Source: Cyclobacteriaceae bacterium
GTDB lineage: Bacteria > Bacteroidota > Bacteroidia > Cytophagales > Cyclobacteriaceae
DNA length: 32,537 nucleotides
Assembly: GCA_013140555.1 (NCBI GenBank)
Contig: JABFSO010000475.1
Coordinates: 1-32,537, forward strand
Reading direction: 5' to 3'
Part shown: in pieces, positions 1-32,537 of the stretch
Layout of the letters: every line of letters begins with the position of its first letter
How positions within the stretch are numbered: the first letter of the stretch is position 1
Made by a program: the position numbers and the translations under genes
Notes under the pieces: generated by a model
Database searches by the model: none
The model's input: the letters and a program-made list of their open reading frames with translations, nothing else
What the model was told of the DNA's origin: nothing

Positions 1-39
1 AGGTTTTGCTGATAGCAGTGTGGTAATCCGTGCGGACTA
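1..39. repeat. 39-bp exact repeat, copy 1
   Basis: Identical over 39 bases to 2239-2277, beginning AGGTTTTGCTGATAGCAGTG and ending CGGACTA. It contains a short inverted motif (ACTGCTATCAGC on the minus strand). A related CTGCTGATAGCAG core occurs near 21871. It interrupts the cyclophilin-like ORF. Confidence 0.9.
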
Positions 40-209
40 AGCATCTCCTTAAAAGCTTTTGCTGAGTTGTTGTCCAAAAGTGTAGCTGTAAAAGTCTGAG
101 CGTTAACAGTTATTTTGATTTTTACTTTTGTCATTTTGTTGTCGCTAAACGATGAGCCTACTATAAGTACTGAAATAAAGGTCAAATAAAATATATGAGA
201 AGGTTTCAT
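1..209 (-). pseudogene. truncated cyclophilin-like (DUF369-type) secreted protein
   Basis: The minus-strand ORF from an ATG at 207-209 begins with a hydrophobic leader (MKPSHIFYLTFISVLIVGSS) and then reads KVKIKITVNAQTFTATLLDN followed by NSAKAFKEML. This is the typical N-terminus of bacterial cyclophilin-like-fold proteins, which are usually about 130-160 residues and continue with a proline-rich strand after KEML. Here the family sequence stops exactly at KEML. The next codons come from a 39-bp repeat (1-39) that has an identical copy at 2239-2277. The gene therefore looks cut by repeat insertion or a repeat-mediated deletion and then runs off the window. It is probably non-functional. The family call rests on a short segment but a characteristic one. 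Confidence 0.6.
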
Positions 210-239
210 TTGATACAGTGTTGAGAGAATAATTTTACT

Positions 240-800
240 TTAAATTTCTTTAATCACTTTGGCTGGGATACCGGCTACAATTGTATTGTCAGGAACATTT
301 GTTGAAACAACTGCGCCTGCTGCTACGATTGAATTTTCGCCAATAGTGACACCTGGCAAAATAATTGCTCCCGCACCAATCCAAGCATTTTTCTTGATGT
401 GAATATGTCCAACCATCAGAGAATGTCTGTTTTCGGGTGATATTGGATGTCCTTCAGATAATAAGCTGACCTTCGGTGCAAGCAATACGTTGTCTTCAAT
501 GGTAATTCCCCCCAAATCCAGAAACGTGCAGTCGAAGTTGATAAATACGTTTTTTCCGATTTTAGTATGCTTGCCGTAATTGATGTATAAAGGTGTAAAG
601 ACATCAACGCTTTTGTCAATTTCACCACCCGTAATTTGGCTTAATAAGTTTCTGATTTCTGTCGGGCTTGAAGAATTATTCAACTGAACCAATAATTTCT
701 TCGTTGCAAATGAAGCGTCCCTCAGTTTAAATCCCTCGGGGTCGTTGGCTAAAATTGTTTCTCCGTCACGGAGTCTTTCAAAAATACTCTTTGCGTTCAT
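240..800 (-). CDS. sugar O-acetyltransferase, maltose/galactoside acetyltransferase (Maa/LacA/NodL) family
   Basis: A 186-residue, full-length member of the left-handed beta-helix acetyltransferases, which move an acetyl group from acetyl-CoA to a sugar hydroxyl in the cytoplasm. The N-terminal ~55 residues form the helical Mac domain. From about residue 70 hexapeptide-type turns follow (IGKNVFIN, IEDNVLLAP, IKKNAWIGAGAIILPG, IGENSIVAAGAVV). The catalytic histidine is H118 in LSEGHPISPE, and the C-terminal VAGIPAKVI is the usual family ending. The ATG start fits the family. It lies between an interrupted gene and a small palindrome and has no obvious operon partner. The real substrate cannot be read from sequence. 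Confidence 0.92.
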   Translation of the reverse strand: MNAKSIFERLRDGETILANDPEGFKLRDASFATKKLLVQLNNSSSPTEIRNLLSQITGGEIDKSVDVFTPLYINYGKHTKIGKNVFINFDCTFLDLGGITIEDNVLLAPKVSLLSEGHPISPENRHSLMVGHIHIKKNAWIGAGAIILPGVTIGENSIVAAGAVVSTNVPDNTIVAGIPAKVIKEI

Positions 801-848
801 CTTCCTGATTTACAGTAAACGAAATTAAGAAATGCAAGTGATAAAGTC

Positions 849-888
849 GCTCGCCATTCATGTATTTATACATACTGCTGTTGGCAGC
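849..888. other. imperfect palindrome between two minus-strand genes
   Basis: Nested inverted repeats: GCTCGCCA (849-856) pairs imperfectly with TGGCAGC (882-888), and ATGTAT pairs with ATACAT within 860-873. It lies between the CMD gene and the acetyltransferase. The layout resembles a folded recombination site or a weak terminator. There is no T-run, so terminator function is doubtful. Confidence 0.4.
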
Positions 889-979
889 TTTCTAATTTAG
901 AAAATGTTTCAGAATCTTTTGAATCTTCTGTGGCGTCAAAGGGATTTGATTTTCTGCAAGCAGTCTTCGGAAAATATTA

Positions 980-1309
980 TCATTGTTTTGATTCAAACAT
1001 TTCCTTAGCTATCATTATAGCCGTCATTGCTCTTGGCCAACCTGCGTAGAAAGCTAAATGAGTAATAACTCCAACCAGTTCAGCTTCGGTCAGTCCGTTA
1101 TCTTTTGCGCGGCCTAAATGATATTTTAGTTGCCCAGAATGTTCGCCTACAACTAAAGCTGCAACAGTGATTAAACTCCTTTCTCTTGGCGAAAGTTCTT
1201 TTCCTTCCCATACATCGCCAAAAAGTACATTGTCAGTATATTCGACAAGCTTTGGTGCGAAGTCTCCTATCATTTTTTGTGCAGCCGATATTTTTTCTTC
1301 ATTACTCAT
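980..1309 (-). CDS. carboxymuconolactone decarboxylase-like (AhpD-fold) protein
   Basis: A 109-residue protein with the CMD fold. VWEGKELSPRERSLITVAAL (33-52) is the family signature, followed by EHSGQLKYHLGRAKDNG and the C-terminal THLAFYAGWPRAM. The family includes gamma-carboxymuconolactone decarboxylase and AhpD peroxidases. The CxxC pair of AhpD is absent, so a thiol peroxidase role is unlikely; a small-molecule decarboxylase or an unassigned role is more plausible. The ATG start is followed by ordinary family sequence, and upstream lies a repeat element ending in an attC-like palindrome (1388-1440). It is apparently monocistronic. Confidence 0.85.
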   Translation of the reverse strand: MSNEEKISAAQKMIGDFAPKLVEYTDNVLFGDVWEGKELSPRERSLITVAALVVGEHSGQLKYHLGRAKDNGLTEAELVGVITHLAFYAGWPRAMTAIMIAKEMFESKQ

Positions 1310-1387
1310 TTGATTTGTTTTTTAATTGTCAATAAAAATATGGTAAAGCTTATTGTTTAAAATGTCGCCAAAATATTGCCGGGCATT

Positions 1388-1540
1388 GGCGCTAACATCA
1401 GGCTATGCGCATCTTTTACTGTGAAACTTGCGCATACTCCCAAAAACTTGTGCATATTTCTCTTCTAGACGCTTGCTCTTTGTTCTATCAAATCTCGCTC
1501 TTCCCTCCCACACCTCCAAAAAAAATCTTGTCGTAAAATC
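1388..1540 (-). repeat. composite element A, copy with attC-like end
   Basis: Read on the minus strand it contains the core (GGAGGTGTGGGAGGGAAGAG, CGAGATTTG), then a palindromic part (AAATATGCACAAG ... GATGCGCATAGCCTGATGTTA). It aligns over more than 130 bases with 4178-4346 and stops matching just after TGATGTTA / TAATGTTA. The core also yields a fortuitous conserved peptide (FLEVWEGRARF) in both copies, which explains spurious ORFs here. It sits directly upstream of the CMD gene. Confidence 0.8.
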
Positions 1541-1990
1541 TGTCTGAATCAGGATTTGCAGGATTTTAGGATTAACAGGATTATGGGTACTTCGGATTAT
1601 ATACCTTTTTAATTTGTAGGCTTGTTGCGCCAAAATTAATCAACAATCCAATGGGCTTATCGTATGCCACCAGATAGTTCTTTGCTTGCCCCAAATGCAC
1701 CTCTTCTAAATTGATCAACGCTTTCAACTCCACTACGATGTTACCTTCCACCACAAAATCTGCTGTGTACCCACCAGAATACCATTATAATAAATATCCT
1801 GATCCATCTCGCGTATAAATTGTAAACCTGCTTTCTCTAACTCAATAGCAAGACAACGCTGGTAGATAACTTCTTGAAAACCATTACCTAGTGTGTTGTG
1901 CACTTTCATGGCACAGCCATTTATCTTATAGGTAATCTCATCTATCGACATCCTGTAAATCCTTTAATCCTGTGAATCCTGATTCAGACA
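1541..1990 (-). mobile_element. GxxExxY gene unit bounded by inverted periodic repeats
   Basis: The left boundary at 1541 reads TGTCTGAATCAGGATT inward. The right boundary at 1990 reads the same on the opposite strand. Inside each end the sequence continues as a degenerate 8-9-base period (CAGGATTTT, AGGATTAA, CAGGATTA). The only gene between them is the GxxExxY pseudogene. Solo ends occur at 2283, 5777, 25095 and 30731-30771. No transposase is encoded, so mobility would have to be supplied from elsewhere. The boundaries are clear; the mobile nature is inferred. Confidence 0.5.
1581..1951 (-). pseudogene. GxxExxY family protein (PD-(D/E)XK-like), frameshifted
   Basis: The ATG at 1949-1951 opens MSIDEITYKINGCAMKVHNT, then LGNGFQEVIYQRCLAIELEK: the GxxExxY motif (G-F-Q-E-V-I-Y) is plain. 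At about 1780 the frame breaks after YYNGILVGT. The other frame continues ADFVVEGNIVVELKALI, LGQAKNYLVAYDKPIGLLIN and FGATSLQIKKVYNPKYP to a TAA at 1581. The D-(x)n-E-x-K residues of the presumed nuclease core (ADFVVE, VELK) lie in the shifted part. The joined product would be about 123 residues, the normal family length. Pfam treats the family as a PD-(D/E)XK superfamily member; its biological role is unknown. A sequencing error could also produce the shift. Confidence 0.8.
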
Positions 1991-2009
1991 TTTTATTTCT
2001 GTTAGCCTC

Positions 2010-2124
2010 TTAACAAATCTCGTTCTTCCCTCCCACACCTCCAAAAAAAGTCTTGTCGTAAAATCTCTACAAAACGTGTCGTTTTTTCATGACAAAAAAG
2101 TCCGGAATTCTTTTATATTGGCGC
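2010..2124. repeat. composite element A core plus conserved tail
   Basis: The core AACAAATCTCGTTCTTCCCT is followed by CCACACCTCC, TCTTGTCGTAAAATCTCTAC and a tail with GTGTCGTTTTTTCATGACAA and TCTTTTATATTGGCG. It matches 30788-30903 along almost its full length. Its tail contains a T6/A6 pairing around CATGAC. It adjoins the GxxExxY unit, as the 30788 copy adjoins a solo GxxExxY end. Confidence 0.8.
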
Positions 2125-2238
2125 GGCTCTATTAGGACTTGGGGATTAGGACTTGGAACTTGGGGCTTTGTGTTGCGATACGCGCGTAGTCAATGGTCAA
2201 TGGTCATTGGTCATTGGTCATTGGGGTTGCGAGGCGTG
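2125..2238. repeat. short tandem repeats after element A tail
   Basis: Two different microsatellite-like tracts: TTAGGACTTGGGGA-type repeats (about 2130-2167) and a 7-mer array GGTCAATGGTCATTGGTCAT (about 2190-2225). Each is followed by a TTGCGA motif (GTGTTGCGATACGCG, GGTTGCGAGGCGTGAG). No coding potential was seen. Confidence 0.75.
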
Positions 2239-2277
2239 AGGTTTTGCTGATAGCAGTGTGGTAATCCGTGCGGACTA
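2239..2277. repeat. 39-bp exact repeat, copy 2
   Basis: Identical to 1-39. It lies between the microsatellite tract and a solo GxxExxY end, away from any gene, which suggests the sequence is an intergenic repeat in its own right and an intruder in the cyclophilin-like gene. Confidence 0.9.
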
Positions 2278-2282
2278 CTTAC

Positions 2283-2318
2283 TGTCTGAATCAGGATTTA
2301 CAGGATTTGCAGGATGGG
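2283..2318 (+). repeat. solo GxxExxY-unit end
   Basis: TGTCTGAATCAGGATTTACA followed by GGATTTGCAGGATGGG. It is the same periodic repeat that bounds the unit at 1541-1990, without a partner end or gene. A near-identical copy with the same GATGGGCAGGC extension is at 5777. Confidence 0.8.
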
Positions 2319-2350
2319 CAGGCTGATTGTTGTTGCAATAAAGGAGGGTG

Positions 2351-2388
2351 TTACGCAGAGTCCCTGGGAGGAGACTCTGCGCAGAAAT
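2351..2388. repeat. REP-like palindrome, copy 1
   Basis: CGCAGAGTC and GACTCTGCG flank a purine-rich loop, and a CAGAAAT tail follows. It is related to 21953-21993 and 28271-28310. Between 2319 and 2560 nothing else recognisable was seen. Confidence 0.65.
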
Positions 2389-2560
2389 AAGGCGATTTGC
2401 AAACTCCTTCTGACAGGCGTCTGCGGAAGTCCTTTTCTTCTATCTTAAATTATTCGTTGGCCAGTTCAGTTCGCTCGACTTCCACACGAGGGTAATCTAA
2501 TTTAGAAGCCTTCCATCTTTTGTACAGCATCATCGTCCTTACAACTGGACTTTGTTCAAG

Positions 2561-2696
2561 ACACACACGTTGGTGCATAATCAGTTGCGGGAATTCGAAG
2601 CGCGTCACTGTCCCACGAAACCAAACGTATTTTGAAAAACTAAACTACAAATTTACACTGAACCCCGCCATTGATTATGCACTTTGTTATGTGCAT
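2561..2696 (-). other. attC-like large imperfect palindrome downstream of the phosphorylase
   Basis: Perfect 11-base arms GTGCATAATCA (2573-2583) and TGATTATGCAC (2672-2682), with inner GCGGG/CCCGC pairing. The outer motif on the minus strand is TGCACATAACA (2685-2695). The same 11-mer occurs inverted at 4177-4187, upstream of the methyltransferase. The two-gene segment 2702-4132 is thus bracketed like an integron cassette (R'' ... R'). Most of the central 80 bases are unpaired. A canonical GTTRRRY at the distal end is not evident. Confidence 0.45.
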
Positions 2697-2701
2697 ACCC
2701 C

Positions 2702-3472
2702 TTACCGTATCTTTTTTATCACCTGTCCAATTAGTTCAAGCATTCTTAAACTTCCAAAGTGTTCTCCTTTCTCAAAGTCACCCTCTGACTGAGCCATAGT
2801 ATTTGTCAGATGTGCAAAACAAACTATCTTTTTGTCCTTTGCTTTTGCAAACGCGTACAGTGCAGATGCTTCCATCTCCACACACATTACTCCTTGCTCT
2901 TGCATTTCATTTATCGAACTTTGCGTCTCGCGATAAGGAGCATCAGTCGTCCAACTTTTAGCATTGAACCATAAAGATGAACTAGAAAGACTGTCCAACT
3001 TCTCAAAAATTTTATCACCTATCGTAGCTGGCATTTCTGTCGGCAAGTAATGATAACTTGTTCCTTCGTCCCTGATAGCTTCTGTTATTAGGGCGAAATT
3101 CTTGTCTGTCGAGGGTTGATTTATTATTCCAGATGATGTAACACTAATCAAATACTCGCAACCAGAAACAAAAAGTTGTTCTGCTACTAAAACTGCGTAA
3201 GATGCACCTACGATGCATGGAATAATTCCAACTTCAATTTCGTCAATTTGAAAAGTAAATAAATTGGAATGATAACAAGCCCAACAATCGTTCTTTTTAG
3301 CGTCACCAATATTAAGCAGATATTTTGCTAAGTCTCCGTCTGGGTCAAGGATACAAATTTGTGGAACGCTGCAATTCTGAATATTCTTTTGTCTACGGGC
3401 TTCTCGCAATAAATTCTCAGGCAGAAATACGGAAACCTCACCATAATTTTTATTCTCTAAGATTGAAGCCAT
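2702..3472 (-). CDS. nucleoside phosphorylase (PNP/UDP phosphorylase family)
   Basis: A 256-residue cytoplasmic enzyme of the PNP_UDP_1 fold, which splits nucleosides with phosphate into base and ribose-1-phosphate. Visible family features are VGASYAVLVAEQL (88-100), VTSSGIINQP, EAIRDEGTSYHYLP (131-144) and CVEMEASALYAFA (197-209), whose second glutamate, E201, binds ribose. Length is normal. The EAIRDEG-SYHYLP segment is closer to the uridine phosphorylase/hexameric PNP group than to trimeric PNPs, but substrate is not settled by sequence. It starts 30 bases after the methyltransferase stop, so the two probably share a transcript for nucleotide salvage or modified-nucleoside handling (inference). 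Confidence 0.9.
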   Translation of the reverse strand: MASILENKNYGEVSVFLPENLLREARRQKNIQNCSVPQICILDPDGDLAKYLLNIGDAKKNDCWACYHSNLFTFQIDEIEVGIIPCIVGASYAVLVAEQLFVSGCEYLISVTSSGIINQPSTDKNFALITEAIRDEGTSYHYLPTEMPATIGDKIFEKLDSLSSSSLWFNAKSWTTDAPYRETQSSINEMQEQGVMCVEMEASALYAFAKAKDKKIVCFAHLTNTMAQSEGDFEKGEHFGSLRMLELIGQVIKKIR

Positions 3473-3502
3473 TATTTTTGATTGTATGATGATTGATAAC
3501 TT

Positions 3503-4132
3503 CTATGACACAGATATTTTTTTGAAGCTACAAAAAATAAAATTTTGTATTGTGTTAAAAGGAGTCATGTGGTCAACCGATATGCACTTTATTTTTTCAA
3601 AGAATTCTTTTAGTCGATTTGTCATTGATACTTCCGAATACTGTTTGATTTCGATGCCGCTGCATTTTTGAGGGCCTTGCTCTGAAAATGTCCCGATAAC
3701 TAAAACTCCTTTTGGTTTTATACTTTGTTGTATTGTGTCGATATAGCTTGTGATGTCCTGCTCCCGTGTCAAGAAGTGAAATGCTGCTCTGTCGTGCCAA
3801 AAGTCATATTGTTCTGTCGGCTTAAAAGTAGAAGCGTCTGCAACTATCCATTTTACTTTCTTTGCAAGGTCGCCCAGCCGTTGCTTTGCTTTGTCAAGCG
3901 AAACTGCTGAAATGTCGAGAACCGTAATGTCCGAATATCCCAAGTCAAGCAAGTGGTCAACGAAGAAACTGTCACCACCACCGATGTCGATAATTTTTGA
4001 GGTCTTGGAAATATTGAACTGTTTTAAAAAGTCCAACGAGGTAGTCGGTGTCGGCTGGTACCAACTTACGTCTTTTAGGTCTTTGGTCTGATAGATATTC
4101 TCCCAGTGTTTTTTTCTGTCTAAATGTTCCAT
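3503..4132 (-). CDS. class I SAM-dependent methyltransferase
   Basis: 209 residues with a Rossmann methyltransferase core. Motif I is IIDIGGGDSFFV (47-58), the acidic ribose-binding residue is in VLDIS (about 73), motif II region is VADASTF (97-103), and the post-II YDFWHDRAAFHF (109-120) is typical of small-molecule methyltransferases. There is no signal peptide. It is the first gene of a pair with the nucleoside phosphorylase. The acceptor substrate is unknown. Upstream is a composite element ending in GTTATGTGC, so the gene's leader begins right at that repeat boundary. Confidence 0.88.
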   Translation of the reverse strand: MEHLDRKKHWENIYQTKDLKDVSWYQPTPTTSLDFLKQFNISKTSKIIDIGGGDSFFVDHLLDLGYSDITVLDISAVSLDKAKQRLGDLAKKVKWIVADASTFKPTEQYDFWHDRAAFHFLTREQDITSYIDTIQQSIKPKGVLVIGTFSEQGPQKCSGIEIKQYSEVSMTNRLKEFFEKIKCISVDHMTPFNTIQNFIFCSFKKISVS

Positions 4133-4177
4133 CTATGTCTTAATGTTTACTCGTCATTCTTGGTCGTCACAGGGGTT

Positions 4178-4346
4178 GCACATAACATTAGGCTATGCGC
4201 ATCTTTTACTGTGAAATTTGCGCATACTCCAAAAAACTTGCGCATATTTCTGTTATATCCGTTAGCTCTTATCTTAACAAATCTCGCTCTTCCCTCCCAC
4301 ACCTCCAAAAAAAGTCTTGTCGTAAAATCTCTACAAAACCGTGTAA
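4178..4346 (-). repeat. composite element A, copy with attC-like end
   Basis: Minus-strand order: core (TTTGGAGGTGTGGGAGGGAA, GAGCGAGATTTGTTAAG), then GGATATAACAGAAATATGCG, a spacer with a second ATGCGCAA, and GATGCGCATAGCCTAATGTT running into ATGTGCAACC. The arms ATATAAC..TATGCGCA and TGCGCATA..GTTATGTG pair imperfectly over about 20 bases. It aligns with 1388-1540. Confidence 0.8.
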
Positions 4347-4368
4347 AGATTTTATCTGTTTTTAACAT

Positions 4369-4720
4369 TTTTTAAAGGTCAGATAGAATCGCCATGCAGG
4401 TAAGATACATGATTCGGTGTTTCTGAAGGCGATTTCATGACAAGAAATGGCCTTAACCCAAAGCTTTTCACTAGTACTGAACCTGTTGGGCCATAACATG
4501 TGACCATAAAAAAAACCCAAACACATGAAAGTCGGGAATTCTTTTATCTTTTCCCCGAAGGGGAAGTTGAGAGTTGCTGGTGGTGGCGTATTGCGAAACT
4601 CGGGGGTGAAATTTGTCGAGCACTATCGGAGCGCTACATCTGAGTAGATGGGAAGGACAGAGAGACGGAGAGCGTGACGATTGACTGATGACTATTGACT
4701 ATAAACTATTAAGGAGTGTA
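4369..4720. other. non-coding repetitive stretch
   Basis: No credible gene. It holds a degenerate piece of the element A tail (TCATGACAAG near 4435, GTCGGGAATTCTTTTATCTT near 4533), a CCCCGAAGGGG hairpin (about 4553-4563), a GTATTGCGAAACTCGGGGG motif matching the TTGCGA motif of other copies, and a GACTGATGACTATTGACTAT tract (about 4682-4701). Confidence 0.6.
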
Positions 4721-4773
4721 AAAAAAAGGTCTACCCGCCCGGTGGCAAAAGCCTGCCAAAGCGAAGTAGACCT
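4721..4773 (-). terminator. Rho-independent terminator of the 250-residue gene
   Basis: On the minus strand, AGGTCTAC (4766-4773) and GTAGACCT (4728-4735) form an 8-bp stem around a GC-containing interior, followed by a T-run at 4721-4728. It lies about 20 bases after the stop codon of the 4791-5543 gene. Confidence 0.85.
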
Positions 4774-4790
4774 AACAAAAACCAAAACCC

Positions 4791-5543
4791 TTATTCTTCC
4801 TCTTTGTTTTTAAATGTAAGGCTCGAGAGGCGTTTGAATTCTTTACTTGTAGGGCCGAAGGCAAACTTTACATATTTCTTGGTTACCCTTACGCAAGTAA
4901 TCAAACCAAGCTCGGTATCGTACAGAATTTTGTCGCGTGCCTCTAATGCCGCGTTGAAATTAATTTTGGCATCCTGCGCCAAATCGTTTCTGGTAATGAC
5001 TTCGTTGAGCATGGTTTTAAGAGATTGTACTGTCAGATCCATTTCATTGGGCTGATAGTTTTCTTCGGCTCCAAACATGGTGATCAACTTATCAAAGTTT
5101 TCAATCTTACGATTCATGCTGCCCTGTGCTACCGAGTTGCGTCTGGTTTCTGCTTCCTGCGTTGTTTCGGCTGCCGTGTCTGGCTCTGGTTCATCAATAG
5201 GGTTGATGCGCTTACTGTGGTACTTGGCGACTTGCTTGTTGATCTTCTCGATTGTTTCAGGAAGAATGTCGGAAGAGGCTGCGCCACTGCCCAAGCGGGT
5301 GACCATCTTATCCAGCGCACCGAAGGTACGTGCACGCTCAGTAATGGCTCTGGTCATGTCGGTGTGTGCAGTGTTGAGTGCCGACATCGCCTGCTTGGCA
5401 TTAGCAAGCACGATCTTCAAGTTATCAAGCTTGATGATGGCCTTGGCCGGTTTGAACGTAGAACCAAATGCGATGCAACGTTTTACAAGCTCTGCAAAGC
5501 GAGCCACGTTTGTGGAGTGGCCGGAATCAAAATTTTTTTCCAT
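4791..5543 (-). CDS. unknown protein, related at its C-terminus to 31077-31451
   Basis: 250 residues, soluble, charged and largely helical; no signal peptide or membrane segment. The N-terminal half has an Ala-rich helical stretch (LANAKQAMSALNTAHTDMTR, 48-67). A linker follows with acidic and TTQEAETRR sequence around 120-135. The C-terminal ~80 residues contain ALEARDKILYD and FAFGPTSKEFKRLSSLTF. The 124-residue protein at 31077-31451 ends with FGVDSNEIQSLGLKKKSDYR, so both share the pattern FG..S.E...L..k.K. No known function is recognised. The gene has a strong terminator, a sigma-54-like promoter element 40 bases upstream and an upstream inverted repeat, so it is a self-contained regulated unit. 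It is framed by low-complexity repeats on both sides. Confidence 0.8.
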   Translation of the reverse strand: MEKNFDSGHSTNVARFAELVKRCIAFGSTFKPAKAIIKLDNLKIVLANAKQAMSALNTAHTDMTRAITERARTFGALDKMVTRLGSGAASSDILPETIEKINKQVAKYHSKRINPIDEPEPDTAAETTQEAETRRNSVAQGSMNRKIENFDKLITMFGAEENYQPNEMDLTVQSLKTMLNEVITRNDLAQDAKINFNAALEARDKILYDTELGLITCVRVTKKYVKFAFGPTSKEFKRLSSLTFKNKEEE

Positions 5544-5571
5544 AGAATTGAATTTATTAGTTGGAAAAACT

Positions 5572-5590
5572 TTTACATATCTCGTGCCAA
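5572..5590 (-). promoter_or_regulatory. candidate -24/-12 (sigma-54-type) promoter
   Basis: The minus strand reads TTTGGCACGAGATATGTAAA. TTGGCACG matches the -24 half of the sigma-54 consensus exactly; the -12 half (ATGTA at four-base spacing) lacks the usual GC. The predicted start lies about 20 bases before the ATG at 5543. TAAGTTTG just upstream could instead serve as a Bacteroidota -7 box (TAnnTTTG). A matching TTTGGCACGCGATTTGAAAG is at about 32020-32039. Confidence 0.4.
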
Positions 5591-5654
5591 ACTTAAAAAC
5601 GCTTTTCTGAATGAGTTTTGCCAGTTTGCGTTTCGGAGAAAGAGTTCAACTAAC

Positions 5655-5684
5655 GATATATAACGAAAATTCTCGTTTTATATC
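5655..5684. promoter_or_regulatory. inverted repeat, possible activator site
   Basis: GATATATAACGA (5655-5666) and TCGTTTTATATC (5673-5684) form 12-base arms with one mismatch and a 6-base gap. The site is centred about 83 bases upstream of the TTTGGCACG element, a position typical of enhancer-binding-protein sites. The same word, GATATAAAACGA, occurs at 32102-32113. Confidence 0.45.
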
Positions 5685-5696
5685 AACAAAAAGGGT

Positions 5697-5811
5697 CTAG
5701 TTAATAGATAATAGTTAATCGTTAATAGTTAACAGTTAATCGGGGCTAGGTGTTGCGAGAAGTGTAGACTGCTCATTGTCTGAATCAGGATTTACAGGAT
5801 TTTAGGATGGG
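5697..5811. repeat. TTAATAGATAATAG-type tandem tract and solo GxxExxY end
   Basis: A degenerate 9-base tandem tract (TTAATAGATAATAGTTAATC, 5700-5742) is followed by GTGTTGCGAGAAGTGTAGAC and then TGTCTGAATCAGGATTTACA (5777-). The order microsatellite, then TTGCGA, is the same as at 2125-2238 and 30903-30985. Confidence 0.7.
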
Positions 5812-5819
5812 CAGGCCTC

Positions 5820-6276
5820 GGCTTAAGTTTTGTGTTGAGAAACGAGCATTGTCACATTGAAGCGGAATTGCGGCAGCCCGGACGTAGTACTTTTAGCAAA
5901 CTGTGCGAACATGTTATTCTGGATTCATCAAAAGGGAGCCGCGTTGGTAAGAATGCAAGCAGGGAGAAATAAAAGAGGTTTTGTATTGTGGCAATCTGAC
6001 CACCCTGCCCTGCGGGGTTTGGCTTGCGACCACCCCGCCTTGCGGGGCATTTTTAAAAACCACCCCGCCCTACGGGCACCCTTACCAGGAGGGGAGCAGA
6101 TTGGTGTTTAATTCACCCTGCTCTCTAAAAAAAGTATGAATTGTGATTCGTTTTGTAAACACACCCATACACACTTGGCGTGGCGACACGATTGGTGAAT
6201 CCCCTAAAGAGAGAGTGGCGTGATGAAGGTTTGTTAGTGAAGAACACCAAAGGCAAAAGCAACTGAATATCCCACT
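5820..6276. repeat. non-coding stretch with three GC-rich hairpins
   Basis: Three closely spaced hairpin units sharing CCACCC(T/C)GCC: at about 6000-6017 (CCTGCCCTGCGGGG), 6030-6048 (CCCCGCCTTGCGGGG) and 6060-6078 (CCCCGCCCTACGGG). A CCCTTACCAGGAGGGG tail follows. The 84-codon plus-strand reading frame here encodes only the echo HPALRG and has no family resemblance, so it is not called a gene. The rest, up to the Imm7 stop at 6277, shows nothing recognisable. Confidence 0.65.
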
Positions 6277-6672
6277 TTACATCTCTTCTACCGTGGGGAA
6301 GTAGGGTGACAAGTAAACATCATCTAATTCATCTACTTGTCCTTTTTTCATTCGCCAGACTTTGAATTTATTGCCGTTTTCACGCTGCCGATCCTCTTCA
6401 TCGTAAACATACAATAAACCATACGACCCTATTGCGTTTTGAGCTACCCATTTATAGAAGTCCAACAATTGCTCATCTCTATGATTATGATTGCCCTGAA
6501 TGGATAAATGTAACGTGCCATTCAAGTACCTCAGGTCATAAAATTCGTTCTCTTTGTGTAGCGATTGTATTTTGTTTTGCACTTGCCGGAATAGGTCGTG
6601 TAGCTTTTCATCGTCCTCCCCTTTTTCATCAAACGACTCACGTACAACAATCCAGCCATGGTATTCTATCAT
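6277..6672 (-). CDS. Imm7-family immunity protein (orphan)
   Basis: 131 residues matching the Imm7 pattern described for polymorphic-toxin immunity proteins: EYHGWI at the N-terminus (3-8), the central YLNGTLHLSIQGNHNHR (49-65), GSYGLLYVYDEED (82-94) and a C-terminal D-D-x-x-LSPYFPT ending. Length is typical. Such proteins bind and neutralise a cognate secreted toxin in the cytoplasm. No toxin, Rhs or PAAR gene is visible nearby, so it would be an orphan shield against a neighbour's toxin (inference). It starts 11 bases after the secreted protein at 6684-7448 and probably shares its transcript. Confidence 0.82.
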   Translation of the reverse strand: MIEYHGWIVVRESFDEKGEDDEKLHDLFRQVQNKIQSLHKENEFYDLRYLNGTLHLSIQGNHNHRDEQLLDFYKWVAQNAIGSYGLLYVYDEEDRQRENGNKFKVWRMKKGQVDELDDVYLSPYFPTVEEM

Positions 6673-6683
6673 ATCATTTTGAT

Positions 6684-7448
6684 TTACTTCGTTCGTTTCC
6701 AGCGATTCATAAATCTTGTTACATTTTCAGAAGTCAAATGATCTTTTACTGCAATGAACTCCCACTGCGTACATCCAGAGCAGGAATAGACTGCGGTTGT
6801 ACTTTTTTCCAACTCCATCATTCGCTTTGTGCTCTCATCGGTTATCTGAATGGAGTCTGTTGCCTGAAGAAGTTTTAGCCCCAAATAGGCATACACTTGC
6901 TTAACAGGATTGATACTTCGAAGCGATTGTTCTAATTCCGTTACATTCTTTTCTTTAACCAGCTTCATCATCTCTAATCCATCTTCCGGCAAGGTGGCAG
7001 AATAAAAGCAGGCTTCGCCAAAAACACTTCTCTTTGGCAGCCGCGACAGGTGGTCAACATTGATTTCACTTTGCCGTGTTTTGTTTACCCTATCGAGAAG
7101 GAAATTATCCACGCTGGTATGAAGTGTTTCATAACTCATCCGTTCAAAATCCTCGGTGAGGGATCTCTTATAAAATTCCCGATAGAAAATCTTTCCACCG
7201 ATTGAAAGCGTCATGAAATAAATAGTTTTGTTTCTCTTCTGCTTTTTCCAAATCCAATGTGTCTGAACAATTCCATCCTCCAAGTATTCTTTATGCTGTA
7301 GCGACAGATTTAACTTTTGCTGAGAGTGTTCTAGCTCATCAACCAATTTTATTTCGTCTATGTTTCGATAAGGCTCATCGCCATTTGATTGGCCGAATAG
7401 AATGGCAGTGGTGAGTACGAATAAAAATGTTGTTATAATAAGTTTCAT
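6684..7448 (-). CDS. exported protein of unknown function
   Basis: 254 residues starting with a clear signal peptide (MKLIITTFLFVLTTAILFGQ), cleaved after GQ or nearby. The mature part is hydrophilic, with no recognised domain. A CSGCTQWEF stretch near residue 224 and one cysteine in EACFYSA could form disulfides in the periplasm. It lies 11 bases upstream of the Imm7 gene on the same strand, which suggests co-transcription, though not a shared function. Confidence 0.7.
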   Translation of the reverse strand: MKLIITTFLFVLTTAILFGQSNGDEPYRNIDEIKLVDELEHSQQKLNLSLQHKEYLEDGIVQTHWIWKKQKRNKTIYFMTLSIGGKIFYREFYKRSLTEDFERMSYETLHTSVDNFLLDRVNKTRQSEINVDHLSRLPKRSVFGEACFYSATLPEDGLEMMKLVKEKNVTELEQSLRSINPVKQVYAYLGLKLLQATDSIQITDESTKRMMELEKSTTAVYSCSGCTQWEFIAVKDHLTSENVTRFMNRWKRTK

Positions 7449-7509
7449 GATTTCATCTGCTCTGGCATACTTATGTTAGCAATGCTTCATAAATCGTTCG
7501 TCTACTAGA

Positions 7510-8463
7510 TTATGAATTTTCACATCTGTTTTTAACAACGGCCATCAATCTTTCTTGAAAGTCGGTGAGCATCCAATGCCCGCAAAACTTTCCGTAGAAG
7601 TTGATTTTAGTTGTTAGTCGGTAGGTGGTTATGAGTGACAATTCCGTTTGACTTTCATTTAACTCTTTGAGTTGGTAGGTGGCGTTCAAAAATTCAAAGT
7701 GTTGACCATTTAACATGTGTCTCTCAAAAATGCTTTTGTTACTAGTCGATGGAACAATCCGAATATCAAAAGTTATCGCTTTGTTCTTTTCCCAATTAAT
7801 TATTTTCTCTTTGAATGTCAAGCCGCCTTCAAAGTGCCCCCTTCTGTTTCCACCCAATGTGTCCTTATCCAGCTCAGCATAGAGAGGACGAGGGACGCCT
7901 GCAAAATTTAAAAAACCTTTCGTATACTCGGATGTTTTGATTTCCGGAACGCGTACGATGCTTTCCCAAACTTTCACTTTCGAAGTATTTATCACGACTG
8001 ATGAACGTGTTTCTACCACTTCAGTCGGTGAAGGGAAGTTTGGTTCAATAACTCCTGTAATCAGAGGAAGTAAGAACACCGAAAACAAAATACCTCGATT
8101 CTTTCGGTATTGCAAAATCAGTCCACCTAAAATGACTCCTGTAATTGCTGCTACTAGCAAGAATGGTATTGCAATAATGATTAGACAAATGATGTCTTCC
8201 AATCGCGTAATGTAACAAAAAACAAAAAACGTCAATACTGAAAGAATGGGCCGTGACATTCTAAAACTCCACTCCTTCAATTGCTCCCGGGTTGCGAACA
8301 ACAAAGGTGTTAAGGCAACTACCATCGGAGCAATCCAAACAAATGTGATTGAGAATAAGTCAACCAAATTCTCAATACTCTTATCAAGGAAAATCCGAAG
8401 GATCAGGCCATAAAGGCCACCAACTATTATCCCACCATAATTAACAAAAAATCGATTCTTCAT
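7510..8463 (-). CDS. membrane protein with C-terminal SRPBCC/START-like domain
   Basis: 317 residues. The first ~135 hold about four transmembrane helices (YGGIIVGGLYGLILRIF; FVWIAPMVVALTPLLF; ILSVLTFFVFCYI; FLLVAAITGVILGGLIL). From about residue 155 the sequence turns into a polyketide-cyclase/START-like domain: SSVVINTSKVKVWESIVRVP opens it, as in SRPBCC proteins, with a G-F...G.PRPL middle and a final amphipathic helix (DFQERLMAVVKNR). Such domains bind hydrophobic ligands. This membrane fusion recurs in Bacteroidota; its ligand is unknown. Confidence 0.75.
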   Translation of the reverse strand: MKNRFFVNYGGIIVGGLYGLILRIFLDKSIENLVDLFSITFVWIAPMVVALTPLLFATREQLKEWSFRMSRPILSVLTFFVFCYITRLEDIICLIIIAIPFLLVAAITGVILGGLILQYRKNRGILFSVFLLPLITGVIEPNFPSPTEVVETRSSVVINTSKVKVWESIVRVPEIKTSEYTKGFLNFAGVPRPLYAELDKDTLGGNRRGHFEGGLTFKEKIINWEKNKAITFDIRIVPSTSNKSIFERHMLNGQHFEFLNATYQLKELNESQTELSLITTYRLTTKINFYGKFCGHWMLTDFQERLMAVVKNRCENS

Positions 8464-8562
8464 ATCATTTCGATTCTTACTTTAAATCTTTTCAGGTAAC
8501 GAAGATCTCGTGCACGATTCGTATTTCTCAAAATCTTTCGCATCAATAAGTAGGAAGCCATT

Positions 8563-8629
8563 CTAGCGTGGAAGTTACTTCTGTGTTCTCTAAAATAAAA
8601 GCCCTAAACTGAAGTAGCTTCCGCGCTAG
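8563..8629. repeat. 19-bp imperfect inverted repeat
   Basis: CTAGCGTGGAAGTTACTTC (8563-8581) and GAAGTAGCTTCCGCGCTAG (8611-8629) pair at 17 of 19 positions across a 29-base loop. It lies between two minus-strand genes. It resembles a REP-type or miniature element. A partial echo (CTAGCTAGGAAGTTAATTCC) is near 27030. Confidence 0.65.
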
Positions 8630-8733
8630 TTGGTTTTTATTGTGCGACTAGCCCACCCTTCGGTCTCCTCTGTTATCAAGAGGTGAGTCATAGGCGTTAA
8701 CGGCTTAACCATATCAGAAGGTATCCCTTCCTA

Positions 8734-10455
8734 TTATAATCGTGCGCCAACTAGTTTTACGTCAGCGCGGGCAAATATGACTTTTAGTTGCTTTCCAACT
8801 TCTTTTGCGTCTTTCATCTTGCCCTGCTTTTCCAAGGCAAGCTTCAGGCCGGTAAGCGACCAACCATTGTTTGCAAACAGCCACAAGTCCTCACGAAAGT
8901 ATTTCTCGGCCTGTACTGCATCGCCCGATGCCAGCAATACATCGCCCAACACTTGGCGTACCGGGTGATGCCAGTCGTAGGGTTCCTGGTACAAAAGTGC
9001 ATCTTCCAATTTTAGTGCTTCCTTCAAGTTAGAAATTGCTTCCGGATAGTTTTTTAGTGAAACAGCCAACTCGCCTTTTGCTACATAGAGTGCAATCTTG
9101 AGAACATGTGGCATTGAATTGATGCCCAGTATTTTTTCATTTGCGATCGATTCATCGTTCACAATCTTACTCAATGCTGTAATCTCCGTCCATGCCTGTT
9201 CCATTTTCCCCTTGCGCCCGAAAGAAATAGCACGAGCATAATGCCAAATTGCAGTTGCATATTTCAGTCGTGCATCAGGCTGCTCCAGTCGAAGGATATC
9301 ATCCCATTTTCCAAATCGAACACGGGCATAGTAAGGTGTGGCATAAAAATGCTGCAGCGAACTCCACACGGGGTCCATCATTAAATCAAAATTTTGTTTT
9401 GCTGCAAGTAGATCTGCTGCCTTGATCGCTTGATCGCCTTGACCATCCAATGTAGCGCAAGCCCAAAGGAAATGAATGTTATGAGGAAACAACACAAGGG
9501 GGTAAAACCCTTCGGCCTTGCATTGGGCAATATATTCCTCATCCGTCTTCACTGCTTTTTGATTTGCGATAACACCATCCTCGTAACGGCCCGTTCGAAT
9601 GTAAATGTGTGAAGGCATGTGCACAAGGTGGCCTGCACCGGGCACGAGATCGCGGAGAAGATCGGCACTGGGTATCGCTTTGTCTGGTGTGCTCGAAGCC
9701 TCGTAGGCGTGAATGTACAAATGATTGCACCCGACATGCTTGGGGTTCAGTGCCATTGCTTTTTCAATGGTGGCGAGTATTTCAGCTGTCCAAGGTTGCG
9801 GTGTGCCATCTTTCAGAAAGTAATCCCACGGATGTAAGTCCATCAACGACTCTGCATAAAGCGTAACGATGTCAGCATTGTTTGGAAATTTCTCCCATGC
9901 TTTTTTCATGGCTTCTGCATACGCTTTGTCGAGGTGTGAACGATCTGTAGGCGGGTTTTCTACATAACGTTGCGCTATGGACCGGATTAATTCCTGCTCA
10001 ACAGATGTTGTCTTGTTTGCGAATTGCATTGACTTTAGAACAGCCGCGTATACTATTTTACAGTCGGCAGGATCCATGACTTCATTAATGTTTGGACCCA
10101 GGCTCATGGCTTGTCCCCAATACGCCATAGCAAACATAGGATCAATGCGAGAAGCTTCGCTGAAAGATCGGAAGGCCTCCTGCCTGTTAAACCCATAGTA
10201 TAATGTAAGTCCCTGGTTAAAAAATTCGCGCGCTTCATCAGAAACGGTTGTCACAGGCATTGCATAATCACCCAAGCCTTTTATGAGTGGCGCCATCTTT
10301 CTTGTAGTATCCAAATTACGCAATACTTCGGAGGCATTTAAATTCGAAACGCAAACGACAGGTCGGATAACTTTTATTGCTGGCGCAGGTGTGAGAAATG
10401 AAATGAGTGTAAATCCGCTCACTAATAACACCAGCAATTTGATAACGGTCTTCAT
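8734..10455 (-). CDS. exported tetratricopeptide-repeat protein
   Basis: About 573 residues from the ATG at 10453-10455. That start gives a good signal peptide (MKTVIKLLVLLVSGFTLISF), so the longer reading frame to 10542 is not preferred. Degenerate TPR pairs run through the mature protein. Characteristic segments are FFNQGLTLYYGFNRQEAFRS, AYWGQAMSLGPNINEVMDP, HLYIHAYEASSTPDKA and LVHMPSHIYIRTGRYEDGV, then further TPRs near the C-terminus. The conserved H-x-x-x-H-x-Y and M-P-S-H-I motifs mark a widespread family of large TPR proteins in Bacteroidota and Proteobacteria without an assigned activity. It is likely periplasmic. There is no operon partner. Confidence 0.82.
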   Translation of the reverse strand: MKTVIKLLVLLVSGFTLISFLTPAPAIKVIRPVVCVSNLNASEVLRNLDTTRKMAPLIKGLGDYAMPVTTVSDEAREFFNQGLTLYYGFNRQEAFRSFSEASRIDPMFAMAYWGQAMSLGPNINEVMDPADCKIVYAAVLKSMQFANKTTSVEQELIRSIAQRYVENPPTDRSHLDKAYAEAMKKAWEKFPNNADIVTLYAESLMDLHPWDYFLKDGTPQPWTAEILATIEKAMALNPKHVGCNHLYIHAYEASSTPDKAIPSADLLRDLVPGAGHLVHMPSHIYIRTGRYEDGVIANQKAVKTDEEYIAQCKAEGFYPLVLFPHNIHFLWACATLDGQGDQAIKAADLLAAKQNFDLMMDPVWSSLQHFYATPYYARVRFGKWDDILRLEQPDARLKYATAIWHYARAISFGRKGKMEQAWTEITALSKIVNDESIANEKILGINSMPHVLKIALYVAKGELAVSLKNYPEAISNLKEALKLEDALLYQEPYDWHHPVRQVLGDVLLASGDAVQAEKYFREDLWLFANNGWSLTGLKLALEKQGKMKDAKEVGKQLKVIFARADVKLVGARL

Positions 10456-10634
10456 GCGTAAGTTGGTTTTAATGAATTGTTTTTGAATCCTTGTCAGCTT
10501 ACTTCTTTCGATGTATAAAAAGTCGCTTTTGAAATTAGTCATTCTTAGAAAGAATGCAAAACTGTCTGCTTTGGTGTTCTCTATGTTTCAAATTCGCTTT
10601 TAGCTCAGATGGCATGCCTCACGTATTCCGCTCT

Positions 10635-10690
10635 CAACAAATCTCGTTCTTCCCTCCCACTCATCTGGAAAAAGTGTTGTTGTCTAGATC
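10635..10690 (-). repeat. composite element A, core fragment
   Basis: AACAAATCTCGTTCTTCCCT followed by CCCACTCATCTGGAAAAAGT: a diverged core without the palindromic part. It is upstream of the TPR gene and downstream of 10734-11147. Confidence 0.65.
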
Positions 10691-10733
10691 GGATTGTAGG
10701 TTTTCGGGATTGGGGGGATTATTGAATGAGCGG

Positions 10734-11147
10734 TTATTCCAGCCTGAAAGTTCCGTCAGTACGAGTAGCAGTCAGTTCAAAAAACTGCCCCGAACTACCT
10801 TTATTAATCTTGCCGAGCAAGTGATGAATTGTTCTTTCAAGAAGTTCAATTTCTCGTCTGAAGTCTTTAAGATAAATAACTGACCTGCCGGCTTCAAATG
10901 CCTTAAATTCAGTTAAGAAGTTATTCTCGTTCAATAGCTCCTTTAGTTTCTTTCCCTTATTTGAATTCTTGTCAATCCAAATAGATAAAGTAAAGCCTTG
11001 TTGCCTGTCCAATCCTATGCCATAACCCAACATTTGTCGCGAGTCATTAATGATTAAATTCAATTTGGGAATGTTACAATGAATGGTTACACTCATACAT
11101 GAGTCGTCAACCAAACTCTGTTCCAGTATTTTTTTTAATTCTTTCAT
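10734..11147 (-). CDS. unknown small cytoplasmic protein
   Basis: 137 residues, no signal peptide. An N-terminal helix (MKELKKILEQSLVDD) is followed by a mixed alpha/beta middle (MSVTIHCNIPKLNLIINDSR, YGIGLDRQQGFTLSIWIDKN) and a charged C-terminal helix (REIELLERTIHHLLGKI). No family is recognised. The ATG start and normal codon use suggest a real gene. It is followed after about 50 bases by a repeat core and precedes no close partner. Confidence 0.55.
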   Translation of the reverse strand: MKELKKILEQSLVDDSCMSVTIHCNIPKLNLIINDSRQMLGYGIGLDRQQGFTLSIWIDKNSNKGKKLKELLNENNFLTEFKAFEAGRSVIYLKDFRREIELLERTIHHLLGKINKGSSGQFFELTATRTDGTFRLE

Positions 11148-11298
11148 GGAGTTGACCGTTCATGCAAATATTGGTGTTCGTGTGAGAGGTTTTTGATACT
11201 GCTTTTTGTCCCCACACGTTGCGGAATTAAAAATACCAAAACTTTGAAGGATATGTCAAACGCAATTGGCATGTCATATTGGTTTAATGAATTTGTTG

Positions 11299-11751
11299 CT
11301 AGCTATCAAAGTCTTGGCAAACTATTTCACAAACATAGTCTGTCGGGGCAGTGAGTCGGGGTAGCAGTCGTGTGAGATAGAAACTGAAGTCGGTGTATCT
11401 CTCTGCTCCGGTAATTCGCTGACCAATTCCCGGTATCAATGAAATTTTGTAATGCTTTTCAAAACCTTCGTAGTTTTGATCTACCTTATCAATACCAATT
11501 GTCAACTCCTCATCTAATGTAGCGTTGTGACCAATCAGGCAAACCGATTGTCCCAGGTCAACTTTACGATTAAGTGTGTTGGCAAATTCGATCTTGGAAT
11601 TAAACGTGTGAATAGTTTCATCGAAGAACAGTTTGAACTCCTTATTAATGTCCATTACGCTAAAGTCCTCAGAAAATAAATGATCTATAAACTCAAAAGC
11701 AGTTCGCCTGTTGCTCACTATTCTCATTTGAATTGACCTCGAAGTACTCAT
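11299..11751 (-). CDS. unknown protein
   Basis: 150 residues from the ATG at 11749-11751. The longer frame would need a TTG. The product begins MSTSRSIQMRIVSNRRTAFE and contains LGQSVCLIGHNATLDEELTI and a C-terminal CEIVCQDFDS. No domain is recognised, and no export signal. It is divergently oriented from the DUF2779 nuclease, with 137 bases between starts that must hold both promoters. Function unknown. Confidence 0.55.
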   Translation of the reverse strand: MSTSRSIQMRIVSNRRTAFEFIDHLFSEDFSVMDINKEFKLFFDETIHTFNSKIEFANTLNRKVDLGQSVCLIGHNATLDEELTIGIDKVDQNYEGFEKHYKISLIPGIGQRITGAERYTDFSFYLTRLLPRLTAPTDYVCEIVCQDFDS

Positions 11752-11888
11752 ATTACTAAACAAATTTGATGCAAGATAAGTCTATACACAGTCTTAGCCA
11801 ATGTTGGTATTTTTCACCAAAAGTTACTCTCGTTTTTTCGCACAATGTGTAAGGTGCTATTACTCAAACTTTTTACTAATATAGAAGC

Positions 11889-13373
11889 GTGGCTCTAGCA
11901 AAACATATCCTTTCCAAATCTACCTTTATGTATGGATGTCAGTGCCCCAAGCGGCTGTTCCTGCATAAGTTTAAACGTGAAGTGCGAAACCCTGGGGATG
12001 AACAGCACCAAGCCATCTTAGATGCAGGCACCCATGTGGGCGAACTCGCCAGACAACTTTTCAAACATGGTGTTGACGCTTCGCCTCCCGACCATTATTC
12101 GTATCACATCTCAGTTGAGAAGACGAAAGCGCTCATTCAAAGGGACGTGCCCATTATCTATGAAGCCGCCTTTCAATACGAGGGTGTTTTGTGTGCCGTG
12201 GATATACTCGTAAAACAAGGGAAGCGCTGGTATGCTTTTGAAGTGAAGAGTACAACGAGTGTAAAAAATCAACACATTCAGGATGCCGCGTTGCAATATT
12301 ATGTGGTGCGCAACTGTGGCTTACCGCTCGAAGATATTTCCATCATCTATCTCAATCGGGAGTATGTGCGAAAAGGCGAACTGAACATCAAGCAGTTATT
12401 CACTACCCAATCCATCCTCGCTGAAGTGCTAGAGCTACAGGACGATGTGGCGATCAAGATCAATGAACTGAAAGCCTTGTTGGCACAACGTGAAATGCCG
12501 ATTGTTGATATTGGCCCGCATTGCCTTGCGCCTTATGTGTGCGATTTTACGGATCATTGCTGGGCACACATCCCAAAAGAGAATTCTGTGTTTGAATTGA
12601 TGCGTGCACCTTCGTGGGAACTCTACGATGCCGGTTACATACATTTAGATGAAATTCCGCTCGACTACGAACTGAGCAGCAAAGTGCTGAAGCAATTGAC
12701 TCACTACCGCTCCGGAGCGATTTATATAGATAAAGAAAGCATTCGCGAATTTCTTGAACCTCTTACCTACCCGCTTTACTTTTTTGATTTTGAAACCATT
12801 ATGCCGGGAATACCGGAGTTTGACGATAGCCGACCGTATCAGCAGATTCCATTTCAATTTTCTCTACACGTTCAACAAAAAAAAGAGAGTGAGTTAGCGC
12901 ACTTTGAATTTCTGGGAGATGGACTTAACGACCCCAGACCTGCACTGATAGAAAGCATGATTGACTTACTTGGAAGTTCTGGAAGCATTATCTGTTACAA
13001 TATGTCTTTCGAAAAATCAAGAATCAACGAACTGGCGCAAACCTACCCCGAATATGAAGCAGCGCTGCTTTCCATTCATAATCGTATTGTTGATTTGATG
13101 ATTCCTTTTCAAAAGCAATGGTATTATCATCCTGCTTTTAAAGGAAGCTATTCCATAAAAGCAGTATTGCCGGTGCTAGTGCCTGAATTAACATACAGCG
13201 ACCTTGCAATTCAGGAAGGTGGCACAGCAAGTTTTGTTTATTCTCAATTAAAATATCAGAAGAAAGAAACAGTCACCGTTCAGCGCGAACAGTTGCTGGC
13301 GTACTGTCAATTGGATACTCTCGCGATGGTGAGAATTCTTGATTATTTGAAGCAAATGCTTCAAGCGGAATAG
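11889..13373 (+). CDS. DUF2779 protein: PD-(D/E)XK nuclease plus RNase H-like exonuclease
   Basis: 494 residues, GTG start; the N-terminus LSKSTFMYGCQCPKRLFLHK is the normal family opening, which supports that start. Residues 1-230 form a RecB/Cas4-like nuclease: D105, E118-x-K120 in AFEVKSTTSVK, Q136-Y137, and a probable iron-sulfur cluster from C17/C19 with C212, C218 and C224 (HCLAPYVCDFTDHCW). Residues 295-490 form a DEDD-type RNase H-like exonuclease: D300-F-E302 in YFFDFETI, YNMSFEKSRI (371-380), D402 and D476 in YCQLDTLAM. The family (PF11074) has no established role; repair or defence are both possible. It is the only confident plus-strand gene here. Confidence 0.85.
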   Translation: MALAKHILSKSTFMYGCQCPKRLFLHKFKREVRNPGDEQHQAILDAGTHVGELARQLFKHGVDASPPDHYSYHISVEKTKALIQRDVPIIYEAAFQYEGVLCAVDILVKQGKRWYAFEVKSTTSVKNQHIQDAALQYYVVRNCGLPLEDISIIYLNREYVRKGELNIKQLFTTQSILAEVLELQDDVAIKINELKALLAQREMPIVDIGPHCLAPYVCDFTDHCWAHIPKENSVFELMRAPSWELYDAGYIHLDEIPLDYELSSKVLKQLTHYRSGAIYIDKESIREFLEPLTYPLYFFDFETIMPGIPEFDDSRPYQQIPFQFSLHVQQKKESELAHFEFLGDGLNDPRPALIESMIDLLGSSGSIICYNMSFEKSRINELAQTYPEYEAALLSIHNRIVDLMIPFQKQWYYHPAFKGSYSIKAVLPVLVPELTYSDLAIQEGGTASFVYSQLKYQKKETVTVQREQLLAYCQLDTLAMVRILDYLKQMLQAE

Positions 13374-13437
13374 ATATAAAGATTTTTTCAACTATGCGTC
13401 ACTCCTCATAGCTCAAATACTGTGCTACAGCGTTCAT

Positions 13438-13734
13438 TTAAAGTTTCTTTCTTTTTGGTCCTGACCTTGTGTCAAAAAAATTCAATACTATTATTTCTTT
13501 CTCCGTGACTCTATAAAAAAGTCGATTATGTTTGGTCAGTAAAAAACCTCTGATGTTTTTTCTGAATTTTCAATCGTTCCCAATTCTGTATGGTCTGAAA
13601 TCAATTCAATGATGTCATTATGTTCTCCTAACGAAATTGAGCGTTACGGTAGGTCCCCATTCGCTTTCTAAATAGTCAATTATTTTATTGAATTTACTAT
13701 TGGCCCTTTTTGTCCAAACTATTTTTTTAGCCAT
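13438..13734 (-). pseudogene. ParE/RelE-type toxin with two frameshifts
   Basis: The ATG at 13732-13734 opens MAKKIVWTKRANSKFNKIID and YLESEWGPTVTLNFVRRT, then meets TAA. A second frame continues HNDIIELISDHTELGTIENS to about 13565. A third continues IRGFLLTKHNRLFYRVTEKE, IIVLNFFDTRSGPKRKKL to TAA at 13438. Joined, these give a full-length (~98-residue) ParE-like toxin with the usual A-x-x-x-(F/L), YLExEWG, HNRLFYR and FDTRxxP landmarks. Shifts lie near 13622 and 13562. The start overlaps the upstream antitoxin-like gene by 16 bases, the standard antitoxin-toxin layout. The decayed toxin with intact partner suggests inactivation after acquisition. Confidence 0.85.
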
Positions 13735-13958
13735 TTATCATGTTGCTTTTTAACCTCTTCATGACTGACTAAATTGCTTGGGTCGAAGCTCTCGTCATAT
13801 GAAAGTAAAAGTTCGTCCTTCTCCTCTGAACTTAAGTTGTCCCAAAGTTCGCCAGTCTGATTGTTGTTCAGTCGTTGAAACAATTTAAAGTAACCTTTTA
13901 AAACCTCTTCATCCTCAATCTTCTCAATCAGGTTATGAAAGTCATCTTTAGTTCTCAT
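13719..13958 (-). CDS. antitoxin-like protein of a ParE-type module
   Basis: 79 residues, acidic and helical. DFHNLIEKIEDEEVLKGYF is the N-terminal helical part, LWDNLSSEEKDELLLSYDES follows, and VSHEEVKKQHDKWLKK is the C-terminal tail. This arrangement (short helices, W-D-x-L-S-x-E-E-K, then SHEEV) is common in Bacteroidota antitoxins paired with ParE/RelE toxins. It overlaps the toxin pseudogene by 16 bases. No DNA-binding motif is obvious. With its toxin broken it may be neutral or protect against related toxins (inference). Confidence 0.72.
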   Translation of the reverse strand: MRTKDDFHNLIEKIEDEEVLKGYFKLFQRLNNNQTGELWDNLSSEEKDELLLSYDESFDPSNLVSHEEVKKQHDKWLKK

Positions 13959-14275
13959 GATACATTTATTTAGGTTGTTAATTTACCGATATTCAGACAA
14001 ATATAAAATACTCCATAACTTTTGACTTCTCTAATAACTGGTTCTTTTATCTAATTTCGTTCTTCTCTCCCACTCCCCCAAAACTCGCGATCAACAGGCG
14101 CCCTTGCGTGGGGCAGCTTTATAAATTATTTTACTATCTCGTTCTACGTAGTCGCCCGCTACAATGGGATATGCGTACTTGGGCGCGTAGCATACAGAAC
14201 GGCTTTTGATCATTAATTTGTCTTTCACTTTCAATCCACACAATGATTGAAACATTTTCAACTAATTAAGAACCT
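13959..14275. other. intergenic stretch with a degenerate element A core
   Basis: No gene seen. 14051-14085 (CTAATTTCGTTCTTCTCTCC, CACTCCCCCAAAACTC) is a diverged element A core upstream of the antitoxin-like gene. The remainder includes a GC-rich stretch at 14093-14200 without a recognised element. Confidence 0.5.
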
Positions 14276-16609
14276 TCAATTCTCAAGCATGACAAACGCT
14301 CCCCAATAATAAGGATGAGGATATTTTTTTTCCAGCTCCAGCTGTGCTTCTTTAAGCGCTTCGGCTTTACTCATGCCCCCCATCCAATTGGAATAAAACG
14401 AAATCATCAGTTGTTGTGTGGCGATGTCATCTACTTTCCATAAACTCATGATAATGGATTGCACGCCTGCCGTTTGAAAGGCGCGCTGCAAGCCATATAC
14501 ACCTTCACCATTTTGCACTTCACCACGACCTGTTTCGCAGGCGCTCAACACCACCAGATCCGTATTATCTAAATTTAGATTCGATGCTTCATAGGCGGTT
14601 AGTATTCCGTTTTCTTCATCGAGTTGTTCCTGATTTTGTATAAAGTTAGATGCACCTGTCAACAAGAGGCCCGATCGCAACAGTGGATTTTGATCGTCCC
14701 CCGTATTCATTTGACTGTTCTTATTTTTTTCATCTATAAAAAAACCATGCGTGGCAATGTGCAGCAGCCGCGGATGATTTACTTTTTTCAGTTGTGCTTC
14801 GGTTGCCTGTTCAGCCATAAAAGAAGAGGTGTTCAGTTTACCATTCTTTAAAATGGTTTCAACTTTGTTGATCTCTTCTTGTGTACCTGCCAATGGGCTA
14901 ATGCCTGTGCGATCAGTTTCTGCCGCTCGATCCATCGCTTCACCACGTTGGTGCGCAGGTGTTAGATCTTTTCCTTTATTTTGTTTTCCTAAAAAGAAAG
15001 TAGGGAAACCAAATAGCGTGGCTGTAGAAGAGCTCATGCGTTTGATGCGCCTTCCCTTCAGAGCCAGCAAATCTTTGGTGTTGGAAAGGAGCGTTAAATT
15101 TTTATCGGCCACTAAATAATTTCCACCGGGTAGCAGTAGTGTATTTAAATTGATTTGGTTATACACACCATCCAACGACAGATATAATCTTGACTTTCCG
15201 GTTACCGCTGGGGCAATCATAGCCCAAAAGTTTTGATAGGAAATCGTATCCTTCAGCTGGCTCGTAATGGCATTCTTATAGAAACGCAATGCGCGGCCTT
15301 CCAATAATTTTCCATTGGGCAACAGCACCAGCTTGGGCGCAAGTTTGGTTTCGGCTGTAAGAATGAGTGCCGCATAGATAACACTATCGCGCACATAGCG
15401 ATCATAATATCTGAAGCGCACCATTTCAACTGCAGCTTCTTTCGGGCCAAGCGATGCTTGCACTTGTTTCCAGGTTACGCGCTGCGTGCCTTTATCCGCT
15501 GCCACATCTTCGGTGGTAATGTTCATTTCCTTTTCCAACGTATTGATGGAAATTTTTAACGAATCGATCCGCGCCTGTTTGGTTTTTGGGTCGATCCCCG
15601 AAAGGGCATACAGTTTGGATAACTGGTCGCGTTGGTTTGTCCATCGATAATACGTATTTACCATCGAGGTATCTCTGCTGGTCAGAATTCGTTTTTTTAT
15701 TTTGTTGGATGCGTTTAACAATATGGCTTTGGTGGCCAGTTGAATATTATACATATCGCCAACAATAGCAGGATTTGCTTTGGCCCGTTGAATAGCGAAC
15801 GAATGAAAGGTGCGGAAAAAGCCGCTGGTACTGTTCCAGAATTGTGCTTTCTCTTCATCGCTCATGAAGTAAAAATTCTCTTCGGTGTATTGCAATAGAG
15901 ATCGGGTGATAGCCGCCCACTCAGCCTCTGTTTTTTCATATTGGCCGGTGGCCTGATAGTAAGTTGCCCAATGAGATTGCGTGCCTATTTGCAAGATTCG
16001 ATTCTCCTCGTCACCCGATTTTTTGCGAATTATTTTTGATTCTTCCAAATGCGCACCTGCCTTGGCGTAGTCGCCCATACATAATTCGATGCTGGCCAGG
16101 TTTTGGATTAAAGTTGCCAAACTGGTTTGCTCTATTTCTGTCAGGTTGGTTTTGCGATGGTATGCATCGATGCAAAACTGGTATTGCTCTTTTGCTTTTT
16201 CAAATTGGTTGCGGTTCTTGGCAATGATGCCCAGGTAATTGTGCAGGTTGATGGACAGCCAATGTTCGCTTCCTACTTCTGCTTCGGCAATTACTAATAG
16301 TTCATTGATTTCCTTTTCGGCTTCGTCTTTCTTGTCTAAGTTATAATAATTCCAAGCTAAGTTTGTACGTACACGGGCATACGAAAAGTTTTTACCATAC
16401 GTACGTTCTATAAACCTGGTAATGCGCAGCAGCACCTCTTCACAGGCTTGATAACGGCCCAGCTTTGAATAAAAACTCGCCAGCTTTTCACCCGCCTCTA
16501 TGTAATTGGCCGAATTGTTTAGCGAATCGCTCAATGAAACCTCAAATGCTTCTTTGAAAAGTGCTTCGGCTTCTTTGTTTTTATCGCGTTCATTTTTTAC
16601 TTGTGCCAA
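14276..16609 (-). CDS. TPR-CHAT protease-like part of a MORN_2-TPR-CHAT protein
   Basis: The reading frame from a TTG at 16607-16609 gives 777 residues. There is no ATG near its start, and it is in frame with the upstream MORN_2-TPR gene through one TAA at 16646-16648, so it is better read as that protein's C-terminal part (frame 14276-16645). TPRs fill the first ~260 residues and a helical linker follows to ~400. The CHAT caspase-like domain occupies ~550-777: catalytic His621 in LLHIATHGFF and Cys691 in VVLSACETGRGEVQNGEGVY, with the usual GVQSIIMSLWKVDD and final YYWGAFVMLEN. CHAT domains are predicted cysteine peptidases (separase/caspase clan). If translation starts only at the TTG, the product would stay in the cytoplasm. 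Confidence 0.85.
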   Translation of the reverse strand: MAQVKNERDKNKEAEALFKEAFEVSLSDSLNNSANYIEAGEKLASFYSKLGRYQACEEVLLRITRFIERTYGKNFSYARVRTNLAWNYYNLDKKDEAEKEINELLVIAEAEVGSEHWLSINLHNYLGIIAKNRNQFEKAKEQYQFCIDAYHRKTNLTEIEQTSLATLIQNLASIELCMGDYAKAGAHLEESKIIRKKSGDEENRILQIGTQSHWATYYQATGQYEKTEAEWAAITRSLLQYTEENFYFMSDEEKAQFWNSTSGFFRTFHSFAIQRAKANPAIVGDMYNIQLATKAILLNASNKIKKRILTSRDTSMVNTYYRWTNQRDQLSKLYALSGIDPKTKQARIDSLKISINTLEKEMNITTEDVAADKGTQRVTWKQVQASLGPKEAAVEMVRFRYYDRYVRDSVIYAALILTAETKLAPKLVLLPNGKLLEGRALRFYKNAITSQLKDTISYQNFWAMIAPAVTGKSRLYLSLDGVYNQINLNTLLLPGGNYLVADKNLTLLSNTKDLLALKGRRIKRMSSSTATLFGFPTFFLGKQNKGKDLTPAHQRGEAMDRAAETDRTGISPLAGTQEEINKVETILKNGKLNTSSFMAEQATEAQLKKVNHPRLLHIATHGFFIDEKNKNSQMNTGDDQNPLLRSGLLLTGASNFIQNQEQLDEENGILTAYEASNLNLDNTDLVVLSACETGRGEVQNGEGVYGLQRAFQTAGVQSIIMSLWKVDDIATQQLMISFYSNWMGGMSKAEALKEAQLELEKKYPHPYYWGAFVMLEN

Positions 16610-16645
16610 TGCAACCAGATAAGATTCTGCGTTCGACCTTTTGCC

Positions 16646-16648
16646 TTA
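16646..16648 (-). other. in-frame TAA dividing the giant MORN_2-TPR-CHAT frame
   Basis: From the ATG at 20446 to the final stop at 14276 the frame is continuous except for this single TAA, which is followed by GGC. Codons on both sides read ...AIIRATE-stop-GKRSNAESYLVALAQV..., and TPR-like helices resume directly. The other two frames are not open here. Possible causes are a nonsense mutation, programmed readthrough, a sequencing error, or a true gene split. Confidence 0.85.
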
Positions 16649-19600
16649 TTCAGTGGCCCGAATAATAGCAACCGCATCGGAAAGATATTTTTCAGCTTCC
16701 TCCAAGCGATTTCGCTCCTGATAAAATTGGCCTAACGTAAGCAGAAATGTGGCGTACTTAGGGTGATCCGTGCCATATAACTTTCCGGCTACTTCCACTC
16801 CTTTACGTTTATACATTTCGGCATTCTCAAATTCTTTTAAGTCGGCATAGCTATAGCCCAGTAGAGTGAGCAGGTTTGTGTAGGTGAAATTTACTTGCCC
16901 CACATTGGCATCTAAGAAGGCGATTTGTTTTTTAGCCAGCTCCACTGCTTTTTTATAGTCATTTAAGGAATAGTAAGCATTGGCAATTTTATATTCTGTA
17001 TAATGATAATCCGGATCTAAATTGCCGGATACCTTTGCGAATCCTGCCGCCACTTGTGTATACAATTTTATAGCTTCCGAATACACACTGTTGTACGAAT
17101 GAATATCGCCCAACACGGTTAGGCTTAATATGTGCGTAACCGATCCGGCACCAAAATTCCTTTCGGCAACCTGTATTGCTTTTTCAGCATAGATCTTTGC
17201 CTGCTGATAGTCGTTGAGGTATTTGTAACAATCTGCTATTCCGCTTAAGGAATTGCGGCACATGCTGGCAAATCTACTCTCGTGCATGCTAAAAATAGAC
17301 CAGGCATTTTGGTAATGATCTATGGCTTCTTTGTATTGATTTCTGGAATCATACGCATCCGCCAGATAGTATTCCGTATTGGCAAGGTTCGCACTGTCCT
17401 TTAATGCAATCAGTGTTGGCTTTAATTCATTTAGCAAGACTATTGCTTTATCGTGGCTATGAGAAGAAATGTAAAAGCTGGCAAGCTCTATGGTGGCCTC
17501 CTGGTAGCGCGTTGAGTTCGTTCCCGATATTTTTTTTCGTATTTCAATCGCTCTAAGAAAATAGGACTCCGCCTTAGCCGTTTGGCTTGCATCTACCTTT
17601 AACTGAGCAAAGGCCATATTTTGAAGTATCGCAGAATGACTCAACGTATTTTCTTTGCCAGCCTGTATTACGGCCCTTTCCGCCCGCATGGCATAGCTAA
17701 GACCTTCATCATTTTTGTGCTGATCTATGTAATACTCGCCAATTACCTTAAATATTTTTGCTTGGGTAGCGCTATTCATCGCAGGCAACGCCATCAACTT
17801 ATGGATAGACTCCGTGTAACAAGCCTGCGCCACTGAATCTGTTTCTCTGTACGATCGGTAATTATAAAATAATTCGATGAGTTGGTCAGGATATTCCGGC
17901 AAGTCGGTCATTTTGTTTCGTTCGGCAAAGGCTGTGGCTCCTTTATAAAAGGGGATAGATTCAGCCTCCTTATTGAACTCATAGTTGTTCATGTAAGCCA
18001 GGCGTCTATAACAATCAAACGCCAGCGAATGATCGGGTTGATTGGCTGCTATGATATCATCGAGCAAGTCTTTGTATAAGGCATACGACTTCTTATAATC
18101 ATCCGGTCTGTCATAATAATATTCAGCGACTTCGTGGCGCAGGTACCAACCCGCACTTGAGTCGGGGCCATAGAGTGCAGTCGATTTAGCCAACTCGATA
18201 TCAAATAAAGTGGCAGCTTCTTCAACTTTTCCGGCATCATAAAGACAATATGCTTTATTATTCACCGAGCTCCAATAGTTTTTAACCAGGCCATCTCCGG
18301 TTGCTCCTTCTATGGCTTCGTCATAATACGCAAGCGCTTCATCATATTGATGTAGCCCATGATAAGCAGAGGCTACATTATGCACAGCCGTTTTATAACT
18401 ATTAGACTGCGTGCCTTCATACTTCTTACTTTTTTTAAGGTATTGAAGCTGCCATGACAGGGCTTCTTTATAATTGCCCATAGAGGCATACGTTCTACCT
18501 TTTACGGAGATCGGTAATGTTTGATCTTTCCGATCAGAATAATCACGTTTAGTTACCTTCATCATCCAATCGCATGCCTTCAAGGCGAGTTCAAAATCTT
18601 CGCGATCAACTAGATGTTGCACGCTGTCTCGTATATTATCCCGTGTTTCCTGAAACCCGTTGATGTAATATTCCCTACTTCTTACTTTGCCTTTGCTGTT
18701 GTAGTAAACCCATACGCCATTTAGTTTTCCATTCACGAACACGCCTTCACCACTCTTCTGTTGCGAGGCAGAATCGTACTGCACCCATTTGCCATCGGCA
18801 CGACTATTTTTATAACTGCCGGATTCTTTAAGCTTGCCGTCATGATAATATCGATTGGTTGGCCCTTGCAACAGTCCATTTTGATAGACTGATTCAAAAC
18901 CTTTTGTGCCGTTGAGATTGTACTCGATGTATGCGCCATGAAGGGTATCTCGATTATAAAAGATCTGATATTGAAGCTTCTCATTTTCATAATACCATTT
19001 CCACTCCTTGTTTTTTTGGCTGTGCAGGTAGGCGCCCTCATGTTCGCGCACACCACTTTCGTAATAGGAATAGCTCATCCCTTCTGCCTTTCCTTCTTTG
19101 TATTCTTTCCACGACTTTTGTTTACCGTTGGGATAATAGCTAATTACTTCACCGTGCAGCAAACCTGATTGATAGGTTTCTGTATCTTCCAGAACGCCCT
19201 CTAAGGTAAAGTACTTCCATATACCTTCGCGCACACCATTTACATAGGTGCCTTCGGTTTTCGGTTGTCCATTTTCATGGTAATATTTCCACGGTCCATC
19301 TTCCTTGCCAATGATCCAATTGCCTTCCGATTTAATCTTTCCATTTTCATGGTAATTTTTCCAAGGCCCATCTTCGTTGCCCATTATTTTCTTTCCTTCG
19401 CCCTTCTTGTTTCCATTTTCATAATAGCTAATAGAGGCACCATGGATTGTATCTCTTTTATAAAAGTTGTGGTCACTGACATTGCCATTTGCATAGTACA
19501 AGATCCAATCACCTTCGTAATGATTTTCATGAAAAAGACCTTTGCCACTGAGTTTGCCATTATCGTAATAGTATTCCCACGTTCCTTCACCAGCGCCATT

Positions 19601-20446
19601 CACCATCAGGCCAGTCTTTTGCACTTTACCATTGGCGTGAAAGAAGGTCCAGCGTCCATCCATTTCATTCTGTGAATAGCGCCCTGCTCTTTCCACTTTT
19701 CCGTTGCTATGATAGCTCGTCCATTGTCCTTCCTTGGAATCGTTTATAAAGAAAGCTTTTTCTTTTGTCGAGCCATCTTCAAAGTAAGATTCGTAAGCAC
19801 CCATCAATTTTCCTCCTTTGTAGTTTGCCTTGTCTGTCTTTTTTCCATCTTCAGAAAAGTTTTCCCAAAGCCCATCTACTAGATTATTTAGATAGTGTGC
19901 ACGGCTTTTCAGTTTTCCGTTAGGGTAATAACTTTGCATGGGACCATGGAATTGGCCGTCTTTATAATCTAGTTCGATTTGTATGGTTCCATCCGGGTAA
20001 AAGTAAATCCACGTGCCCTGTGCCTTTCCATCTTTGTATTGTCCTTTTATTGTTAAGTTTCCCTCTGGTGAATATTCTATGCTTGGGCCATCTAATAATC
20101 CTTGTTTATTAAACTCCTTTCGGTTCAACTTTCCATTCTCATGATAAAAGTTTGATTCTCCATCCATCACATCCGGAAGGATGGAAAATAAGTATCCATC
20201 CCATTGTTTAATTCCTGTTTTGTAGAAGTCGCGCACTTTGCCCACAGGTTTGCCCGCTTCAAAGCGAATGAGGCGATAATAAATGACCGAATCGATGGTG
20301 TGAACCTGATGCCAGCTACTGTCATACCAGATCGTCCAATGCCCGGTACGCAACCCATTCTCATCCATTACATTGGGGGAAATGGGATATTGTGCCTTTG
20401 CGATAAGAGAGCAAAGGATAAGTAGGGATAAAACAAATAATCTCAT
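16646..20446 (-). CDS. exported MORN_2 (YwqK-type) repeat and TPR protein
   Basis: 1266 residues from the ATG at 20444-20446, chosen because it gives a clean signal peptide (MRLFVLSLLILCSLIAKAQ); the reading frame extends to 20530. Residues ~30-625 carry about 22 MORN_2 repeats of about 23 residues, with the pattern DG.W..YY.NGK....G.Y.NG...G (for example EDGPWKNYHENGKIKSEG). Databases often label such proteins 'YwqK family antitoxin', a name with little functional support. Residues ~640-1266 are TPRs (YHGLHQYDEALAYYDEAIEG, RNQYKEAIDHYQNAWSIF, DLKEFENAEMYKRKGVEVAG). The next in-frame segment is a TPR-CHAT domain, so the intended protein is about 2055 residues. Surface or periplasmic binding scaffold plus protease is the likely design (inference). 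Confidence 0.85.
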   Translation of the reverse strand: MRLFVLSLLILCSLIAKAQYPISPNVMDENGLRTGHWTIWYDSSWHQVHTIDSVIYYRLIRFEAGKPVGKVRDFYKTGIKQWDGYLFSILPDVMDGESNFYHENGKLNRKEFNKQGLLDGPSIEYSPEGNLTIKGQYKDGKAQGTWIYFYPDGTIQIELDYKDGQFHGPMQSYYPNGKLKSRAHYLNNLVDGLWENFSEDGKKTDKANYKGGKLMGAYESYFEDGSTKEKAFFINDSKEGQWTSYHSNGKVERAGRYSQNEMDGRWTFFHANGKVQKTGLMVNGAGEGTWEYYYDNGKLSGKGLFHENHYEGDWILYYANGNVSDHNFYKRDTIHGASISYYENGNKKGEGKKIMGNEDGPWKNYHENGKIKSEGNWIIGKEDGPWKYYHENGQPKTEGTYVNGVREGIWKYFTLEGVLEDTETYQSGLLHGEVISYYPNGKQKSWKEYKEGKAEGMSYSYYESGVREHEGAYLHSQKNKEWKWYYENEKLQYQIFYNRDTLHGAYIEYNLNGTKGFESVYQNGLLQGPTNRYYHDGKLKESGSYKNSRADGKWVQYDSASQQKSGEGVFVNGKLNGVWVYYNSKGKVRSREYYINGFQETRDNIRDSVQHLVDREDFELALKACDWMMKVTKRDYSDRKDQTLPISVKGRTYASMGNYKEALSWQLQYLKKSKKYEGTQSNSYKTAVHNVASAYHGLHQYDEALAYYDEAIEGATGDGLVKNYWSSVNNKAYCLYDAGKVEEAATLFDIELAKSTALYGPDSSAGWYLRHEVAEYYYDRPDDYKKSYALYKDLLDDIIAANQPDHSLAFDCYRRLAYMNNYEFNKEAESIPFYKGATAFAERNKMTDLPEYPDQLIELFYNYRSYRETDSVAQACYTESIHKLMALPAMNSATQAKIFKVIGEYYIDQHKNDEGLSYAMRAERAVIQAGKENTLSHSAILQNMAFAQLKVDASQTAKAESYFLRAIEIRKKISGTNSTRYQEATIELASFYISSHSHDKAIVLLNELKPTLIALKDSANLANTEYYLADAYDSRNQYKEAIDHYQNAWSIFSMHESRFASMCRNSLSGIADCYKYLNDYQQAKIYAEKAIQVAERNFGAGSVTHILSLTVLGDIHSYNSVYSEAIKLYTQVAAGFAKVSGNLDPDYHYTEYKIANAYYSLNDYKKAVELAKKQIAFLDANVGQVNFTYTNLLTLLGYSYADLKEFENAEMYKRKGVEVAGKLYGTDHPKYATFLLTLGQFYQERNRLEEAEKYLSDAVAIIRATE

Positions 20447-20727
20447 ATTGACTGGCAGCCTGAGTTGATTTTGTGTTGGAAATCCGAATATATTATAGAA
20501 TGCCAAGTTTGAAAAAATGAGACAAACCATTGCTACCGTAGAACGGGTATATTTTACTCCGTACTGGCACGGAGAACAACAAGGGAGGAAAAGAGGCTGA
20601 ACACACGACTTTTTGATTGATCAGCTTTCGCTTTACCGGCTGAGTTGAACTGATGACATCAGATTAGAAGCTATTGTTCATATAATTCCGAGTAGTTGCG
20701 GTCCGACACCTCCGACAAAACCTAGCC

Positions 20728-21777
20728 CTATTTTTTTTGTGGACGATAAGCCGATGAATAAACAATCAAAGAATAGCTTGAGTACAAATACTGGGAATCC
20801 TCTTCTTTAATAACGAGGTAGTTAATTGTATTTTCTTTATCCTGAAAGAGGCTAGCGGTAACTTGTTGTTTGTTGAGCTGACTCGTCAAAAAACGATCTG
20901 AAGTAGAGAGCGAATCGTGCGTGTACTTTGCTTTCATGTGCTCTAATATGCCTCGGGTTGTGGAACCAAAAGTAACGTGAATGTATCTCAGCGTATCAGA
21001 AACAAAATAAAGCATAAATGTGTGTTTTTTGGTTTCAACCACTTTTGTAATGGAGTCTACGCAAACAGCATCGTCTACACGCATGTGCATCGTTCGATCA
21101 ATATCAAACTCATCAAATAAAACATGCCCTACCTCTTCCTTCGTTATTCCGAGAAGGCCATTAAATTGATAATATTCGGTTCCTACTCTCCTACTCTCGA
21201 GCTCTGCTTCTATTTTCTCGCGCCTCCAGGGAAATGAATTTTCAATCGTAAGTTCATATTTATTTTCTTTACCTTCGATGTAGCATTTATCAATTGTACA
21301 ATTGAAGATTACCTGAGAAAATTGATGTTGAACCAAAAATGATCCACTAAACCAAGTCGTATCATTGTAATCTCGCCTCCAGGTAAAGTCGCTTATAATT
21401 CGAGCATCATACTTGTGGACTAGCTCACTAATTGTTGCACTGTCCATTTTATCCAAGTAAATCATGCAGAAACGATCGGATACACCTTTAATTTCACATC
21501 GGATATCATTGATATCTTCTGCATCACTACACGCTTCGTCAAATTGATAGTTTATCAAGGTATCGCCTCGTTGCAATCCCAGCATTGGAACATCGACCGG
21601 CCTGAATGTATACCCTGCTTCTAAGAGCGAAGTTTCGGTCACATTAAAATTAACTTCGAAAGGGTCGAATGGCGGTGTTGTGTCCGCTCGGGTAGGCCAA
21701 TAAAAAAGAAACAAGATTGCATTGGACAAAAGAGATACAATCAATACCACTGTTAATACAACCTTTCTCTGATCCAT
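20728..21777 (-). CDS. membrane-anchored protein of unknown function
   Basis: 349 residues with one N-terminal hydrophobic segment (VVLTVVLIVSLLSNAILFLF, 6-25), probably a signal anchor with the rest outside the cytoplasm. Six or more cysteines, including ACSDAEDINDIRC and FNCTIDKCYI, fit disulfide bonding. No family is recognised. The neighbouring intergenic sequences (20531-20727 and 21778-21952) contain no gene; the latter holds a CTGCTGATAGCAG motif shared with the 39-bp repeat. Confidence 0.6.
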   Translation of the reverse strand: MDQRKVVLTVVLIVSLLSNAILFLFYWPTRADTTPPFDPFEVNFNVTETSLLEAGYTFRPVDVPMLGLQRGDTLINYQFDEACSDAEDINDIRCEIKGVSDRFCMIYLDKMDSATISELVHKYDARIISDFTWRRDYNDTTWFSGSFLVQHQFSQVIFNCTIDKCYIEGKENKYELTIENSFPWRREKIEAELESRRVGTEYYQFNGLLGITKEEVGHVLFDEFDIDRTMHMRVDDAVCVDSITKVVETKKHTFMLYFVSDTLRYIHVTFGSTTRGILEHMKAKYTHDSLSTSDRFLTSQLNKQQVTASLFQDKENTINYLVIKEEDSQYLYSSYSLIVYSSAYRPQKK

Positions 21778-21952
21778 AGTTGCCCGTTCGAATTCTCTTC
21801 AATTTCACCCTTCCCTACCAAATTAAAAAGAAAGATGGAGGATTATTTTGGGTGAATGTCACTTATTGACTGCTGATAGCAGTTTGCAGATGTGAGCACT
21901 TCGGCATACGCATCGCTACACGTTAACTAAATGGGTTTACTTGCTTCTGGAT

Positions 21953-21993
21953 TGCGGTATAGTTACGAGGCGGGGATTATGCGGAGAGGAAAT
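21953..21993. repeat. REP-like palindrome, copy 2
   Basis: GCGGTATAGTTACGAGGCGG then GGATTATGCGGAGAGGAAA: the same skeleton as 28271-28310. Like that copy it lies just after a stop codon (21996), so it may act at the 3' end of the transcript. Confidence 0.65.
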
Positions 21994-21995
21994 GG

Positions 21996-22441
21996 TCAAC
22001 CAGATTTTCCTTTAACTTGCTTATAAAATTTGATCCAACGATTAAGCCTCTCTTTGTCAATAACTAAGTCAGCCAAGTCAAACTTAAAGTCTCTTTTCTT
22101 AGTATTGATAATGAGCGTTTCTTCATCTCCATCATCCCAAGCTATAGTCTTGATGTAAAAATTGTTAACCATGTGCCATTCGATTTTATGCTTGTCATTG
22201 ACTTTAATTTGTTTGTCTGTAATAATCAGAGCCGTATCCAGGTAAGCCTTCTTGAGCCACACGAGGGAAACTGCTAGCCAAATACACAAAACAATGATAA
22301 GGACGATGTTGAAAGCGCATTTGTAAAAATAGTTAATACAACTATTGCAATGATCGATAGCACTGAACGAATAATCAGCGATGTTGATTTGTATTCAATC
22401 ACCAGTGCAGAAGGGATACTGAAATCTTGATCGATATTCAT
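21996..22441 (-). pseudogene. small membrane protein (PH-like), frameshifted
   Basis: The ATG at 22439-22441 opens MNIDQDFSIPSALVIEYKST and a first hydrophobic helix (SLIIRSVLSIIAIVVLTIFT), then stops at TAG. The frame continuing from about 22315 reads AFNIVLIIVLCIWLAVSLVW (second helix), followed by ALIITDKQIKVNDKHKIEWH and a beta-rich tail ending KFYKQVKGKSG. The second part alone has only a TTG start inside the second helix, so the two halves most likely formed one ~148-residue protein: two membrane helices plus a PH-like cytoplasmic domain. One indel near 22315 separates them. Family assignment is tentative. Confidence 0.65.
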
Positions 22442-22630
22442 TCTATTATTAAACTTTTCACTTTTCAGATGATATCACCTCACAGAAATCATTTGCTATT
22501 GCCTCCTATTTATTCCTTATCTCCTAAAAAATGTTTTTACATAATACAGGTGATATTCTGCATTTGCCTTTTTTATTAGAAACTTCAATAGCGCGCTGTC
22601 TTGTCAATGAGATGCATCTAAAAGTCTTTG

Positions 22631-22936
22631 TCAATAAGCCGAGTAGGTTGTCCGTATAATATTTAAACGCTTTAATGAAAATACGATGTCGGCAATGTCA
22701 CCTCGTTTCGTTCTCTTATCCGCTTTTATATCCATGGTCAATTCCTTTGCTTCTATACCCTCCTTTTTTCTTGCATCCACGATTACCTTGAGTTCTTTCT
22801 CAAAATCCACTTTGTCAATTTCCTTGTTTTCAAGTATTAATTTTTCTGGACTCACTTGAACTGAAATCACCTTGTTGTCCGAGCAAGCGGTTAGGAGTAA
22901 TAAAATGATTATTGTTAAAATATTTCTTGAAGTCAT
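22631..22936 (-). CDS. ExbD-like lipoprotein
   Basis: 101 residues from the ATG at 22934-22936; a longer frame starts at TTG and is not preferred. MTSRNILTIIILLLLTACSD is a lipoprotein signal with cysteine at the lipobox (LLTAC). The mature region resembles the periplasmic domain of ExbD/TolR: VQVSPEKLILENKEID, then VIVDARKKEG, TMDIKADKRTKRGDIADIVF and LKRLNIIRTTY. Real ExbD proteins are tethered by a transmembrane helix and work with ExbB and TonB. Here a lipid anchor replaces the helix and no ExbB is visible, so it is not a standard energy-transducing component. Confidence 0.6.
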   Translation of the reverse strand: MTSRNILTIIILLLLTACSDNKVISVQVSPEKLILENKEIDKVDFEKELKVIVDARKKEGIEAKELTMDIKADKRTKRGDIADIVFSLKRLNIIRTTYSAY

Positions 22937-22968
22937 TGTTATGTGCAGTGCTAATTGTCCCAATAAGC

Positions 22969-23196
22969 TCAAAGTTCATTAAATTCTTTTCTCTTATTGT
23001 CAAACCATTCTTTCATGGCTTGAGGTGTTTTCATAAGTTCTTGCATTTGGCTCATCGCATCAAGATGAAGCTTGTCGCCTTTTTGAAACATTTCCATTGC
23101 ATGTTTTTTGCTTTGTTCCGCCATTGATTCAAAAGTGTCTGCGTGAAATTCTAAGCCGCACGCACCGCCCAGTTGTTTACATGTCATTGTTTTCAT
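22969..23196 (-). CDS. DUF1059-like small protein
   Basis: 75 residues. KTMTCKQLGGACGLEFHADT (2-21) is the typical opening of DUF1059 proteins, which have conserved cysteines in C-x-x-L-G-G-x-C. After that it is helical (FESMAEQSKKHAMEMFQKGD). The ATG is followed at once by the family N-terminus. It sits 10 bases after the WD40 lipoprotein stop and 33 bases before the ExbD-like lipoprotein start, so the three form a probable operon. Function unknown; members are often found in stress or metal contexts. Confidence 0.8.
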   Translation of the reverse strand: MKTMTCKQLGGACGLEFHADTFESMAEQSKKHAMEMFQKGDKLHLDAMSQMQELMKTPQAMKEWFDNKRKEFNEL

Positions 23197-23206
23197 TTCT
23201 GTCTGT

Positions 23207-24184
23207 TTAATGTGTTTCCGTAATTAATTTGGCATCTGCATTCCAAACCTTAATTTTTCCTGTGATACTTGACGTGATGATTTTTTCTGATTTACTATTC
23301 CAATCCAATCCCCATAACAAGTCGTTGGATTTTCCAGTACTTAATAATTCTCCATTTGCATTCCAAATTCGAAGAGCATCGCTGGCAGAAGCCAAAAGAG
23401 TTCCCGATTTATTCCATCGAATGTTTCTGTATTCTGCTTTGCTTCCATAGAGCGTTTTAGTCAATGTTCCATCAAGCTTCCAAAACTGAATAATGGATTG
23501 TATGCCATCCTGGTCGTGACCATAATCGCCTGTTGCAAAAAAATCGCCAGATGGATGCCAACAAATAGTTAAAATACCAGTGTTTTCCTTTCGATGCTTA
23601 ATTACTTTTAATGTTACGCCCAAAGTATCCATCATTCTTATATCGTCTCCACTCACCGCGATGATGTTTTTACTTGGATGCCAGCTAATAGAAAAATAGC
23701 TATTGTTGTCTCCTTTTTTTATTGTCCGCAGTAAACTACCTGTCGAGTCCCAAATTTTTACCAGCCCCTCATTGTCCGCAGTTGCCAGGAGCTGACCATT
23801 GAAATTCCAATCAATTCCTCTTGCCCCATAATTTATTCCGTTTAGTTTAATGAATTTTTTCGTTTCGATATTTAAAATACTTACTTCATCTTCATTGGTT
23901 GCTATGGCTAAAATATTACTTGTGGGGTGCCAACTTACTTGCCTTATCATACTTTTAAGTTGATAGGATTTAATGAGTTTTAAATTTTTACTGTCGTAAA
24001 TTCTTACTAAACTGTCATCGCCACCTACAGCAATTCTTTTATCATCGGCACTCCAGTCCGCTGTCCATAAAAGTGTTTCCACTCCTTCATTTTTTGGTTT
24101 GTTTGTTGAAGCGGTACTCTGTCTACAAGAAGATTGCAGGAGTAATAAAGAAACGAATAAGTAAAGTGCAAAGCTTTTTACCAT
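23207..24184 (-). CDS. WD40-repeat lipoprotein
   Basis: 325 residues from the ATG at 24182-24184. The longer frame begins in a repeat element with GTG and is not preferred. The lipoprotein signal is FALYLFVSLLLLQSSC. The mature protein is a run of seven WD40-like blades, each with W-(H/N/S)-x-(S/D) and a final (I/V)-(R/K/Q)-(I/F)-(Y/W)-(D/N): LWTADWSADDKRIAVGGDD, VSWHPTSNILAIATNED, IDWNFNGQLLATADNEG, ISWHPSKNIIAVSGDD, ICWHPSGDFFATGDYG, IRWNKSGTLLASASD, LDWNSKSEKIITSS. It is probably a periplasmic or outer-membrane propeller scaffold. It heads a likely three-gene operon. Confidence 0.88.
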   Translation of the reverse strand: MVKSFALYLFVSLLLLQSSCRQSTASTNKPKNEGVETLLWTADWSADDKRIAVGGDDSLVRIYDSKNLKLIKSYQLKSMIRQVSWHPTSNILAIATNEDEVSILNIETKKFIKLNGINYGARGIDWNFNGQLLATADNEGLVKIWDSTGSLLRTIKKGDNNSYFSISWHPSKNIIAVSGDDIRMMDTLGVTLKVIKHRKENTGILTICWHPSGDFFATGDYGHDQDGIQSIIQFWKLDGTLTKTLYGSKAEYRNIRWNKSGTLLASASDALRIWNANGELLSTGKSNDLLWGLDWNSKSEKIITSSITGKIKVWNADAKLITETH

Positions 24185-24220
24185 AAGAACTATAATTGTT
24201 AGAGGGGGCCTTCTTGCATG

Positions 24221-24325
24221 CCACACAACAGTATTATATCCGCATGATTTACATAAAATTTTCGCATACCTCACTCATACCAGTACTTTGTTCTACCAAA
24301 TCTCACCAATCTCTCCCAAATGCAA
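24221..24325 (-). repeat. composite element A with attC-like end, second subtype
   Basis: The minus strand reads GAGATTTGGTAGAACAAAG, GGTATGAGTGAGGTATGCG, TTTTATGTAAATCATGCGG and ATATAATACTGTTGTGTGGC. It is near-identical to 24975-25075, and the two diverge exactly after TGTTGT. The GTATGCG/CATGC arms are inverted. It lies directly upstream of the WD40 lipoprotein. Confidence 0.8.
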
Positions 24326-24345
24326 AACTCCTGTTAGTTTTCGCG

Positions 24346-24867
24346 TCAAGTAATTATTTGGTTACTCATTTCTAGTTTCCAATTAAATAGCAATTCTGTT
24401 TCACCAATTTTAATAAAACTATTTTTTTGAAGAACTTTGAAAGACGCTGTATTTGTTTTGTCTGTCGAAGCGATAATTGATTTTACAAGAGGTTGTGTTT
24501 TAGTCCATTCAATAATTCCACCAACAATTTCTGTCATAAATCCCTTTCCTTGGAATTCGTCATAAGTTCCATACCCAATTTCTATTTCACCGTCTGCGTT
24601 TGGTTCGCCAACAATACATAAGTCGCCTATCATTTTGTTCTCAACTTTCGAAATTGCCGTCCAAAGTGTTGAATACAAATAGTTTTTGGTTTTGTCTGCT
24701 ACATTTGGAAGTATTGTCTGTTCAAATGCTTCTTTTAGCTCAAATGAAATTGTTCTTGAACTTTCATTCAACATCAGTTCTTCTTCCAATGAGTTGTCAC
24801 ATTTGGTGTATTTTACTAATTGGTCATATGTCAATGGTCTTAAAGTAAGCCTTTTCGTTTCTATCAT
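24346..24867 (-). CDS. GNAT-family acetyltransferase (RimJ/RimL type)
   Basis: 173 residues, full length. The N-terminal MIETKRLTLRPLTYDQLVKY is the standard RimJ/RimL opening. The acetyl-CoA site lies in EIEIGYGTYDEFQGKGFMTE (93-112, with the Q-x-x-G-x-(G/A) variant QGKGFMTE), followed by IIASTDKTNTASFKVLQKNS, the usual N-x-A-S-x-(K/R)-V-L motif. Members acetylate protein N-termini, ribosomal proteins or small molecules such as aminoglycosides; the target is not readable. Single gene between two element A copies. Confidence 0.9.
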   Translation of the reverse strand: MIETKRLTLRPLTYDQLVKYTKCDNSLEEELMLNESSRTISFELKEAFEQTILPNVADKTKNYLYSTLWTAISKVENKMIGDLCIVGEPNADGEIEIGYGTYDEFQGKGFMTEIVGGIIEWTKTQPLVKSIIASTDKTNTASFKVLQKNSFIKIGETELLFNWKLEMSNQIIT

Positions 24868-24974
24868 TTCATTTGTCGTTTATATGCTTTGTCTAGGTGT
24901 CGCTCTAAATGAAGACTAAATCTATGTCGTCAAGTTGTTCATTTGTCCCAAAGCTAGAATCTTTTTATCGCCTT

Positions 24975-25094
24975 GTGTACAACAATATTATATCCGCATG
25001 ATTTACATAAAACTTGCGCATACCTCACTCATACCCGTTATTTATTCTACCAAATCTCACCAATCCCTCCCACTTTCCCAAAAAAAAGTCGTGT
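24975..25094 (-). repeat. composite element A with attC-like end, second subtype
   Basis: The minus strand has the core (TGGGAGGGATTGGTGAGATT), GGGTATGAGTGAGGTATGCG, CAAGTTTTATGTAAATCATG and CGGATATAATATTGTTGTAC. After GTTGT it departs from the 24221 copy. It lies about 110 bases upstream of the GNAT gene. Confidence 0.8.
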
Positions 25095-25249
25095 TGTCTG
25101 AATCAGGACTTTAGTACTGACAGGATTATAGTTGGAGCGAGAAGGTGTCGGGTAAAGTGCTGTAGAGAAATTGGGGGATACTTAGTCGCAGACTAAGGAT
25201 CACTTGAGTGTGTGGTGAAAAACGCTATCAAAGGCGAGGTTTATTATAA
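25095..25249. repeat. degenerate solo GxxExxY end and a small hairpin
   Basis: TGTCTGAATCAGGACTTTAG followed by a degraded CAGGATTATAG (25095-25131). CTTAGTC and GACTAAG (25181-25187, 25191-25197) form a 7-bp hairpin with a GCA loop, about 50 bases beyond the stop of the 25250 gene. No T-run follows. Nothing else was seen. Confidence 0.6.
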
Positions 25250-26278
25250 TCATTTAATAAGTTTGTAATCCTGAGTGTCGGTATACTTGTCAGTAATCCA
25301 CTGGCATACGTATCCATTTTTGTCCCACGACACAACTCTAACTAATATCTGTGACGATGAAGACTTGTCATTGTCTTTAAATGCTTGTTCATCAATCAAG
25401 CTAAAAGTGTCTGGTGAAATAATGCCCCATGTTAAGAACCGCTTTAAATCTATATTTCCTTTGTCATCAGTATAGTCCATTGAAATTTCCGTTCTATTAA
25501 ATGTTGTTGCTTCCCCATTTGTTGAAGAAAATTTTCCGATCTTAATATATTCAGGAACATATACTTTGTCTGAGTAAGGGCAATTAAACCATATATCGGA
25601 AATATCCACGTTTAAATCGATGGTTTGTAGTTTTAATATTTGCAAATCCTTTGAATTCGAAAAAGTATTTACAATCTGGGAATTAAATAGAACGCTATCT
25701 TTGAAAACGTAATCAATCAAGGCTGATTTATTGCCATTTGGATACGCTACCATTAGTAATCTGAAATTAGTTTTGTCAAAAAAATTAATAGTTGCATAAC
25801 CGTTGTCGGCTTTTGCTTTTACCACAAAGCAGTCGAAGTTTTTGAATTTTTGGTCAGGTAGTCGGGTCAATAGGTATTTTAATTGTTTGTATGCATACTG
25901 AATTTGATTGTATGTTTTAAGTTTCACTTCCTCTTTTGATTGTAAGTCAGCTATGTGAATGATTGAGCTTCCGTCAACCCTGCTAATTTTTTCTTCATTA
26001 AAGAAAGTAGTCTGTGGGGAATTTGTTTTTGACAAAATGCATTGAACATATTTCTTACCAGTCTTTAGCTGATCATTTATTATTGCTGTTGTCCGGTCAG
26101 GTTGAATAAGCAAATAATTTATTCTACTTGATTCAATTTTGGAAATTCGCATTTCACCCCCGCAAAATAATAATGAAGAGTCCACGATTTGAGTTGCGGT
26201 CAGTTCTTCCCGGCTCTGTCCGAATAAAAGTGTCGGTAGAAGAAATAATATTGTAATGATGTGTCGTGAAGTCACCAT
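25250..26278 (-). CDS. exported protein of unknown function, LolA-like character
   Basis: 342 residues with a signal peptide (MVTSRHIITILFLLPTLLFG, cleaved near GQS). The mature part is rich in beta strands and repeatedly alternates short hydrophobic and polar stretches (KKYVQCILSKTNSPQTTFFN, FKNFDCFVVKAKADNGYATI, NFFDKTNFRLLMVAYPNGN). TATQIVDSSLLFCGG after the signal and the 'FFDKTNFRLLMV' pattern recall the LolA/outer-membrane-lipoprotein-sorting-like fold seen in many Bacteroidota proteins, but similarity is weak. It is not in an obvious operon. Confidence 0.6.
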   Translation of the reverse strand: MVTSRHIITILFLLPTLLFGQSREELTATQIVDSSLLFCGGEMRISKIESSRINYLLIQPDRTTAIINDQLKTGKKYVQCILSKTNSPQTTFFNEEKISRVDGSSIIHIADLQSKEEVKLKTYNQIQYAYKQLKYLLTRLPDQKFKNFDCFVVKAKADNGYATINFFDKTNFRLLMVAYPNGNKSALIDYVFKDSVLFNSQIVNTFSNSKDLQILKLQTIDLNVDISDIWFNCPYSDKVYVPEYIKIGKFSSTNGEATTFNRTEISMDYTDDKGNIDLKRFLTWGIISPDTFSLIDEQAFKDNDKSSSSQILVRVVSWDKNGYVCQWITDKYTDTQDYKLIK

Positions 26279-26284
26279 GTCGTT

Positions 26285-26438
26285 TTTAAATTACCTGTAA
26301 CACTCAGCTTATTGCTGGCGAACAATTAAATAAGTTTCGTCCTGTCCCCCGCGCCTTGCTGGGTCTTAAAGATAAATAAAGAACAATAAACATCAATGAC
26401 GCACACGCCCGCATGCCACGAGCTTTTGTTGTGTGCCA
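26285..26438 (-). other. intergenic palindromic site, attC-like
   Basis: Minus-strand left end: GGCACACAACAAAAGCTCGT, just after the 26444 gene's stop. Right end: CAGCAATAAGCTGAGTGTTA, before the 26278 start. ACAACA-AAAGCT and AGCTGAGTGTTAC are inverted with mismatches, about 150 bases apart. The GGCACACAAC end is close to the complement of the GTTGTGTGG junction at 24221. Suggestive only. Confidence 0.3.
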
Positions 26439-26443
26439 TACTC

Positions 26444-27010
26444 CTACTTTTTATAAATGTTTCTGATCGCTGGCCCTATAAAAGTGGCTGACCAAATCAT
26501 GGGGTCGTCATGTCCGTTAAACAAAACGATTCCCCAACTGTCCTTCATTTTTGTTTTGTCAATCGTGAAGTATGAATTGTTGCTCTTTAGGAATTTAATA
26601 TATCTCTTATCGTAATTCAGTCCATAAAACACCTTGATACCTTTTAATGTAAGTGTGTCTATCGCTAAGCTCTCATAGTATTGATTATCGCTAATTATTT
26701 CATTCCATGATTCCTCCGGCATACTTTCTCTATACTCTCTTAACCAAGTCGTGTCCGGCATAATAGTTAGTGCACATTCTGCTGTCACTAAATGGAATTG
26801 AGAAGTATCGGTTAACTCAATTTGTACCCTTCCATAGTCCAATGGCTTTATTGGTCTAAAGTCACTTTCTTGCTCCTTTTGTATTGGTGTCTGAACAGAT
26901 TCTTTTGTCTGCAAGCTGGCAGTATCCGCTTGCCCGGTAGTGTTGTTGTAGTCGGTGCTAGGTTTACAACTAAGCAGACCAATAAAAATTATAAGACCGA
27001 TTTTATTCAT
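26444..27010 (-). CDS. lipoprotein of unknown function
   Basis: 188 residues. MNKIGLIIFIGLLSCKPSTD is a lipoprotein signal with lipobox LLSC. A low-complexity spacer follows (ASLQTKESVQTPIQKEQESD), then a globular part (VQIELTDTSQFHLVTAECAL, SWNEIISDNQYYESLAIDTL, YDKRYIKFLKSNNSYFTIDK). No family is recognised. The gene is preceded by about 280 bases of non-coding DNA with small repeats. Confidence 0.65.
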   Translation of the reverse strand: MNKIGLIIFIGLLSCKPSTDYNNTTGQADTASLQTKESVQTPIQKEQESDFRPIKPLDYGRVQIELTDTSQFHLVTAECALTIMPDTTWLREYRESMPEESWNEIISDNQYYESLAIDTLTLKGIKVFYGLNYDKRYIKFLKSNNSYFTIDKTKMKDSWGIVLFNGHDDPMIWSATFIGPAIRNIYKK

Positions 27011-27198
27011 AAACTCAATCTTCCATTCTAGCTAGGAAGTTAATTCCGACACCTCTAAAAACAAAAAAAGATTACACATTTCAAAGCACCGAAAATTAGT
27101 GCCCGAAGATCAGAGATGGTAAGAGCACAAGTCTATCTAGCTATTAAGTAAGAAGACTTGCACCGGATATGCGGGGCAAACTTAGGTTAACGGTGTAA

Positions 27199-27261
27199 GT
27201 CATTAGTTGTAAACTAATGACAGCAGTTTAGACTAATACATACTACCGATAGCGGGGGTAA
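27199..27261. repeat. 10-bp hairpin and copy 1 of a ~40-bp direct repeat
   Basis: GTCATTAGTT (27199-27208) and AACTAATGAC (27212-27221) form a perfect hairpin. ACAGCAGTTTAGACTAATAC then ACTACCGATAGCGGGGGTAA (27220-27261) matches 28098-28140 with a few changes. Nothing else was recognised in 27011-27291. Confidence 0.7.
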
Positions 27262-27291
27262 AAGCTTAATGTTTACTCATACAATATACAA

Positions 27292-27726
27292 TCACCTATC
27301 TTTTATTAATATGCGTCCTTTACCGATTACTTGAAGTTGATCAAGAAAATTGTTAAAGATGAACAGTTGATCCTGGAGCATTTGATTGATCTTTACCTGT
27401 TGCTCCTGCACTTCTTCGTCCGTTCTTCTGATTGGCTCATATATCCATCTATTGTGCGGATTACCCATTTCATAATTTTCCGGGTAGGGTTCTGGAATGA
27501 TATGCTGTAATTTCACCCTAAACTTCAACTCTTCCTCTATCGTTTGACGGTCGAATTGAATGATGATTTGGAGGTTCTCATGCTGGTCGATGTGTTTCTT
27601 CAGACGATCGTAAAATTCAACACGAATTTTCTTTGGAGGGTCAGTCAGTTTTAGTCGCTGAAGAATATAGTGTTTAAGCGATTCGATGTCGGTGTACTTC
27701 TTAAATCGAATTATTTTTTCGTTCAT
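27292..27726 (-). CDS. unknown cytoplasmic protein
   Basis: 144 residues, highly charged. Alpha/beta start (EKIIRFKKYTDIESLKHYIL), beta strands RVEFYDRLKK and LQIIIQFDRQTIEEELKFRV, a proline-rich middle (HIIPEPYPENYEMGN) and a C-terminal coiled helix (EEVQEQQVKINQMLQDQLFI). No family is recognised. It is 58 bases downstream of the small membrane protein on the same strand, and the pair is bracketed by direct repeats (27220 and 28098). Confidence 0.55.
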   Translation of the reverse strand: MNEKIIRFKKYTDIESLKHYILQRLKLTDPPKKIRVEFYDRLKKHIDQHENLQIIIQFDRQTIEEELKFRVKLQHIIPEPYPENYEMGNPHNRWIYEPIRRTDEEVQEQQVKINQMLQDQLFIFNNFLDQLQVIGKGRILIKDR

Positions 27727-27784
27727 ATGCCGAAAATGATTTGATCAGATAAAACGATTATTCGATGTAAACAAACAGGCCTGA

Positions 27785-28090
27785 TTATATCTTTCCATCT
27801 GTAAATAGGATGGTGTTCATTATTAGCATCCACAACATGAATATAGACGTCCATAACTTCAACGCAATAACATTCCAAAAAAAGGTTAAGAAATCTTCGT
27901 TTTCATTCCAGGTGAACTCTTCATTCAGATCAGTCATTCGTAAATAAAAGAATACACCCGTAAATGTCATCAATGACCCTAATGGAATGAATGCTAACAG
28001 ATAAGTGTGCACGATTTGTCCTGAACAAAAACCAATAACAAAAATCAGTATTCCATATCCAATCATTCGATTTACTGCCCTCTTAGTCAT
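27785..28090 (-). CDS. small membrane protein
   Basis: 101 residues with three hydrophobic helices: MIGYGILIFVIGFCSG, YLLAFIPLGSLMTFTGVFFY and LTFFWNVIALKLWTSIFMLW. A charged loop (LRMTDLNEEFTWNENEDF) lies between the second and third. No family is recognised. Probably co-transcribed with 27292-27726. Confidence 0.6.
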   Translation of the reverse strand: MTKRAVNRMIGYGILIFVIGFCSGQIVHTYLLAFIPLGSLMTFTGVFFYLRMTDLNEEFTWNENEDFLTFFWNVIALKLWTSIFMLWMLIMNTILFTDGKI

Positions 28091-28097
28091 TTTTAGT

Positions 28098-28140
28098 ACA
28101 GCAATTTAGTCTAACACAAACTACCGATAGCGGGGGAATA
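28098..28140. repeat. copy 2 of the ~40-bp direct repeat
   Basis: ACAGCAATTTAGTCTAACAC then AAACTACCGATAGCGGGGGA; the match to 27220-27261 includes an unbroken CTACCGATAGCGGGGG. The two copies flank the two-gene segment 27262-28097. Confidence 0.75.
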
Positions 28141-28270
28141 AAATTCTTTATCTTCATTATATTGTTTATATCTATTTCTCTTATTTAACTGATGAAATGA
28201 AATTGCTTAAAGCTAGTAAACTTGCTGTATGCAATTTAAATCTAAGTTTATTGTAGAAAACATCTGTTTT

Positions 28271-28310
28271 ACCGCATAGTCCCGAGGCGGAGACTATGCG
28301 GAGAAGTAAT
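28271..28310. repeat. REP-like palindrome, copy 3
   Basis: ACCGCATAGTC and GACTATGCGG flank CCGAGGCGGA, with a GAGAAGTAA tail. It is the cleanest copy of this hairpin in the window and lies 26 bases beyond the stop at 28336. Confidence 0.7.
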
Positions 28311-28335
28311 CCTCTCACTCATTCATCAATTTTGT

Positions 28336-28980
28336 TTAATTCCTCATCATATCTTTCAACTTTTGCTTTTCGGCTCCTGACACCTCTCCAAAAAGAGTTA
28401 CGTGAGGTAATCCATCATCACGTCCTTGCATGAGTCCGACAACCATATGTCCGTTATTTAAAATGATTGAATGGTGGTTCATCAAAGTTATCAGTCGAGT
28501 GGCCCAAGTAGAAAATTTATTTCTTATTTCCTTTATGTCTCTCTCGCCCTTAAATGGATTGTCTGCATGTAAGACACCTCCGCATTTTTCATATATCTTC
28601 AGAGCGTCTGTCCTTGTCATGTACCCAGTTTTAATTGGCTCAAAGTGAAAGTATTTTTCTCCAGTTGTATTTAATTTCTCAATCTGCATAGATGGTTCCG
28701 GATAAAATCTTGGATTCATTCTTTCTAAATCTTGAAATATTAGGCGAGCATTCCAATCCTCTTTAAACCTTTCTCTTTCTTTGGAATAAACATCCTTATT
28801 CGCGACCAAAGATCCCAGTGCAATAAGTTCTATTATTTTTCGGAACTGCAAGCAGATAAGTTCAACGTCAGTAATTAAGTAGCCAGTTGTCTTACCTTTG
28901 CTTACAAACTGTTTAATAACCTCAGTCCGTTTCTTAATCTCAAAAAGACAGTTTCGATATTTGCTTAACTCTATATTCAT
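28336..28980 (-). CDS. unknown cytoplasmic protein
   Basis: 214 residues, no signal peptide. The N-terminal half is helical (ELSKYRNCLFEIKKRTEVIK, ELICLQFRKIIELIALGSLV). The C-terminal half carries KCGGVLHADNPFKGERDIKE and NHHSIILNNGHMVVGLMQGR, beta-rich with conserved-looking histidines. It does not match a family I recognise with confidence. It lies downstream of the OLD-like ATPase, but a repeat element (29018-29078) sits in the 103-base gap, so a functional pair is uncertain. Confidence 0.6.
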   Translation of the reverse strand: MNIELSKYRNCLFEIKKRTEVIKQFVSKGKTTGYLITDVELICLQFRKIIELIALGSLVANKDVYSKERERFKEDWNARLIFQDLERMNPRFYPEPSMQIEKLNTTGEKYFHFEPIKTGYMTRTDALKIYEKCGGVLHADNPFKGERDIKEIRNKFSTWATRLITLMNHHSIILNNGHMVVGLMQGRDDGLPHVTLFGEVSGAEKQKLKDMMRN

Positions 28981-29017
28981 AGCTGAATTGAATTGCCGCT
29001 AATACTAATATTTCTCT

Positions 29018-29078
29018 CGCCTCTTAATAAATCTCGCTCTTCGCTCCCACTCCTTCAAAAAGAAGTTTTGATAGAATC
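29018..29078 (-). repeat. composite element A core fragment
   Basis: CTCTTAATAAATCTCGCTCT and TCGCTCCCACTCCTTCAAAA, upstream of the 28336-28980 gene; the palindromic part is missing. Confidence 0.65.
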
Positions 29079-29083
29079 TGCAT

Positions 29084-30601
29084 TTATTTATTGATCTCTT
29101 TACTAATTTGTTTAAGTTTCTCTATTACTTCTTTTGCACTTTCCTTAAATTTTTCCTTGGCTTCATCTTCGTGTAAAGCAATCCATTGTTTCACTTCATC
29201 TAACAGCTGCTTCTTAGCATTCCTTCGTTTTTGTTTATCTGTGATACTAATAATTCCGTCCACCTTTAACTTGAAATTAGAAGGATAATATTTTTCAAAA
29301 TCATGCTCACTGAATTGACTAAAATTTGATTCATTCCAACCAGCTTTAGTGTACTTTTCCTTTATCTTCTTTATTATTCCTTCTTCTTCTTCTCCAGTAT
29401 CAATAATAACCCAAACTTTATTCTTGTATGTTGGTTCTAAATGCAGAAAAATGAATAGCTTATCAAAATCCTCGAATTTTGGAATAACAGCAGAGCTTCC
29501 TCCGGCTGAAAAAGTTCTTATTTTACCTTTTAGTGGCTTAACAAACCAGTCTATCAAATAATCTCTAATTATAATTTCAGCAGATGATTCTTCTAAGAAT
29601 AACCAACCCTTCCACAAATCAAAATCAAAGAAATCATATCCTAATTCTTGAAGCACCTCTCTCCTCTCTTCTGGATTGTTGGAAACTTCCTTTAAAGTAG
29701 AGACAAATAAATTAGGTCTATCTGCTATTTGCCCAATTGAATTGCTAATATGAAATACTTTAGAATTATTGGATGCACCGAGATACTTCATTACTATATT
29801 TGAATGAGTAGATATAAAGAATTGGTTGGATTGGGATTTTTCAACAATCAAATTTAGTAATGCCTTTAAGGCTTTAGGGTGAATATCGTTCTCAGGTTCC
29901 TCTATAAGGAAAATTCTTTCCTCCGCAACACATAAATCAGTTATTAAGCCTAAGACGTTAGCAACACCTTCTCCCATTGAAGTAAGAGGAATGTGCTCAA
30001 GATTATGGACAAAGTAAACAGCCTGTTTACCTCCACCCTTTGCTAAAGAAGAAACTTGGAACCCTAAAATTTCATCACAGGCCTTAACATATTGTCGATT
30101 ACCTGGTTGAAATTGAGGCGTTACCAATCGATCTATTTTTGAAAACAAGTTGGTAAAATTACCTATTACTGAGTTAGCATTGCTTTCATTTATAACATCT
30201 TGATAACCTGCGGTCTTTCTTTTTGATAAGTATGGATATATCAAGTTTAAAGGTTCATGCTCTGGAATTTGGCTCGGCCATCCACTCCTGCCTCCAGTAG
30301 TCACACCCAAATTTCTTACGCCATTTAACAACTCAAATATAAATGAGTCTAATCCTGAATTATCAGGTATAAAAGGTAAGTGTTTCCCTTCGAAGTAGAG
30401 CTTAATGATATTAGTAGTTTGCCCAATTGTAACATCTTGAGAGTTAAGAACTACTCTCTGTATATTAAAAATGGTATTTAAAATGGTAGTCTTACCTGCA
30501 TTATTGGGCCCGATAAAAACATTGATTGATTTTGAAAATTGAGTTTTAGGAACCTCCAGAAACCCTCGTAAGTTTTTAATTTCTATCCCAGTAATCTTCA
30601 T
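29084..30601 (-). CDS. OLD-like AAA ATPase with probable C-terminal TOPRIM nuclease
   Basis: 505 residues. ABC-type ATPase core: Walker A GPNNAGKTT (31-39), signature-like TSMGEGVANVLGLI (207-220), Walker B IFLIEEPENDIHP (230-242), and switch histidine in FFISTHSNIV (H266). From ~335 a TOPRIM-like part begins: LFLEESSAEIIIRDYLI (first acidic residue E337/E338), FSAGGSS (364-370), then VWVIIDTGEEEE (D401), ending in a charged helical tail. The canonical D-x-D of TOPRIM appears as D-T-G-E, so nuclease activity is not assured. OLD-family proteins act in phage defence and DNA repair. No GajB-like helicase or reverse transcriptase neighbour is present. Confidence 0.78.
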   Translation of the reverse strand: MKITGIEIKNLRGFLEVPKTQFSKSINVFIGPNNAGKTTILNTIFNIQRVVLNSQDVTIGQTTNIIKLYFEGKHLPFIPDNSGLDSFIFELLNGVRNLGVTTGGRSGWPSQIPEHEPLNLIYPYLSKRKTAGYQDVINESNANSVIGNFTNLFSKIDRLVTPQFQPGNRQYVKACDEILGFQVSSLAKGGGKQAVYFVHNLEHIPLTSMGEGVANVLGLITDLCVAEERIFLIEEPENDIHPKALKALLNLIVEKSQSNQFFISTHSNIVMKYLGASNNSKVFHISNSIGQIADRPNLFVSTLKEVSNNPEERREVLQELGYDFFDFDLWKGWLFLEESSAEIIIRDYLIDWFVKPLKGKIRTFSAGGSSAVIPKFEDFDKLFIFLHLEPTYKNKVWVIIDTGEEEEGIIKKIKEKYTKAGWNESNFSQFSEHDFEKYYPSNFKLKVDGIISITDKQKRRNAKKQLLDEVKQWIALHEDEAKEKFKESAKEVIEKLKQISKEINK

Positions 30602-30639
30602 ACTACATTGTATAATAATCTCGACAATACTTGAATTAA

Positions 30640-30903
30640 ACTAATCAACAAATCTCGTTCTTCTTACTAATTCAAATATCTGGTGTGATTTATATAATTG
30701 CCCTGATTCAGCTTCAATGATTTCATCGACATCCTGTAAATCCTTTAATCCTGTGAATCCTGATTCAGACATTTTCATTTGCCTCTCTTAACAAATCTCA
30801 CCATTCCCCCCCACACCTCCAAAAATATTCCTGTCGTAAAATCTCTACAAACTCGTGTCGTTTTTTCATGACAAAAAAGTCCGAAATTCTTTTATATTGG
30901 CGG
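30640..30903. repeat. element A fragments with an embedded solo GxxExxY end
   Basis: A short core fragment (AACAAATCTCGTTCTT, 30647-30662), a short remnant reading frame, then the solo GxxExxY end in inverse orientation (ATCCTGTAAATCCTTTAATC, CTGATTCAGACA, 30731-30771), then a full core plus tail (30788-30903). The junction of solo end and core repeats the right edge of the 1541-1990 unit (both ...TTCAGACATTTT...), so the gene may have been lost here. Confidence 0.7.
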
Positions 30904-30985
30904 CCGGAGGTGAGACGTGAGAGATGTGAGGTGAGATTTGCGAGGTGGCGTGTTGCGAGAAGTGGGGTGTTGCTGTTTGCCATTT
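30903..30985. repeat. GTGAGA-type tract after element A tail
   Basis: GGTGAGACGTGAGAGATGTG and AGGTGAGATTTGCGAGG: a purine-rich degenerate tandem tract in the same place as the tracts at 2125-2238, again followed by GTGTTGCGAGAAGTGGGG. Confidence 0.65.
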
Positions 30986-31000
30986 GATGCACACTCTAAC

Positions 31001-31037
31001 AAAAAAAAATCCCGAGCGCCATCGCTCAGGATTTTTT
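31001..31037 (-). terminator. Rho-independent terminator
   Basis: The minus strand reads AATCCTGAGCG-ATG-GCGCTCGGGAT followed by nine Ts: a 10-bp stem with one G-T pair. It is about 40 bases after the stop of the 31077-31451 gene, the same arrangement as at 4721-4773. Confidence 0.88.
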
Positions 31038-31076
31038 CAATAGATGCATGCAGCCTTGCTGCATAAGCCCGCATCC

Positions 31077-31451
31077 TTAGGCCGTCTTCTTATCGGTCTT
31101 CACTTTGCGCTTGCGTGGACGATAATCTGATTTTTTCTTCAGACCCAACGATTGTATTTCGTTACTGTCCACACCAAACTGCGAAATTACTTGCCCCTTG
31201 CAACCGAGTATGGAATTATGAAATGCCCACTGTGCTGCAATCAGGTTTTGCCGCTCTTCTTTCACGCGCTTCTCTGTTTGATTTAAGTTGCGCTCTGCCA
31301 AATCCAGCTTGTCTTTCAAAGCTGTAACCATCTCAATGCTAAACTCTTCTAACCGCGGACTGTAGCCTTTTACCAGCAGCAGGTTATCATACGCATCGGT
31401 GTCTTCTTCTAACTGTTCGGACTTTACCGGAACTTTTTCATTTTGTGCCAT
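31077..31451 (-). CDS. unknown helical protein, relative of 4791-5543
   Basis: 124 residues, no signal peptide. Long charged helices (EMVTALKDKLDLAERNLNQT, EKRVKEERQNLIAAQWAFHN) suggest a coiled coil. The tail ILGCKGQVISQFGVDSNEIQ, SLGLKKKSDYRPRKRK is Lys/Arg-rich. The tail pattern (FG.DS.E...LGLKKKS) is a recurring feature of uncharacterised bacterial proteins and is shared in diverged form with the C-terminus of the 250-residue protein. The basic tail could bind nucleic acid (inference). It ends in a strong terminator. Confidence 0.75.
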   Translation of the reverse strand: MAQNEKVPVKSEQLEEDTDAYDNLLLVKGYSPRLEEFSIEMVTALKDKLDLAERNLNQTEKRVKEERQNLIAAQWAFHNSILGCKGQVISQFGVDSNEIQSLGLKKKSDYRPRKRKVKTDKKTA

Positions 31452-31490
31452 TTTTCAATTTGGTTAAATTGTTTTTAATTTATTAACACG

Positions 31491-31652
31491 CTACGGCACA
31501 GCTCGCGAGGGCGTGCTTAGCGCTTCATTGGGTAGAAGCCGGATTAATTGGCGCATTTGCTTTTGCAGTTGATTACTTTCGTGATTCTCGATTTGAAAGT
31601 AGATCTTCTGTTTCCGCAACCTCGCTGTGCTGCGTGTAGGGTCTAACAACAA
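31491..31652 (-). CDS. possible short ORF, low confidence
   Basis: A minus-strand frame from about 31652 (TTG) to TAG at 31491 encodes LRKQKIYFQIENHESNQLQK and QMRQLIRLLPNEALSTPSRA. Composition is helical and protein-like, and it lies between the heptad ORF and the 31077-31451 gene. There is no ATG and no family, so it may be a fragment. Confidence 0.25.
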   Translation of the reverse strand: MLLDPTRSTARLRKQKIYFQIENHESNQLQKQMRQLIRLLPNEALSTPSRAVP

Positions 31653-31708
31653 CTGATCAAGTCATCGCAGACTACCCACGCGCGGCACAGCGGTCAGCAG
31701 GTTTAGCT

Positions 31709-31960
31709 TTAACCACTCCGATCATTGATCCAAAGTCTTGGATCATTTAGCCGAATGCTCAGCATGATTAGCTGAGAGCTCGGCATGCTTTGCTGAGAGC
31801 TCGGCATGCTTTGCTGAGGGCTCGGCATGCTTAGCCGAAGTCTCGGCATGCTTAGCCGAAGACTCGGCAGCTTATCCGAAGGCTCAGCATGCTTGGCCGA
31901 GGACTCGGATGACCTTACCGAGCGGTAGGCCCAACCTATCGAGCGCTGTGCGCCTTTCAC
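31709..31960 (-). pseudogene. heptad-repeat ORF with a one-base deletion
   Basis: From a GTG at 31958-31960 the minus strand reads KGAQRSIGWAYRSVRSSES, then A-K-H-A-E-P-S. In the sixth 21-bp unit (31853-31872, 20 bases long) one base is missing and the frame turns into RLSMPSPQQ. Restoring the base gives a run of (A)-K/N-H-A-E-x-S heptads ending HAEHSAK and a stop immediately after the array. The repeat is therefore coding-like and very regular. Function unknown. It is downstream of the TTTGGCACG promoter-like site at 32020-32039. Confidence 0.45.
31748..31914. repeat. 21-bp tandem array of short palindromes
   Basis: Eight units of 21 bases (one of 20), for example TTGCTGAGAGCTCGGCATGC plus T. 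Each unit holds an inverted GCTGAG/CTCGGC or GCCGA/TCGGC pair, and pairs covary between units (GCCGAAGTCTCGGC, GCTGAGAGCTCGGC, GCCGAGGACTCGG). The array may act as DNA, as RNA hairpins or as a heptad-coding tract. Confidence 0.85.
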
Positions 31961-32019
31961 TCCAACATTTTCTTACCCAATCGGGGACTACGTCTAGCAC
32001 CCGCTTACGTGAAATTCTA

Positions 32020-32039
32020 CTTTCAAATCGCGTGCCAAA
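32020..32039 (-). promoter_or_regulatory. candidate -24/-12 (sigma-54-type) promoter
   Basis: The minus strand reads TTTGGCACGCGATTTGAAAG: exact TTGGCACG, four bases, then TTGAA in place of TTGC(A/T). The surrounding GTTTGGCACG..GAT.TG.AAGT is shared with 5572-5590. It would drive the heptad ORF and perhaps 31077-31451. Confidence 0.4.
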
Positions 32040-32101
32040 CTAAAATCCGCGAAATTGATAGTGATTTCCGCGATTTTTAAAATCAAGAATTCAAGAATTA
32101 C

Positions 32102-32135
32102 GATATAAAACGAAATCACTAACGAAATAAAACGA
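32102..32135. promoter_or_regulatory. upstream direct motif GATATAAAACGA / AAATAAAACGA
   Basis: GATATAAAACGA at 32102-32113 and AAATAAAACGA at 32125-32135 lie about 73 and 95 bases upstream of the TTTGGCACG element. The word and distance match 5655-5684, where it is arranged as an inverted repeat. Confidence 0.4.
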
Positions 32136-32265
32136 AAAATGGTGATTTAGGGCATGTTCATCCTGTTAAGGATCGAAGGGGTGTTGATATGAAAACAAAA
32201 GGATAGAAAACGGAGTAAATAGTAAACGTTATATATGACGAGAGTTTTTTTAAAGAAGGCTGAAA

Positions 32266-32537
32266 AAAAGAAGTCAGAAGTTGGAAGTCAGAAGTCGGAA
32301 TGGTTGCTGGTTGGTGTGTGTAGGGAAACACTTAGTTTAAAAAGAAGTCAGAAGTTGGAAGTCGGAAGTCAGAATGGTGCGAGTGTTTCGAAACACTGCG
32401 TGTTGTCAATTGCTTTTTGTCAACTTGCCCCACCTGCCCGGGTTGTGAAACGCTTGGTTTAAAAAGAAGTCAGAAGTTGGAAGTCAGAAGTCAGATTGGT
32501 TGGCGGTTGGTGTGTGTAGGGAAACACTTAGTTTAAA
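32266..32537. repeat. long tandem repeat at the window edge
   Basis: Units beginning AAAAAGAAGTCAGAAGTTGG at about 32266, 32339 and 32461. Each contains a GAAGTCA/GAAGTTG 7-mer tract; the first and third share GGTTGGTGTGTGTAGGGAAA and CACTTAGTTT. The middle unit is longer (~122 bases) and carries a perfect 16-base palindrome AGTGTTTCGAAACACT (32382-32397). Tandem copies probably continue past the window. 31961-32019 and 32136-32265 show no gene. Confidence 0.75.

Follow-up and report, generated by a model that had tools for sequence, protein, structure and literature searches.

Closest described systems

Most of the known bacterial CHAT proteases belong to CRISPR or cell-death systems of the cytosol, and the CHAT-like part of the protein DdvA faces the periplasm. 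For Csx29, the TPR-CHAT protein of the type III-E CRISPR Craspase, an extract of the published report assigns the catalytic pair to H615/C658 and describes a change in the TPR part that is relayed to the CHAT active site (PMC10028731). In Bacteroides fragilis, a member of the same phylum as the organism studied here, CHAT-domain proteins, one of them apparently transmembrane, occur beside T6SS effectors; the extract of that report mentions no MORN repeats, and these proteins are set beside the present one by description only (PMC11854122). A search of PMC returned no article pairing 'CHAT domain' with 'MORN repeat', a broader search returned none on this architecture as judged by title and start of abstract, and a literature search found no structural paper on DdvA. 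The intact MORN_2-TPR-CHAT family is little studied.

The locus analysed here lies on the minus strand of a 32,537-nucleotide window, the whole stretch of DNA examined (contig JABFSO010000475.1 of the Cyclobacteriaceae bacterium assembly GCA_013140555.1), and encodes a protein of this architecture interrupted by one in-frame stop codon. Fold comparison was carried out with the post-stop half, and the first different kinds of match were all loose, with TM values on the query of 0.25-0.47 and large rmsd. Csx29/Craspase, which resembles the post-stop half in combining TPRs with a CHAT domain bearing a His/Cys pair, gave the top matches (8d9g_A, E 4.7e-11; 8eey_B, E 1.1e-10), with TM of 0.39 and 0.47 on the query, rmsd of 12.8 and 10.5, and 11-12% identity. 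In contrast to Csx29, the window protein possesses a signal-peptide-like start (hydropathy only) and about 22 MORN_2 units, whereas a Craspase component would be expected to be a TPR-CHAT protein without an export signal. Assignment to a type III-E Craspase was rejected because the RAMP profile of the gRAMP/Cas7-11 partner (PF03787) had no match in the own genome, which is 94% complete, while the control search matched 4 of 14 genomes. The post-stop half also matched DdvA, which the titles of its structure entries name as a transmembrane anti-sigma factor and which is a membrane-associated precedent (8rw5 and 8rot, E 2.6e-10 and 3.2e-10); the match is loose (TM 0.28-0.30, rmsd 17-19), and the window protein differs from DdvA in having no anti-sigma family match by Pfam and no second membrane-like segment by hydropathy (later maximum 1.51). 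Separase shares the combination of a helical part with a caspase-like protease (best match 9hma, E 8.0e-10), but it is eukaryotic and only 9-12% identical among the matches listed.

Organization of the interrupted gene

Positions 14276-20446 of the minus strand translate as one frame of 2057 codons including stops, in which the sole internal stop is codon 1267, a TAA at 16646-16648, the other stop being terminal. The preliminary description of a single frame running from the signal peptide start to the CHAT end was thereby borne out by translation. The ORF finder placed the start at ATG 20530, and the signal-peptide-like sequence begins at ATG 20446; along the frame follow MORN_2 repeats, TPRs, the stop, further TPRs and the CHAT domain. 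The observation is more than chance, because a homologue 85% identical before the stop and 86% identical after it runs continuously through the position. No homopolymer run occurs at the TAA site, and the frame is unchanged across it. Reassignment of the codon was rejected, since TAA is the usual terminator here, ending 11 of 19 window ORFs (a set chosen by the analyst, post-stop half included) and 8 of the 11 intact homologues described below.

The first 19 codons from ATG 20446 (20390-20446, minus strand) form a signal-peptide-like segment by hydropathy, with a mean Kyte-Doolittle value of 2.51 over 15 residues directly ahead of an AKA-Q site. The MORN_2 region (PF07661, E 1.1e-53) spans residues 66-595 (18662-20251, minus strand); the figure of about 22 repeats given earlier holds up fairly well, with 19 strong and three weak units recovered by a profile derived from the very repeats being counted, a circular procedure, and three single units passing individually with the Pfam model. 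The TPRs preceding the stop (TPR_12, E 4.2e-45) occupy approximately residues 621-1266 (16649-18586, minus strand), the left limit being the analyst's choice. In a sequence search of solved structures, the best 60 of 99 matches were TPR proteins, headed by kinesin light chains and matching the N-terminal part; no CHAT protein was named among them.

The post-stop stretch (14279-16645, minus strand) comprises 789 codons with no further stop and carries the remaining TPRs (TPR_12, E 3.9e-16), which continue past the stop as had been proposed, followed by the CHAT domain (14285-15217, minus strand; Pfam E 1.1e-63, and PF12770 E 1.9e-64 in the own-genome search). The CHAT profile scored 215.9 bits against a curated cut-off of 24, and both members of the presumed catalytic pair are present: the His of an HIATHG motif (codon 14747-14749, minus strand, residue 1900 of the full frame) and the Cys of an SACETG motif (codon 14537-14539, minus strand, residue 1970). 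Both residues are shared by all 12 family members compared and are invariant, as H633 and C703, in a 30-sequence alignment; the HG and SAC motifs are those that we take to carry the CHAT His/Cys pair. Neither half matched a PADLOC defence-system annotation or an NCBIfam family over its cut-off.

Possible restart codons are sparse, in line with the earlier remark that no ATG lies close behind the stop. The first ATG/GTG/TTG codon is a TTG at 16607-16609 (minus strand), followed in frame by TTG 16534 and GTG 16435, and the first ATG, at 16078, comes 189 codons past the stop. In an AlphaFold2 model of the post-stop half built from 30 sequences (mean pLDDT 82.6), the first predicted helix comprises residues 4-19, so that the stop falls in a loop, and TTG 16609, at residue 13, lies within the helix. 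A loop before a predicted helix is where a split would, according to the model, least harm folding, a point that speaks against the reading as a nonsense mutation.

Homologues and selective constraint

The post-stop half was searched against 58 genomes (its own, 35 of the genus and 22 of the order) and yielded 96 matches at E <= 1e-100, spread over 44 of them. The closest relative, L009, which is apparently the same record as G010 and was counted once, is 86% identical over the post-stop half in a scan of public genomes. At least 11 homologues of about 2,000 residues each were taken as intact, namely L009, L058 to L065, L089 and L090; L058 is a paralogue on contig C419 of the own genome, and its frame spans 1,997 residues. 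L066 (G012) was excluded from this count because it is itself broken: its two parts lie in separate frames, and about 67 residues from the interval between the parts are absent or substituted. Each of the 11 intact homologues is encoded by one uninterrupted frame in which a sense codon occupies the place of the stop, the alignment there being firm for L009 and possibly one residue off in the others; this doubt is harmless, because no intact homologue has any internal stop. The disabling change is therefore absent from the intact homologues, and the arrangement as two genes with their own starts, which the preliminary description had named as a possible finding, occurs in none of the 11. Apart from lacking the stop, the intact homologues resemble the window protein in length, in the His and Cys residues, in MORN_2 repeats (10 of 10 scanned, L089 lying outside the scan) and in a hydrophobic N-terminal segment, which hydropathy places within the opening 60-90 residues of the frame in every one of the 12 family members.

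Regulated readthrough or recoding of the TAA, giving a low level of full-length protease, had also been offered as an explanation and would account for a frame that stays open for 789 constrained codons. Because TAA is a common normal stop here and the homologues do without any in-frame stop, we regard it as extremely improbable.

Both halves of the gene appear to be under similar purifying selection. Relative to L009, the part preceding the stop gave a dN/dS of 0.151 (bootstrap 0.122-0.185) and the CHAT half, for which this check had been proposed, one of 0.138 (bootstrap 0.106-0.177), with 0.089 for the CHAT part alone, and the comparison revealed no other stop or frameshift in either half. 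Derived residues were counted on the window branch and on its sister branch with 10 outgroups: with at least four outgroups agreeing the counts were 21 versus 21 before the stop and 13 versus 12 after it, with at least six they were 10 versus 12 and 9 versus 6, and with at least eight 3 versus 8 and 2 versus 0. No acceleration on the window's branch was found by these counts, and their similarity on the two branches argues against a long decay. Relaxed constraint of the kind expected for an old pseudogene is thus not seen on this branch, although a recent event would not show it. Constraint after the stop fits equally well what would be predicted from a recent mutation, from an error, or from a half that is still used.

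Genuinely divided genes in the same genome provided a yardstick. Two RND transporters, L092 and L093, are each divided into two frames, with the ATG of the second part a few bases before the stop of the first in L092 and about 10 bases after it in L093. For the second part, 16 of the 20 matches listed have frames of 557-678 residues and four are undivided (1,058-1,081 residues); the 16 include two from the own genome, one of them at a contig end, leaving 14 of 18 in other genomes. The idea that these splits are assembly noise was accordingly rejected, the two-gene arrangement being common to relatives, and they served as a positive control. Both features are missing from the CHAT gene: the division does not recur in relatives, and there is no ATG at the junction. 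A working two-part gene, with an exported MORN_2-TPR sensor and a separately started cytosolic TPR-CHAT protease, would agree with the position of the stop in a loop, with a post-stop half that is predicted by the model to fold well alone, and with the constraint on both halves. It is nevertheless very unlikely: none of the 11 intact homologues is split, no ATG occurs for 189 codons, the TTG start would cut a helix, and the true RND splits have both a junction ATG and a short frame in most of the matches listed from other genomes. The continuity of the homologues, the poor downstream starts and the normal use of TAA as a stop thus leave both readthrough and the split, two of the three options of the preliminary description, unsupported.

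Recent mutation or draft error

The third option, a recent nonsense mutation, stood, with an assembly or consensus error as its close rival. We consider it somewhat probable that the stop is a nonsense mutation which arose recently, is private to this lineage and affects one copy of an exported MORN_2-TPR-CHAT protein, because all 11 intact homologues are open, constraint has been kept, no good restart exists and an intact paralogue is present, and because some other CHAT genes in the genus are also broken, each differently (frameshifts in L073, L075 and L080 and a TAG in L085, the breaks in L073 and L075 being judged from ORF layout alone). These come from a census of 16 CHAT loci picked from the matches listed because their frame was short or a stop had been recorded, which left out other short-frame rows such as G073:C227, G015:C18 and G074:C396; four were internally broken, 11 were cut by contig ends and one (L088) was unclear. 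Internal stops occurred in 2 of 96 TPR-CHAT rows, one of them from G012, where the gene is more extensively broken, versus 1 of 150 RND rows among the matches listed in the genus, the latter weighted to the best matches; since the counts are too few and unequally sampled, no excess of CHAT stops is claimed.

That the stop is instead an error of the consensus or of the assembly, or that the draft picked up the allele of a minor strain, most cells having an intact gene, is a possibility to be taken seriously, if on the unlikely side. The source genome is a 498-contig draft of 94% completeness, and the rest of the gene looks intact. Among the matches listed, the own genome has seven CHAT matches at E <= 1e-20, two of them in genes with one in-frame stop each, and an RND gene of the same draft, L091, is frameshifted. 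The second broken CHAT gene, on contig C291, has one in-frame TAG at a place occupied by sense codons in the closest homologues crossing it (L081 and L084, 60-61% identical) and mostly by sense codons, with some alignment gaps, in more distant ones. This TAG and the RND frameshift are as compatible with a general source of error as with true loss of genes. Against an error, all 22 TonB-barrel matches of this genome, taken as a control, are free of internal stops, the TAA involves neither a homopolymer run nor a change of frame, and a search of the draft turned up no other contig carrying a variant of the region.

Should the stop be a real nonsense mutation, translation would yield an exported MORN_2-TPR protein of 1,266 residues lacking the CHAT domain, the last 789 codons would remain untranslated or nearly so, and the locus would then supply no protease, although one may still come from contig C419, where the paralogue is intact.

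Probable function and significance of the intact family

The uninterrupted protein would probably be a TPR-CHAT protease located outside the cytoplasm, and the extracytoplasmic CHAT domain attached to MORN_2 repeats that the preliminary description had proposed agrees with what is encoded. The signal peptide would carry the chain across the inner membrane, and the MORN_2 and TPR repeats may serve as a scaffold or ligand-binding part. From the TPR-to-CHAT relay of Csx29 and the N-terminal hydrophobic segments we infer, by analogy, that the His/Cys CHAT domain would probably act outside the cytoplasm as a switched, site-specific endopeptidase. Some of the homologues have genes of envelope type in their surroundings, with OmpA-family proteins near L061, L064 and L089 and a TPR and caspase-domain (C14) protein near L060; an M24 peptidase is found near L059 instead. 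As these neighbours were chosen by eye, those of L058, L063 and L065 were left out, and Pfam gave no match for the gene directly upstream of the present one (20728-21777 of the window), no neighbourhood rule is claimed.

A broader reading, which we hold to be rather doubtful, is that the large exported MORN_2-TPR-CHAT proteins would be a class of extracytoplasmic caspase-like proteases whose genes are repeatedly inactivated by independent mutations in natural populations, the stop then being one among many alleles that abolish a costly protease and not an accident. The stop itself is of little weight, marking one inactive or mis-assembled gene copy among several CHAT genes. The intact family is of greater interest, comprising proteins about 2,000 residues long that carry a putative export signal, whereas the known bacterial CHAT proteases are mostly cytosolic.

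Interrupted CHAT and RND transporter genes

Besides the CHAT gene of the window, another TPR-CHAT gene in this genome, located on contig C291 (locus L067, positions 6481-9327), is interrupted by one in-frame TAG; homologue comparison revealed sense codons at this position in its closest homologues. Further disrupted CHAT genes were observed within the genus (L073, L075, L080, L085 and L066), disrupted by a frameshift, a missing stretch or a TAG, with every gene broken in its own way.

The genome also contains two-part RND transporter genes on contigs C207 (locus L092) and C121 (locus L093), both with an ATG at the junction of the parts. A short RND frame of the same kind was found in 14 of the 18 matches listed from other genomes. 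Another RND transporter gene, on contig C269, carries a frameshift (locus L091, about positions 1848-2095), and no long homopolymer was seen at its junction.

Gene neighborhoods

In the window, a WD40 beta-propeller protein is encoded upstream of the CHAT gene (23207-24274, minus strand). The other genes include a minus-strand AAA_15/AAA_21 ATPase of 505 amino acids (29084-30601), similar to AriA/GajA-type defence ATPases according to PADLOC, and a plus-strand DUF2779/RNase_H_2 protein (11889-13373) with a weak Cas4-like match. Near the intact MORN_2-TPR-CHAT homologues, OmpA/PD40 proteins are encoded in L061 (3123-5183), L089 (542-2602) and L064 (12353-14125), and a protein combining TPR and caspase-C14 (2694-4445) is encoded upstream of the homologue in L060.
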